Source of the DNA: a virus | DNA: 43,735 bases | IMG/VR virus record: IMGVR_UViG_3300021957_000078 | Span: 1 to 43,735 of that record | Reading direction: 5' to 3' (one strand) | Shown here: one piece after another, positions 1 to 43,735 of the stretch | How positions within the stretch are numbered: the stretch's first letter is position 1 | Layout: each line of letters begins with the position of its first letter | Position numbers and translations under genes: made by a program | The notes under the pieces: model-generated | What the model was told of the DNA's origin: nothing | The model's database searches: none | The model's input: only the letters and a program-made list of their open reading frames with translations

Positions 1-108
1 AAAGAAGAAAAATTTAGTATATTTATAAAAAAACAAGGTGAAATACTACCTTGGAAAGATTTTAATAAAAATATGGCTGTTAGTGTAGAATATAATTTAG
101 AATATTAA
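1..108 (+). CDS. Small conserved phage protein, C-terminal 35 residues only
   Basis: An open frame runs from base 1 to a TAA at 106-108 and has no start inside the window, so the 5' part is cut off. The visible end reads ...KGEILPWKDF-type followed by NMAVSVEYNLEY. From memory, short proteins with a similar tail lie just before the packaging genes of marine phages; this was not checked. The stop overlaps the next start (TAATG), which indicates translational coupling. No function can be assigned. Confidence 0.5.
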   Translation, partial: KEEKFSIFIKKQGEILPWKDFNKNMAVSVEYNLEY

Positions 109-695
109 TGCAAAGTTTATATGCTTTTATTGTTGAACCTATTAAATCAAGATATAATAATATTAAAAAAGTAGGTGAAAAAAACTTAATATTAAACACT
201 AAAATAGAAGATCACAGGTATGTTAATAGAAATGCAATTGTATTATCTGTACCTAAAAACATAAAAACAAATATAAAAATAGGAGATGAAGTAATAGTTC
301 ATCATAATATATTTAGAAGATATAATAATATAAGAGGTGAAGAAGTAGATAGTTCATCTTACTTTAAAGAAAATAAGTATTTTATTTATTTAGATCAAAT
401 TTTCATGTATAAACAAAATAAAACATGGAAATCAATTGATGATTTTTGTTTTGTAAAACCTATTGAAAAAAATAATTTTTTTTCTACAGAAAAAGAAAGT
501 GAATTAATAGGTGTTGTTAAGTATATAGAAAACAATAAAATTATTAAAAAAAATACACTAATTGGATTTACTCCAAATAGTGAATATGAATTTATTATAG
601 ATAACGAAAGACTATATAGAGTTCCAATTAAATCAATTTGTATAAAATATGAACGTCAAGGACACGAAAAAGAATATAATCCAAGCTGGACATAA
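108..695 (+). CDS. GroES-like co-chaperonin, probably two small beta-barrels
   Basis: This 195-residue protein probably assists folding of phage structural proteins together with host GroEL. Residues about 40-105 have the GroES look: a hydrophobic strand (AIVLSVP), then IKIGDEVIVHHNIFRRY, which matches the GroES vkvGD-V pattern, and later a KYFIYLDQIFMY strand like the GroES yli-e-dIla end. Residues about 132-183 repeat the theme in shorter form (GVVKY, then IGFTPNSEYEF, then LYRVPIKSICIKY). Co-chaperonin genes beside terminase are known in marine phages. The ATG overlaps the previous stop. The 3' end overlaps the next gene by 47 nt in another frame. The fold call is by eye and therefore moderate. 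Confidence 0.5.
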   Translation: MQSLYAFIVEPIKSRYNNIKKVGEKNLILNTKIEDHRYVNRNAIVLSVPKNIKTNIKIGDEVIVHHNIFRRYNNIRGEEVDSSSYFKENKYFIYLDQIFMYKQNKTWKSIDDFCFVKPIEKNNFFSTEKESELIGVVKYIENNKIIKKNTLIGFTPNSEYEFIIDNERLYRVPIKSICIKYERQGHEKEYNPSWT

Positions 696-921
696 AGCTG
701 TAGATGAATTAATAAAAGTTGCTAAAGAGCCTATAGTAGATTCAGATGATGATATATCTGCTGATAGATTAAAAAATGCTGCTGCTACAAAAAAACTAGC
801 TATATTTGATGCTTTTGAAATACTAAATAGGATACAGGAAGAAGAAAGTTTATTAGAAAATAAACCTATAGAAAAAAAAGAACAAAGTTTTAAAGGTTTT
901 GCTGAAAGAAGATCTAAATAA
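649..921 (+). CDS. Probable small terminase subunit (TerS-like)
   Basis: A 90-residue, largely helical, charged protein placed immediately before the large terminase. Its TAA (919-921) overlaps the terminase ATG (921), so the two are probably co-translated. The middle contains RLKNAAATKKLAIFDAFEI followed by LNRIQEEE, a helical segment that I associate with small proteins preceding TerL in marine phages. No classical helix-turn-helix is obvious. The small-subunit role (recognising the packaging site and docking TerL) is inferred mainly from position and size. The antisense frame over the same bases is a shadow. Confidence 0.4.
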   Translation: MNVKDTKKNIIQAGHKAVDELIKVAKEPIVDSDDDISADRLKNAAATKKLAIFDAFEILNRIQEEESLLENKPIEKKEQSFKGFAERRSK

Positions 922-3125
922 TGTACGAACAAAGTTTATATAAAACAATAGAACCTATTAAAAAAACTACTATTAATAGATTGAATAAATCAAAAAAATG
1001 GGAGTATGGTTATAACAAGGAATATGATGTAGTGGTTATAAGTAAAACAGGTGAAATAGGAGACGTGTATAGCATACAAAACTTAAAAATAGCTTTACCA
1101 AAAACACAAAAAGTTTCTAATGAAAACAATAAATGGCAACAACACGAATATCCTAAAGAACTAAAAAGAATTAAAAGTATATTTGATTGGAAAGAACTAC
1201 CAAGTGAATTTAAAGAAAAATGGCATAGATATATTGACAGAGAGTTTACAAGACGTGAAGAAGGTCATTGGTTCAATAACAAAGGTAATCCTACTTATAT
1301 TACTGGGACTCATTACATGTACTTGCAATGGACAAAAATTGATGTAGGAAGACCAGATTTTAGAGAAGCAAACAGATTGTTCTTCATTTTCTGGGAAGCA
1401 TGTAAAGCAGATAAACGATGTTATGGAATGTGCTACCTTAAAAATAGACGTTCAGGTTTTTCATTTATGGCATCAGGAGAAACAGTTAACTTAGCAACTA
1501 TATCTTCTGACGCACGTTATGGTATATTGTCTAAATCTGGAGCTGATGCTAAAAAAATGTTTACAGATAAAGTAGTACCAATATCAATTAATTATCCATT
1601 TTTTTTTAGACCCATACAAGATGGTATGGATCGACCTAAAACTGAGCTTGCATATAGAGTACCTGCTTCAAAATTTACACGTAAAAGACTAGAATCCAAA
1701 GATAAACCTCAAGAAATGGAGGGATTAGATACAACTATTGACTGGAAGAACACAGGAGATAACAGTTATGATGGTGAAAAGCTTGCACTTCTTGTTCATG
1801 ATGAAGCTGGAAAATGGGAAAGACCAGAAAACATATTGAATAACTGGAGGGTTACAAAAACAACCTTAAGATTAGGTAGTAGAATTATAGGTAAATGTAT
1901 GATGGGTTCAACAAGTAACTCTCTTGATAAAGGTGGAAATAATTTTAAACAATTATATTATGATTCAGACGTCACAAAAAGAAATAAAAATGGACAGACT
2001 CGCTCTGGATTATATAGTTTGTTTATACCTATGGAATGGAATTACGAAGGATTCATTGATACTTATGGATTACCTGTATTCGACACACCAAAAGAAGCAG
2101 CTATTGGACCTCATGGTGAAACTATCGACATCGGGGTCATTGAACATTGGGAAAATGAAGCAGATGGTTTAAAAAGCAATCATGATGCTTTAAATGAGTT
2201 TTATAGACAGTTTCCAAGAACAGAGGAACATGCTTTTAGAGATGAAACAAAAAATAGTATATTTAACTTAGTTAAATTATATGAGCAAATAGATTACAAC
2301 GAAGATTTAAAAAGTAGTGGTATTGTTACTAGAGGTAATTTTCAATGGAAAAATGGAGTTAAGGATACTGAGGTTAATTTTTATCCCGACATGAAAGGTA
2401 GATTTTATATTTCATGGATTCCAAAAATGAATTTACAAAACAATGTTGTAATGAAAAATGGTTTTAAAAAACCAGGTAATGAACATATTGGTGCTTTTGG
2501 TTGTGACTCTTATGATATATCAGGTACTGTTGACAGAAGAGGATCTAAAGGTTCTTTGCATGGTTTAACTAAATTTAGTATGGAAGATGCACCAATAAAT
2601 ACATTTTTTTTAGAATATGTTGCAAGACCACAAACTGCAGAAATATTCTTTGAAGATGTACTTATGTCTTTAGTTTTTTATGGGATGCCACTATTAGCTG
2701 AAAACAACAAACCTCGTTTACTTTATTACTTAAAAAGAAGAGGTTATAGAGGGTATTCTATGAATAGACCTGATAAAACATATAGTAGATTATCAACAAC
2801 AGAAAAAGAAGTTGGTGGTATACCTAATACAGGTGAAGATATTAAACAAGCTCATGCTGCTGCAATAGAAACATATATACAGCAACATGTAGGAATAAAA
2901 CCTGATGGATCTTACGGTTCTATGTATTTTAATAGAACATTAAATGATTGGTCAAAGTTTGATATAACAAATAGAACAAAATTTGATGCTACTATAAGTT
3001 CTGGATTAGCTATAATGGCTTGTAATAGACATTTATATACTCCTAGAGCGGATAAAGTAGTTAAAAAACTAGATTTTGGATTTAAAAAATACGATAACAG
3101 AGGATTTTCTTCAAAAATAATATAA
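921..3125 (+). CDS. terL: Terminase large subunit (packaging ATPase/nuclease)
   Basis: A 734-residue DNA-packaging motor. The ATPase half has a degenerate Walker A at residues about 174-181 (KNRRSGFS, arginine-rich with no standard GKS) and a Walker B ending in D294-E295 (LALLVHDEAG). The C-terminal half looks like the RNase H-like nuclease domain, with acidic D in GAFGCDSYD (near residue 529) and a following GSLHGL strand. TerL commonly varies its P-loop, so the missing canonical lysine-serine pair does not argue against function. It follows the TerS candidate with overlapping stop/start and sits 3 nt before portal, the usual order. Nearly all family features are recognisable, and the length suits phages of Bacteroidota. 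Confidence 0.85.
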   Translation: MYEQSLYKTIEPIKKTTINRLNKSKKWEYGYNKEYDVVVISKTGEIGDVYSIQNLKIALPKTQKVSNENNKWQQHEYPKELKRIKSIFDWKELPSEFKEKWHRYIDREFTRREEGHWFNNKGNPTYITGTHYMYLQWTKIDVGRPDFREANRLFFIFWEACKADKRCYGMCYLKNRRSGFSFMASGETVNLATISSDARYGILSKSGADAKKMFTDKVVPISINYPFFFRPIQDGMDRPKTELAYRVPASKFTRKRLESKDKPQEMEGLDTTIDWKNTGDNSYDGEKLALLVHDEAGKWERPENILNNWRVTKTTLRLGSRIIGKCMMGSTSNSLDKGGNNFKQLYYDSDVTKRNKNGQTRSGLYSLFIPMEWNYEGFIDTYGLPVFDTPKEAAIGPHGETIDIGVIEHWENEADGLKSNHDALNEFYRQFPRTEEHAFRDETKNSIFNLVKLYEQIDYNEDLKSSGIVTRGNFQWKNGVKDTEVNFYPDMKGRFYISWIPKMNLQNNVVMKNGFKKPGNEHIGAFGCDSYDISGTVDRRGSKGSLHGLTKFSMEDAPINTFFLEYVARPQTAEIFFEDVLMSLVFYGMPLLAENNKPRLLYYLKRRGYRGYSMNRPDKTYSRLSTTEKEVGGIPNTGEDIKQAHAAAIETYIQQHVGIKPDGSYGSMYFNRTLNDWSKFDITNRTKFDATISSGLAIMACNRHLYTPRADKVVKKLDFGFKKYDNRGFSSKII

Positions 3126-3128
3126 TTA

Positions 3129-5546
3129 ATGTCAAAACAAATAACAAAAGGACGGTTTCCTAGCCAATCAGCTAGTGATGGTGAAAAATCTTCATCTACA
3201 TATGGTTTAGAAGTTGCAAAAGCTATAGAAGCTGAATGGTTTAAAAGAGATTCAGGTTCTGTTAGATACTATGCTAATAGAGATCAATTTCACAGATTAA
3301 GGCTTTATGCTAGAGGAGAGCAGAGCATACAAAAATATAAAGATGAATTATCAATTAATGGTGATTTATCATATTTAAATTTAGACTGGAAGCCAATACC
3401 TATAATTCCTAAATTTGTTGATATTGTAGTAAATGGTATATCAGAAAGAATGTATGATATAAAAGCTTATTCTCAAGATCAAGCTTCTATAGATACAAGA
3501 ACAAGTTATGTTGATTCTATTGTTAGAGATATGAAAAACAAATCATTATTTGATGAGTTACAAGATTCTTTTTCAATTAACATGTACAATAATGACAGAG
3601 AAACTTTGCCAGAAACACAAGAAGAGTTAGAACTTCATATGCAACTTGATTATAAACAATCAATAGAAATAGCTGAAGAAGAAGCAATAAATAATGTTTT
3701 TGATTATAATAAATATGATTTATTAAAAAAGAGATTAGATTATGATTTAGCTGTTTTAGGTATTGGAGCTGTTAAAAATAGTTTTAATACTTCTGAAGGT
3801 ATAAAAATAGATTATGTAGATCCTGCTGATCTAGTTTATTCATATACTGAATCACCATACTTTGATGATATATATTATGTAGGAGAGGTAAAAAGAGTTA
3901 GCTTAATTGATTTGAAAAAACAGTATCCTGAATTAAACAGTGATGATATTAAAGAACTAGAAGACTCTAGCAATAGTGCTATGTTATATAATAAGTCTTA
4001 TTCTTCTGCAGATTCTCCAGATAATAATTACGTTTATATTTTATATTTTGAATATAAAACATTTAATAATCAAGTTTATAAAATTAAAGAAACATCAACT
4101 GGTTCACAAAAATCTATAAAAAAGACTGATCAATTTGATCCACCAAAAAATGCAGAAAACAGGTTTCAAAAAGTAAATAGATCAATAGAGGTTATTTATG
4201 AAGGTGCTAAAATAATTGGATCAAATAAACTACTTAAATGGAAGTTAGCAGAAAATATGACAAGACCATATTCTGATATAACAAAAGCACAATTATCTTA
4301 TAGTATTGTTGCTCCACGTATTTATAAAGGTAAAATAGAATCTTTAGTAAGTAGAATGACAACATTTGCTGATATGGTTCAATTGACTCATTTAAAATTA
4401 CAACAAGTATTATCAAGGATGGTACCAGATGGTGTTTATTTAGATGCTGATGGTATAGCTGAAATAGATTTAGGTAACGGAACTAATTACAATCCACAAG
4501 AAGCATTAAACATGTATTTCCAAACAGGTTCTGTTATAGGTAGATCTATGACTGGAGATGGTGAATATAACCATAGTCGTATGCCAGTTCAAGAATTACA
4601 ATCATCTTCTGGCGGACAAAAAATAGCTAGTTTAATTCAATCTTATAATTATTATTTACAAATGATTAGAGATGTGACTGGTTTAAATGAAGCAAGAGAT
4701 GGTAGTATGCCTGATAAAAATGCTTTAGTAGGCTTACAAAAAATAGCTGCTGCTAATTCAAATGTTGCCACTAGGCATGTTTTACAAGCTGGATTATATT
4801 TAACTTTAAAAACAGCAGAAGCAATATCATTAAGAGTTTCTGATGTGTTACAATATGGAAATACAACTCAAGCATTTATAAATGGTGTTGGTAAATTTAA
4901 TGTAGCTAGTTTAAAAGAAATACAAACGTTACATTTGCATGATTTTGGTATATTTTTAGAATTAGCTCCAGATGAAGAACAAAAACAAATTCTTGAAAAT
5001 AATATTCAAATGGCATTACAACAAAAGCAAATAGAAATAGAAGATGCTATTGATGCGAGAGAGGTCAAAAATTTAAAACTAGCTAATCAATTACTTAAAC
5101 TAAGAAGAAAGAAAAAGTTTGAAAAAGATAGACAACTTCAAATGGAAAATATTGAAGCTCAAAGCAGATCAAATGCACAAGCTGCGCAGGCTGCTGCTCA
5201 GAGTGAAGCTCAGAAAGAACAGGTGATAATGCAAGGTAAAGCTAAAATGTCAGAAATAGAACATCAATTTGAAATACAAAAGCTTGAAAGAGAAGCTGAA
5301 ATTAAAAAAGAATTAATGTTTCACGAGTTTCAACTTAATATGCAGCTTAAACAAGCTGAAACACAGGTGATAAATAATAAAGAAGAATACAAAGAAAACA
5401 GAAAAGACAAAAGAACAAAAATACAAGCTACACAACAAAGTGAGCTTATAAACCAGCGACAAACTGGAAAACCACCAAAAGATTTTGAATCTGCAGGATT
5501 TGATAATTTAGGTGGATTTGGATTAGAACAATTTGATCCAAGATAA
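3129..5546 (+). CDS. Portal protein
   Basis: An 805-residue protein in the portal position, between terminase and scaffold/capsid. The first 550 or so residues are mixed alpha/beta, and the segment IKIDYVDPADLVYSYTES is typical of podovirus-like portals. From about residue 610 the chain becomes a long Gln/Glu/Lys/Ala-rich coiled coil (QLQMENIEAQSRSNAQAA and on), as in portals whose C-terminal barrel extends into the capsid. The dodecameric portal would nucleate the procapsid, dock TerL and later hold the tail. It starts with ATG 3 nt after the terL stop. Confidence 0.8.
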   Translation: MSKQITKGRFPSQSASDGEKSSSTYGLEVAKAIEAEWFKRDSGSVRYYANRDQFHRLRLYARGEQSIQKYKDELSINGDLSYLNLDWKPIPIIPKFVDIVVNGISERMYDIKAYSQDQASIDTRTSYVDSIVRDMKNKSLFDELQDSFSINMYNNDRETLPETQEELELHMQLDYKQSIEIAEEEAINNVFDYNKYDLLKKRLDYDLAVLGIGAVKNSFNTSEGIKIDYVDPADLVYSYTESPYFDDIYYVGEVKRVSLIDLKKQYPELNSDDIKELEDSSNSAMLYNKSYSSADSPDNNYVYILYFEYKTFNNQVYKIKETSTGSQKSIKKTDQFDPPKNAENRFQKVNRSIEVIYEGAKIIGSNKLLKWKLAENMTRPYSDITKAQLSYSIVAPRIYKGKIESLVSRMTTFADMVQLTHLKLQQVLSRMVPDGVYLDADGIAEIDLGNGTNYNPQEALNMYFQTGSVIGRSMTGDGEYNHSRMPVQELQSSSGGQKIASLIQSYNYYLQMIRDVTGLNEARDGSMPDKNALVGLQKIAAANSNVATRHVLQAGLYLTLKTAEAISLRVSDVLQYGNTTQAFINGVGKFNVASLKEIQTLHLHDFGIFLELAPDEEQKQILENNIQMALQQKQIEIEDAIDAREVKNLKLANQLLKLRRKKKFEKDRQLQMENIEAQSRSNAQAAQAAAQSEAQKEQVIMQGKAKMSEIEHQFEIQKLEREAEIKKELMFHEFQLNMQLKQAETQVINNKEEYKENRKDKRTKIQATQQSELINQRQTGKPPKDFESAGFDNLGGFGLEQFDPR

Positions 5547-5572
5547 TTTTTTAAATTTTATAATATTTTATT

Positions 5573-6757
5573 ATGTCAGAAATCAAAATGAAACCAGTTG
5601 AAGACAATTTGTCTACAGCTGAAAAAGAACAAGAATTAGTCGATCAAACTAGTGGACAACAAGAAGATGGTGTTTATAAAGTTGATTTAACTAAACAACC
5701 AGAAGAAAAAACAGTTGAACAACCTCCTGTTGAAAAAGTAGAAGAAGCTAAAAAACAAGAGGAACCAGTTGAACAGATTAAAGAGGAAGAAAAACAAGTT
5801 GAACCTCAAGAACAAGAAGAAGTAATAACATTAATTAAAGAAGAAAAAGATGGCGTACAAGTGCAAGAGCAAGGGCAAATACAAGAAAAGCAGCCCGAAG
5901 AAAGTCAAGTCTTACAAGAAGAAGTAAAACTAGAATACCCTGAAGATGTTAAGAAACTCATGGATTTTATGAGTGAAACTGGCGGAACATTACAGGATTA
6001 TGTAAAATTAAATGTTGATGTTGAATCACTAAGTGATGATGACTTATTGTTAGAATACTACAAATCAACAAAACCTCATTTGAACAATGATGAAATCAAT
6101 TTTTTGTTAGAGGATAAATTTTCTTATGATGATGAAATAGATAAGGAAAGAGATATTAGAAGAAAAAAATTAAACTACAAAGAAGAAGTCGCTAGCGCAA
6201 AAAAATATTTAGCTAACGCAAAAAGTAAATACTATAATGACATAAAATCTGGTTCTAATTTTTCTCCGGAAATTAAAGAAGCTATAAATTTTTATGATAA
6301 TTATAAAAAAGAGCAGAACGAATTAACTGCTCAGCAGCAAAAGTCTAATGAACATTTTGTTAATCAAACTAATAGTGTTTTCAGTGATAAATTCAAAGGT
6401 TTTGAGTTTAAAGTTGGTGAAAACAAGTTTAGATACAACGTAAAAGATGTTCAGACAACTAAACAAGCACAAAGTGACATATTAAGTGCATTTGAGATGT
6501 TCTTAGATGACAAAAATATGTTAAAAGATGCTAATGGTTATCATAAAGCACTTTATGCTGCTAGAAACGCTGATTCAATAGCGAATCATTTTTATGAACA
6601 AGGAAAGTCAGATGCTATAAAGCAAATGTCTTTAGAAGCTAAAAATATTAATATGGATCCTAGAAGGATTGGTCAAAATATTGATGCTGGTGGAATGAAA
6701 GTAAGAGCTATAAGCGGCGATGATAGTTCAAAATTAAGAATTAAAATTAAAAAATAA
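5573..6757 (+). CDS. Probable scaffolding / head-assembly protein
   Basis: A 394-residue protein between portal and capsid, the usual scaffold slot. Residues 1-125 are low-complexity and rich in Glu, Gln, Pro, Val and Lys (repeats such as EEKTVEQPPVEKVEEAKKQEE), likely disordered. Residues about 130-390 are helical and charged, ending in a basic SSKLRIKIKK tail. A basic C-terminus that grips the capsid protein is a known scaffold feature. No protease motif was seen. The function rests on position and composition. The start is preceded by an AT-rich leader without Shine-Dalgarno. Confidence 0.55.
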   Translation: MSEIKMKPVEDNLSTAEKEQELVDQTSGQQEDGVYKVDLTKQPEEKTVEQPPVEKVEEAKKQEEPVEQIKEEEKQVEPQEQEEVITLIKEEKDGVQVQEQGQIQEKQPEESQVLQEEVKLEYPEDVKKLMDFMSETGGTLQDYVKLNVDVESLSDDDLLLEYYKSTKPHLNNDEINFLLEDKFSYDDEIDKERDIRRKKLNYKEEVASAKKYLANAKSKYYNDIKSGSNFSPEIKEAINFYDNYKKEQNELTAQQQKSNEHFVNQTNSVFSDKFKGFEFKVGENKFRYNVKDVQTTKQAQSDILSAFEMFLDDKNMLKDANGYHKALYAARNADSIANHFYEQGKSDAIKQMSLEAKNINMDPRRIGQNIDAGGMKVRAISGDDSSKLRIKIKK

Positions 6758-6775
6758 CTTTAAAAAAAACAAATT

Positions 6776-8167
6776 ATGGCAATTACATTAGGGAGCGGAA
6801 CTACAACTCCAGCTCCAATTAAACAAACTTTGTCAACAAATTACATTGATTTTACATCTGCTGCAGAAAAAGGATGGGCGCAACAATATGTTCCAGACTT
6901 ATATGAGGCAGAAATTGAAAAGTTCGGTGATAGATCTGTTGGTGGGTTTTTGAAAATGGTAGGCGCAGAAATGCCTATGAGTTCAGATCAAATTATTTGG
7001 TCAGAACAAGGAAGATTACACCTATCTTATTCAGGTGGTACATTAGTAGCTGATTCAAGTGGTGCAAACGACATTACGGGACTTACTAATCACGCTATTA
7101 GAGTAGGACAAACGGTAGTAGTAAGTGATGGTACGGCAGTTGTAAAAGCTTATGTATCAGCAGTTGCTGCTGCACAAATAACAGTTAAATGTTATACAAA
7201 CTCTACTGGTTGTGTTGGTGGAGGTTTAACAGCTGGAGCTGGAATTAAACTTTTTGTATATGGTTCTGAGTTTAAAAAAGCTGATACTGGTATGAACGAA
7301 GCAGTTAAGCCAAGTTTCCAGTCTTACACTAATAACCCAATTATCTTAAAAGACAAATATGAGATCTCTGGATCTGATGCTTCTCAAATTGGATGGGTTG
7401 AAGTTACAGGTGAGGCTGGTCAGTCAGGTTACTTATGGTATATCAAAGCTGAAGGTGATACTAGAAAAAGATTCGAAGATTACTTAGAAATGGCTATGAT
7501 TGAATCAGAGAAAAACGTTAACACAAATTTAGCGGACATCGCAGGAACAGAAGGTTTATTTGCTGCGGTAAAAGATAGAGGTCACATCCATGAAGATGGT
7601 ATTGACGGTTCTTCTGCTTCTGATGATTTAGCTGATTTCGATAACATGCTTAAGAAATTAGACAAGCAAGGAGCTATTGAGGAAAATGTATTATTTTTAA
7701 ATAGAGATTTATCTTTAAATATTGATGATATGTTAGCTGCTCAAAACTCTTATGGTTCTGGTGGTACTTCTTGGGGATTATTTAATAATTCTGAAGATAT
7801 GGCAATCAATTTAGGTTTTTCTGGTTTTAGAAGAGGTTCTTATGACTTCTACAAAACTGACTGGAAATATTTAAACGATGCATCTACTAGAGGAGAAATT
7901 GCTTCTGATGTTACAGGTATATTAGTACCAGCAGGTACTTCATCTGTTTATGACCAAATTCTTGGTAAAAACATCAAAAGACCTTTCTTACACGTAAGAT
8001 ACAGAGCTTCACAAGCTGATGATAGAAAATTAAAATCTTGGATCACAGGATCTGTTGGTGGAGCATCTACTAGCGATCTTGATGCGATGGAGGTACATTA
8101 CCTATCAGAAAGATGTTTAGTTGTACAAGCTGCGAATAACTTCGTACTGTTTGGTAACTTTGCATAA
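6776..8167 (+). CDS. Major capsid protein
   Basis: A 463-residue protein in the position after portal and scaffold. It has the composition of an HK97-fold capsid protein: acidic, Gly/Ala/Ser-rich, no transmembrane segment. Residues about 95-165 form a Thr/Val/Ala-rich strand-rich insertion (TVVVSDGTAVVKAYVSAV), likely a beta domain on the capsid surface. It starts after an A-rich leader (aaaaaaaacaaatt). It is followed by the strongest rightward hairpin of the head block, as expected for the most highly expressed gene. Codons also look less AT-extreme than those of its neighbours. Confidence 0.8.
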   Translation: MAITLGSGTTTPAPIKQTLSTNYIDFTSAAEKGWAQQYVPDLYEAEIEKFGDRSVGGFLKMVGAEMPMSSDQIIWSEQGRLHLSYSGGTLVADSSGANDITGLTNHAIRVGQTVVVSDGTAVVKAYVSAVAAAQITVKCYTNSTGCVGGGLTAGAGIKLFVYGSEFKKADTGMNEAVKPSFQSYTNNPIILKDKYEISGSDASQIGWVEVTGEAGQSGYLWYIKAEGDTRKRFEDYLEMAMIESEKNVNTNLADIAGTEGLFAAVKDRGHIHEDGIDGSSASDDLADFDNMLKKLDKQGAIEENVLFLNRDLSLNIDDMLAAQNSYGSGGTSWGLFNNSEDMAINLGFSGFRRGSYDFYKTDWKYLNDASTRGEIASDVTGILVPAGTSSVYDQILGKNIKRPFLHVRYRASQADDRKLKSWITGSVGGASTSDLDAMEVHYLSERCLVVQAANNFVLFGNFA

Positions 8168-8182
8168 TACTTAACGTAATTC

Positions 8183-8209
8183 TTACCCTCGTTTTATTAA
8201 CGGGGGTAA
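8183..8209 (+). terminator. Hairpin terminator after the capsid gene
   Basis: An 11-bp stem, TTACCCTCGTT (8183-8193) against AACGGGGGTAA (8199-8209), with one T-G wobble and a 5-nt loop (TTATT). It lies 16 nt after the capsid stop and is followed by a T-rich but interrupted tract. It probably terminates part of the transcription or protects the 3' end of the capsid mRNA. Confidence 0.6.
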
Positions 8210-8243
8210 TTATTACTTTTATTAATTTTTATTATATTATATC

Positions 8244-8981
8244 ATGACAAAAACAAAAAATAAATGGTCTATCAAGGATAGAACATATATACTTAAAAAC
8301 GACCTATCTCCTTTAACCTTTACAATGAAAAGTAAAAACATATATTGGTTTGATGAAGAGCAAGGTTTTGAAAGAGAATTAAAATATACTGTTAACCAAA
8401 AAACTCCATTTGTAGATGATTTCAAAGGTGATGCTAGATTAGGTCACATTATATTTGAAGATGGTATGTTAATAGTACCAAAACAAAAACAAACACTACA
8501 GAAATTATTATCTTTATATCACCCTGGATTAAATAAATTATACTTTGAGTATGATCCACAAGAAGAGGCTAAAGATGACTTAGTAGAGCTTGAACAAAGA
8601 ATAGAAGCTTTAAATGCTGCTAAAAATTTAAATATAGATGAAGCTGAAGCAATAGTAAGAGTAAACGTAGGATCTTCTGTTGCTAGTATGACTTCTAAAG
8701 AAATAAAAAGAGATTTATTAGTTTTTGCTAGTAATGACCCTGAATTATTTTTGGAATTAGCCGCTGATGAAAATGTAAACTTAAGAAACATAGGTTTAAA
8801 AAGCGTTGAAGCAAATATAATAAAACTATCTAACGACCAAAGAACTTTTCAATGGGTTAGTAATGGTAGAAAATTAATGACTGTACCTTTTGATGAAAAT
8901 CCATACTCTGCACTTGCAGCTTGGTTTAAGACAGATGAAGGAGTTGAAGTTTTCCAAACATTGGAAAAAAGATTAAAATAG
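8244..8981 (+). CDS. Head-proximal structural or assembly protein, unknown
   Basis: A 245-residue protein that I do not recognise at family level. It has no signal peptide or membrane segment. The N-terminal 110 residues are strand-rich (SPLTFTMKSKNIYWFDEE). Residues about 110-190 are helical and acidic, and the C-terminus is mixed. It lies alone between two strong hairpins (8183-8209 and 8994-9018), so it may have its own expression level. Its place between capsid and connector genes suggests a head-completion or decoration role, which is inference only. Confidence 0.6.
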   Translation: MTKTKNKWSIKDRTYILKNDLSPLTFTMKSKNIYWFDEEQGFERELKYTVNQKTPFVDDFKGDARLGHIIFEDGMLIVPKQKQTLQKLLSLYHPGLNKLYFEYDPQEEAKDDLVELEQRIEALNAAKNLNIDEAEAIVRVNVGSSVASMTSKEIKRDLLVFASNDPELFLELAADENVNLRNIGLKSVEANIIKLSNDQRTFQWVSNGRKLMTVPFDENPYSALAAWFKTDEGVEVFQTLEKRLK

Positions 8982-8993
8982 TCACATATAACG

Positions 8994-9018
8994 GTTAGGC
9001 CGCTTTATGTGGCCTAAC
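8994..9018 (+). terminator. Hairpin terminator or processing site
   Basis: A 10-bp stem, GTTAGGCCGC (8994-9003) with GTGGCCTAAC (9009-9018), with one G-T wobble and loop TTTAT. It starts 13 nt after the stop of the preceding gene. The downstream sequence is A-rich rather than a clean T-run, so an RNA-processing or mRNA-stabilising role is an alternative. Confidence 0.55.
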
Positions 9019-9039
9019 TATTATTAAAAAAAATAAAAT

Positions 9040-9786
9040 ATGGCTATAAGTGTAGATAAAATATATAAAACTGTACTTACAATTTTAAACAGAGAACAGA
9101 GAGGGCAATTAACACCTGGCCAATTTAATAAATTAGCTCAACAAGCTCAACTTGAAATACTAGAAAAAACTTTTTATGATTATAATAGAGTTTTATCGAA
9201 ATCAAACGTTATTGGTTCCAATGACGATTATGGCGATTTAGCTAATAATATAAAAGAAAAAATAGATCATTTTTTAAAATTAAAATCTGTTGCTATAGAT
9301 ACAACAAATGATTTAATAAATTTAACAGATAATGTTACTGATCTTTATAGGTTAATATCTATATATAAAAGTGACAATTTAACACAGTTTGAAGAAATAA
9401 AAATATCAGAACTTCCTTATGTTTTATCTTCTAAACTTATCTCACCTAGTAGTTCTTATCCTATATACTACAGACAACAAATAACAGACGGTTCAAATTT
9501 AGATGATGCAGTTAAGCTACTTCCTAGTACTTTGACTGGTAATGTTAATATACATTATATTAAAATACCTAATACTCCTTCTTGGAACGCTTCTAATACA
9601 CCTGGACCAAATAATTCTATAACTTTTTCTTCAGCAAATAGTACTAACTTCGAGTTACATCCATCAGAAGAACCTAGTTTAATTACAAAAATACTATCTT
9701 ATGTTGGTGTAGTAATAAAAGATCCTTTAGTATTACAATCATCATCACAACAAGAGCAGAATAAGTTTAATAAAGAAAATATATAA
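9040..9786 (+). CDS. Probable head-tail connector (adaptor/ring) protein
   Basis: A 248-residue protein. Its N-terminus (residues 1-45) is helical with the pattern TPGQFNKLAQQAQLEIL, often seen in small connector proteins of Bacteroidota and marine phages. The rest alternates helices and strands (LYRLISIYKSD, YPIYYRQQI, GNVNIHYIKIP). Gene order (after capsid, before the tail-tube candidates) fits an adaptor bound beneath the portal. An A-rich leader (attaaaaaaaataaaat) precedes the ATG. The call is based on context plus a recalled N-terminal pattern. Confidence 0.5.
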   Translation: MAISVDKIYKTVLTILNREQRGQLTPGQFNKLAQQAQLEILEKTFYDYNRVLSKSNVIGSNDDYGDLANNIKEKIDHFLKLKSVAIDTTNDLINLTDNVTDLYRLISIYKSDNLTQFEEIKISELPYVLSSKLISPSSSYPIYYRQQITDGSNLDDAVKLLPSTLTGNVNIHYIKIPNTPSWNASNTPGPNNSITFSSANSTNFELHPSEEPSLITKILSYVGVVIKDPLVLQSSSQQEQNKFNKENI

Positions 9787-9789
9787 CAA

Positions 9790-10905
9790 ATGGGTTTTTT
9801 AGATAATCAAACAGATCAAGCTTACTACGCTGGTTCCCAAAGCTTTAGATGGGAAACTGGAGATCCACAATATTTCACTATAACAACTATAGATCCTTCG
9901 CCAACTGCTGTAGGAGATTTTTATGTCTATATAAATGGTAATGTTGTATCTACAACAAACATATCTTTTACTAATTCAAATAAAAGAGTAACAATAAGTA
10001 ACATAACATTATCTAACAACGATGTTGTAACAGTTCAATTAAAAGAAAAATTGTATGGCGAGTATAGATACACATCTTTATCTGACATAGTAAATAATTT
10101 TATGTTTTCATATGTAGGCGAAGGGAAAATAATTAATAGAGCAAATAGAAGAGATGTATTATTTCACACAAAAAGAGGTATACAAGAGTTTGCTTATGAC
10201 ATTACAAAGGTAGAAAAAATACAAGAAGTTGAAGTTGGTCACACATTGTCTATACCTATGCCAAAAGACTTTGTTAGTGCTACAAGTATTTCTTGGATAG
10301 ATGGTTCTGGAATAGAACATATGATTACAAAAGGTTCCAATACATCTAAACCAACAGAGGCTATTGCTCAAGATGATGAATTTAACTACACTTATGACAG
10401 TGATGGTAGTATAATTAAAACAACAGCTCTTACTAATGAAAGATTCAAAGGTTTTAACAATTCACAATTAACATATGCCCATGGAAATGATGACTATTTT
10501 TACAATAGTGACTTTCCATCAGAAAGATTAATTGAAGCTGGAAAGAGATATGGTGGAGATCCACAACACATGAATAGAAATGGTATATATATAATAAATC
10601 AATATAACGGTACTATAAATTTTAGTAGTGAATTAAGAGGAGCTTTAATAACATTAAAATATATATCTGATAGTATGGGTACTGATAATGAAATGAAAGT
10701 ACACAAGTTTGCCGAAGAAGCTATATATAAACATGTCGCGTATTCAATGCTTTCTACTATGGCAAATATACCAGAATATATTGTCAATAGATATAAGAGA
10801 GATAGAAGAGCATCTATGAGGCAAGCTAAAATAAGATTATATGAAATAAATATACCTGAATTAACTCAGGTAATGAGAGGTAAATCAAAACATATAAAAC
10901 ATTAA
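9790..10905 (+). CDS. Tail tubular/adaptor-type structural protein
   Basis: A 371-residue protein 3 nt after its neighbour. Residues 20-90 form a small beta-sandwich (GDFYVYINGNVVSTTN followed by VTISNITLSNNDVVTVQL). The segment RDVLFHTKRGIQEFAYDITK and the C-terminal helix region (HKFAEEAIYKHVAYSML) resemble connector/tail-tube proteins of marine phages. I infer a T7 gp11-like position at the head-tail junction. No catalytic motif was seen. Confidence 0.5.
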   Translation: MGFLDNQTDQAYYAGSQSFRWETGDPQYFTITTIDPSPTAVGDFYVYINGNVVSTTNISFTNSNKRVTISNITLSNNDVVTVQLKEKLYGEYRYTSLSDIVNNFMFSYVGEGKIINRANRRDVLFHTKRGIQEFAYDITKVEKIQEVEVGHTLSIPMPKDFVSATSISWIDGSGIEHMITKGSNTSKPTEAIAQDDEFNYTYDSDGSIIKTTALTNERFKGFNNSQLTYAHGNDDYFYNSDFPSERLIEAGKRYGGDPQHMNRNGIYIINQYNGTINFSSELRGALITLKYISDSMGTDNEMKVHKFAEEAIYKHVAYSMLSTMANIPEYIVNRYKRDRRASMRQAKIRLYEINIPELTQVMRGKSKHIKH

Positions 10906-10909
10906 TTAA

Positions 10910-13900
10910 ATGCCTGAAGTTAAAAATACCTTTATAAAAGGTAAAATGAATAAAGATTTAGACCCTAGGATATTACCTGAAGGAGAATATTTTGATGCAA
11001 AAAACATTAAAGTTAGTAGATCTGAAGGTGGTGATGTAGGTGTTGTAGAAAATATACTTTCTAATAATAAAGTAAGTGGTATAGAATCCGATTTATCATC
11101 TACTGAAGTTATAGGTCATGTTGTTGATTTTGAAAATAAAAATGTATACTATTTTGTAACTAATTTTTCAAACGCTGATCCTAACATAAAAGCTCCCTCT
11201 GATGCAAAGTGTGCTATTGTAAAATATAGCCCAGATTCATCACCAACTACTACCACAATATTTAAAACTTATAGATTTAATTTTAATAAATCTTTTGCTA
11301 TACACGGTGTAAATATTTTAGATGGTTTTTTATATTTTACAGATAATTTAAATCAACCAAGAGTTTTTAACGTTGAAAAATCTAACTTATATACAGATGA
11401 TCAATATTTTGAAGACAAAATAAGTGTGGCCAAATATGCACCATATTGTGCACCTAAATTTTTAAAACCAAAATACATTTTAACTGTTAATGGTGCTGTT
11501 AGTGATAGCGCTACTGTTACAATTTCAGCAGCTAATTCTTCTTTAGCCGCTGATCACGCTGCTGGTAAAAAATTTTTAGTTAGGCACGATAGTTTAGATG
11601 ATGATGTTATTATAAATAATATAAGTTCAACAACTTTAACATTAAGTGAAAGTGTAACAATAGCTAATGGTCAAAAATTATCAATTATAGGTTCTTCTAT
11701 GATAGATAATAGTGCAGCTGATTCAGGTATAGACAAAGAATTTTTAAAAGAAAAGTTTGTTAGATTTTCATATAGATATAGGTTTGAAGATAATACTTAT
11801 TCTATTTTTGCACCTTTCACTCAAATAGCTTTTGTACCAGAAATACAAACATTCACTGGTACAGAAAAAGAAAACGCTTATAAAGAAACTGAGGTTTCTA
11901 CATTTGTTAATTCTATAAACTATTTAGAGTTAGAAATAATGTTACCTACTTTAGATCCTTATAGTGATTTATTAATAAAAGAAATAGAAATATTATTTAA
12001 AGAATCAGATAGTTTAGCAGTAAAGGTTTTAGATACTATAGATATAAAAAACATATCTACGTTAAGAAAAGATCCTTCTACAATAACAAATGGTGTTGTT
12101 TCTGGAAGTAAAATAAAAAAATATATCAATAACACGGTTAGTGGTTCTACTAACGATAGAAGAAAAGAATTATATTATATATATAGATCAGAAGAGCCTT
12201 ATAAAATGTTACCTGAATCACAAACTTTAAGAGTTTATGATCGTGTTCCCGTAAAAGCACTAGCACAGGAAATAACAGGTAATAGACTTGTATATGGTAA
12301 TTTTGTTACAGGTAAAGAATTACCTCCTTCTGGATTAAACTTTGAATTAAGTACTGGTTCTAAAAATGAAGAAGATGAATTTCTTTACGAAGAATATAAA
12401 AGACATACATTAAAACAAGATAGAACATACGTTGTTGGTGTTGTTTTTTCTGATAGATATGGAAGACAATCACCTGTAATACTTTCTAATCAGCATAGTT
12501 CATCAATACAACACAAAAGATCGCAAATAAGTTTAAATGGAGATTCTTTAAAAGTTATATTTAACGAAGGTGTTGATAGTTCTTTTTTATGGCAAGCTGA
12601 TACTAACCCTTTAGGTTGGTATTCTTATAGAATAGTAGTAAAACAAACTGAACAAGATTATTATAACGTATACACACCAGGGGTTGTCTGGTATAACACA
12701 GGAGGCACTGGTGATAATATGAGTTATTTTCCTATATATGGTGATAATATAAATAAAATACCTAGAGATGAAGTAACAGAAGGAAGTAATATAAACTTAT
12801 CTACAAGTAGTGTTATTTTAGATGGTATACTAGAGAATGGAGATACTGGCATCCAAACGTCTACACATAACATTATATCAATAGGTAAACTTAAAGATTT
12901 TGGTATTGAAGATCCTGATGACTTAGAATTTTATGATAAAGACAAACAATATTTGTTTGCACAAATTAAAGGTGGTTATGGTCAGCAGGCTACTGTTTCA
13001 GGAAATAATGTACCTTCTTTAGCTGTTTTTGAAACAAAGCCATTTAAATCAAAACTAGATATATTTTATGAAACATCTACATGTGGATTAATATCAGATT
13101 TAAATTCTAAAATAACTTCTGGTGGAGGATCTTCTAGTGCCGCTAGTTTAGTATTAAGAAATCTAAATGATGATGCAGATTTAGATGAGTTTGTTGAAAG
13201 TACAGCTGGTAATTCATATATAATGATTATAAAAGTTTTTGATGCTAATGGTACGCAATTAACACCTGGAACAAATAATTTAAGTATAACCGTACAAACT
13301 GTTGTAAGAGTAGAAGATAATATAAATCAAAGTTATTTTAATGATTTTAGTGCAGAACAAATTGGAAATACAGATGTAATAAAATTAAAACTTATAAATG
13401 GCCAAGAATTTAGACCTTCACCTTCTAACAAATACACAATAACTTTTAGAGCAACAACATCTAATGGAGCACAAAATTTTACTAAAGAAATATTTGTAAC
13501 AAATGCAGATCCAGTACTTGCTTTCATACCAGATGCTGATAGAATAGGGTATGCGGCTGATGAAACAGGTGTTATTGCTACAGTAAATAGCAGTGGAGAA
13601 ATATCTGGTAAAAACGGTAGTTCAAATTCAACTAGGTGGACAAATAGATTAATCTATAGCCACGCTGGAGGATATTCTAATGTTAGTGTTTCAGAACAAG
13701 GTGCAATATCACTAGGAACAGCTATAGGTGCTTCTGCATCTAACCTTAGTTTTGTTTTAAAAGCAACTGATGTTGCTGGATTAACAGATACATTGACAGT
13801 GCCTCTTTCATTGGAGTTTGGTGATATTATTAATGTAACAGAAAAAACAGGTACTGGCTTTAATTACTATGCTAGATGTTATGGTCAAGGTGGACAAGGT

Positions 13901-14365
13901 GACGGTTATGATCCGGGTGATAAGTATGAGGAATATTTTATACCTACTAATTATGGATATTATGAAGTTAACGGAACTTGCGGGGGTGATTACGAAGATG
14001 TTCTTTCAAATCACAATGCTTATGATGAAACAACTAACAGCCCTGTTCCTGCATCTCACAAATTTGCAACGGTAAGTGTAGATGGAACAGAAATATTAAA
14101 TGTATCAAATTATACATGGAACGATTCTACCGAAGCCTTTTGGATAAGACCTGCTCCTCACCAAAACACAGACCCAACTGATTCTGGTTATGTAGGTGCT
14201 AGTAGTAGTAATTTTATAGTAACAGTGACAAGTTATATAACGGGTAGTGCGGTAACAACAGACTATGAATTAGTAGTAGGTTATGAACAAATAGGTGTTG
14301 TAATGGAACCTGTTCACAGAGTGCTTATAAAAAGAAATAATATAACAACAACGCAATATTCTTAA
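10910..14365 (+). CDS. Large tail tube/nozzle-type protein with Ig/cadherin-like insertions
   Basis: An 1151-residue structural protein. The N-terminus (NTFIKGKMNKDLDPRILPEG, then EYFDAKNIKVS) is a signature I associate with large structural proteins of uncultured marine phages. It probably begins a beta-propeller-like core reaching to about residue 720. Residues about 730-1000 look like two Ig/cadherin-like modules: strands with NGTQLTPGTNNLSITVQ, then a NADPVLAFIPD start and a VLKATDVAGLTDTLTVPL end. A Gly/Tyr-rich region follows (residues 985-1060) with Cys residues (RCYGQGGQGDGYDPGD). The next gene begins 1 nt after its stop and seems to be its continuation or partner. It is likely a receptor-facing part of the short tail. 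Confidence 0.6.
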   Translation: MPEVKNTFIKGKMNKDLDPRILPEGEYFDAKNIKVSRSEGGDVGVVENILSNNKVSGIESDLSSTEVIGHVVDFENKNVYYFVTNFSNADPNIKAPSDAKCAIVKYSPDSSPTTTTIFKTYRFNFNKSFAIHGVNILDGFLYFTDNLNQPRVFNVEKSNLYTDDQYFEDKISVAKYAPYCAPKFLKPKYILTVNGAVSDSATVTISAANSSLAADHAAGKKFLVRHDSLDDDVIINNISSTTLTLSESVTIANGQKLSIIGSSMIDNSAADSGIDKEFLKEKFVRFSYRYRFEDNTYSIFAPFTQIAFVPEIQTFTGTEKENAYKETEVSTFVNSINYLELEIMLPTLDPYSDLLIKEIEILFKESDSLAVKVLDTIDIKNISTLRKDPSTITNGVVSGSKIKKYINNTVSGSTNDRRKELYYIYRSEEPYKMLPESQTLRVYDRVPVKALAQEITGNRLVYGNFVTGKELPPSGLNFELSTGSKNEEDEFLYEEYKRHTLKQDRTYVVGVVFSDRYGRQSPVILSNQHSSSIQHKRSQISLNGDSLKVIFNEGVDSSFLWQADTNPLGWYSYRIVVKQTEQDYYNVYTPGVVWYNTGGTGDNMSYFPIYGDNINKIPRDEVTEGSNINLSTSSVILDGILENGDTGIQTSTHNIISIGKLKDFGIEDPDDLEFYDKDKQYLFAQIKGGYGQQATVSGNNVPSLAVFETKPFKSKLDIFYETSTCGLISDLNSKITSGGGSSSAASLVLRNLNDDADLDEFVESTAGNSYIMIIKVFDANGTQLTPGTNNLSITVQTVVRVEDNINQSYFNDFSAEQIGNTDVIKLKLINGQEFRPSPSNKYTITFRATTSNGAQNFTKEIFVTNADPVLAFIPDADRIGYAADETGVIATVNSSGEISGKNGSSNSTRWTNRLIYSHAGGYSNVSVSEQGAISLGTAIGASASNLSFVLKATDVAGLTDTLTVPLSLEFGDIINVTEKTGTGFNYYARCYGQGGQGDGYDPGDKYEEYFIPTNYGYYEVNGTCGGDYEDVLSNHNAYDETTNSPVPASHKFATVSVDGTEILNVSNYTWNDSTEAFWIRPAPHQNTDPTDSGYVGASSSNFIVTVTSYITGSAVTTDYELVVGYEQIGVVMEPVHRVLIKRNNITTTQYS

Positions 14366-14366
14366 T

Positions 14367-15662
14367 ATGGCAACAACAATAGATGTAAGTTTTTTTAATT
14401 CCTTTTACATAAAAAGTAGTGATGCTAATGATAATTGGCATATTGAAGAAAGTAGAATAAAAGGAGATTTTAACGCTGTTCAAGTAGATATAGGTGTTAG
14501 AGCATATATTATAGATGAAGATTTTACTGAGGAAAGAAGAAAAAATGCTTTAATATATTCTGGTGTTTTTAACTCTAGAACAGGTATAAATAATACAAAT
14601 CAATTTTCTCCAGCAGAAGCAATAACAAAGTCAGTAAATTCTGCAAACGGAAGTATACAAAAACTTTTTGCAGAAGAAACAAACTTAATAATATTACAAG
14701 AAGATAAAGTTAGTAGGGCTTTAATAAACAAAGATGCTATATTTTCAGCTGAAGGCGGTGGAACAGTTACTTCTTCTAAACTTGTTATAGGTCAAATAAT
14801 ACCTTTTGTAGGAAAGTATGGTATATCTAAAAATCCAGAAAGCTTTGCATCATTTGGAAATAGAAAATATTTTGCAGATAAAAACAGAGGATTAATATTA
14901 AGATTATCATCTGGTCAAGGTGGTGGAGATGGGCTTACTCCAATATCAGAGTATGGTATGAGAAGTTTTTTTAGAGATAATCTAAAAGATAGTTCTAAAG
15001 TAGTAGGTATGTTTGACAACTACCACAAGAGTTTTATAGTTTCATTGCAAAAAGACAATGGAAGTTACGAAACAGTAAGTTTTAGTGATGCTATAAATGG
15101 TTGGACAAGTAGACATGATTATAAACCTTCTCAAGGCTTTAGTTTAAGTAATAAATTTTATACATTTAACAATAGTGATGTATGGAATCATTATGACAGA
15201 TCAACTGTTGATTATGGTAGATATTATGGTGCTAGCGTAGTACCTTCAACTGTAACTTTTGTTGTTAATTCTAACGCTGTACAAGAAAATGTATTTTATA
15301 GTATATCTTATGAAGGAACTTCTTTATGGGAATTAAATGATATTAAAACTAATACAGACGATAGGGTATTGTCAGGAACAGAAGAATTTTTAGATAAAGC
15401 AAACAACGTTGCTAATTCTGAAACTTCTACTGTAATAGGTTACATAGGTGCTTCTATATTTACTAAAAGAAATAATAGATACTATGCTGAATTACAGAAT
15501 AGTTCACCAATAGTATCTGGAGAAATATATGATGTAGATAACAATTTAGACGTAACAGGTATAAAAGGTAATTTTGTGAAAGCTACTTTTTCAACAACTT
15601 CTAATAATAAAAAACAAGAGTTGTTTAGTACTAATACGGTATTTAACAATGTATTAATATAA
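14367..15662 (+). CDS. Tail protein, partner of the preceding nozzle-type protein
   Basis: A 431-residue protein beginning 1 nt after the preceding stop (TAATATG). Residues 20-60 contain NWHIEESRIKGDFNAVQVDI and a VRAYIIDEDF stretch. The centre has repeating strand-turn units (KYGISKNPESFASFGNRKYF, RGLILRLSSG, KSFIVSLQKDNGSYETVSF), which suit a beta-propeller blade series. From memory, in related marine phages this sequence type follows the preceding protein's N-terminal type, sometimes in one polypeptide, so the two probably build one tail structure. Confidence 0.55.
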   Translation: MATTIDVSFFNSFYIKSSDANDNWHIEESRIKGDFNAVQVDIGVRAYIIDEDFTEERRKNALIYSGVFNSRTGINNTNQFSPAEAITKSVNSANGSIQKLFAEETNLIILQEDKVSRALINKDAIFSAEGGGTVTSSKLVIGQIIPFVGKYGISKNPESFASFGNRKYFADKNRGLILRLSSGQGGGDGLTPISEYGMRSFFRDNLKDSSKVVGMFDNYHKSFIVSLQKDNGSYETVSFSDAINGWTSRHDYKPSQGFSLSNKFYTFNNSDVWNHYDRSTVDYGRYYGASVVPSTVTFVVNSNAVQENVFYSISYEGTSLWELNDIKTNTDDRVLSGTEEFLDKANNVANSETSTVIGYIGASIFTKRNNRYYAELQNSSPIVSGEIYDVDNNLDVTGIKGNFVKATFSTTSNNKKQELFSTNTVFNNVLI

Positions 15663-15674
15663 AAAATAAAAATT

Positions 15675-16334
15675 ATGAATCCAATAGGTATTGCAATGGC
15701 TGGGGCTGGAGTTTTAGGTGGTGTTTTTAGTAGTTTTGGCTCTGGAAGACGAGCTAGAAGAGCTGAAAGTCAAGCTAATTATTACAGAGGCGAATTAAGA
15801 AAAGCTGAAGAAAATAGACAAGAAATAATTAATCCTTATAAAGGTATAACTGATTTGAGTTCTATGATTACAAATCCAGCTCGTGATATGCAAGTTGCTA
15901 CTAGATCTGCTGAATTAGCAGCTGAGGAAACTGATATGTCATTAGCTACTACACTAGAAGGTTTAAGAGAATCAGGTGGTGGAGCAGGAATGGCTACTGC
16001 CTTAGCACAACAAGCTAATAAATCTAAATTGCAAATATCTGGAAATATACAACAACAAGAAACAGCTATTAGTATGCAAAGAGCAAGAGGCGAACAAGCT
16101 GCTCAACAAATGAGAATGAGAGAAGCGATGAGATTACAATCAGCAGATGTAGCAGGAAGACAATTTATGTTTGGAGTAAGAGAACAAAGACAGGTTGCTA
16201 ACTTAGATAGATTACAAGGCATGAGTGATAGATATGCAAATATGGCGGCACAATATAGATCAGCACAATCAAGTGCGTTAGGTTCTGCCTTTGGTTCATT
16301 AGCGGGTATGGGAATTGGTATAATGGGAAAGTAA
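15675..16334 (+). CDS. Small Gly/Ala-rich internal virion protein candidate
   Basis: A 219-residue protein with glycine-rich amphipathic ends: GIAMAGAGVLGGVFSSFGSG at the N-terminus and SALGSAFGSLAGMGIGIMGK at the C-terminus. Between them lies a long Gln/Arg/Ala/Met-rich helical centre (RGEQAAQQMRMREAMRLQSA). Such membrane-seeking ends plus a helical body resemble T7 gp14-type ejection proteins that form part of the DNA channel in the host envelope. It precedes two much larger candidate internal proteins, as in T7-like gene order. Functional assignment is inference. Confidence 0.5.
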   Translation: MNPIGIAMAGAGVLGGVFSSFGSGRRARRAESQANYYRGELRKAEENRQEIINPYKGITDLSSMITNPARDMQVATRSAELAAEETDMSLATTLEGLRESGGGAGMATALAQQANKSKLQISGNIQQQETAISMQRARGEQAAQQMRMREAMRLQSADVAGRQFMFGVREQRQVANLDRLQGMSDRYANMAAQYRSAQSSALGSAFGSLAGMGIGIMGK

Positions 16335-16427
16335 ACGCCGGGTCTGGCGTTAAACAGACATGGAATGTAAATAATGGTATTGATATTTACAAAGGTGTCA
16401 CTTAATAATAAAATAAAAAAATAAAAA
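16335..16427. other. Intergenic spacer with two inverted repeats
   Basis: Non-coding gap of 93 nt in an otherwise tightly packed operon. It holds a GC-rich hairpin (AACGCC 16334-16339 with GGCGTT 16346-16351) and a perfect 8-bp dyad (TGTAAATA 16366-16373 with TATTTACA 16384-16391, 10-nt loop). It ends in a pure A/T leader directly before the next ATG. Partial terminator plus promoter or translation enhancer is plausible. No consensus Bacteroidota promoter (TAnnTTTG) was found in it. Confidence 0.4.
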
Positions 16428-17957
16428 ATGAGTTATAGAAATCCTGGAAATTTAAACATAGGAGATCCTAATGCTTTTTTAAAAGCTTTTTTAGGTGGTG
16501 TTGAAAAATATGGTTCTTATTTCCAACAACAAGCTGAAAAAGAAGAACGAAAAGAAAGAGATTTAGATATAAGATTAGCTAAATTTGAAAGCGAATTAAA
16601 CTATCCCGATATAGCTAAAACTTATAATCCACAAGTTGCTTCTCAAGTAAAAAACATTATTAATGAAAAGTACGTGGACTCTGGTGTTTTTGCTAATTCA
16701 AGTGTACAGGATCAGGCTAAAATTTTATCTGACATTGGCGTTAATATAATGGCACCTCTTGAAAACATGAATAAAGCAGTTGCTTTAGATCCAACCGATG
16801 TTGATTTAAATTTATTTAATAAAACACCTGTTTTTAGATCTTTCTTAGAAAACAAACAAAATGGTTTTGAAGTTGTTACTAAAGATGGTAATTTAGCTTT
16901 TAAGTTTAATGATGGACAAAAAGATAATTTTTTGACTGGAGACGATGTACCTGATAAAATGCCTACTATAAGAAAAAACACCGAAATATTTAGTGATTAT
17001 GATAAAAGCATAAACGATGCTGTTAGAATTGTTGATTATGCATACCAAAGAGCAGAAGATTATAGTCAAATAGAAGGCGAAATGGAAAAAGGTTTTGAAA
17101 GTGCTGCAAATAAAATTTTTGGTAACATGGATTATCAATCTAGAGCTGCTATTTTTAAAAAAATATTAAAAGATAAAACTGGAGAAGAATTTAACTATAA
17201 CGACTCACCAAGTGATATTAGTGAGGAAGAGCAGTTTGATTTTTTAGAAATACAAGATCTTGCTATAAAAGAACATATAGAAAATACAATACGTAATCAA
17301 TCAGCTGTTAGAAATAAATTTATTTATAAAAAAGAAGAAGAAGAAGAAGTTGATGATCCTAGTAGAGCTGATTTAGAAAGACAGGATGTTGATGAGTCTT
17401 TAAATAATATTTTTGACATTGTAGATGGTCCAGCGAGTAGTCAACTTTCTGAATATTTAAAAATAATTGAAGATCAAGAATATAAAATTGAAAATGGTAT
17501 ATTAACTATAACAGATGGTACTGAGATTGTAAAAGATGAAGAATATGAAGATGCTGTTTATGATATGAATACAGCAGATGGAAAAATTAATTTAGTTAAA
17601 AGAATTATTTTTAAACAAGGTTTATATACTGGTAAAAATGAAAGCTATATAAATAGAAAGATAAGTAATTTATATGTCAATTTATTAAAAGAAGAAAAAG
17701 TAAAAGAAGATGCTGAAAAAGAAGCTTTAAGTAAAATACCAGTAGCTGAATTAGATAAACAATTAAACAATCACAAAGCAAATTTAGATAGATTAAATAA
17801 GCTTAAAATGAACATTGATGGAACTTTTAGTGTAGAAGGTAAAAATTATACAGGAAAAGAACTAGATATAATAAAAGAACAATTAACTAAAAAAATATTT
17901 GACATAACTTTAGTTAGAAGTCAAAACGCAAGTCAAGAATTTAATAGTAATAGATAG
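16428..17957 (+). CDS. Probable internal virion (ejection) protein
   Basis: A 509-residue acidic and highly helical protein with no signal peptide. The N-terminus (NAFLKAFLGGVEKYGSYFQQ, then QAEKEERKERDLDIRL) could be an amphipathic helix. A Glu-rich stretch (KEEEEEVDDPSRADLERQDV) sits near residue 305. It lies between the small Gly-rich protein and the giant protein, the position of T7 gp15-like core proteins. No enzymatic motif was identified. The ATG follows a long A/T-only leader. Confidence 0.5.
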   Translation: MSYRNPGNLNIGDPNAFLKAFLGGVEKYGSYFQQQAEKEERKERDLDIRLAKFESELNYPDIAKTYNPQVASQVKNIINEKYVDSGVFANSSVQDQAKILSDIGVNIMAPLENMNKAVALDPTDVDLNLFNKTPVFRSFLENKQNGFEVVTKDGNLAFKFNDGQKDNFLTGDDVPDKMPTIRKNTEIFSDYDKSINDAVRIVDYAYQRAEDYSQIEGEMEKGFESAANKIFGNMDYQSRAAIFKKILKDKTGEEFNYNDSPSDISEEEQFDFLEIQDLAIKEHIENTIRNQSAVRNKFIYKKEEEEEVDDPSRADLERQDVDESLNNIFDIVDGPASSQLSEYLKIIEDQEYKIENGILTITDGTEIVKDEEYEDAVYDMNTADGKINLVKRIIFKQGLYTGKNESYINRKISNLYVNLLKEEKVKEDAEKEALSKIPVAELDKQLNNHKANLDRLNKLKMNIDGTFSVEGKNYTGKELDIIKEQLTKKIFDITLVRSQNASQEFNSNR

Positions 17958-17961
17958 TATT

Positions 17962-20900
17962 ATGAATGAATTTTACATAGTAGACGGGAAACTATTTGAG
18001 GTTTCACCAGACAGAAAACAAGATTTTCTGCTTAAATATCCACAAGCTAAATTAAAAGACGAACAAACAGATTTAGCAAAGACAAAAGGAACAGAAAAGG
18101 GTGTGACTGTTCCGGAAAATGCAACACCCAATACGGAATCAAACTTGGCAGCTGGTTTTTTGGAGTTCAAACTTCCAACTCCAGAAGAAATAAAAATAAA
18201 AAATAAAACAGAGGAAGATTCTGAAGAATTAACTTTAGGTCAAGGTCTTTTAAATGAGTTTAAAAACGCTGGAGATAGATTAGGTTTAATAGACAATTTT
18301 TGGAGAGGTGATGATCCTTCTGTACAATTAGCTTTGACAGCTATGAACGAAGAGTTGTATGGAAGAAAAGGTATGAAAGCATTATTAAATGCTGGAAGAG
18401 ATTCTTTTAATGCTAAGGAAAGATATTTACAGTTTGAAACCGTTGAAGATTTAATAAAAGATGTTAAAGAAAAACAACAAAGCAATAGACCTGTTTTTGC
18501 TTTAGCAGATGCTATTTCAGAAAAAGATCCAGGTAAATTTGCCGTTGGTGTTCTTGGGACAGTGGCTAATGCCATAGCGTCTGTTGGTTATGGTTTGGGT
18601 ACGGGTTTCACAGGTTATGCATATGAATACGCTGCTGAAAACTATATAGAATACAACGAGAGATTAGCGAAAAGAAAAAATAAAAGTTTAAAACAGTTAA
18701 TATCTGATAATGAAGAAGAAACTATAATTCCTTTTTCAATAGCTGCAGGACAAGCTGGTATAGAAAACTTAGGTCTAGGTAAAATACTAGGTAAAGTATT
18801 AAAAAAAGGAAGAAACAAAATAACTAAATATGCCTTAGATATTGCATTTGCCGGTGGTGTAGAAGCGGGTACAGAATGGGGTCAATATGGTTTAGGAGAG
18901 TTTAATAAACTTTTAGGTGAAGGTAAAACCAAAACAGAAGCACTACAAGGATCTTTATATAGAATGTTAACTGAAAAAGATGCATATGAGTCAATGTTAC
19001 GTGGAGGTTTTGGAGGTGCTGGAATCAGAGGAGGTAGATATGCATTAAGAGCTTCATCTTCGGTAAGATCTACAAAAGATTCAAATGAAATACAAAGAAA
19101 TATAAACTCAATTGTATATAATAAGAAAGTTAGTGTAGAAACTAAAGACGAAGACGTTAGAATAAGTGCTGAAGCTAATATAGAAATAGCTAAAGCAAAC
19201 ATTAAAAGATTAATAGATATATCTAATGACAAAATAAAAGATTTAGATGAGAGTTCTCAGAAAAAAATATATGACATTAATGTTGAAACAGAAAGACAAG
19301 TATCTAAATTAAAAAATCTAAAAGAAAAATTAGATAATAATAAAATAAACAAAAGAGAATATTTAACTTACTTAGATAAGGTAAAAAAAGATTATAACGT
19401 AAGTGTATTAAGAATAAACGGGGTTTTAGCTAAAAATAGAGGTATAAACTCTTTAATAAATAAAAGCACTAGTTTTGGATTAAAAATGGCAGAAGCTTTA
19501 AATATAAAAGCTAAAAGCTATGAAACAAACAAAGAATTTGCTAACGCTATAGGAAAAACAGAATCAGAAGCAAGCCAAATAGGAGGTGCCTATATAAATG
19601 GTAAAATATACTTCAATAAAGACGCTGCTAGTAAAACTTTTCAAATAAATATTGGAGCACACGAAATACTCCACCCTATTTTAAACTCACAAATAGGTGA
19701 TAAAAAACAACAAGCAAAAATAGTACAAGGTGTTAAAGAAAGATTAACATCTAGACAAATAAAAGAACTTGACGCTATAATGGAAAATAGAGGTTATGGT
19801 GTCGATTCAGGTAAGTATGAAACAGAATATTTAAATGTAATGTCTGATGCTCTTGCCAAAAACGAACTTTCTTTAGATAAAACAATATTAGAAAAAATAG
19901 CTGATTTTTTTAAAAGTTTATTTAAAAAATATGACATGGATATTGGTTTTGAAAATGCAGACCAAGTTTATAATTTTTTAAGTGAGTTTAATAAATCTGC
20001 TAAAGAAAATAAAGTTTCAAAAAAAGTCTTAGATGCTATAGACAAAGTAAAACTAAATAAAGAATTAGAAAGTGAATCTAGACAATTTTCACAAGCAGAA
20101 AAAAATTCTATAATTGATGATTTAGCTGGACCAAATACTAAAGAAGAAGGTTACAGTATTTCTAAAAAACAATATGAAGAAGATGGTTATTTAGCTGATG
20201 CATATAACAGAATTATAGAAGGTAATTTAATGGATGCGCTTATTGTTCGTGGTATACAGGGTAAAACTGTTTCTGGTAAACCTATAAGTAATTTTATTGA
20301 AGATGTTAAAAAAGAATTAACAGATTTGATAATAAAATTTAATCCTGAACAAAATGATTCATTTTCAGGTTATTTAAATGGACAATTACAAACATGGGTA
20401 AAAAGTAAAGTTCTTAAACAATATGCACAATCTAAATCTAAAAGTTTAGATGTTGTAGCTGGAGAAGTTGGATCTGTTGCTGAACCTGGTATAAATGAAG
20501 ATTTTTCAGAGTTTGACACAAAAGAAAGTTTTGATGAAAATATTGAAAATAAAATAATACCTTCTAAGGTTTTTGGTATAGAATCTGATGTAAAAAATTC
20601 TGTAAAAAATTTATTCCCAATGCTAACACTAGATCAAATGACTTTTGGTAGTGTTCCATTAATTGCATCTCCACATATTGCTGAAAAAGCAGGTGTACCA
20701 GTTGGTAAAATAACAGATCCTAAAAAAAATCTAGGATCAGGAGAATTTAAAAAAGCACAAAAGTTTTTATATAAACATATAGATGATTTTATAAAACTTT
20801 TACCACCACTTACTTCTAATAAAGAAGTAACTGATCAAAATGCAGAAGGTAAATCAGTTCAAATAGCCACTAAATTAATTAATGATGAAAAATTCAATTT

Positions 20901-23900
20901 AGATCTTTATGAACCAGCCAATAGAAGGGTTGGTGGCGCACAAGGTAACCCACAGTTTAAACTTCCTAATAATTTTTTATCTAATGAATATAAAGAAAGA
21001 GTTTTAAAAGCTTTTGGTATGGATTCAGAAGGTGGAGCTTTAATAACAGATGTTAGAGGAGAAATTTTAGATGGTAGAAGTCCTGAATCACAAAGGGTAA
21101 AAGGCGCGTTAGCTTTACTTTCTAAACTCACAACAAACACTGAACTAAGGATACAAATGCTAAAAGCTGGTATAAATCCTAATGTTATAAATAATGTTGC
21201 TGCTGGTAAATCTGAATTTCAATTTAGTCAACAACCTGATAATGACATTGTTATTCCAGAGTTAACTAACATGATATTTAATAAGCGTGAATATTTTAAA
21301 TACACTAGAAGTTTATATGAAAACCCTGAGTTTTTAGAAGAAACAAGTAAGATATATGATATTGACTTAAATAAAGAAGATGTAAAAAACATATCTTTAT
21401 ATAAATATGAAAATAATGTACAAAAATGGGATTATGAAAAACTTTTAAAATTAAAAAAATATCAATTTGAGTTTTTAAATTCAATGCCTGATTTGTTTAA
21501 AAGAGAAAGTTTTTTAGCAAGATCAGCAGCTGGTTTTAATGGTTTTAATTCTTTATTTAATAATACACTAGATCTTTATACATCAGAAAGTAAAGTTCTT
21601 GTAGACAAAAACAATAAAATAATAAGAGACGATAGAATAGAAAAAATAACTGTTTTTGATCAAGAAATAAATAAAAACATATCTACTAAAAATTTAAAAT
21701 CAAATAAAAATTTATCTAAAAACGATGTGAGTTTTATAAATGATTTAAACAATCACATAAAAAATAACAACAAAAAAATAAACACATTATATACTTTAAA
21801 AAAATTACTAAACGATCCAACATTATTAGAAGATACAAAGAAAACAGCTATACTTGATTTTAAGTCATCAAAAGCAAATGAAACAAGGAATGGTGTATAT
21901 AATTTGATGAATCAATATAGACTTGCTTTTGTTAAATCTGGAAAAAACAAAAATGAAATAAAAGAAAGGCTAATGTTTATTACTCAAAGCTTGGCTTTTG
22001 AAAATTCTTCTATTGATGGTTTAAATAATTTATCTTCTTTAGATTTATCTGTACTTAAAAAAGGTACTGAAAGATATTCTATACAAAACTATGACTCAAG
22101 TAGTAAAATAACTAAACAAATTTTATTTGATATAATGTCAGGTAAAGAGCCTGTTGTTAGTACTAATAATTTTAAGTCAGGTGTAGTACCTACAAATATA
22201 TTAGAACAAACTCCAAAACTTAGTCAAGAAGAATCAATAAAAATTATTAAAAATAAAACTGATAAAAACGAACAGTTAAGTCAAGTTAATTTTAATGATG
22301 AAGTAAAAACATTGCAATTAGAATCACAAATGGGTTTAATGTTATCGGCAAAAGACAAAAGATATTCTTTAGATGACATAATTGATGTTGCAACTTCAAA
22401 ACAATTAGCTGCTACTAGGAAAAAAATGTTTAGAATAATTCCACATAGCGCAAACGATTTAGCTGGTCTTCTTTATGGTTTTCTTGGTAAAGGAAAAAAA
22501 GGAGAAAAACAATTAGAATTTTTTGTTGATAATTTAGTAAAACCTTTTAGTAAGGCAATAATGTCATTAGACATAGCTAGACAATTATCAAGTAGAAAAT
22601 ATAAACAGTTTTTAAAAGATAATCCTAATTTTAACAAAGACATGGAGCAAGAAACTGGAATTTCTGGTTTTAACTATGATCAAGCATTAAGAATATACCT
22701 CTATACTAAAAATGGTTCTAAAGTTCCTGGTGTTAATGATGTAACGCTACAAAAAATAAAAGGAAAAATAATAACATATCCAGGTAATAAAATGTTAAAA
22801 TATGCTAGTAATTTATCTAGTATTATGAGACAAGATTCATATTGGATAGATCCAGATGTTAACTCATGGCAAACTGATACTATTAGACAAGATATACTTA
22901 GATCAATAGATCAACTTTCAAGAAAAAAATTCTTAGGACCTTTTCTTGAAAATAAAAAGGCTATTTTTAGTGAAAACAACATAAATAAAATAAGAGCAAC
23001 CTACGGTCAAGATTTTTTAGATCCATTACAAGATATTTTAACTAGAATGGAAAGTGGAAAAACTAGAACAAGTGGTCAATCTAAAATGGTAAATGGTATG
23101 TTAAATTGGATAAGGGGTTCTGTTGCGTCTACAATGTTTTTAAACACTAGAACAGCAACACTACAAACATTATCTACTTTTAATTACATAAACTGGTCAG
23201 ATAACAATATATATCATTCTGGTAAAGCTTTAATAGGTAATCCCGCACAGTGGGCAACAGATTTTAAGTATATAATGAATTCTGATTATTTAAAAGAAAG
23301 AAGAGGAGGTTTAAGAACCGATGTCAATGAAGCGGAAATTGCTGATGCTATAAAAAGAAATAAAGGATTTAAAGGTGTTTTAGGTTTAGTTTTACAAAAA
23401 GGTTTTGTTTTTACTAAAGCTGGTGATGCCTTTGCAATTGCCGCGGGTGGAGCTAGTTTTTACAGAAATAGAATAAATACATATACAGCAAAAGGTTTTT
23501 CAAAAGTAGAAGCACAAAGAAAAGCTTTTGTAGATTTTCAAGAGGTTACTGAAGAAACTCAACAGTCTGCAAGAGCAGACAGGCTATCTATGGAGCAAAC
23601 AAGCTCAGAGGGAAGGTTATTTTTAGCATTCCAAAATACTCCAATGCAATATACTAGATTAATAGAAAGAGCTGCTTTAGATTTAAGAAATGGTAGAGGT
23701 AACCCTAAAGAAAAGGTAAGTAAGATATTATATTATTCATTTTTACAAAATATAATGTTTTCTGTATTACAACAAGGTTTATTTAGTATGTTATTTCCAG
23801 GACAAGATGAAGATGAAGAAACAAAAAGAAATGAAAGAAAATTTGGTTACATGGCAAACAATATGGTTGATACATTAATTAGGGGTACGGGTGTTAAAGG

Positions 23901-24396
23901 TGCTGTTTTTTCAATGGTAAAAAATGTTAGTAAAAAGTTATATGACGAAAACAAAAAAGTTGAGGAAGGAAAAGGACAATTTGATATAGCTGCAATATTA
24001 GCAGAAGTCGCAACGGTTGGCCCAGCAATAAGTATTAAAACTAGAGATATATACGATGCTTTGAAAGATTACAAGTATAAAAGAAAATCTTTTGAAAAAA
24101 TGGGTATATCTATAGAAAATCCTGTATTAGATATGGTAGGTAGTTCTGCTTCATTTTTTAATGTGCCTTTAGATAGGGTTGTTTCAAAAGCTAGAAACGT
24201 TAAAGACGCTTTAGACGTTGAAACAGAAACATGGCAAAAAATAGCATTATTATCTGGTTGGAACAGGTGGACCGTAAACTTTGAACCAGATGATAGTTAT
24301 TACTCTACAAAATCAAAAAGTAAAAGAAAATCAAAAAAAATTAGACAAAATAGTTCTGCATCAAGTAGATATTCAAAAAGAAAAAAATATAATTAA
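17962..24396 (+). CDS. Giant virion protein with an HEILH metallopeptidase motif
   Basis: A 2144-residue protein, the largest in the window, likely an internal/ejected protein that takes the tape-measure or gp16 role. Residues about 190-225 and 345-360 are Gly/Ala-rich and hydrophobic and could insert into membranes. A zincin-type motif, H567-E-I-L-H571, lies in IGAHEILHPIL, with a downstream TEYLNVMSDAL that could supply a third ligand. Residues about 700-1150 and 1480-2100 are helical, with hydrophobic segments near 1755-1850 and 1925-1945. The C-terminal 40 residues are Ser/Lys/Arg-rich. Whether the protease cuts phage proteins, host envelope proteins or peptidoglycan cross-links cannot be read from the sequence. 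No lysozyme or transglycosylase signature was seen. Confidence 0.65.
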   Translation: MNEFYIVDGKLFEVSPDRKQDFLLKYPQAKLKDEQTDLAKTKGTEKGVTVPENATPNTESNLAAGFLEFKLPTPEEIKIKNKTEEDSEELTLGQGLLNEFKNAGDRLGLIDNFWRGDDPSVQLALTAMNEELYGRKGMKALLNAGRDSFNAKERYLQFETVEDLIKDVKEKQQSNRPVFALADAISEKDPGKFAVGVLGTVANAIASVGYGLGTGFTGYAYEYAAENYIEYNERLAKRKNKSLKQLISDNEEETIIPFSIAAGQAGIENLGLGKILGKVLKKGRNKITKYALDIAFAGGVEAGTEWGQYGLGEFNKLLGEGKTKTEALQGSLYRMLTEKDAYESMLRGGFGGAGIRGGRYALRASSSVRSTKDSNEIQRNINSIVYNKKVSVETKDEDVRISAEANIEIAKANIKRLIDISNDKIKDLDESSQKKIYDINVETERQVSKLKNLKEKLDNNKINKREYLTYLDKVKKDYNVSVLRINGVLAKNRGINSLINKSTSFGLKMAEALNIKAKSYETNKEFANAIGKTESEASQIGGAYINGKIYFNKDAASKTFQINIGAHEILHPILNSQIGDKKQQAKIVQGVKERLTSRQIKELDAIMENRGYGVDSGKYETEYLNVMSDALAKNELSLDKTILEKIADFFKSLFKKYDMDIGFENADQVYNFLSEFNKSAKENKVSKKVLDAIDKVKLNKELESESRQFSQAEKNSIIDDLAGPNTKEEGYSISKKQYEEDGYLADAYNRIIEGNLMDALIVRGIQGKTVSGKPISNFIEDVKKELTDLIIKFNPEQNDSFSGYLNGQLQTWVKSKVLKQYAQSKSKSLDVVAGEVGSVAEPGINEDFSEFDTKESFDENIENKIIPSKVFGIESDVKNSVKNLFPMLTLDQMTFGSVPLIASPHIAEKAGVPVGKITDPKKNLGSGEFKKAQKFLYKHIDDFIKLLPPLTSNKEVTDQNAEGKSVQIATKLINDEKFNLDLYEPANRRVGGAQGNPQFKLPNNFLSNEYKERVLKAFGMDSEGGALITDVRGEILDGRSPESQRVKGALALLSKLTTNTELRIQMLKAGINPNVINNVAAGKSEFQFSQQPDNDIVIPELTNMIFNKREYFKYTRSLYENPEFLEETSKIYDIDLNKEDVKNISLYKYENNVQKWDYEKLLKLKKYQFEFLNSMPDLFKRESFLARSAAGFNGFNSLFNNTLDLYTSESKVLVDKNNKIIRDDRIEKITVFDQEINKNISTKNLKSNKNLSKNDVSFINDLNNHIKNNNKKINTLYTLKKLLNDPTLLEDTKKTAILDFKSSKANETRNGVYNLMNQYRLAFVKSGKNKNEIKERLMFITQSLAFENSSIDGLNNLSSLDLSVLKKGTERYSIQNYDSSSKITKQILFDIMSGKEPVVSTNNFKSGVVPTNILEQTPKLSQEESIKIIKNKTDKNEQLSQVNFNDEVKTLQLESQMGLMLSAKDKRYSLDDIIDVATSKQLAATRKKMFRIIPHSANDLAGLLYGFLGKGKKGEKQLEFFVDNLVKPFSKAIMSLDIARQLSSRKYKQFLKDNPNFNKDMEQETGISGFNYDQALRIYLYTKNGSKVPGVNDVTLQKIKGKIITYPGNKMLKYASNLSSIMRQDSYWIDPDVNSWQTDTIRQDILRSIDQLSRKKFLGPFLENKKAIFSENNINKIRATYGQDFLDPLQDILTRMESGKTRTSGQSKMVNGMLNWIRGSVASTMFLNTRTATLQTLSTFNYINWSDNNIYHSGKALIGNPAQWATDFKYIMNSDYLKERRGGLRTDVNEAEIADAIKRNKGFKGVLGLVLQKGFVFTKAGDAFAIAAGGASFYRNRINTYTAKGFSKVEAQRKAFVDFQEVTEETQQSARADRLSMEQTSSEGRLFLAFQNTPMQYTRLIERAALDLRNGRGNPKEKVSKILYYSFLQNIMFSVLQQGLFSMLFPGQDEDEETKRNERKFGYMANNMVDTLIRGTGVKGAVFSMVKNVSKKLYDENKKVEEGKGQFDIAAILAEVATVGPAISIKTRDIYDALKDYKYKRKSFEKMGISIENPVLDMVGSSASFFNVPLDRVVSKARNVKDALDVETETWQKIALLSGWNRWTVNFEPDDSYYSTKSKSKRKSKKIRQNSSASSRYSKRKKYN

Positions 24397-24398
24397 CT

Positions 24399-24563
24399 AT
24401 GGAATGGCAAGATATTAAATTAATGGCCTTTAATGGTGCAACACTAACACTTTCTATGACAGAAATAGAAACAATATTAAAAATAATATTATTGTTAGTT
24501 TCTATAGGTTTCACAGTAGCACGCTGGTATGACATACACAAGAAAAATAAAGCTAATAAGTAG
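24399..24563 (+). CDS. Small single-TM holin-like protein
   Basis: A 54-residue protein starting 2 nt after the giant gene. Residues about 22-41 form one hydrophobic segment (TEIETILKIILLLVSIGFTV), followed by a short basic cytosolic-type tail (HKKNKANK). Size, single membrane span, charged C-terminus and position ahead of a cassette ending in an endolysin suit a class III-like holin or pinholin. Its last 35 nt overlap the next gene in another frame, so expression of the two is tied. From memory, similar small proteins occur in marine phages. The holin call is inference. Confidence 0.5.
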   Translation: MEWQDIKLMAFNGATLTLSMTEIETILKIILLLVSIGFTVARWYDIHKKNKANK

Positions 24564-24993
24564 TTTATTATTTTGCGTTGTAATATCTGCACAAGATATT
24601 AAAATAGACAATATAAAAAACTCAATTCAAACAGGCCCGTTGGTTAACAACAGGGATGTTGGTTTTGGGTTAAAAAACATTTTAGAAGAATTAGTTCAAG
24701 ACTTGGATTATAATTTAAATGACAAGGCTATTGATGCTTTAACTGTTGAATTACTTTATTTTGACGTAAAAAGAACACAATCAAATGTTGCGTTGTATAG
24801 CAAATCATCAAGTCAAACCGAAATTATTGCGTCGGCAAAATACAAAAAGAAAAAAGTAAAAGTAAAAGGCACAGCAAAAGACATTACAACTTCTTTAATT
24901 TTATTAAATGAACAAGGGCAGTTTACACAAAATAGTGTAAGTGTTGCATTAAAAAAACTATCTGAAAACATTATTAAGAAATTAAAACTATGA
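24529..24993 (+). CDS. Secreted or periplasmic protein in the CsgG cassette, unknown
   Basis: A 154-residue protein with a clear signal peptide: basic MTYTRKIK, then hydrophobic LISSLLFCVVISA, with a likely cut before QD (about residue 21). The mature part has a helix (VGFGLKNILEELVQDL), three strands (LTVELLYFDVKRT, TEIIASAKYKKKKVKVK, DITTSLILLNEQG) and a closing helix. This arrangement resembles small envelope lipoprotein folds that work with outer-membrane machines, but I do not recognise a family. It overlaps the holin-like gene by 35 nt and the next gene by 4 nt (ATGA). A role in assembling the CsgG-like pore is a guess from context. Confidence 0.6.
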   Translation: MTYTRKIKLISSLLFCVVISAQDIKIDNIKNSIQTGPLVNNRDVGFGLKNILEELVQDLDYNLNDKAIDALTVELLYFDVKRTQSNVALYSKSSSQTEIIASAKYKKKKVKVKGTAKDITTSLILLNEQGQFTQNSVSVALKKLSENIIKKLKL

Positions 24994-26612
24994 AAAAACT
25001 ATTGTTTTTATTACTACCATTATTCTGCTTAGCGCAAGATTTAAAACTTGATCACAGTTATACAAACGCTGCGGATTTTGAGGTTGGTGATACTATAACG
25101 ATAAAGTTTAATACCATACAGGTTACAGAGGGGGCAAATCCTAATCTCTACATGTTTGATTATGAGTACAATAATAAATTATTACAAAAAATAACACATC
25201 GGTTTAAAGTTACGGATAATGAAGCTAATACGAGTGCACAAACCTCATTAACACATTGGGATGGTTATAAGTTTAAAATTTTAAGTACCTACGATGAAGA
25301 TAATCTTTCTGCACAATATTTACACGGTTGGCAAAACAGAACACAAGTAGAAGGAGACACTGATTCTTATCCTACGGATAATGACTGGTCTGTTGAAAGA
25401 ATTACCATTCAAGACGGTGTTGGAATTACATATAACAATACATTAATTGAAGTTGATTTTAAAATTAAAGATAAAATAAATACAAACTATAGTAATTATA
25501 ATAATGTAACACATCTTAACTGGATGAAAGCCCACGACAACTCTGATAACACAGCTTATGATGTTGATGCAATGCAACAAAAAATTACTTTAGCTGGTGT
25601 TGAAGGCGGAGATGCTGGGAGTGTTACTATAAATTTAAAAACAGAAAACGACAAACCAACACATTATAAATATAACATATTAAGTAATAATAGTAGTGTA
25701 GCAAGTGGTAATTTTGACGCTAATTCACAGGCTATAGTTACAGGTTTAGAAAACGACGTTAAATATACTATTGATATAACAGTCGATAATGATGCTGCTA
25801 GCGATTGGTTGGATGATGTTGTAACTGTTACGGATGTTTTTTTAGTATTTAAAGAAGCTATTAAAGCTGGTAGTAACCCAGGTGGGCAAGCTAATACTTT
25901 TACACATAGTATACAATTTTTATTAGGCGAAGTTAATAACAGCGGTAATGTAGATTTTGATGACTCTTACATTTTGCTAAGTCATATAATGAATGAAAAC
26001 GTTAGCGAATGGTTTACAAACTCTACAAACGGAGCTAAAAATGTTTGGGGCGAAAAAAATCAATATGGGTATTCCACAAATGATTATTACTTTGGGCAAA
26101 GAAAAGATTTTACTCCTACTGATTCTAATAAGGTTTTTGATTTTGGTCATGGACTTATTGGAGATGTAGATTTTTCACATTCATTTGAACCAATAGTACA
26201 AAGCGAGAACAGTGGTGTTGCAAGAGGTGTTGTTCAGAATTCATCTGAAAATTTAAATTTAGATATTTCCACAAGTTTAGTTAACGATAAAGTTGAATTA
26301 GTAGTTGAGCTCGAAAAAGAAGATTTAGCGGGTATGCAATTTGTAATTCAATTTGATGATGCTTTATTAGAATTTGAAGAAGTTCAATTCAATACTGGCA
26401 ATTTATTAACTAATTTTGCAACAGAGCGAAACAATAAATTATATTTTGGCAGTCTAAGTGTTGAGAACCAAGAAAATATAAAACCTGGTAAACCGTATAA
26501 GATTATATTTAATACTAAACAAACAATAACTAATACATCTGGTTTAGTTTATTTTCAAACTACAGATGCTGTAACAGAAGAAGGAACTAAAGTAATTTTA
26601 AAAATACAATAA
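24990..26612 (+). CDS. Secreted modular protein with cohesin-like and dockerin-like parts
   Basis: A 540-residue exported protein. Signal peptide: MKKLLFLLLPLFCLAQ, cut before or at Q16. Residues about 25-200 look like a cohesin-type beta-sandwich (FEVGDTITIKFNT, then LYMFDYEYNNKLL, and later TLIEVDFKIKDK). Residues about 205-265 resemble a fibronectin III/Ig strand set. Residues 311-333 (LLGEVNNSGNVDFDDSYI followed by LLSHI) match a dockerin calcium-loop repeat, and residues 389-398 (LIGDVDFSHS) look like a degenerate second repeat. Residues about 420-540 are another cohesin-like domain (VELVVELEKEDLAGMQFVIQ). Carrying both partner types suggests self-association or surface assembly. It may be a substrate of the CsgG-like pore or of host secretion. 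Confidence 0.65.
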   Translation: MKKLLFLLLPLFCLAQDLKLDHSYTNAADFEVGDTITIKFNTIQVTEGANPNLYMFDYEYNNKLLQKITHRFKVTDNEANTSAQTSLTHWDGYKFKILSTYDEDNLSAQYLHGWQNRTQVEGDTDSYPTDNDWSVERITIQDGVGITYNNTLIEVDFKIKDKINTNYSNYNNVTHLNWMKAHDNSDNTAYDVDAMQQKITLAGVEGGDAGSVTINLKTENDKPTHYKYNILSNNSSVASGNFDANSQAIVTGLENDVKYTIDITVDNDAASDWLDDVVTVTDVFLVFKEAIKAGSNPGGQANTFTHSIQFLLGEVNNSGNVDFDDSYILLSHIMNENVSEWFTNSTNGAKNVWGEKNQYGYSTNDYYFGQRKDFTPTDSNKVFDFGHGLIGDVDFSHSFEPIVQSENSGVARGVVQNSSENLNLDISTSLVNDKVELVVELEKEDLAGMQFVIQFDDALLEFEEVQFNTGNLLTNFATERNNKLYFGSLSVENQENIKPGKPYKIIFNTKQTITNTSGLVYFQTTDAVTEEGTKVILKIQ

Positions 26613-26971
26613 TGAAAAAACTATTTATACTATTATTATTTATAAGCTGTTCGGAAACTGTATATATTGAAAGACCTATACAAGAAGTACCTGAATCTTT
26701 ATTTATGCAAGAAACTACAGGGCTTAAATTAGAAAGTTATATAGTGCAAGACAAAGTCAGGATAAACACAAAGTTGCCGTCTGATGGTAAATACAGAATT
26801 AAGATATTAGATTTTTCAAATAAAATAATAAACCAAGAAATAATAACCGGAAGAGAGGGCGATAATATATTAAACATATACGTTAACTCACTGCCTGTAA
26901 GTTCTTACACAGTTGAATTGTATACTAATACAAATAGTTTTATAGGTAGACAAACATTTTCAATAAAATAA
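26612..26971 (+). CDS. Small lipoprotein with a type IX sorting-like beta domain
   Basis: A 119-residue protein with a lipoprotein signal, MKKLFILLLFISC, making Cys13 the likely lipidated residue. The mature part has DKVRINTKLPSDGKYRIKIL, then GDNILNIYVNSLPVSSYTVE and a final FIGRQTFSIK. This pattern resembles the Por-secretion (T9SS type A) C-terminal sorting domain of Bacteroidota, where a Gly/Asn strand is followed by a LxxGxY-like turn and a Kxxxxx-K end. It may be an outer-membrane anchor, or mimic a sorting domain. With the next gene it could also act as an o-spanin/i-spanin-like pair. The start is the base shared with the previous stop (TAATG). Confidence 0.6.
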   Translation: MKKLFILLLFISCSETVYIERPIQEVPESLFMQETTGLKLESYIVQDKVRINTKLPSDGKYRIKILDFSNKIINQEIITGREGDNILNIYVNSLPVSSYTVELYTNTNSFIGRQTFSIK

Positions 26972-26972
26972 C

Positions 26973-27203
26973 ATGAAAGAATTAAAGAACCAAATAATAA
27001 CAGCAATAGGATTAATTATAACTGCTGGGGCGGCTTTAATTATAGCTAATATGGAGGCTATATTTAGTCCTGAAGATGATTCACCACCGCCAACAATGGA
27101 ACAAACAATAACAATACCACCAAGTGTTGTTAAAGATACTTTGGTTATAACTAAAACAGTTATACAAAAACCAAAGAAAGAAGAAAGAGAGATAGATTGG
27201 TAA
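26973..27203 (+). CDS. Small single-TM protein with Pro-rich tail
   Basis: A 76-residue protein, beginning 1 nt after its neighbour. Residues about 8-27 form one membrane segment (ITAIGLIITAGAALIIANME). An acidic SPEDDSPPP follows, then a Thr/Val/Pro-rich stretch and a basic end (KKEEREIDW). The topology would be a short cytoplasmic N-terminus with the tail in the periplasm, as in i-spanins or accessory holins. It is too short to cross the periplasm unless the tail is extended. Function unknown; the cassette context favours envelope work at lysis. Confidence 0.55.
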   Translation: MKELKNQIITAIGLIITAGAALIIANMEAIFSPEDDSPPPTMEQTITIPPSVVKDTLVITKTVIQKPKKEEREIDW

Positions 27204-27204
27204 C

Positions 27205-27924
27205 ATGAAAAAATTTATACTATGTGCGATATTTGTATCGGCTGTGGCTTCTGCTCATAGCCAAGTAATTGGAAAAACAACCACCGAAGATTATGTCGGT
27301 AGCTTTGAATCAAGAGAGTCTATATGGAGTGTGCCAGAATACAATGGCGACCCCGTGTCTGTAGCCTTGCTTAACATTGGTGTTACTGAGGAAATATTAA
27401 ATCAGTATCCTGAATTAGGTGATTATAGAGTTGGATTAGGTTTAACTAATATAACTGTAGCCTTCTTAGATGAAACGTTTCGTTTTGAGTTTGTAGAAAC
27501 AAGAGATGAAATAAAAGATAGAATGATTAAACAATTCAAAGCAAGTGAAAAAGGTTTTACAGCTAACGTAATAAATCCTATAGGTAAAATAGTTTTAGCT
27601 AAATACTTTTGTTATATAGAAGTCTACGATTTTAGTATATCAGAAGATGAAACAATTAATTTAAAAGACGGTATTAAAAATAAATTAGTTACAAGATTAG
27701 GATTACAAGTTAAGCTGGTTGATTCTGAAACTGGTTTATACATGACAGGATCCGGCTTAGGTAAAGCTACAACCACAAGAGAATTGACTTTATTAAATAA
27801 TGAGAATTTAGAAGATGTTAAGTTTAATCAATCATCAATTGGTACATCGACTAAGAAAGCTTTAGAAACTGCGGTTGCTAAGGTTGTTAAACGCATGATA
27901 AGAAAAAAGATATTTGATCATTAA
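27205..27924 (+). CDS. csgG: CsgG-family outer-membrane secretion pore
   Basis: A 239-residue CsgG-like protein. CsgG forms a ring-shaped outer-membrane channel for curli subunits in type VIII secretion. Signal peptide: MKKFILCAIFVSAVASAHSQ, with a probable cut before Q20, and no lipobox Cys, unlike E. coli CsgG, which is a lipoprotein. Visible family features are VSVALLNIGVTEE, GLGLTNITVAFLDETFRFEF (the regular CsgG alpha/beta start), VTRLGLQVKLVDSETGLYM (the typical 'vdv-TGe' strand) and a C-terminal helix ALETAVAKVVKRMI. Phage-borne csgG (and csgF) genes are known in marine phages. No csgA/B/E/F homologue is obvious next to it. It overlaps the barrel gene downstream by one base. Confidence 0.75.
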   Translation: MKKFILCAIFVSAVASAHSQVIGKTTTEDYVGSFESRESIWSVPEYNGDPVSVALLNIGVTEEILNQYPELGDYRVGLGLTNITVAFLDETFRFEFVETRDEIKDRMIKQFKASEKGFTANVINPIGKIVLAKYFCYIEVYDFSISEDETINLKDGIKNKLVTRLGLQVKLVDSETGLYMTGSGLGKATTTRELTLLNNENLEDVKFNQSSIGTSTKKALETAVAKVVKRMIRKKIFDH

Positions 27925-29339
27925 TGAAAAAAATAATAATATTATTATTATTTTCCTCAAGTATATATTCTCAAACATTAGTACAAGCCTTTGCGGATAG
28001 ATGTACCGGAGAGATTAAAAGAGTTTCGATTCAAATGGAAGGATACACAACAGTATCCTTTTATAATAGAACAAAAACTTTTACTGCTAATGATTTTTAC
28101 AGTGGTGCATTAAGAACTTGGATGGAGCAAACGTATGCTTGGTGGTATGCATTATCAGCATGTTCCACAGCTCAAACAACTCAAACAACTACGCAAACTT
28201 CCACATCGAATAGTAACAGCGGTTCTGATTCTAGTGGCGGATCTTCTGATAACTCAGGTGATACTGGAAGTGACAACAGTGGGGACAGCGGCAGCGGAGG
28301 AGATGACGGCGGAGGAGACTCTGGAGATAATGGTGGTGATTCCGATGACGGAGGTGGTGACTCAGATGATGGAGGAGGCGATAGTGATGATGATGGAGGC
28401 GGAGATAGTGACGATGATGGTGGTGACAGTGATGATGATGACAGCGGTGGAGATGATGACAGTGATGATTCTGAAGAGGAAGAACAGCAAGAAGAAGAGA
28501 AAGAAGAAGAAGAAGAAGAAAAGGAAGAAGAAAAAGAGGAGGAGGAAGAAGAAGAGGAGGAATCTGAGGAAGAATCTGAAGAAGAAGAGGAAGAAGAAGA
28601 AAAAGAAAAGAAAAAAAAGAATACAAATCCTATAATAATATCAGCAAATCTAATGCGTATGTCAGGATTAGATGGTGCTGCAAATCAAGTAATAGGATTA
28701 GGTTTTGCACAATCATCAATGAATGGTGAATTTAATTATTCTGCTAATATGATGATATGGGATAACTTAAAACAAATAAGTTTAAGTGGTTCAAGAGGTC
28801 ATACGTTTTATAGGTATGACAAAAAAGTTCCTGTTATAATTAAAGATAACGGTGAGGAATATGTATTTGGCCATTTTTATGACAAAGGAAGTATAGCTAA
28901 TGTACAAACATTATCCGCAGGATTAATGTATATGTATGGGGTTTATAATGCTTCGTTCGGTATTAGTAATGTATATATTGGACAAAAAGAAAATAAATGG
29001 AAAGGATTTGTTGGTGGTGTATCTGCTTCTGCAAACGTATTATATAGTAAAGATGACTGGAATATAATGCCAGCATTTATATTTTTTGGCACTAAACCAT
29101 TTCCTTTCAAACGTTTTACTGTATCACCTATGTTAGCTACCGCCTTAACACCAGTGAGCTACAGTACATTAGATAATGGTTTTGTTTTTAATGAGCATGC
29201 ATTATTTGTAGGAGGTGCAAACTTTGATTTTGCTATAACTAAAACATTTAGAATGAATTTAGGTTTTAACATAGCTAAAAGCACAGATGCATTTCCATTA
29301 ACATATTCAATAACAATTGGCGGTAAATTTAAATTATAA
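27924..29339 (+). CDS. Putative outer-membrane barrel protein with acidic linker
   Basis: A 471-residue exported protein in three parts. A signal peptide (MKKIIILLLFSSSIYSQ, cut about residue 16-17) is followed by a short domain to residue about 85 with two Cys (C28, C80), aromatic-rich (MEQTYAWWYAL). Residues about 86-233 are low complexity: Ser/Thr/Gln, then Asp/Gly/Ser, then almost pure Glu/Lys. Residues about 234-471 have alternating strands (GEFNYSANMMIWDNLKQISL, YNASFGISNVYIG) and a C-terminal KFKL, fitting an 8-12-strand barrel. From memory, the first and last parts resemble proteins that follow csgG in marine phages, while the acidic middle looks unusual. It could be the partner of the CsgG pore or a surface-exposed superinfection block. 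The antisense and +2 frames here are shadows. Confidence 0.6.
   Translation: MKKIIILLLFSSSIYSQTLVQAFADRCTGEIKRVSIQMEGYTTVSFYNRTKTFTANDFYSGALRTWMEQTYAWWYALSACSTAQTTQTTTQTSTSNSNSGSDSSGGSSDNSGDTGSDNSGDSGSGGDDGGGDSGDNGGDSDDGGGDSDDGGGDSDDDGGGDSDDDGGDSDDDDSGGDDDSDDSEEEEQQEEEKEEEEEEKEEEKEEEEEEEEESEEESEEEEEEEEKEKKKKNTNPIIISANLMRMSGLDGAANQVIGLGFAQSSMNGEFNYSANMMIWDNLKQISLSGSRGHTFYRYDKKVPVIIKDNGEEYVFGHFYDKGSIANVQTLSAGLMYMYGVYNASFGISNVYIGQKENKWKGFVGGVSASANVLYSKDDWNIMPAFIFFGTKPFPFKRFTVSPMLATALTPVSYSTLDNGFVFNEHALFVGGANFDFAITKTFRMNLGFNIAKSTDAFPLTYSITIGGKFKL
28201..28620 (+). repeat. Low-complexity tract encoding Asp/Gly/Ser then Glu/Lys runs
   Basis: Degenerate GAT/GGA/GGT/AGT codon repeats (units such as GGGDSDD) extend to about 28470 and then turn into GAA/GAG/AAA runs to about 28620. 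The codons vary between units, so selection seems to act on the protein composition rather than on recent copy-number slippage alone. Such a tract may still change length between strains. Confidence 0.7.
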
Positions 29340-29341
29340 AA

Positions 29342-29800
29342 ATGATTAGTGAACACATTAGTAAAAAAGAAGCAACGTTTAGTGCAACAGCAACTAGAAA
29401 AGGAATAGACAATACACCTAGCGAATATGAGTTACAAAACATGGAACTTATTGCTGAGAAAGTATTTGAACCCTTAAGAAAAGCTGTAAATGGCCCAATA
29501 AAGATTAATTCATTTTTTCGCTCAGAAGAATTGAATAAAGCAATTGGAGGAAGTAGTCGATCGCAACATTGCCAAGGACGCGCAATGGATTTAGATGACG
29601 TGTATGGCTATATGTCTAATAAAGATATGTACAATTATATAAAAAATAATTTAGATTTTGATCAAATGATTTGGGAATTTGGTACGGAAGATAACCCTGA
29701 TTGGGTTCACGTTAGTTATGTAGATGTTGATTCAAATAGGCGGCGTTGTTTGCAAGCTTATAAAGATGAAAACAATAAAACTTGTTATAAAGAAATATAA
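29342..29800 (+). CDS. M15-family peptidase endolysin
   Basis: A 152-residue peptidase that probably cuts peptidoglycan cross-bridges (D-Ala-D-Ala carboxypeptidase-like fold, peptidase M15A). The zinc site is readable as S74-Q-H76-C-Q-G79-R-A81-M-D83 (SxHxxGxAxD), and W121-V-H123 gives the second histidine. INSFFRS around residue 60 is the usual strand ahead of the site. The length fits a single catalytic domain without a wall-binding module, and no signal peptide is present, so it needs a holin for access. It is the last gene of the rightward block, starts 2 nt after the barrel gene and ends just before the convergent terminator. Confidence 0.8.
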   Translation: MISEHISKKEATFSATATRKGIDNTPSEYELQNMELIAEKVFEPLRKAVNGPIKINSFFRSEELNKAIGGSSRSQHCQGRAMDLDDVYGYMSNKDMYNYIKNNLDFDQMIWEFGTEDNPDWVHVSYVDVDSNRRRCLQAYKDENNKTCYKEI

Positions 29801-29803
29801 AAA

Positions 29804-29825
29804 AAGGGGCTTTTTAAGGCCCCTT
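29804..29825 (-). terminator. Terminator between convergent transcripts
   Basis: Stem AAGGGGC (29804-29810) with GCCCCTT (29819-29825) and an 8-nt loop. On the minus strand the hairpin is followed by seven T residues, a textbook intrinsic terminator 6 nt after the nrdA stop. On the plus strand it is followed by AATTATTA, so it may also stop the rightward transcript, but less efficiently. Confidence 0.8.
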
Positions 29826-29830
29826 AATTA

Positions 29831-31552
29831 TTATCCATCACAAGCTAAACAATTCTCATCCATCGCTTGTTCTGCTATATCTCCTCTTAATACAGATTCT
29901 GTTCTAACATAATAAAGAGTTTTTATTCCTTTTTTCCAAGCTTCCATGTGAACTTTATTTATCCATTTTGGTGTAGCTATACTAGGAAAAGCCAAGTTTA
30001 AACTTACAGATTGATCTATATATTGTTGTCTTATTCCCGCTTGATTTACTAATTCTAATTGATTTATTTCTTTAAAAGTTTTAAAAACCTCTTTCAATGG
30101 TGTATCAAATTTTCCAATGGTAATTTTTTCTAATTCTTTTACACCTTGAACAGACCCTCCATCTCTTAAAATTTTATTCCAAACTTTATCTGTGTCTAAC
30201 TTGTGTTTCTTTAAAGCTTTCTTAAGCGTAGGATTCTTGCGTATAAAAGTACCTTTCGCGCTTTGTTCAGTAAATACATTTGCAGCCCAAGGCTCGATAC
30301 CAGGGGAAACATTTCCACTAAGTTTACTATTGCTGACAGTAGGAGCAATAGCGCGTAAATGAGTATTGCGCATGCCAGAACCACGACACCAAAGGGGTTC
30401 CCCGAAATTCTCAGCCAACGCCATAGAGGCTCTTTCGCTTTCAATTTTAATTTGACTAAATATTTTTCTCGTTTCATATTGTGATAATAATCCTTCAAAC
30501 GGTAAACCATTTTCCTGTAAATAAGTATGCCAACCTAAAACACCTAAGCCAATAGCTCTTCCTTTTTCTGCTGATCTTACTGAATTATGAAATCCAACTT
30601 TACCTTTTGATTTTTGTATAAATTCTTCTAACACACCATCTAAAAACCAGATGCTGTCATAAATAAGATTAGTGTTTTTCCACTCATCATATTTAGCTAT
30701 GTTTAAACTAGACAAACAGCACACAAAAGAGTGTGATTCATCAGTATGTAATGTTATTTCACTACATATGTTTGTCATATGAACTTTTAAACCATGTTTA
30801 ATGTAATGTTCTGGGTTAGCTTTGTTCGTATTTCCTTTAAATAAGATATAAGGTTCTCCAGTTGCTTTTCGCTTTTGTAACAGTTTTCCCCATAATCTTC
30901 TCGACTCTTTATCTCCAGCATCAAGTCTTCGCATAAACTTATCGCCGACCACAGCGCACTGGTGTAAGTTGAGTGATTGTCTATTAACATCGCCTTTTGG
31001 CTCTCGTATATCCAGCCACTCTTCGAAATCGGGGTGGTCAATATTAATGTTAACGCTTGCAGCTCCTCTACGGACAGATCCTTGATTTGTTGCGAGTATT
31101 GTTGAATCGTATATCTTACAAAAAGGTACAGTTCCGTCAGATGTTCCATTTTGAGTTATTTTTGTTCCGGCGGGTCTAATCATATTTAGTCCGATGCCAA
31201 CTCCGCCGCCGTGTTTTGCGAGTAACATCATCTCTAGGTTTTTCATACCTATTTCATATATACTATCTCCTACATCAATACCAAAGCATGATATAGGTAA
31301 ACCTCTGTCCGTTCCAGTATTAGATAACACGGGCGAAGCTAAACACAACCAACCCTTCCATATATAACTAAAAAAATCTTTAGCCATTTCTGGACGATCC
31401 AAACGTTTACTTACAGTTTCACAAACTCTTATATAAGCTTCCTTAGGTGTTTCGTTTTTTAACAAATATCCTCCTGATATTGTTTTCTTGTATACATCAG
31501 TGTCTCCCCAGCTTGGGTAATCAACACCTTTTTTCCAATTATTATTCCACAT
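29831..31552 (-). CDS. nrdA: Ribonucleotide reductase class Ia, large subunit
   Basis: A 573-residue catalytic subunit that reduces ribonucleoside diphosphates to deoxy forms. Active-site residues are visible: N261-x-C263-x-E265 (NICSEI), the redox cysteine C89 (PISCFG), its partner C278 or C279, the radical-transfer pair Y547-Y548 (TLYYVRTES), and the C-terminal thiol pair C568-x-x-C571 (ENCLACDG). The N-terminal ATP-cone found in cellular NrdA (about 760 residues) is missing. dATP feedback inhibition is therefore probably lost, common in phage enzymes. It lies 10 nt downstream of nrdB and ends the leftward transcript. Confidence 0.93.
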   Translation of the reverse strand: MWNNNWKKGVDYPSWGDTDVYKKTISGGYLLKNETPKEAYIRVCETVSKRLDRPEMAKDFFSYIWKGWLCLASPVLSNTGTDRGLPISCFGIDVGDSIYEIGMKNLEMMLLAKHGGGVGIGLNMIRPAGTKITQNGTSDGTVPFCKIYDSTILATNQGSVRRGAASVNINIDHPDFEEWLDIREPKGDVNRQSLNLHQCAVVGDKFMRRLDAGDKESRRLWGKLLQKRKATGEPYILFKGNTNKANPEHYIKHGLKVHMTNICSEITLHTDESHSFVCCLSSLNIAKYDEWKNTNLIYDSIWFLDGVLEEFIQKSKGKVGFHNSVRSAEKGRAIGLGVLGWHTYLQENGLPFEGLLSQYETRKIFSQIKIESERASMALAENFGEPLWCRGSGMRNTHLRAIAPTVSNSKLSGNVSPGIEPWAANVFTEQSAKGTFIRKNPTLKKALKKHKLDTDKVWNKILRDGGSVQGVKELEKITIGKFDTPLKEVFKTFKEINQLELVNQAGIRQQYIDQSVSLNLAFPSIATPKWINKVHMEAWKKGIKTLYYVRTESVLRGDIAEQAMDENCLACDG

Positions 31553-31562
31553 ATATTATTTT

Positions 31563-32540
31563 TTACCAAATATCTTCAAAATCTTCTCCTTCATTTGCTT
31601 TACTATAGTCAGTCGGCCTAATAGCAAAAAAATCAGTGTGAGTGTGACCCCCAGTAAGATGGTCGAACCAAGCCATTTTGTCAATTGACTTTTGGTCGTA
31701 TTCAAACTTAAATTTACCTTCTTGCTTGTAACCCAATTCTTTAATTTTATCACCTGTGCGTTTTTTAATAAAATGTTTAAGATCATATTCTGTCATTCCT
31801 TCAATATCACCCATTTCAAATAACTTACTAATGTAAGTCATTTCTGCATTATGCATAGTTAATGCTGCATCATATACATGCTCTTTACATTCTTCTTTTA
31901 ATCCGGGTATTTGAGAACACATATGTCTAAATAATTGACAACCCATTTTACTATGCAACGATTCATCTCTTACAGACCATTTCATCTGCTGACCAATACC
32001 TTTTAGTAAGTTACGCATTTGAAAGCTGTATAGCACAGCAAATGCAGAATACAAACTAACGCCTTCAGCAAACGCAGAAAATGTAGCTAATGATTTACCT
32101 ATACCTACGGGATCATTACCTTCATAAGCTACAAGATTATCAAACCTATCAGCTGTAGCGGGTTCATGTAAAAAAGCTTCGTAATCTTCTAGTCCAAGTG
32201 TTTCATTTAAATAACTATAAGCTACAGCGTGTATTGTTTCTTGTGAACCGAACATCATAGCCATTTGTTGTATTTCGTGCTTTGGAAACCAACCTACAAC
32301 CTTTTGTGTCCAGTAATCCGAAACAGCACATTCAGTTTGAGCAAAACCTAATAGAATATTTCCTACTAAATTTTTCTCTTTATCATCAAGCTTTTCGTTC
32401 CAATCTTTTAAATCACCTGACATAGGTATTTCAGTGTGTAACCAAAATGCTTGTGCCTGTTTTAGCCAACCCTCTGTATAATATTCAGGGTATTCAAAAG
32501 GTTTATAAGGTATTCTCTCTGTGAATATAGGTGCTTTCAT
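31563..32540 (-). CDS. nrdB: Ribonucleotide reductase class Ia, radical-bearing small subunit
   Basis: A 325-residue diiron subunit that makes the tyrosyl radical for NrdA. The metal ligands can be placed as D43 (SGDLKDW), E101 and H104 (QETIHAVAY), E159 (AFAEGV), and E193 and H196 (RDESLH). The radical tyrosine is Y108, four residues after H104 as in known R2 proteins, so this is a tyrosyl-radical and not a metal-only (class Ic) enzyme. The C-terminus (EGEDFEDIW) is the acidic tail expected to bind NrdA. It stands immediately upstream of nrdA on the same transcript. Confidence 0.93.
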   Translation of the reverse strand: MKAPIFTERIPYKPFEYPEYYTEGWLKQAQAFWLHTEIPMSGDLKDWNEKLDDKEKNLVGNILLGFAQTECAVSDYWTQKVVGWFPKHEIQQMAMMFGSQETIHAVAYSYLNETLGLEDYEAFLHEPATADRFDNLVAYEGNDPVGIGKSLATFSAFAEGVSLYSAFAVLYSFQMRNLLKGIGQQMKWSVRDESLHSKMGCQLFRHMCSQIPGLKEECKEHVYDAALTMHNAEMTYISKLFEMGDIEGMTEYDLKHFIKKRTGDKIKELGYKQEGKFKFEYDQKSIDKMAWFDHLTGGHTHTDFFAIRPTDYSKANEGEDFEDIW

Positions 32541-32541
32541 A

Positions 32542-32694
32542 TTATTTTTCTATAGTTAAACAAATATCTACAAAAGGTAAGTAAAAAACATGATTTATTA
32601 AATCTTCATCGTCATAATTTCTATAACCTATTAGTATACCTTTATAAGTACCAAAACTAATTTCCCATTGTAATTCTTTTTTTTCTTTTTTCAT
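32542..32694 (-). CDS. Conserved microprotein upstream of nrdB
   Basis: A 50-residue frame from ATG (complement of 32692-32694) to TAA (32542-32544), ending 2 nt before the nrdB start. The sequence begins with a Lys/Glu-rich head (MKKEKKELQW) and continues ISFGTYKGILIGYRNY with a YLPFVDICLTIE end. I recall similar short proteins in marine phages. It is translated in the dense leftward operon, and no other frame covers this gap. Function unknown; it is not a membrane protein. Confidence 0.6.
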   Translation of the reverse strand: MKKEKKELQWEISFGTYKGILIGYRNYDDEDLINHVFYLPFVDICLTIEK

Positions 32695-32697
32695 GTT

Positions 32698-32898
32698 TTA
32701 AAATTTATGTTTTTTAATATTTGACAATACATAACACTTTATGTTAAATTTATCGTGAATTTTTCTTATTTCAGAATACTTAATATAACCTTTGGTTTTA
32801 ATTGACCAATTTATGTATTTGTCAATTTTTCTTTCTGCATATTTTCTTCTTGCTAAACCTTTTTGGTTTCTAATATTATTTTGACTACTTGGTCGCAT
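32698..32898 (-). CDS. Small basic protein, unknown
   Basis: A 66-residue Lys/Arg-rich protein (pI clearly basic by composition) that may bind nucleic acid: RNQKGLARRKYAERKIDKYI and a NIKKHKF end. Its first 46 nt overlap the 3' end of the endonuclease gene in another frame, and its stop lies 3 nt before the next start. No known domain recognised. Confidence 0.45.
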   Translation of the reverse strand: MRPSSQNNIRNQKGLARRKYAERKIDKYINWSIKTKGYIKYSEIRKIHDKFNIKCYVLSNIKKHKF

Positions 32899-33311
32899 TC
32901 ATTTTGATTTTGTGGTTTAAACAATTTATAATTAGGAAACTGTATACTAACTAAAAGCTTAAACATTTTCCACCTCATTGGAAAAGATTCATTAGCTCTT
33001 CCTTTACACTCTATAATATAATCTTTACCTATGAAATCAGGTGTATATTTTATAGGTAATATTCTTTTTTTACCTCTATTTTTAAATTCACCTTTACCAT
33101 TAGACATTCTTTCATAACATTCGTTTTCAAAATAAAAACCATTATTTAAAACAAAAGTTTCTCCCTCATATTTACATTTTATTTTAGCTTGTTTTAAAGC
33201 TTTATACATGTATTTCTCAAGGCCAGAGGCAAACATTATCCCATCATATTTGCTTTTTTTAGCCTGTACAGGACCTTTTTTTTTACTTTTTTTCCTGTAG
33301 CGCTTAATCAT
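32853..33311 (-). CDS. PD-(D/E)XK endonuclease (Holliday-junction or structure-specific type)
   Basis: A 152-residue nuclease. The core reads E32 (SGLEKYMYKAL), D92 (YTPDFIG) and E101-x-K103 (YIIECKG), the D-(x)n-ExK metal site, followed by MRWKMFKLL, which is common in phage resolvase/endonuclease I-like enzymes. The basic N-terminus (RYRKKSKKKGP) would hold DNA. In T7, endonuclease I of this type resolves branched DNA before packaging and breaks down host DNA. The exact substrate cannot be read. It overlaps its upstream neighbour by 8 nt. Confidence 0.65.
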   Translation of the reverse strand: MIKRYRKKSKKKGPVQAKKSKYDGIMFASGLEKYMYKALKQAKIKCKYEGETFVLNNGFYFENECYERMSNGKGEFKNRGKKRILPIKYTPDFIGKDYIIECKGRANESFPMRWKMFKLLVSIQFPNYKLFKPQNQNECDQVVKIILETKKV

Positions 33312-33546
33312 TTTTTTTATTTAATATATCGTCAATATCTTCGCGCGCGGCTTGTATATATAGTATTGCATCCATTAATTCTTCTTGAACATCATTTAAA
33401 TAATCTTTTAAGCTTTTTATTTTAGATAATCTTTCAGTTTCTAAAGTTTGACCATATTTTTTAAAACCAACGTTTGATCTTTGAATAAACTTATCAACTA
33501 CGCGTTCTACAACAGGATCTCTAAAATTAATTTCTTTTTTATTCAT
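33304..33546 (-). CDS. Small MazG-like / all-alpha NTP-PPase-type protein
   Basis: An 80-residue helical protein. The motif DVQEELMDAILYIQAA (residues about 51-66) with a preceding GFKKYGQTLE is a form often found in small phage proteins of the MazG superfamily, which hydrolyse nucleoside triphosphates. The complete EExxE...ExxD metal site is not present in full, so enzymatic activity is doubtful and it may be a partner protein. It sits 1 nt after a clear MazG-domain gene. Confidence 0.45.
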   Translation of the reverse strand: MNKKEINFRDPVVERVVDKFIQRSNVGFKKYGQTLETERLSKIKSLKDYLNDVQEELMDAILYIQAAREDIDDILNKKND

Positions 33547-33547
33547 A

Positions 33548-34324
33548 TTATAATTTTTTTACAAAAGTTCCGTTAGACATTTTGCCTTTTCTGTCTTTTA
33601 TTTCGTTATAAGCAAACTGTATACAATCTTCAATATACATACCCTCTAGTTCTGATAAGTTTGTCAAAACAACTATCATATCACCAATAGCATCTTTTAT
33701 ACCTTCTTTATCTTTTTTTAATAAAGACTGTGCTAGTTCTCCAGATTCTTCCATTAACTTAACATATTGTGTATGGGAATTACCTTTATCAAATATACCT
33801 CTTTCTCTAGCCCAATCTCTTATTAGTGGAAATATATCTCTGTTAGGTGTTTGTGATTTTGTTTCAACGGGACTTTCATCTAAAAAAGCTTCATAAAAAG
33901 CTTTATTATAAATATAACATCTGTCTTTACTGTATTGAGACGACAAAGCATTTTTCTGTATCCAAGGTATATTTTCATTTGTTAATTCAAAAGTACCAAA
34001 CTCTGGGTGTTGCCATTTTAATCCAATGTGGTCCATAAGTCTACCTTTTAATTTGTTAACTGGTAATGGAAATGTTGTTGTCTGCTCAGTGATGTTTATT
34101 TTCATTTTTTTATTAAATTTAAGATTCTTATATAATTGAGTATCGATTTTATATCCATATTTTTTTTGTAACTCTATTTCTTTTTTTGAAGCCTCATCTA
34201 TGTCTTCTGTTTTTAATAGTATTTCATATTCTCTAGGTTTATAACCTTGTATTTTTTCTACTCTTATTTTAGGGTTTGAAGTAACGCCTATTTTTTTTTT
34301 TGGAATATGATAAATATAATACAT
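33548..34324 (-). CDS. Fusion of GIY-YIG-like domain and MazG-type pyrophosphohydrolase
   Basis: A 258-residue two-domain protein. Residues 1-65 resemble a GIY-YIG nuclease: YYIYHI, then KKIGVTSNPKIRV with the conserved Arg, then EASKKEIELQKKYGY with the Glu expected to bind metal. Residues about 155-255 are MazG-like: a long helix with KLMEESGELAQ (EExxE), then KDAIGDMIVVLTNL and a basic KDRKGKM end. MazG domains remove NTPs or lower (p)ppGpp. Phage MazG genes are known in marine phages, and the link to a nuclease-like module is unusual. The central part (70-150) is unassigned. Confidence 0.6.
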   Translation of the reverse strand: MYYIYHIPKKKIGVTSNPKIRVEKIQGYKPREYEILLKTEDIDEASKKEIELQKKYGYKIDTQLYKNLKFNKKMKINITEQTTTFPLPVNKLKGRLMDHIGLKWQHPEFGTFELTNENIPWIQKNALSSQYSKDRCYIYNKAFYEAFLDESPVETKSQTPNRDIFPLIRDWARERGIFDKGNSHTQYVKLMEESGELAQSLLKKDKEGIKDAIGDMIVVLTNLSELEGMYIEDCIQFAYNEIKDRKGKMSNGTFVKKL

Positions 34325-34329
34325 TTTTT

Positions 34330-34971
34330 TTAAAGTTTATTGTTATACAAGTGTAAATTATGTGCATGATGATAATACCAGCCAACTTTTATTTTAACCC
34401 TCTCTGCAACTAATTTTTGTAATGATGAAAATTGATATTGATCGTTGCAAAAGCCGTACCAGATGTCATTAGAACGCATATAGACGGACATATTAAGCTT
34501 GTTATCTAATATTGTAAATTGAACCGCATAAGTACAAGGTGTGTCGTTTTTATATTGTTCAAATTCTTTGCAATCATATATCGTTAAAGCAGCATGTCTT
34601 GTGTTTGGATTATCTTTTAGTTTAGCAACAACATAATCAAGTTGATAATTGCGTTGCCATTGCCAACCATAATTACTATTAACCCTTCCATCAGTATCAG
34701 CCATTTTTTCCCATATAGGAGGTATTTTACCATATATTTCGCCTAAAGTCTTTATATTAGGATCTCCTGACAAATACCACTGCCATTCAGCTTCAGCATA
34801 ATCTAACTTCCATTTCCTTTCTTTATTAGTAATATGGTTGTCAAGTGGGTTTGTCATATAAAAACCACGATTAAAAATTGCTTTAGTGTCATCAAAATCA
34901 ACACCATAGATTATTATTTCATCTAACAAACTTTCATATGCTTCGTTTGCGTTTTTATATTTTCTTTTCAT
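34330..34971 (-). CDS. Thymidylate synthase superfamily enzyme (dTMP synthase or dCMP/dUMP hydroxymethylase type)
   Basis: Start chosen at the ATG 34969-34971 (MKRKYKN...), which leaves 213 residues; an upstream ATG at 35001 adds ten residues. Numbering here is from the upstream ATG. The catalytic cysteine is C156 (DTPCTYAV). RSND at 176-179 is the phosphate/folate-loop arginine motif, YGWQW near 111 matches the TS YGxQW loop, and HLY at 217-219 matches the nucleotide-binding His-Tyr. In an ungapped alignment the residue equal to E. coli N177 is D187 (GFCNDQY). In T4 dCMP hydroxymethylase an Asp at that site accepts cytosine. Either a variant TS or a cytosine-modifying enzyme is possible. Confidence 0.75.
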   Translation of the reverse strand: MKRKYKNANEAYESLLDEIIIYGVDFDDTKAIFNRGFYMTNPLDNHITNKERKWKLDYAEAEWQWYLSGDPNIKTLGEIYGKIPPIWEKMADTDGRVNSNYGWQWQRNYQLDYVVAKLKDNPNTRHAALTIYDCKEFEQYKNDTPCTYAVQFTILDNKLNMSVYMRSNDIWYGFCNDQYQFSSLQKLVAERVKIKVGWYYHHAHNLHLYNNKL

Positions 34972-35227
34972 ATTTATTATAATAATATTCGTAATATTCA
35001 AACATTTTCTTCCAAACTTCTATTTTTTTATAAGCTTGTGGTGAATAATATTTTTTTTTATTTAACTTAATTTCAATTCTCCATTCATCAGCCATTTTTG
35101 ATTCAGGCCATATTATAATTCCATTTGCTATACACCATCTATATGCTTTATGTTCATTTTCTGTTGGTGTATATTTGCCATATCTAACAACATAACCTTT
35201 ATTCCCACGGTAATTCTTTCTCATCAA
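34955..35227 (-). CDS. Conserved small protein, unknown
   Basis: A 90-residue basic and aromatic protein (KAYRWCIANGIIIWPESKM, then a Tyr/Lys-rich EYYEYYYNKYEKK end). Two adjacent ATGs (35227 and 35224) are equivalent starts. It overlaps the helicase end by 29 nt and the ThyA-type start by 17 nt, so it is within a coupled operon. No domain recognised. Confidence 0.5.
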   Translation of the reverse strand: MMRKNYRGNKGYVVRYGKYTPTENEHKAYRWCIANGIIIWPESKMADEWRIEIKLNKKKYYSPQAYKKIEVWKKMFEYYEYYYNKYEKKI

Positions 35228-36923
35228 GTTGCTGTGTTATCAATGGAATGAAACTTCCTGATTTAGGTTCCCACGTAAAGTTTGCTTCAGCTCCGTTTTC
35301 ACCTAAATTTTGAAATTTTACTTTTAAAATTTTAGCTTTGACTGTTTTGTTTTCATAATCTCTATGAACTAAAATGCCGTGATAAGAAGCATCATACCAT
35401 TCGCCTCCACCTTTAATGTTATACATTGTAGGTTCTTCTATATTGCCTTCTTTATCTCTATACATTTTTGTAGGATGTGCTATAATAAACACTAATGTAT
35501 CATATTTTTTACAAAAAGTCTCTATTTTAGTTAAATATTCCATTGTATACCTGTTCACGTCTTCTGTTTTTGTGTCTACATCCCTTATTTTATTAAAAGG
35601 ATCTATAACTAAACACTTTATACCTTTTCTTTTAACTAGTTCAGCACCTTTTCTTAATACTGATTCTAAAGTATAACGTTCCATATCAATAAAAAAGAAA
35701 TTATCGTTTACGTGTTGTGATAATTTATTCCACTTCTCACTGTTAATATCATGTCTAGTTGGCATGCCTTGCCAAAACTTTCTTAATATTTTATGTGCGT
35801 GTAAATATGTAGGTGCGTTTTCTGGTGAAGCAAAAGCCGTTTTCCAATTATAATTAATATTATAACCAACTACCATTTGATCAACGAAGTCTGACTTTCC
35901 GCTAGATGGTATGCCAGTAACAGTGATAAACTGACTAGTATAAGTACTAAAAATATCATCAAAATTACGTATACCAATTTGATAACCAGGTTTGAAACCA
36001 TTTTTAACAAAATCGGTAACTTCATTTTCAATGTCCTTAAAAGTTGTAACATTTTCAAGTGGTACTGGTTTTGGATTAAACGCTGTTTCTCGTAATTTTT
36101 CTTTTCCATATTTTAATAAGTATTCATTTGCATCTTTGACATCATCAAAGTTAATAATGTAGCATATTTCAGCTCCAAGTCTTCTAATTAATTCTTGTTG
36201 TAAAGCTTCTCCAGCTTCATCTTGATCAACAGCTATTATAATTTTTTCTTTGTCTAAAAAATAATCAATGCAATTGTCAAGGTAATCAAGATTATTATTG
36301 TTAATCGTAGCACCGTTAGGTACACTAACCACATTGAATATGCCCGCCTCGTGGAACGAAAGAACATCCATTTCTCCTTCAACAATATATACCTGATCAA
36401 ATCCAACAATACTATTAATGTTATAAAAGATTTTTTCAGCTCCTTTATAAAGTTTAAAATTTTTGTAACCATCTCTGTATTTTATATTAATCAGTTCATT
36501 ACCCATTATGTAATTAAACTGTATCGTATTTTCGTGTTTACCTGTTTGAGGCATATACTCAGAACCCTCAGTGATGTTTAAATCATTAAGGGTTTGCTGA
36601 GATATTCCTCTTTTGTTAAACCATTGATATACCTTTGAACCTAATTCTTCAGGATCAACTACATCTATAGCATTAGGTCTAACATACACTTTTTCCGTTT
36701 CTCCTTTTCTATGGTATGTGTGTAACTGAAAAGTAGTGTTACAATTGTGACAGGTACCTAAACCTCTTTCCCAATCATATGAAGCACATTTATTTTTTTT
36801 ATTTTTAGGTTTTCTGTTGTGCGAGCAATTAGGACAAATACCCTGCGTCTTGCCAACATCTAAATTGTGCTGATTAAAATTATCAATTGTAAATCCATTG
36901 ATTTCTACGTCGTTAACGTGCAT
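35199..36923 (-). CDS. Replicative primase-helicase (T7 gp4/Twinkle type)
   Basis: A 574-residue bifunctional replication protein. A zinc-finger module is at residues about 30-61 (C30-x-x-C33 ... C46 ... C58-x-x-C61). A TOPRIM primase core follows with E182/E184 (IVEGEMD) and D233-x-D235 (AVDQDEAG). The RecA-like helicase has Walker A GIPSSGKS at 337-344 and Walker B ending in D441 (KCLVIDPF). It would form the hexameric motor at the fork and synthesise primers, acting with the SSB-like protein next door. No DNA polymerase is in this window. It starts 13 nt after the upstream SSB-like stop. Confidence 0.85.
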   Translation of the reverse strand: MHVNDVEINGFTIDNFNQHNLDVGKTQGICPNCSHNRKPKNKKNKCASYDWERGLGTCHNCNTTFQLHTYHRKGETEKVYVRPNAIDVVDPEELGSKVYQWFNKRGISQQTLNDLNITEGSEYMPQTGKHENTIQFNYIMGNELINIKYRDGYKNFKLYKGAEKIFYNINSIVGFDQVYIVEGEMDVLSFHEAGIFNVVSVPNGATINNNNLDYLDNCIDYFLDKEKIIIAVDQDEAGEALQQELIRRLGAEICYIINFDDVKDANEYLLKYGKEKLRETAFNPKPVPLENVTTFKDIENEVTDFVKNGFKPGYQIGIRNFDDIFSTYTSQFITVTGIPSSGKSDFVDQMVVGYNINYNWKTAFASPENAPTYLHAHKILRKFWQGMPTRHDINSEKWNKLSQHVNDNFFFIDMERYTLESVLRKGAELVKRKGIKCLVIDPFNKIRDVDTKTEDVNRYTMEYLTKIETFCKKYDTLVFIIAHPTKMYRDKEGNIEEPTMYNIKGGGEWYDASYHGILVHRDYENKTVKAKILKVKFQNLGENGAEANFTWEPKSGSFIPLITQQLDEKELPWE

Positions 36924-36936
36924 GTATTTTTAGTTT

Positions 36937-37242
36937 TTAAAATGGTAAATCGTCTTCTTTGTTATCGTTAGTTACTTGCTGTGGTGCTGCCATTTCTCTA
37001 TTTGGTTCAACGTTAGTTCCATTGGTCCAAACAACTTTTACATTGCCTAAATATTTCTTTTCAACTTTTGATTCTCTTTCTTCTTTAGTTTGCTGAACAA
37101 TAATAGGTCCATTATTACCAAATTTATCTTGCTCGTCATTTAACGTAATTGTTATAGGTAAATATTTACCTTTTTTTCCGTTAATAATTTTTTCCTTAGG
37201 TATTTCACTAAGATTAATACTTGAGTTTATTATACTTGCCAT
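36937..37242 (-). CDS. Single-stranded DNA-binding protein (SSB-like)
   Basis: A 101-residue protein. N-terminal strands (ASIINSSINLSEIP, KYLPITITLNDEQD, GPIIVQQTKEERES) suit a compact OB fold. The C-terminus ends in KEDDLPF, the acidic, phenylalanine-tipped tail through which SSB and T7 gp2.5 recruit replication proteins. The Gln/Asn/Pro-rich linker before it is as expected. It is next to the primase-helicase and a recombination exonuclease, which suits the role. Confidence 0.65.
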   Translation of the reverse strand: MASIINSSINLSEIPKEKIINGKKGKYLPITITLNDEQDKFGNNGPIIVQQTKEERESKVEKKYLGNVKVVWTNGTNVEPNREMAAPQQVTNDNKEDDLPF

Positions 37243-37252
37243 AATTTAAAAT

Positions 37253-38008
37253 TTAAAGGGTTTTTGTTTCAAAATATTGTGAAGGATCAAATCCTTCTGT
37301 TTTATAAAATAAGTCATACATATCAGTAGCTTTTAAAACTTTATCTTCTCCAAAATTATAAAAATCTTCTGAACATTCAAATATACCAATTTTATGTGTG
37401 TTTTTATCTATTGCTAAGAACATCATATCATAACCAAATAATATTCTATATATGTAAGCTTGAGCGTCATAATTGAATTTACGAGCGCTATATTTAAAAC
37501 CTTCTATATCAGAAGTGGTCTTAATATCAATGATAAGCTTTTCGTTTTTATTTAATATATCGGCTTTACCTTTCCAAAGATTACCGTGTATTTCACCTAT
37601 ACCAGGTTCTTCATAAATTATATTTTTAGAATTTTTTCCACTACCATGTATAAGATCTTTACAAACATCATTATTCATTAAAATATCTCTTAGTAATTCT
37701 ACTTTATCCGCCTCGTGTTGTAACAAACAAAGTTCTCCTTCTGATATTTCTTTATATGATTTATTATTTCTTGTTGATGCATCTATTATTTTAAAGTTTT
37801 TTACTTTTTCAGGTTCAAGAATTATTGTATGCAAATAACCACCTATAAGCATGTTAACGTTTTTCTCTGTTGCTTCTTTAAACTTATTAGGATTAGTCAA
37901 CAATGTGCCTATTTTACTATAACTTAAAAACTTTTGCCCGAACTCTCCATAATAGTATTTGTCTTCTCTTAGAAGCTCACACCACTCTTTATGTTGTTTT
38001 ATATTCAT
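37253..38008 (-). CDS. PD-(D/E)XK exonuclease (RecB/RecE-like)
   Basis: A 251-residue nuclease of the Cas4/RecB/RecE group. Motifs: H60 (GGYLHTII), D150 (GKADIL), D161-I-K163 (LIIDIKTTSD) and Q183-x-x-x-Y187 (YDAQAYIYR). The His, Asp, DxK and QxxxY order is characteristic of this nuclease type. It probably resects double-strand ends for annealing-based recombination or repair. Its start overlaps the preceding gene's stop by 4 nt (38005-38008), and that gene is the candidate annealing protein, as in exonuclease/annealase pairs. Confidence 0.75.
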   Translation of the reverse strand: MNIKQHKEWCELLREDKYYYGEFGQKFLSYSKIGTLLTNPNKFKEATEKNVNMLIGGYLHTIILEPEKVKNFKIIDASTRNNKSYKEISEGELCLLQHEADKVELLRDILMNNDVCKDLIHGSGKNSKNIIYEEPGIGEIHGNLWKGKADILNKNEKLIIDIKTTSDIEGFKYSARKFNYDAQAYIYRILFGYDMMFLAIDKNTHKIGIFECSEDFYNFGEDKVLKATDMYDLFYKTEGFDPSQYFETKTL

Positions 38009-38439
38009 AGTTTGTTTCTTTTAACACTATCAACTATTTTTTTGTACTTAGATGCGTCAATAAAATCTTCAGATTCATCTTGTCCAAAAATTCCTAAAGC
38101 ATAAAAACCAGTTAGTTTTAATACAATACGCGACATTGCTCTTTTTTCAGCCATAGCTAATACATAACTTTGTCTACAGTTTTTTTCATTAGCCTCACCA
38201 AAGGTTTCAAGAGTTCTGTTATTCCATTTAGAATGTGCTAATACTGCCGCTGATTTACCAGGGGTATATTCCTCAAGCTTATAAGTAATATCTATGTCTG
38301 CAACAGCTTGAATTTTATCAATGCCTGACCTAGTTATTATTGTCCAACCTTGAGGGGATTTAAAAGTGTCTTGGTCGTGTAAGTTATATTTTTTATATAA
38401 CTCATTTAAAATTTGGGATTTGGTTTTTTGGGTATTCAT
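38005..38439 (-). CDS. Candidate single-strand annealing protein
   Basis: A 144-residue protein. The pattern TFGEANEKNCRQSYVLAMAE, then KRAMSRIVLKLTGFYALGIF and a DESEDFID end, is like that of phage annealing/Rad52-like proteins (AEKRAxxR then a Gly and an acidic turn). It also has two strands early on (GWTIITRSGIDKI and DIDITYKLEEYTPGK). Co-transcription with an overlapping RecB/RecE-like exonuclease is the strongest argument. Function is inferred. Confidence 0.5.
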   Translation of the reverse strand: MNTQKTKSQILNELYKKYNLHDQDTFKSPQGWTIITRSGIDKIQAVADIDITYKLEEYTPGKSAAVLAHSKWNNRTLETFGEANEKNCRQSYVLAMAEKRAMSRIVLKLTGFYALGIFGQDESEDFIDASKYKKIVDSVKRNKL

Positions 38440-38453
38440 ATATAAGTATTTAA

Positions 38454-39212
38454 TTAATTTAAAAAATCTATTATTTGATCAGGATCTATATTATCTATGA
38501 GCTTGTCTATAGCCTCTCTTTTTATCTGTGAAACTCTTACAAAATCAGCAACACCTTTAATTTCTAAAAGTTCAGCTATTTTTTTAGCAGGAATTTTATC
38601 ACAATCTAATCCAAAGCTCATGCGTAACACATCATACTCTTTATCGTTCAAATGTTGTTTCATCAAAGATAATATATATTTGTTAAGAATATTAATATTA
38701 TACAAAATAGATTTATCTTCAAAATCATCTGTTGTTCTTTTATCATTTTCATCGTCCATACTTAGAAAAACAGAGTTAAAAAACATTTGTATCATTTTTT
38801 TATCTCTACCATCAGAACGCCTTATTTCGTTTAACTTATGTTCTGGTATTCTAATATCGCCTCTATTCATATCTATATTTCTTCTAGCAGAACCTAAAAT
38901 TCTTTTTTTAACAAAACCTTTGATTTGTTTTCTGACGTCTTCTTCAACGTCTTTATTTATAATCAAAGACCAGTCAATACGATCTACAGCAGCAGTTAAA
39001 CCATAAAAAGCCTCTTGCATAATATCTAACATGCTCATGACACCAGAAGCTCTATCTGCTGTCGAAAACTGTCTACATAATTTTTCTGCGTATGGCATAA
39101 GTACTATAATCAATTCGTCTCTTGTATATTTTATCCAAGGTTTATCTTCTAATTCACATACGCTGTAATCTCTTTTATAACGCACATAGTTTTCTACGTT
39201 GTAATTCTTCAT
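38454..39212 (-). CDS. RNA polymerase sigma-factor-like protein
   Basis: A 252-residue protein with two sigma-70-like parts. Residues about 30-115 resemble region 2, which contacts core polymerase and the -10 element: MPYAEKLCRQF, DIMQEAFYGLTAAVDRIDWS, then KGFVKKRILGSARR. Residues about 187-240 resemble region 4 with a helix-turn-helix: LNDKEYDVLRMSFGL, IPAKKIAELL and VRVSQIKREAIDKL. A 50-residue acidic linker lies between. It probably redirects host RNA polymerase to phage promoters, perhaps those of the rightward late genes. It overlaps the upstream HTH gene by 38 nt. An antisense frame here is a shadow. Confidence 0.7.
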   Translation of the reverse strand: MKNYNVENYVRYKRDYSVCELEDKPWIKYTRDELIIVLMPYAEKLCRQFSTADRASGVMSMLDIMQEAFYGLTAAVDRIDWSLIINKDVEEDVRKQIKGFVKKRILGSARRNIDMNRGDIRIPEHKLNEIRRSDGRDKKMIQMFFNSVFLSMDDENDKRTTDDFEDKSILYNINILNKYILSLMKQHLNDKEYDVLRMSFGLDCDKIPAKKIAELLEIKGVADFVRVSQIKREAIDKLIDNIDPDQIIDFLN

Positions 39213-39819
39213 TTAATAGGTTTTTTTCTGTTTTCAAGTTCAAATCCATATTTCTATGTATTGTTCTTGAAGAAACATTTAAAGCTTTTGCAAGCTTTTT
39301 TATTGTTATTTTTTCACTTGTATCATGAATATATAACATTATTTCATATAGGTCACTATTATTGACACTATTTTTTCTTCCTATTAATTTTCCTGTTATG
39401 CTTAATTTTTGACTTTTTGTTAAACCACAACTATCTTTAAATATTACCTTACGTCTTTTATTCTTAGGTGCAAACTCAAAATCATGATTCAATATTTCAT
39501 TCATTATTCTAATAAAACTGCTATCATCAATATCAAAAGTTGTAAAACCATTTTTCTTTTTTGATATATGTTTTGCGATTTTTTCAAACATTTTGTTTTC
39601 TAAATTATCATTTAAATACCTTATAACTAAAAGGTGCCATTTTAAAGATCTATAACTTCTTATAATAGATTTTTCATAAGAAAACAAAGAATAATATTCA
39701 TAAGTGCCGTTTTCATAAAACCAACCCCAATCAAAAACATGTGTAGGTTTATCTAAAACAGGATACCTTCTAGTAATTATTCTGTTTGAAAATAAAAAAT
39801 TCATTCTCAAATGTGACAT
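39175..39819 (-). CDS. HTH DNA-binding regulator (or replication initiator)
   Basis: A 214-residue protein with a C-terminal helix-turn-helix at residues about 170-200 (ITIKKLAKALNVSSRTIHRN). The N-terminal part is aromatic and basic (THVFDWGWFYENGTYEYYSL) and is unassigned. Two ATGs are possible, 39819 and 39804; the first lies inside one arm of an inverted repeat, so protein binding there could block its own translation or transcription. It is the first gene of a run that continues into the sigma-like factor. Confidence 0.6.
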   Translation of the reverse strand: MSHLRMNFLFSNRIITRRYPVLDKPTHVFDWGWFYENGTYEYYSLFSYEKSIIRSYRSLKWHLLVIRYLNDNLENKMFEKIAKHISKKKNGFTTFDIDDSSFIRIMNEILNHDFEFAPKNKRRKVIFKDSCGLTKSQKLSITGKLIGRKNSVNNSDLYEIMLYIHDTSEKITIKKLAKALNVSSRTIHRNMDLNLKTEKNLLNEELQRRKLCAL

Positions 39820-39860
39820 TAGCCTGTATTATTATTATCTTATTCCCTATTGTCACATTT
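39809..39860. promoter_or_regulatory. Operator-like 10-bp inverted repeat over the HTH gene start
   Basis: AAATGTGACA (39809-39818) and TGTCACATTT (39851-39860) are perfect inverted repeats with 32 nt between them. One arm overlaps the first start codon of the HTH gene, the usual geometry of autoregulation. Confidence 0.55.
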
Positions 39861-39913
39861 TGGTTTGTATTGAGTCAAAGATTATTAAACCCTCAATACG
39901 TGTATAACCAAAA
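39858..39913. promoter_or_regulatory. Nested inverted repeat with promoter-like box
   Basis: The inner arms GTATTGAG (39867-39874) and CTCAATAC (39892-39899) and outer arms TTTTGGTT (39858-39865) and AACCAAAA (39906-39913) are all perfect. On the minus strand TAGTTTTG (complement of 39909-39916) fits the Bacteroidota -7 box TAnnTTTG, pointing at the HTH gene. No clear -33 box was found. It could be an operator, promoter or replication origin element. Confidence 0.45.
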
Positions 39914-39957
39914 CTAAACATTAACTAATAAAACATAAATTTTCTATGAAAATTATT

Positions 39958-40206
39958 TTAATCTTTGATTCCGTTTAACTTGTCAATACGATGTTCTAAA
40001 ATATCAATTTTATTTTTAATTACTGCAGCTTTCATATATTCTTCATTGTGCTCGTGCATAGCCATAATAGTATGTAATCTAGCTAATTCGCCTAAAAGTT
40101 GATCTTCTCTTTCTGCAATTAAATACCATTGGTTGTGTTTTTCAAATAACTTATCAATTATTAATTCAGCTAATTTATCTAATTTATCATCGTTTATATT
40201 ATCCAA
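39958..40206 (-). CDS. Small coiled-coil protein, unknown
   Basis: An 82-residue helical protein (KLDKLAELIIDKLFEKHNQW; then HNEEYMKAAVIKNKIDILEH). The N-terminal start appears to be TTG at 40204-40206, as no in-frame ATG exists before residue 46 and a stop lies at 40219-40221. ATT at 40207-40209 is an alternative. It precedes the control region to its left. No function assigned. Confidence 0.45.
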   Translation of the reverse strand: MDNINDDKLDKLAELIIDKLFEKHNQWYLIAEREDQLLGELARLHTIMAMHEHNEEYMKAAVIKNKIDILEHRIDKLNGIKD

Positions 40207-40246
40207 AATGTGTCGTTTTTAGTCTGTATCGCGTTTGCTATACACG

Positions 40247-40618
40247 CTAATATACTATTTCTATTTTTACATTTTGCCATTTACCATATTTAATTTCTTT
40301 GTTTACTAAAAAATCTATACGTTTTTTCCATCTTTTATTCATGCGATCTTGTACTGTCCAATCTCCATCAAAAATACCTGTACCATCAATACAAACTTTA
40401 GTTCCAAATGTATATCCTAAAGCTTCAAGATCTCTTGACACGGCTATCCATCTATGACCTTGTGGATTATCAGGATTTATTTTTGAATTACTAGCCGTAA
40501 TAAAAGGTGTGTCATCAGTTTGACCTGGCACAGCGTGATATATAGTTGCTGTGACTAACTCGCTGATTATCAGTATTATATATAAAGCTTTAAACATTTT
40601 TATGTACTTTTTTAGCAA
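40247..40618 (-). CDS. 3D-domain (RlpA/MltA-like) cell-wall protein
   Basis: A 123-residue protein with an N-terminal membrane/signal segment (FKALYIILIISELVTATIY). The double-psi beta-barrel 3D domain follows: GHRWIAVSRDLEALGY, then a GTKVCIDGTG loop, D91-R (VQDRMNKRW) and R100-I-D102-F. 3D domains, named for three aspartates, occur in lytic transglycosylases and wall-loosening factors. The second ATG at 40597 (116 residues) is equally likely. It lies in the leftward block and not in the lysis cassette, so it may act in early wall remodelling. Confidence 0.6.
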   Translation of the reverse strand: MLKKYIKMFKALYIILIISELVTATIYHAVPGQTDDTPFITASNSKINPDNPQGHRWIAVSRDLEALGYTFGTKVCIDGTGIFDGDWTVQDRMNKRWKKRIDFLVNKEIKYGKWQNVKIEIVY

Positions 40619-40775
40619 GCTTTAAATAATTTGTATAATAATTTTCTTTATAAATATCTTCAATTGTATCTATAAATTCATCTTTAGTTATTTGTTCGTC
40701 TTTAACTTCACTTATAACAAAACGAAGTTCATCTAATAACTTATAGTAATCTTGTTCTTCTAATGTTAAATCCAT
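40590..40775 (-). CDS. Small helical acidic protein, unknown
   Basis: A 61-residue protein, acidic and helical (EEQDYYKLLDELRFVISEV; then FIDTIEDIYKENYY), with a basic end KKVHKNV. It overlaps the downstream 3D-domain gene by 8-29 nt depending on that gene's start. No domain recognised. Confidence 0.45.
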   Translation of the reverse strand: MDLTLEEQDYYKLLDELRFVISEVKDEQITKDEFIDTIEDIYKENYYTNYLKLAKKVHKNV

Positions 40776-40776
40776 T

Positions 40777-41001
40777 TTAATCTGTTTGTTCTAAATCGTT
40801 AGTTTCCGTATTAAATACTCTTTTTGTATAACCCATCAAATGACCGTCCCAATAAGTTGGTGCAGATATTAAATATGTTGTTGATGTTAGTTGTTCTATA
40901 GTAAAATCAGATAATTTTTGATTAAAAAATTGCATAGTTTTTTCATCGAAAAAATAAGGCTGAGTTTCTTGTGTTAAATGTTTAATCGTTTTGATGTCCA
41001 T
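40777..41001 (-). CDS. Small conserved phage protein, unknown
   Basis: A 74-residue protein with a strand pair and an aromatic loop (STTYLISAPTYWDGHLMGYT) and a Phe-rich FFDEKTMQFFNQ segment. No signal peptide. It starts inside the end of the next-upstream gene (20-nt overlap). I do not recognise it. Confidence 0.45.
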   Translation of the reverse strand: MDIKTIKHLTQETQPYFFDEKTMQFFNQKLSDFTIEQLTSTTYLISAPTYWDGHLMGYTKRVFNTETNDLEQTD

Positions 41002-41185
41002 AATCTTTAATTATATTTAAGTTTAATTCTCTTGCTACAAAATTTATATGTTTTTGTGTTGTTACACTCCACCAGCCGTGTTGTACTAAATTAGGGTATT
41101 CAACTGTTGCTACATTTGTAGTGTAAGAGTATATTTTATTACCTACTCTTGATAAATTTTGTTTGTACTTTCTAAATTTTCTCAT
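40982..41185 (-). CDS. Small conserved phage protein, unknown
   Basis: Start chosen at ATG 41183-41185 (67 residues), just after the stop of the 45-residue gene; a longer frame from 41212 would overlap that gene. Sequence VGNKIYSYTTNVATVEYPNL, then VQHGWWSVTTQKHINFVARE: a basic N-terminus and an aromatic body. From memory, similar small proteins occur in phages of marine bacteria. Function unknown. Confidence 0.5.
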   Translation of the reverse strand: MRKFRKYKQNLSRVGNKIYSYTTNVATVEYPNLVQHGWWSVTTQKHINFVARELNLNIIKDYGHQND

Positions 41186-41186
41186 A

Positions 41187-41324
41187 TTAATTAATTTTAT
41201 ATTTATTTTCAATATATTCGACCGACTCTCGGTCTCCCAGGTCTTTATACATGGCCCAGATTTGATCGATTTCAGTTGTTTTGATTAACAGATCTATTTG
41301 ATATTTTTTTGCATCTAACAACAT
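41187..41324 (-). CDS. 45-residue microprotein
   Basis: A frame from ATG (complement of 41322-41324) to TAA (41187-41189): MLLDAKKYQIDLLIKTTEID followed by QIWAMYKDLG and an acidic-basic tail. It overlaps the previous stop by one base and touches the next ATG, so it exactly fills a gap in a coupled series. Codons here are visibly richer in G and C than those of its neighbours. Function unknown. Confidence 0.5.
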   Translation of the reverse strand: MLLDAKKYQIDLLIKTTEIDQIWAMYKDLGDRESVEYIENKYKIN

Positions 41325-41638
41325 TATTGTTCATTTTTTATATCGTCCCACATATCTTCAAACTCATCATCAAAATAACATTCATCATATATTTCTGAAT
41401 CAACAAATAAGCTTAAACCATCTTTAATACAATTTTTTATATCATCAGAACAACTACTTGCATAATAAAATATACTTTCAGGATTAAAAGCCATATCACT
41501 AGGCTCGTGCATCCAGTAAACATTATAACTATCTGCAGTATAAACAGATTCAAATACCATATCTACATGATCCACATTATTCCAAACATCTGTAATGTTA
41601 GCACCATAATGCTTTAACACTTTGTCTTTATTATTCAT
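41324..41638 (-). CDS. Acidic small protein, unknown
   Basis: A 104-residue, strongly acidic protein with a C-terminal DDEFEDMWDDIKNEQ tail and several Asp-rich segments (NNVDHVDMVFESVYTADSYN). Small acidic phage proteins sometimes mimic DNA or bind host polymerase, but nothing specific is seen. It overlaps its upstream gene by 8 nt. Confidence 0.45.
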   Translation of the reverse strand: MNNKDKVLKHYGANITDVWNNVDHVDMVFESVYTADSYNVYWMHEPSDMAFNPESIFYYASSCSDDIKNCIKDGLSLFVDSEIYDECYFDDEFEDMWDDIKNEQ

Positions 41639-41819
41639 ATTTTTTTTGTATTTTAAACAACAACTCTTGTAAGTTATCGCATGTTAATTCAAGGTAGTTT
41701 AACAGCCTTTTGTCACTAACACCTGACGATATATATTCGTTAAAAATATATTCCGAACTAGTGTTAATTTCTAAAAAAGCTCTTCTGATGCTTTCAGCAT
41801 CTATTGGTTCAATATTCAT
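41631..41819 (-). CDS. Small helical protein, unknown
   Basis: A 62-residue helical protein (AESIRRAFLEINTSSEYIFN, then RLLNYLELTCDNLQELLFKI). No domain recognised. A possible start leader lies in the T/A-rich spacer 41820-41845. Confidence 0.45.
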   Translation of the reverse strand: MNIEPIDAESIRRAFLEINTSSEYIFNEYISSGVSDKRLLNYLELTCDNLQELLFKIQKKYE

Positions 41820-41845
41820 ATTATTATTATATATTTCTGTTTGTT

Positions 41846-42334
41846 TTATGTCTGTATAAAGCTTGGGATACTTGTATATATTTTTTCAGATTCGTGAGCT
41901 ATATTACTTTTTTCTGCAATATAATACTGCCAATAAGCGTGTATAGCACTGTTTTTTTTGTACTTATCGGGCATACACTGTGGTGGTTCACTAAAACCCA
42001 CGTTGAATATACCGCCAGGGTAACGCTTTAGAACGTCTTTACATTTTGTAATTGTAAGATGTGTTTTACCGTAGCGTTTGTTGTACTCTTTGCCAAGAGC
42101 TATCATGTGATGATAAAGCCATAAGTAATGAGGAGCTGACTGCCTTACCCATATAGTTGATGGGTGGTTTTTATGTGCAACTTTATAAGGTATATTATCA
42201 GAATTACAAGGATCAAGTAAGTGATGAGCCGTGCAAAGCATTTGTGCTGATTCTAAAATCATCTTAACCACGTGTTTGTTGTATTGTAGTTTAGCTGCTT
42301 TTTCAGGATCTTTATGTAGATAAAATATATTCAT
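41846..42334 (-). CDS. Conserved phage protein, DNA-repair-like by recalled annotation only
   Basis: A 162-residue protein with the pattern DPEKAAKLQYNKHVVKMILE, then SAQMLCTAHHLLDP, NHPSTIWVRQSAPHYLWLYH and YNKRYGKTHLTI. It is rich in His, Tyr and Trp. I recall many phage proteins with this pattern, some labelled 'pyrimidine dimer DNA glycosylase', but I cannot confirm that label here and do not see a T4 endonuclease V-like catalytic Thr start. Function is therefore open. It ends at TAG/TAA 26 nt before the next ATG. Confidence 0.6.
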   Translation of the reverse strand: MNIFYLHKDPEKAAKLQYNKHVVKMILESAQMLCTAHHLLDPCNSDNIPYKVAHKNHPSTIWVRQSAPHYLWLYHHMIALGKEYNKRYGKTHLTITKCKDVLKRYPGGIFNVGFSEPPQCMPDKYKKNSAIHAYWQYYIAEKSNIAHESEKIYTSIPSFIQT

Positions 42335-42361
42335 ATGTATATTATATGTTTACTAAAGTTA

Positions 42362-42574
42362 TTAATCTGTAATATATCTTTCTTTATTACTATCTATTAT
42401 TTCACCTATTTCGTCTTGTAAAGCTATTATGTCCATAGCAAGCAGTTGTATTTCTGCTAAGCCATTTACTTCGTAAGTACTCAAATTATTTATCTCTTTA
42501 TCCTGTATAGCGTTTACACAGTCTTGTAATGCTTTTGCAGTATTTTCAAACCTGCAGTAACTCATGTTTGCCAT
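42362..42574 (-). CDS. Small phage protein with MSYCRF start, unknown
   Basis: A 70-residue protein: MANMSYCRFENTAKALQDCV, then a helical acidic body (EIQLLAMDIIALQDEIGEII). The SYCRFxNT start is a pattern I know from many phages, and the real start could be the second ATG at 42565. It is the first protein gene downstream of the RNA island. No function known. Confidence 0.55.
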   Translation of the reverse strand: MANMSYCRFENTAKALQDCVNAIQDKEINNLSTYEVNGLAEIQLLAMDIIALQDEIGEIIDSNKERYITD

Positions 42575-42607
42575 ATTTAGTTATTTAATGTTAGAGTGGC
42601 GACCAAC

Positions 42608-42663
42608 CTGTGAGCAATGTCGTAAGCTTCTCACGGTGAATGCAACGTGTGACTAATTTCACC
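42608..42663. other. Two tandem hairpins next to the tRNA
   Basis: The first hairpin pairs CTGTGAG (42608-42614) with CTCACGG (42630-42636), including one T-G wobble. The second pairs GGTGAA (42635-42640) with TTCACC (42658-42663). They touch each other and lie 10 nt from the tRNA end, downstream of it on the minus strand, so they could be processing or termination structures. Confidence 0.4.
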
Positions 42664-42672
42664 AGTCTGTAG

Positions 42673-42745
<73 letters not shown>

Positions 42746-43035
42746 TTATGAGAGGCACCAGTTGTGGACTGGTAGTTAACTAGTATTGTCATTTATCCAC
42801 ACTTTTTGTTTTGTAATTAAGGGCCCGCATCAGCGGTCTCTTTACGGTATTAACCCACCTTAATTACTAACGTGACCAGTATGCCGCCACCTCCCTGTCA
42901 GCTATTCACTTACGTGTAAGTTAGTGTGACGCAATATGTAATACACTTCCGTACGTTCACATATGCCCGTCGACAGTCGACACCACATACATATCTATTG
43001 TCTTCTATTTCTTACCTGTTAAGCTACTCGTCTGA
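42746..43035 (-). ncRNA. Structured RNA island upstream of the tRNA, no known family
   Basis: A 290-nt gap without a convincing gene. It is visibly more GC-rich than its surroundings. Structures seen: ACCAGT/ACTGGT hairpin (42757-42773); a three-way junction closed by GTAATTAAGG/CCTTAATTAC (42813-42822 with 42858-42867), containing CCGC-ATCA-GCGG (42825-42836) and a short GGT-ATTA-ACC-like helix (about 42846-42855); ACTTA-CGTG-TAAGT (42908-42921); and GTCG-ACAGT-CGAC (42969-42981). Strand is assumed to be that of the surrounding leftward genes. Function unknown: regulatory RNA, tRNA leader or origin are options. Confidence 0.35.
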
Positions 43036-43425
43036 CTATGTTACTTTTTGGCTTTGTAAGTCTTGTGCATACCATTTTAAATCGTGATGCATAAACAAAC
43101 CACCAATTTGACCTTTTTTAATTTTATTTATTAATTTGTCTTCAACCTCAAGTGGTAAGCTTCTTCTACCACCAATAGACCACATTTTGTTATGTTTTAA
43201 TACAAATTCTCTGTCAGTCATTCTATAATCATAGATAGTATACAGGTTGTTGTCATACTCTAACACCCAACAGACTTGTGTTTTGTTATCTAGTGTTTTA
43301 TTAGGTAATGTAGGTTCGCCTAACGCATCAACTAAATCAATATAACGCACATTATAAAGAGATGCTAGTTTGTGTGTGCCGCCGATATAAAATTCGTCGC
43401 CATTTTTTAAAACTTTTAATTTCAT
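43036..43425 (-). CDS. Conserved phage protein with RYxDLVDALGEP motif, unknown
   Basis: A 129-residue protein: EFYIGGTHKLASLYNVRYID, then LVDALGEPTLPN, KTQVCWVLEYDNNLYTIYDY and later MWSIGGRRSLPLEVEDKLIN. The RYxDLVxxFG-P then strand-pair TIYDY arrangement is one I have seen in short proteins of many phages; it probably forms a small alpha/beta domain. It lies directly upstream of the RNA island on the same strand. Function unknown. Confidence 0.55.
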   Translation of the reverse strand: MKLKVLKNGDEFYIGGTHKLASLYNVRYIDLVDALGEPTLPNKTLDNKTQVCWVLEYDNNLYTIYDYRMTDREFVLKHNKMWSIGGRRSLPLEVEDKLINKIKKGQIGGLFMHHDLKWYAQDLQSQKVT

Positions 43426-43472
43426 ATTTTTTATTTATTATATTATACTCACTTATTTGTTATCTGTCTGTA

Positions 43473-43631
43473 TTATTGTCCGCCATTGCTATACACACTT
43501 TCGTTTGTTTCTTCGTGCTCTGTATCATCTAAACAGTCAGGACATATATCACAAAAGAAATATTCTTCTGATGTCATACCTCCTTTACACATTTCACATT
43601 TATATATATCTACTGTTCTTACTTTGTACAT
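43473..43631 (-). CDS. Four-cysteine zinc-ribbon-like microprotein
   Basis: A frame from ATG (complement of 43629-43631) to TAA (43473-43475), 52 residues. It has C12-x-x-C15 (CEMCKGG) and C27-x-x-C30-x-x-C33 (FFCDICPDC), a likely zinc site of the ribbon type, then an acidic tail DDTEHEETNE. Its start lies just inside the end of the 36-residue frame to its right. Possibly a polymerase- or RNA-binding inhibitor; no evidence beyond the zinc motif. The long opposite-strand frame here is a shadow. Confidence 0.5.
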   Translation of the reverse strand: MYKVRTVDIYKCEMCKGGMTSEEYFFCDICPDCLDDTEHEETNESVYSNGGQ

Positions 43632-43729
43632 ATCCTAGAATTAAAATCTTTTATAAACTTGTATCTTTTTCTTGGACACATTATTTTTTGTTTTCTCATT
43701 TGATAGAAAACTTTTAAACCATTAAACAT
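43619..43729 (-). CDS. Possible 36-residue basic microprotein
   Basis: A frame from ATG (complement of 43727-43729) to TAA (43619-43621), very basic (LKVFYQMRKQKIMCPRKRYK). It overlaps the next gene's start by 13 nt, in keeping with the overlaps in this operon, but the region is short and close to the window edge, so it may not be real. Confidence 0.3.
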   Translation of the reverse strand: MFNGLKVFYQMRKQKIMCPRKRYKFIKDFNSRICTK

Positions 43730-43735
43730 ATTGCG

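Follow-up and report, generated by a model that had tools for sequence, protein, structure and literature searches.

We find that positions 24399-29800 of a 43,735-nt viral DNA record (IMG/VR IMGVR_UViG_3300021957_000078, positions 1 to 43,735; analysed whole and hereafter called the window) hold a lysis cassette, of which the genes w1 and w8 are the ends and the six genes between them (w2-w7) are a distinct, phage-specific module. As the best explanation of this module, we tentatively propose, at a level somewhat short of probable, a complex that bridges the inner and outer membranes and acts at lysis. An earlier note on this DNA had pointed to eight tightly packed envelope-type genes forming one conserved cassette, and this description holds: the eight open reading frames lie on one strand, overlapping or 1-2 nt apart (Table 1), and the set, far from being absent or scattered in relatives, recurs in the same order in more than 80 phage contigs.

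Table 1 Genes of the cassette and the hairpin that follows them.
Feature	Position	Strand	Length	Description
w1	24399..24563	+	54 aa	Holin-like, one TM segment (cluster 44); first gene of the lysis cassette
w2	24529..24993	+	154 aa	Secreted ABD/CsgG-fold protein (predicted), core family F2
w3	24990..26612	+	540 aa	Secreted, cohesin-like domain, core family F1
w4	26612..26971	+	119 aa	Lipoprotein, T9SS sorting-domain-like fold, family F4
w5	26973..27203	+	76 aa	N-terminal TM, Trp-ended tail, core family F7/F3
w6	27205..27924	+	239 aa	Predicted CsgG fold, signal peptide, no lipobox, core family F0
w7	27924..29339	+	471 aa	Outer-membrane barrel candidate, core family F12
w8	29342..29800	+	152 aa	M15 peptidase, probable endolysin, outside the conserved module
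Terminator-like hairpin	29804..29825			9-bp stem, 5 of its pairs GC; found on either strand; between convergent operons

The cassette comes after the virion gene block and closes the late operon just 5′ of the terminator. Between positions 9900 and 29850, the plus strand gave just three further terminator-like matches, each of them weak and located before the cassette, so that the latter is probably transcribed with the late genes. Values of dN/dS of 0.016-0.17 against loci L006 and L003, wherever a homologue was called, indicate that w1-w8 are real genes, w6 being the most constrained (0.016-0.06). The w6 segment is 99% identical to its L003 counterpart with a pS of 0.19, lower than that of the adjoining module genes (0.39-0.66), and the virion proteins of the window are 33-79% identical to those of L003; the segment looks recently exchanged. 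Other features of the window include a 2144-aa probable virion protein (17962-24396) with an HExxH-type motif (GAHEILHPI) as in metalloproteases, a small secreted protein outside the cassette with a likeness, by eye, to 3D/RlpA-type wall proteins (40247-40618, minus strand), and a tRNA-Met (CAT) gene (42672-42745, minus strand).

The two ends of the cassette resemble lysis genes. The w1 protein has a transmembrane segment at residues 16-34 and has a homologue in gp36 of Flavobacterium phage elemoE (HMM E 1.4e-20). We take w1 to be holin-like because the gp36 gene overlaps the elemoE gene annotated as a D-Ala-D-Ala carboxypeptidase (putative endolysin); among known holin families, w1 matched only phrog_920 (E 0.06). 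The two phages also have related terminases (44%), whereas elemoE gave no w6 match at E 0.01 and nothing module-like was recognised around its lysis region. At the other end, w8 contains an M15 domain (Peptidase_M15_3, E 3e-16, 59.7 bits against a cut-off of 23.2) and matches the endolysin family phrog_894 (E 3e-29); it is an M15 peptidase and probably serves as endolysin. The enzyme had been counted as part of the set; we rejected it as a core member, since M15 genes occur in only 9 of 83 loci and unrelated enzymes fill the slot elsewhere.

Two of the module proteins are predicted to share a CsgG-type fold. The best Foldseek matches of the w6 model were all CsgG structures (4uv2/4uv3/6l7c; E 3e-7, probability 1.00, full-length alignment), and on this model w6 is a CsgG-fold protein; the model itself is of moderate quality (pLDDT 72; TM-score to CsgG 0.42-0.48), and other ABD-superfamily proteins rank next. 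The Pfam CsgG profile (PF03783) did not match w6 and scored the homologue in L073 below its cut-off (E 6e-5; 18.3 against 20.8 bits). Single-sequence hhalign of the w6 family against Escherichia coli CsgG was not significant (P-value 0.12); in that alignment, the VDxxTG motif of the family pairs with CsgG 168-188. Among 42 homologues, 45 alignment columns are invariant. The signal peptide of w6 is not followed by a lipobox, nor does the family alignment show a conserved Cys at its end. The region of w6 matching the first CsgG hairpin (145-165) is 34% charged, as opposed to 14% in CsgG, and the region matching the second is without a lipid-like face. Of the CsgG-type pore proposed earlier we accept the fold resemblance and not, at present, the pore, since w6 has no lipobox, a charged hairpin region and no convincing lipid-facing hairpins. 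The smaller w2 carries a signal peptide and is ABD/YajG-like (Pfam Lipoprotein_16, E 8e-4, below cut-off). Its family is related to that of w6 (hhalign P 97.6%, E 4e-12), and by this profile comparison w2 is a shorter relative of w6. Sequence searches with the w6 and w2 profiles against solved structures gave no meaningful match, and the Pfam families CsgE, CsgF and curlin were unmatched by all eight cassette proteins.

The w5 protein has the features of a tether. A transmembrane segment (residues 7-25) is followed by a low-complexity, Pro-rich tail that ends in Trp, and this C-terminal Trp is present in all 57 distinct homologous sequences and in all 65 loci with full flanks (at least 4.5 kb on both sides). 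The two w5 families, F3 and F7, are related (hhalign P 97.3%). In w7, AlphaFold2 predicts an N-terminal domain (about 18-77), a disordered charged linker (81-231) and a barrel of about 14 strands (237-470; pLDDT about 85), and Foldseek returned FapF, KdgM and NanC (E around 1e-6), FapF being the best (E 7e-7). The model thus bears out w7 as an outer-membrane barrel candidate, as had been suspected, and HMM matches to it accompany the w6 family throughout the loci. The order of N-terminal domain, linker and barrel is also that of the amyloid-secretion barrel FapF, which has 12 strands against about 14 in w7; yet KdgM and NanC match w7 nearly as well and no Fap genes were recognised. As generic barrels and porins score alike, we do not claim kinship to FapF.

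The remaining two proteins are of adhesin-like composition. The w3 protein consists of a signal peptide, a beta-rich N-terminal part, a dockerin-like motif and a C-terminal cohesin-like domain. The Cohesin match (425-536; E 2e-4, 22.1 bits against a cut-off of 24.1) is sub-threshold in w3 and clear in its relatives in the large phage L083 (5e-9) and in Flavobacterium phage immuto (gp015). A secreted cohesin/dockerin protein, as the earlier note had it, is thus supported for its secretion signal and, by way of relatives, for cohesin, while the dockerin part is weak: Pfam dockerin profiles gave no match in w3, and in relative L051 a lectin protein matched Dockerin_1 with E 0.11. Similarly, the supposed type-IX-sorting-like lipoprotein w4 has its lipobox, and matches DUF3244 and Por_Secre_tail weakly (the latter with 16.8 bits against a cut-off of 27); the sorting domain is clear, with E 2e-11 and 2e-8, in relatives, exceeding the cut-off in L083 (2e-11) and immuto gp015, and reaches E 6e-6 in L034. 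The w4 family aligns with the C-terminus of the large-phage w3-type proteins (hhalign E 3e-4, P 38%). Large phages combine the cohesin and sorting domains in a single protein; immuto has both in gp015, with gp014 corresponding to the front part of the w3-type protein, and the window divides them between w3 and w4. That the same domains are split differently among phages supports the module being one functional unit. In relatives, C-type lectin and laminin-G domains occur in proteins adjoining the module. Genes of two further kinds lie close to it: a secreted DNA/RNA non-specific endonuclease, within the module or next to it in 16 loci (cluster 17, e.g. L021 7419-7967; Endonuclease_NS, E 6e-24), and, in several large phages, genes that we presume to be thioesterase-like (hotdog; cluster 22, L061 5269-5685 and L078 648-1061).

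Scanning viral contigs with w6 and its counterpart in immuto gave at least 215 relatives. We retrieved 80 of them, on contigs of 9.7 to 343 kb, the shorter of which are fragments. Homologues of w2, w3, w5, w6 and w7 were all present in 65 of 65 full loci, and in 32 of 65 that of w4, which large phages do not keep in lipoprotein form. Such counts are not independent, as many of the loci are near-copies. One carrier of 113 kb has the module and no homologue of the window virion proteins (phmmer). Of 395 Bacteroidota genomes, 394 gave no match to the w6 profile, the single positive being a phage-like contig of 254 kb (C291) in a metagenome-assembled genome; the w7 profile found the same contig and one marginal match. 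Together with a restrictive w6 pattern scan over 84,980 species, the w6 search left that phage-like contig as the only find. On these results, we rejected a cellular origin of the module. Among 50,697 phage records, a w6 relative occurred only in four records of immuto, which is the one cultured carrier, and the hosts of module carriers are probably Bacteroidota. In immuto, whose host is Flavobacterium sp. LMO8, the homologues of w5, w6 and w7 are gp016, gp017 and gp018, respectively.

To its lysis-gene neighbours the module is linked in a recurrent way. Endolysin-type genes of five unrelated families (M15, GH19, Amidase_2, the phrog_3000/33083 type and DUF5675) lie within about 7 kb of the module in 65 of 83 loci (63 loci plus L025 with Amidase_2 and L022 with DUF5675, whose lytic role is inferred), in many cases at the same place behind the barrel gene. 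Of 25 whole records with GH19, 17 have the enzyme no more than 5 kb from w6, against 2.3 expected by chance; thinned to one record per module type, the figures are 11 of 19 against 1.8. Holin-like families are present in 60 of 65 full loci. The endolysin is nevertheless not part of the conserved set and the module also travels without one nearby: in immuto, holin and GH19 endolysin are 30 kb away, and GH19 is 14-154 kb from w6 in six other records.

In the window, w5 beside w4 (by hydropathy and lipobox, respectively) has the layout of a two-component inner-membrane/outer-membrane spanin, and it is the only pair of spanin-like topology there. A simple hydropathy and lipobox scan showed no canonical spanin topology elsewhere in the window, an exclusion that is weak because part of the genome may be missing from the 43.7-kb record (a close relative has 65 kb). 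Two other loci, L069 (4012-4857) and L077 (3921-4511), carry a protein with a lipobox and a C-terminal transmembrane segment, the unimolecular-spanin layout, just upstream of the module. In about seven loci (cluster 60, e.g. L022 11651-12076), a secreted coiled-coil protein with a C-terminal transmembrane segment adjoins endolysin-type genes, and G001 has a second lipoprotein after its endolysin.

We prefer an action at lysis because w5, with its tether-like build, and the leashed w7 point to a link joining the two membranes. The complex of w2-w7 would cross the envelope and open or weaken the outer membrane. Anchored in the inner membrane, w5 would extend its flexible tail outward, and the invariant Trp may dock on a partner on the outer-membrane side, either w6/w2 or the N-terminal domain of w7, which would hang in the periplasm on its disordered leash of about 150 residues. 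Once the endolysin has cut the wall, the bridge would pull on, fuse or permeabilise the outer membrane in a spanin-like manner, with w3 and w4 acting at the outer membrane or beyond. This reading draws on the place of the module in the window, flanked by a holin-like gene and an endolysin where the late transcript ends, on its nearness to unrelated endolysin families, above chance for GH19, and to holin-like genes, on its presence in the 113-kb phage with other virion proteins, on the spanin-like layout of w4 with w5, and on the view of Kongari et al. that an o-spanin role could fall to an outer-membrane protein (PMC6139136). Against it count the distant lysis genes of immuto and the six other records, the cohesin, lectin and T9SS-sorting domains, for which lysis gives no obvious reason, and the spanin-type, coiled-coil and second lipoprotein genes of the loci named above. 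The earlier suggestion that pore and barrel replace spanins thus gains from the linkage to lysis genes, but since L069 and L077 carry a spanin-type protein alongside, the module is not a simple spanin replacement in all phages.

The earlier note had also offered export of a surface polymer or adhesin, and this must be weighed closely against lysis, position and linkage favouring the latter and the cohesin, lectin and sorting domains the former. Late in infection, the module would then anchor or export cohesin and lectin proteins at the cell surface, with the CsgG-fold proteins and the barrel as machinery, and either mask receptors, against superinfection and the sticking of progeny to debris, or hold neighbouring cells together. 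We judge this possible, though less likely than not. It gains from the clear Por_Secre_tail and Cohesin domains of large-phage w3-type proteins and immuto gp015, the separate T9SS-type lipoprotein w4 of the window type, the lectin and laminin-G domains of adjoining proteins, the amyloid-export proteins CsgG and FapF as best fold matches of w6 and w7, and the several phages in which the module lacks an endolysin. Precedents exist in curli ‘sibling capture’ (PMC7029224) and in T9SS domains on phage proteins (PMC7468147). However, neither a curlin-type nor another evident fibre gene was found, the window type showed no recognisable lectin-domain gene, the FapF match does not clearly exceed generic porins, w6 has neither lipobox nor lipid-like hairpins, and surface display predicts neither strong lysis-gene linkage nor an inner-membrane tether.

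It is unlikely that the module merely adjoins the lysis genes because both are late and envelope-directed, having an envelope function of its own such as keeping the envelope stable or working with the host T9SS. The module does stay intact while the identity and position of endolysin and holin vary (GH19 is far away in 7 of 25 records), but its linkage to unrelated endolysins is far above chance and is kept across several genome layouts, including that between holin-like gene and endolysin. A role as virion or tail-associated adhesin or host-range proteins is very improbable: the module follows the virion genes and lectin-like domains occur in phage tails, but the signal peptides, lipobox and predicted barrel point to the envelope, and phages with unrelated virion genes share the module.

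Parts of the module recall known systems. CsgG and CsgF of SAR11/OM43 phages, with both lysis and ‘sibling capture’ adhesin hypotheses, are already published (PMC9004378, PMC7029224). Of the module itself we found no description, nor a detailed account of the immuto genome, in the open papers searched. Like the myophages HTVC008M and Melnitz of those hosts, the window has a phage CsgG-fold protein without curlin genes; in contrast to them, it lacks CsgF and the lipobox, w6 has no named phage relative besides immuto at E 0.01, the hosts appear to be Bacteroidota, and the set combines two CsgG-fold proteins with a barrel, a cohesin protein and a Trp-tailed transmembrane protein. With two-component and unimolecular spanins the module shares an outward-tailed inner-membrane protein and an outer-membrane lipoprotein beside holin-like and endolysin genes, but it has more genes, a barrel and secreted adhesin-like proteins, its lipoprotein is not conserved as such in large phages, and its bridging is putative. 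Relatives of w3 share cohesin and a type A sorting domain with T9SS cargo and cellulosome-like cohesin-dockerin proteins, but are phage-borne, with a weak dockerin match and no cellulosome enzymes.

The means by which many phages of Bacteroidota, and ‘spanin-less’ phages in general, get through the outer membrane are an open question (PMC6139136). No spanin was found in 91 of 677 phages, Bacteroides and Croceibacter phages included, and Kongari et al. suggested that an outer-membrane protein could serve as o-spanin in spanin-less phages (PMC6139136); in another survey, Bacteroidetes phages use unimolecular spanins only (PMC12596118). Whether the module is a new kind of outer-membrane lysis system of Bacteroidota phages, in which CsgG-fold proteins, a leashed barrel and a Trp-ended inner-membrane protein would do the work of spanins, we regard as doubtful at present. 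Should surface display be true instead, the module would represent a widespread phage programme that remodels the surface of dying cells. As an unvarying gene set found only in phages, with very different genomes, the module makes the question of outer-membrane breach testable, its handles being an invariant C-terminal Trp and one cultured carrier.
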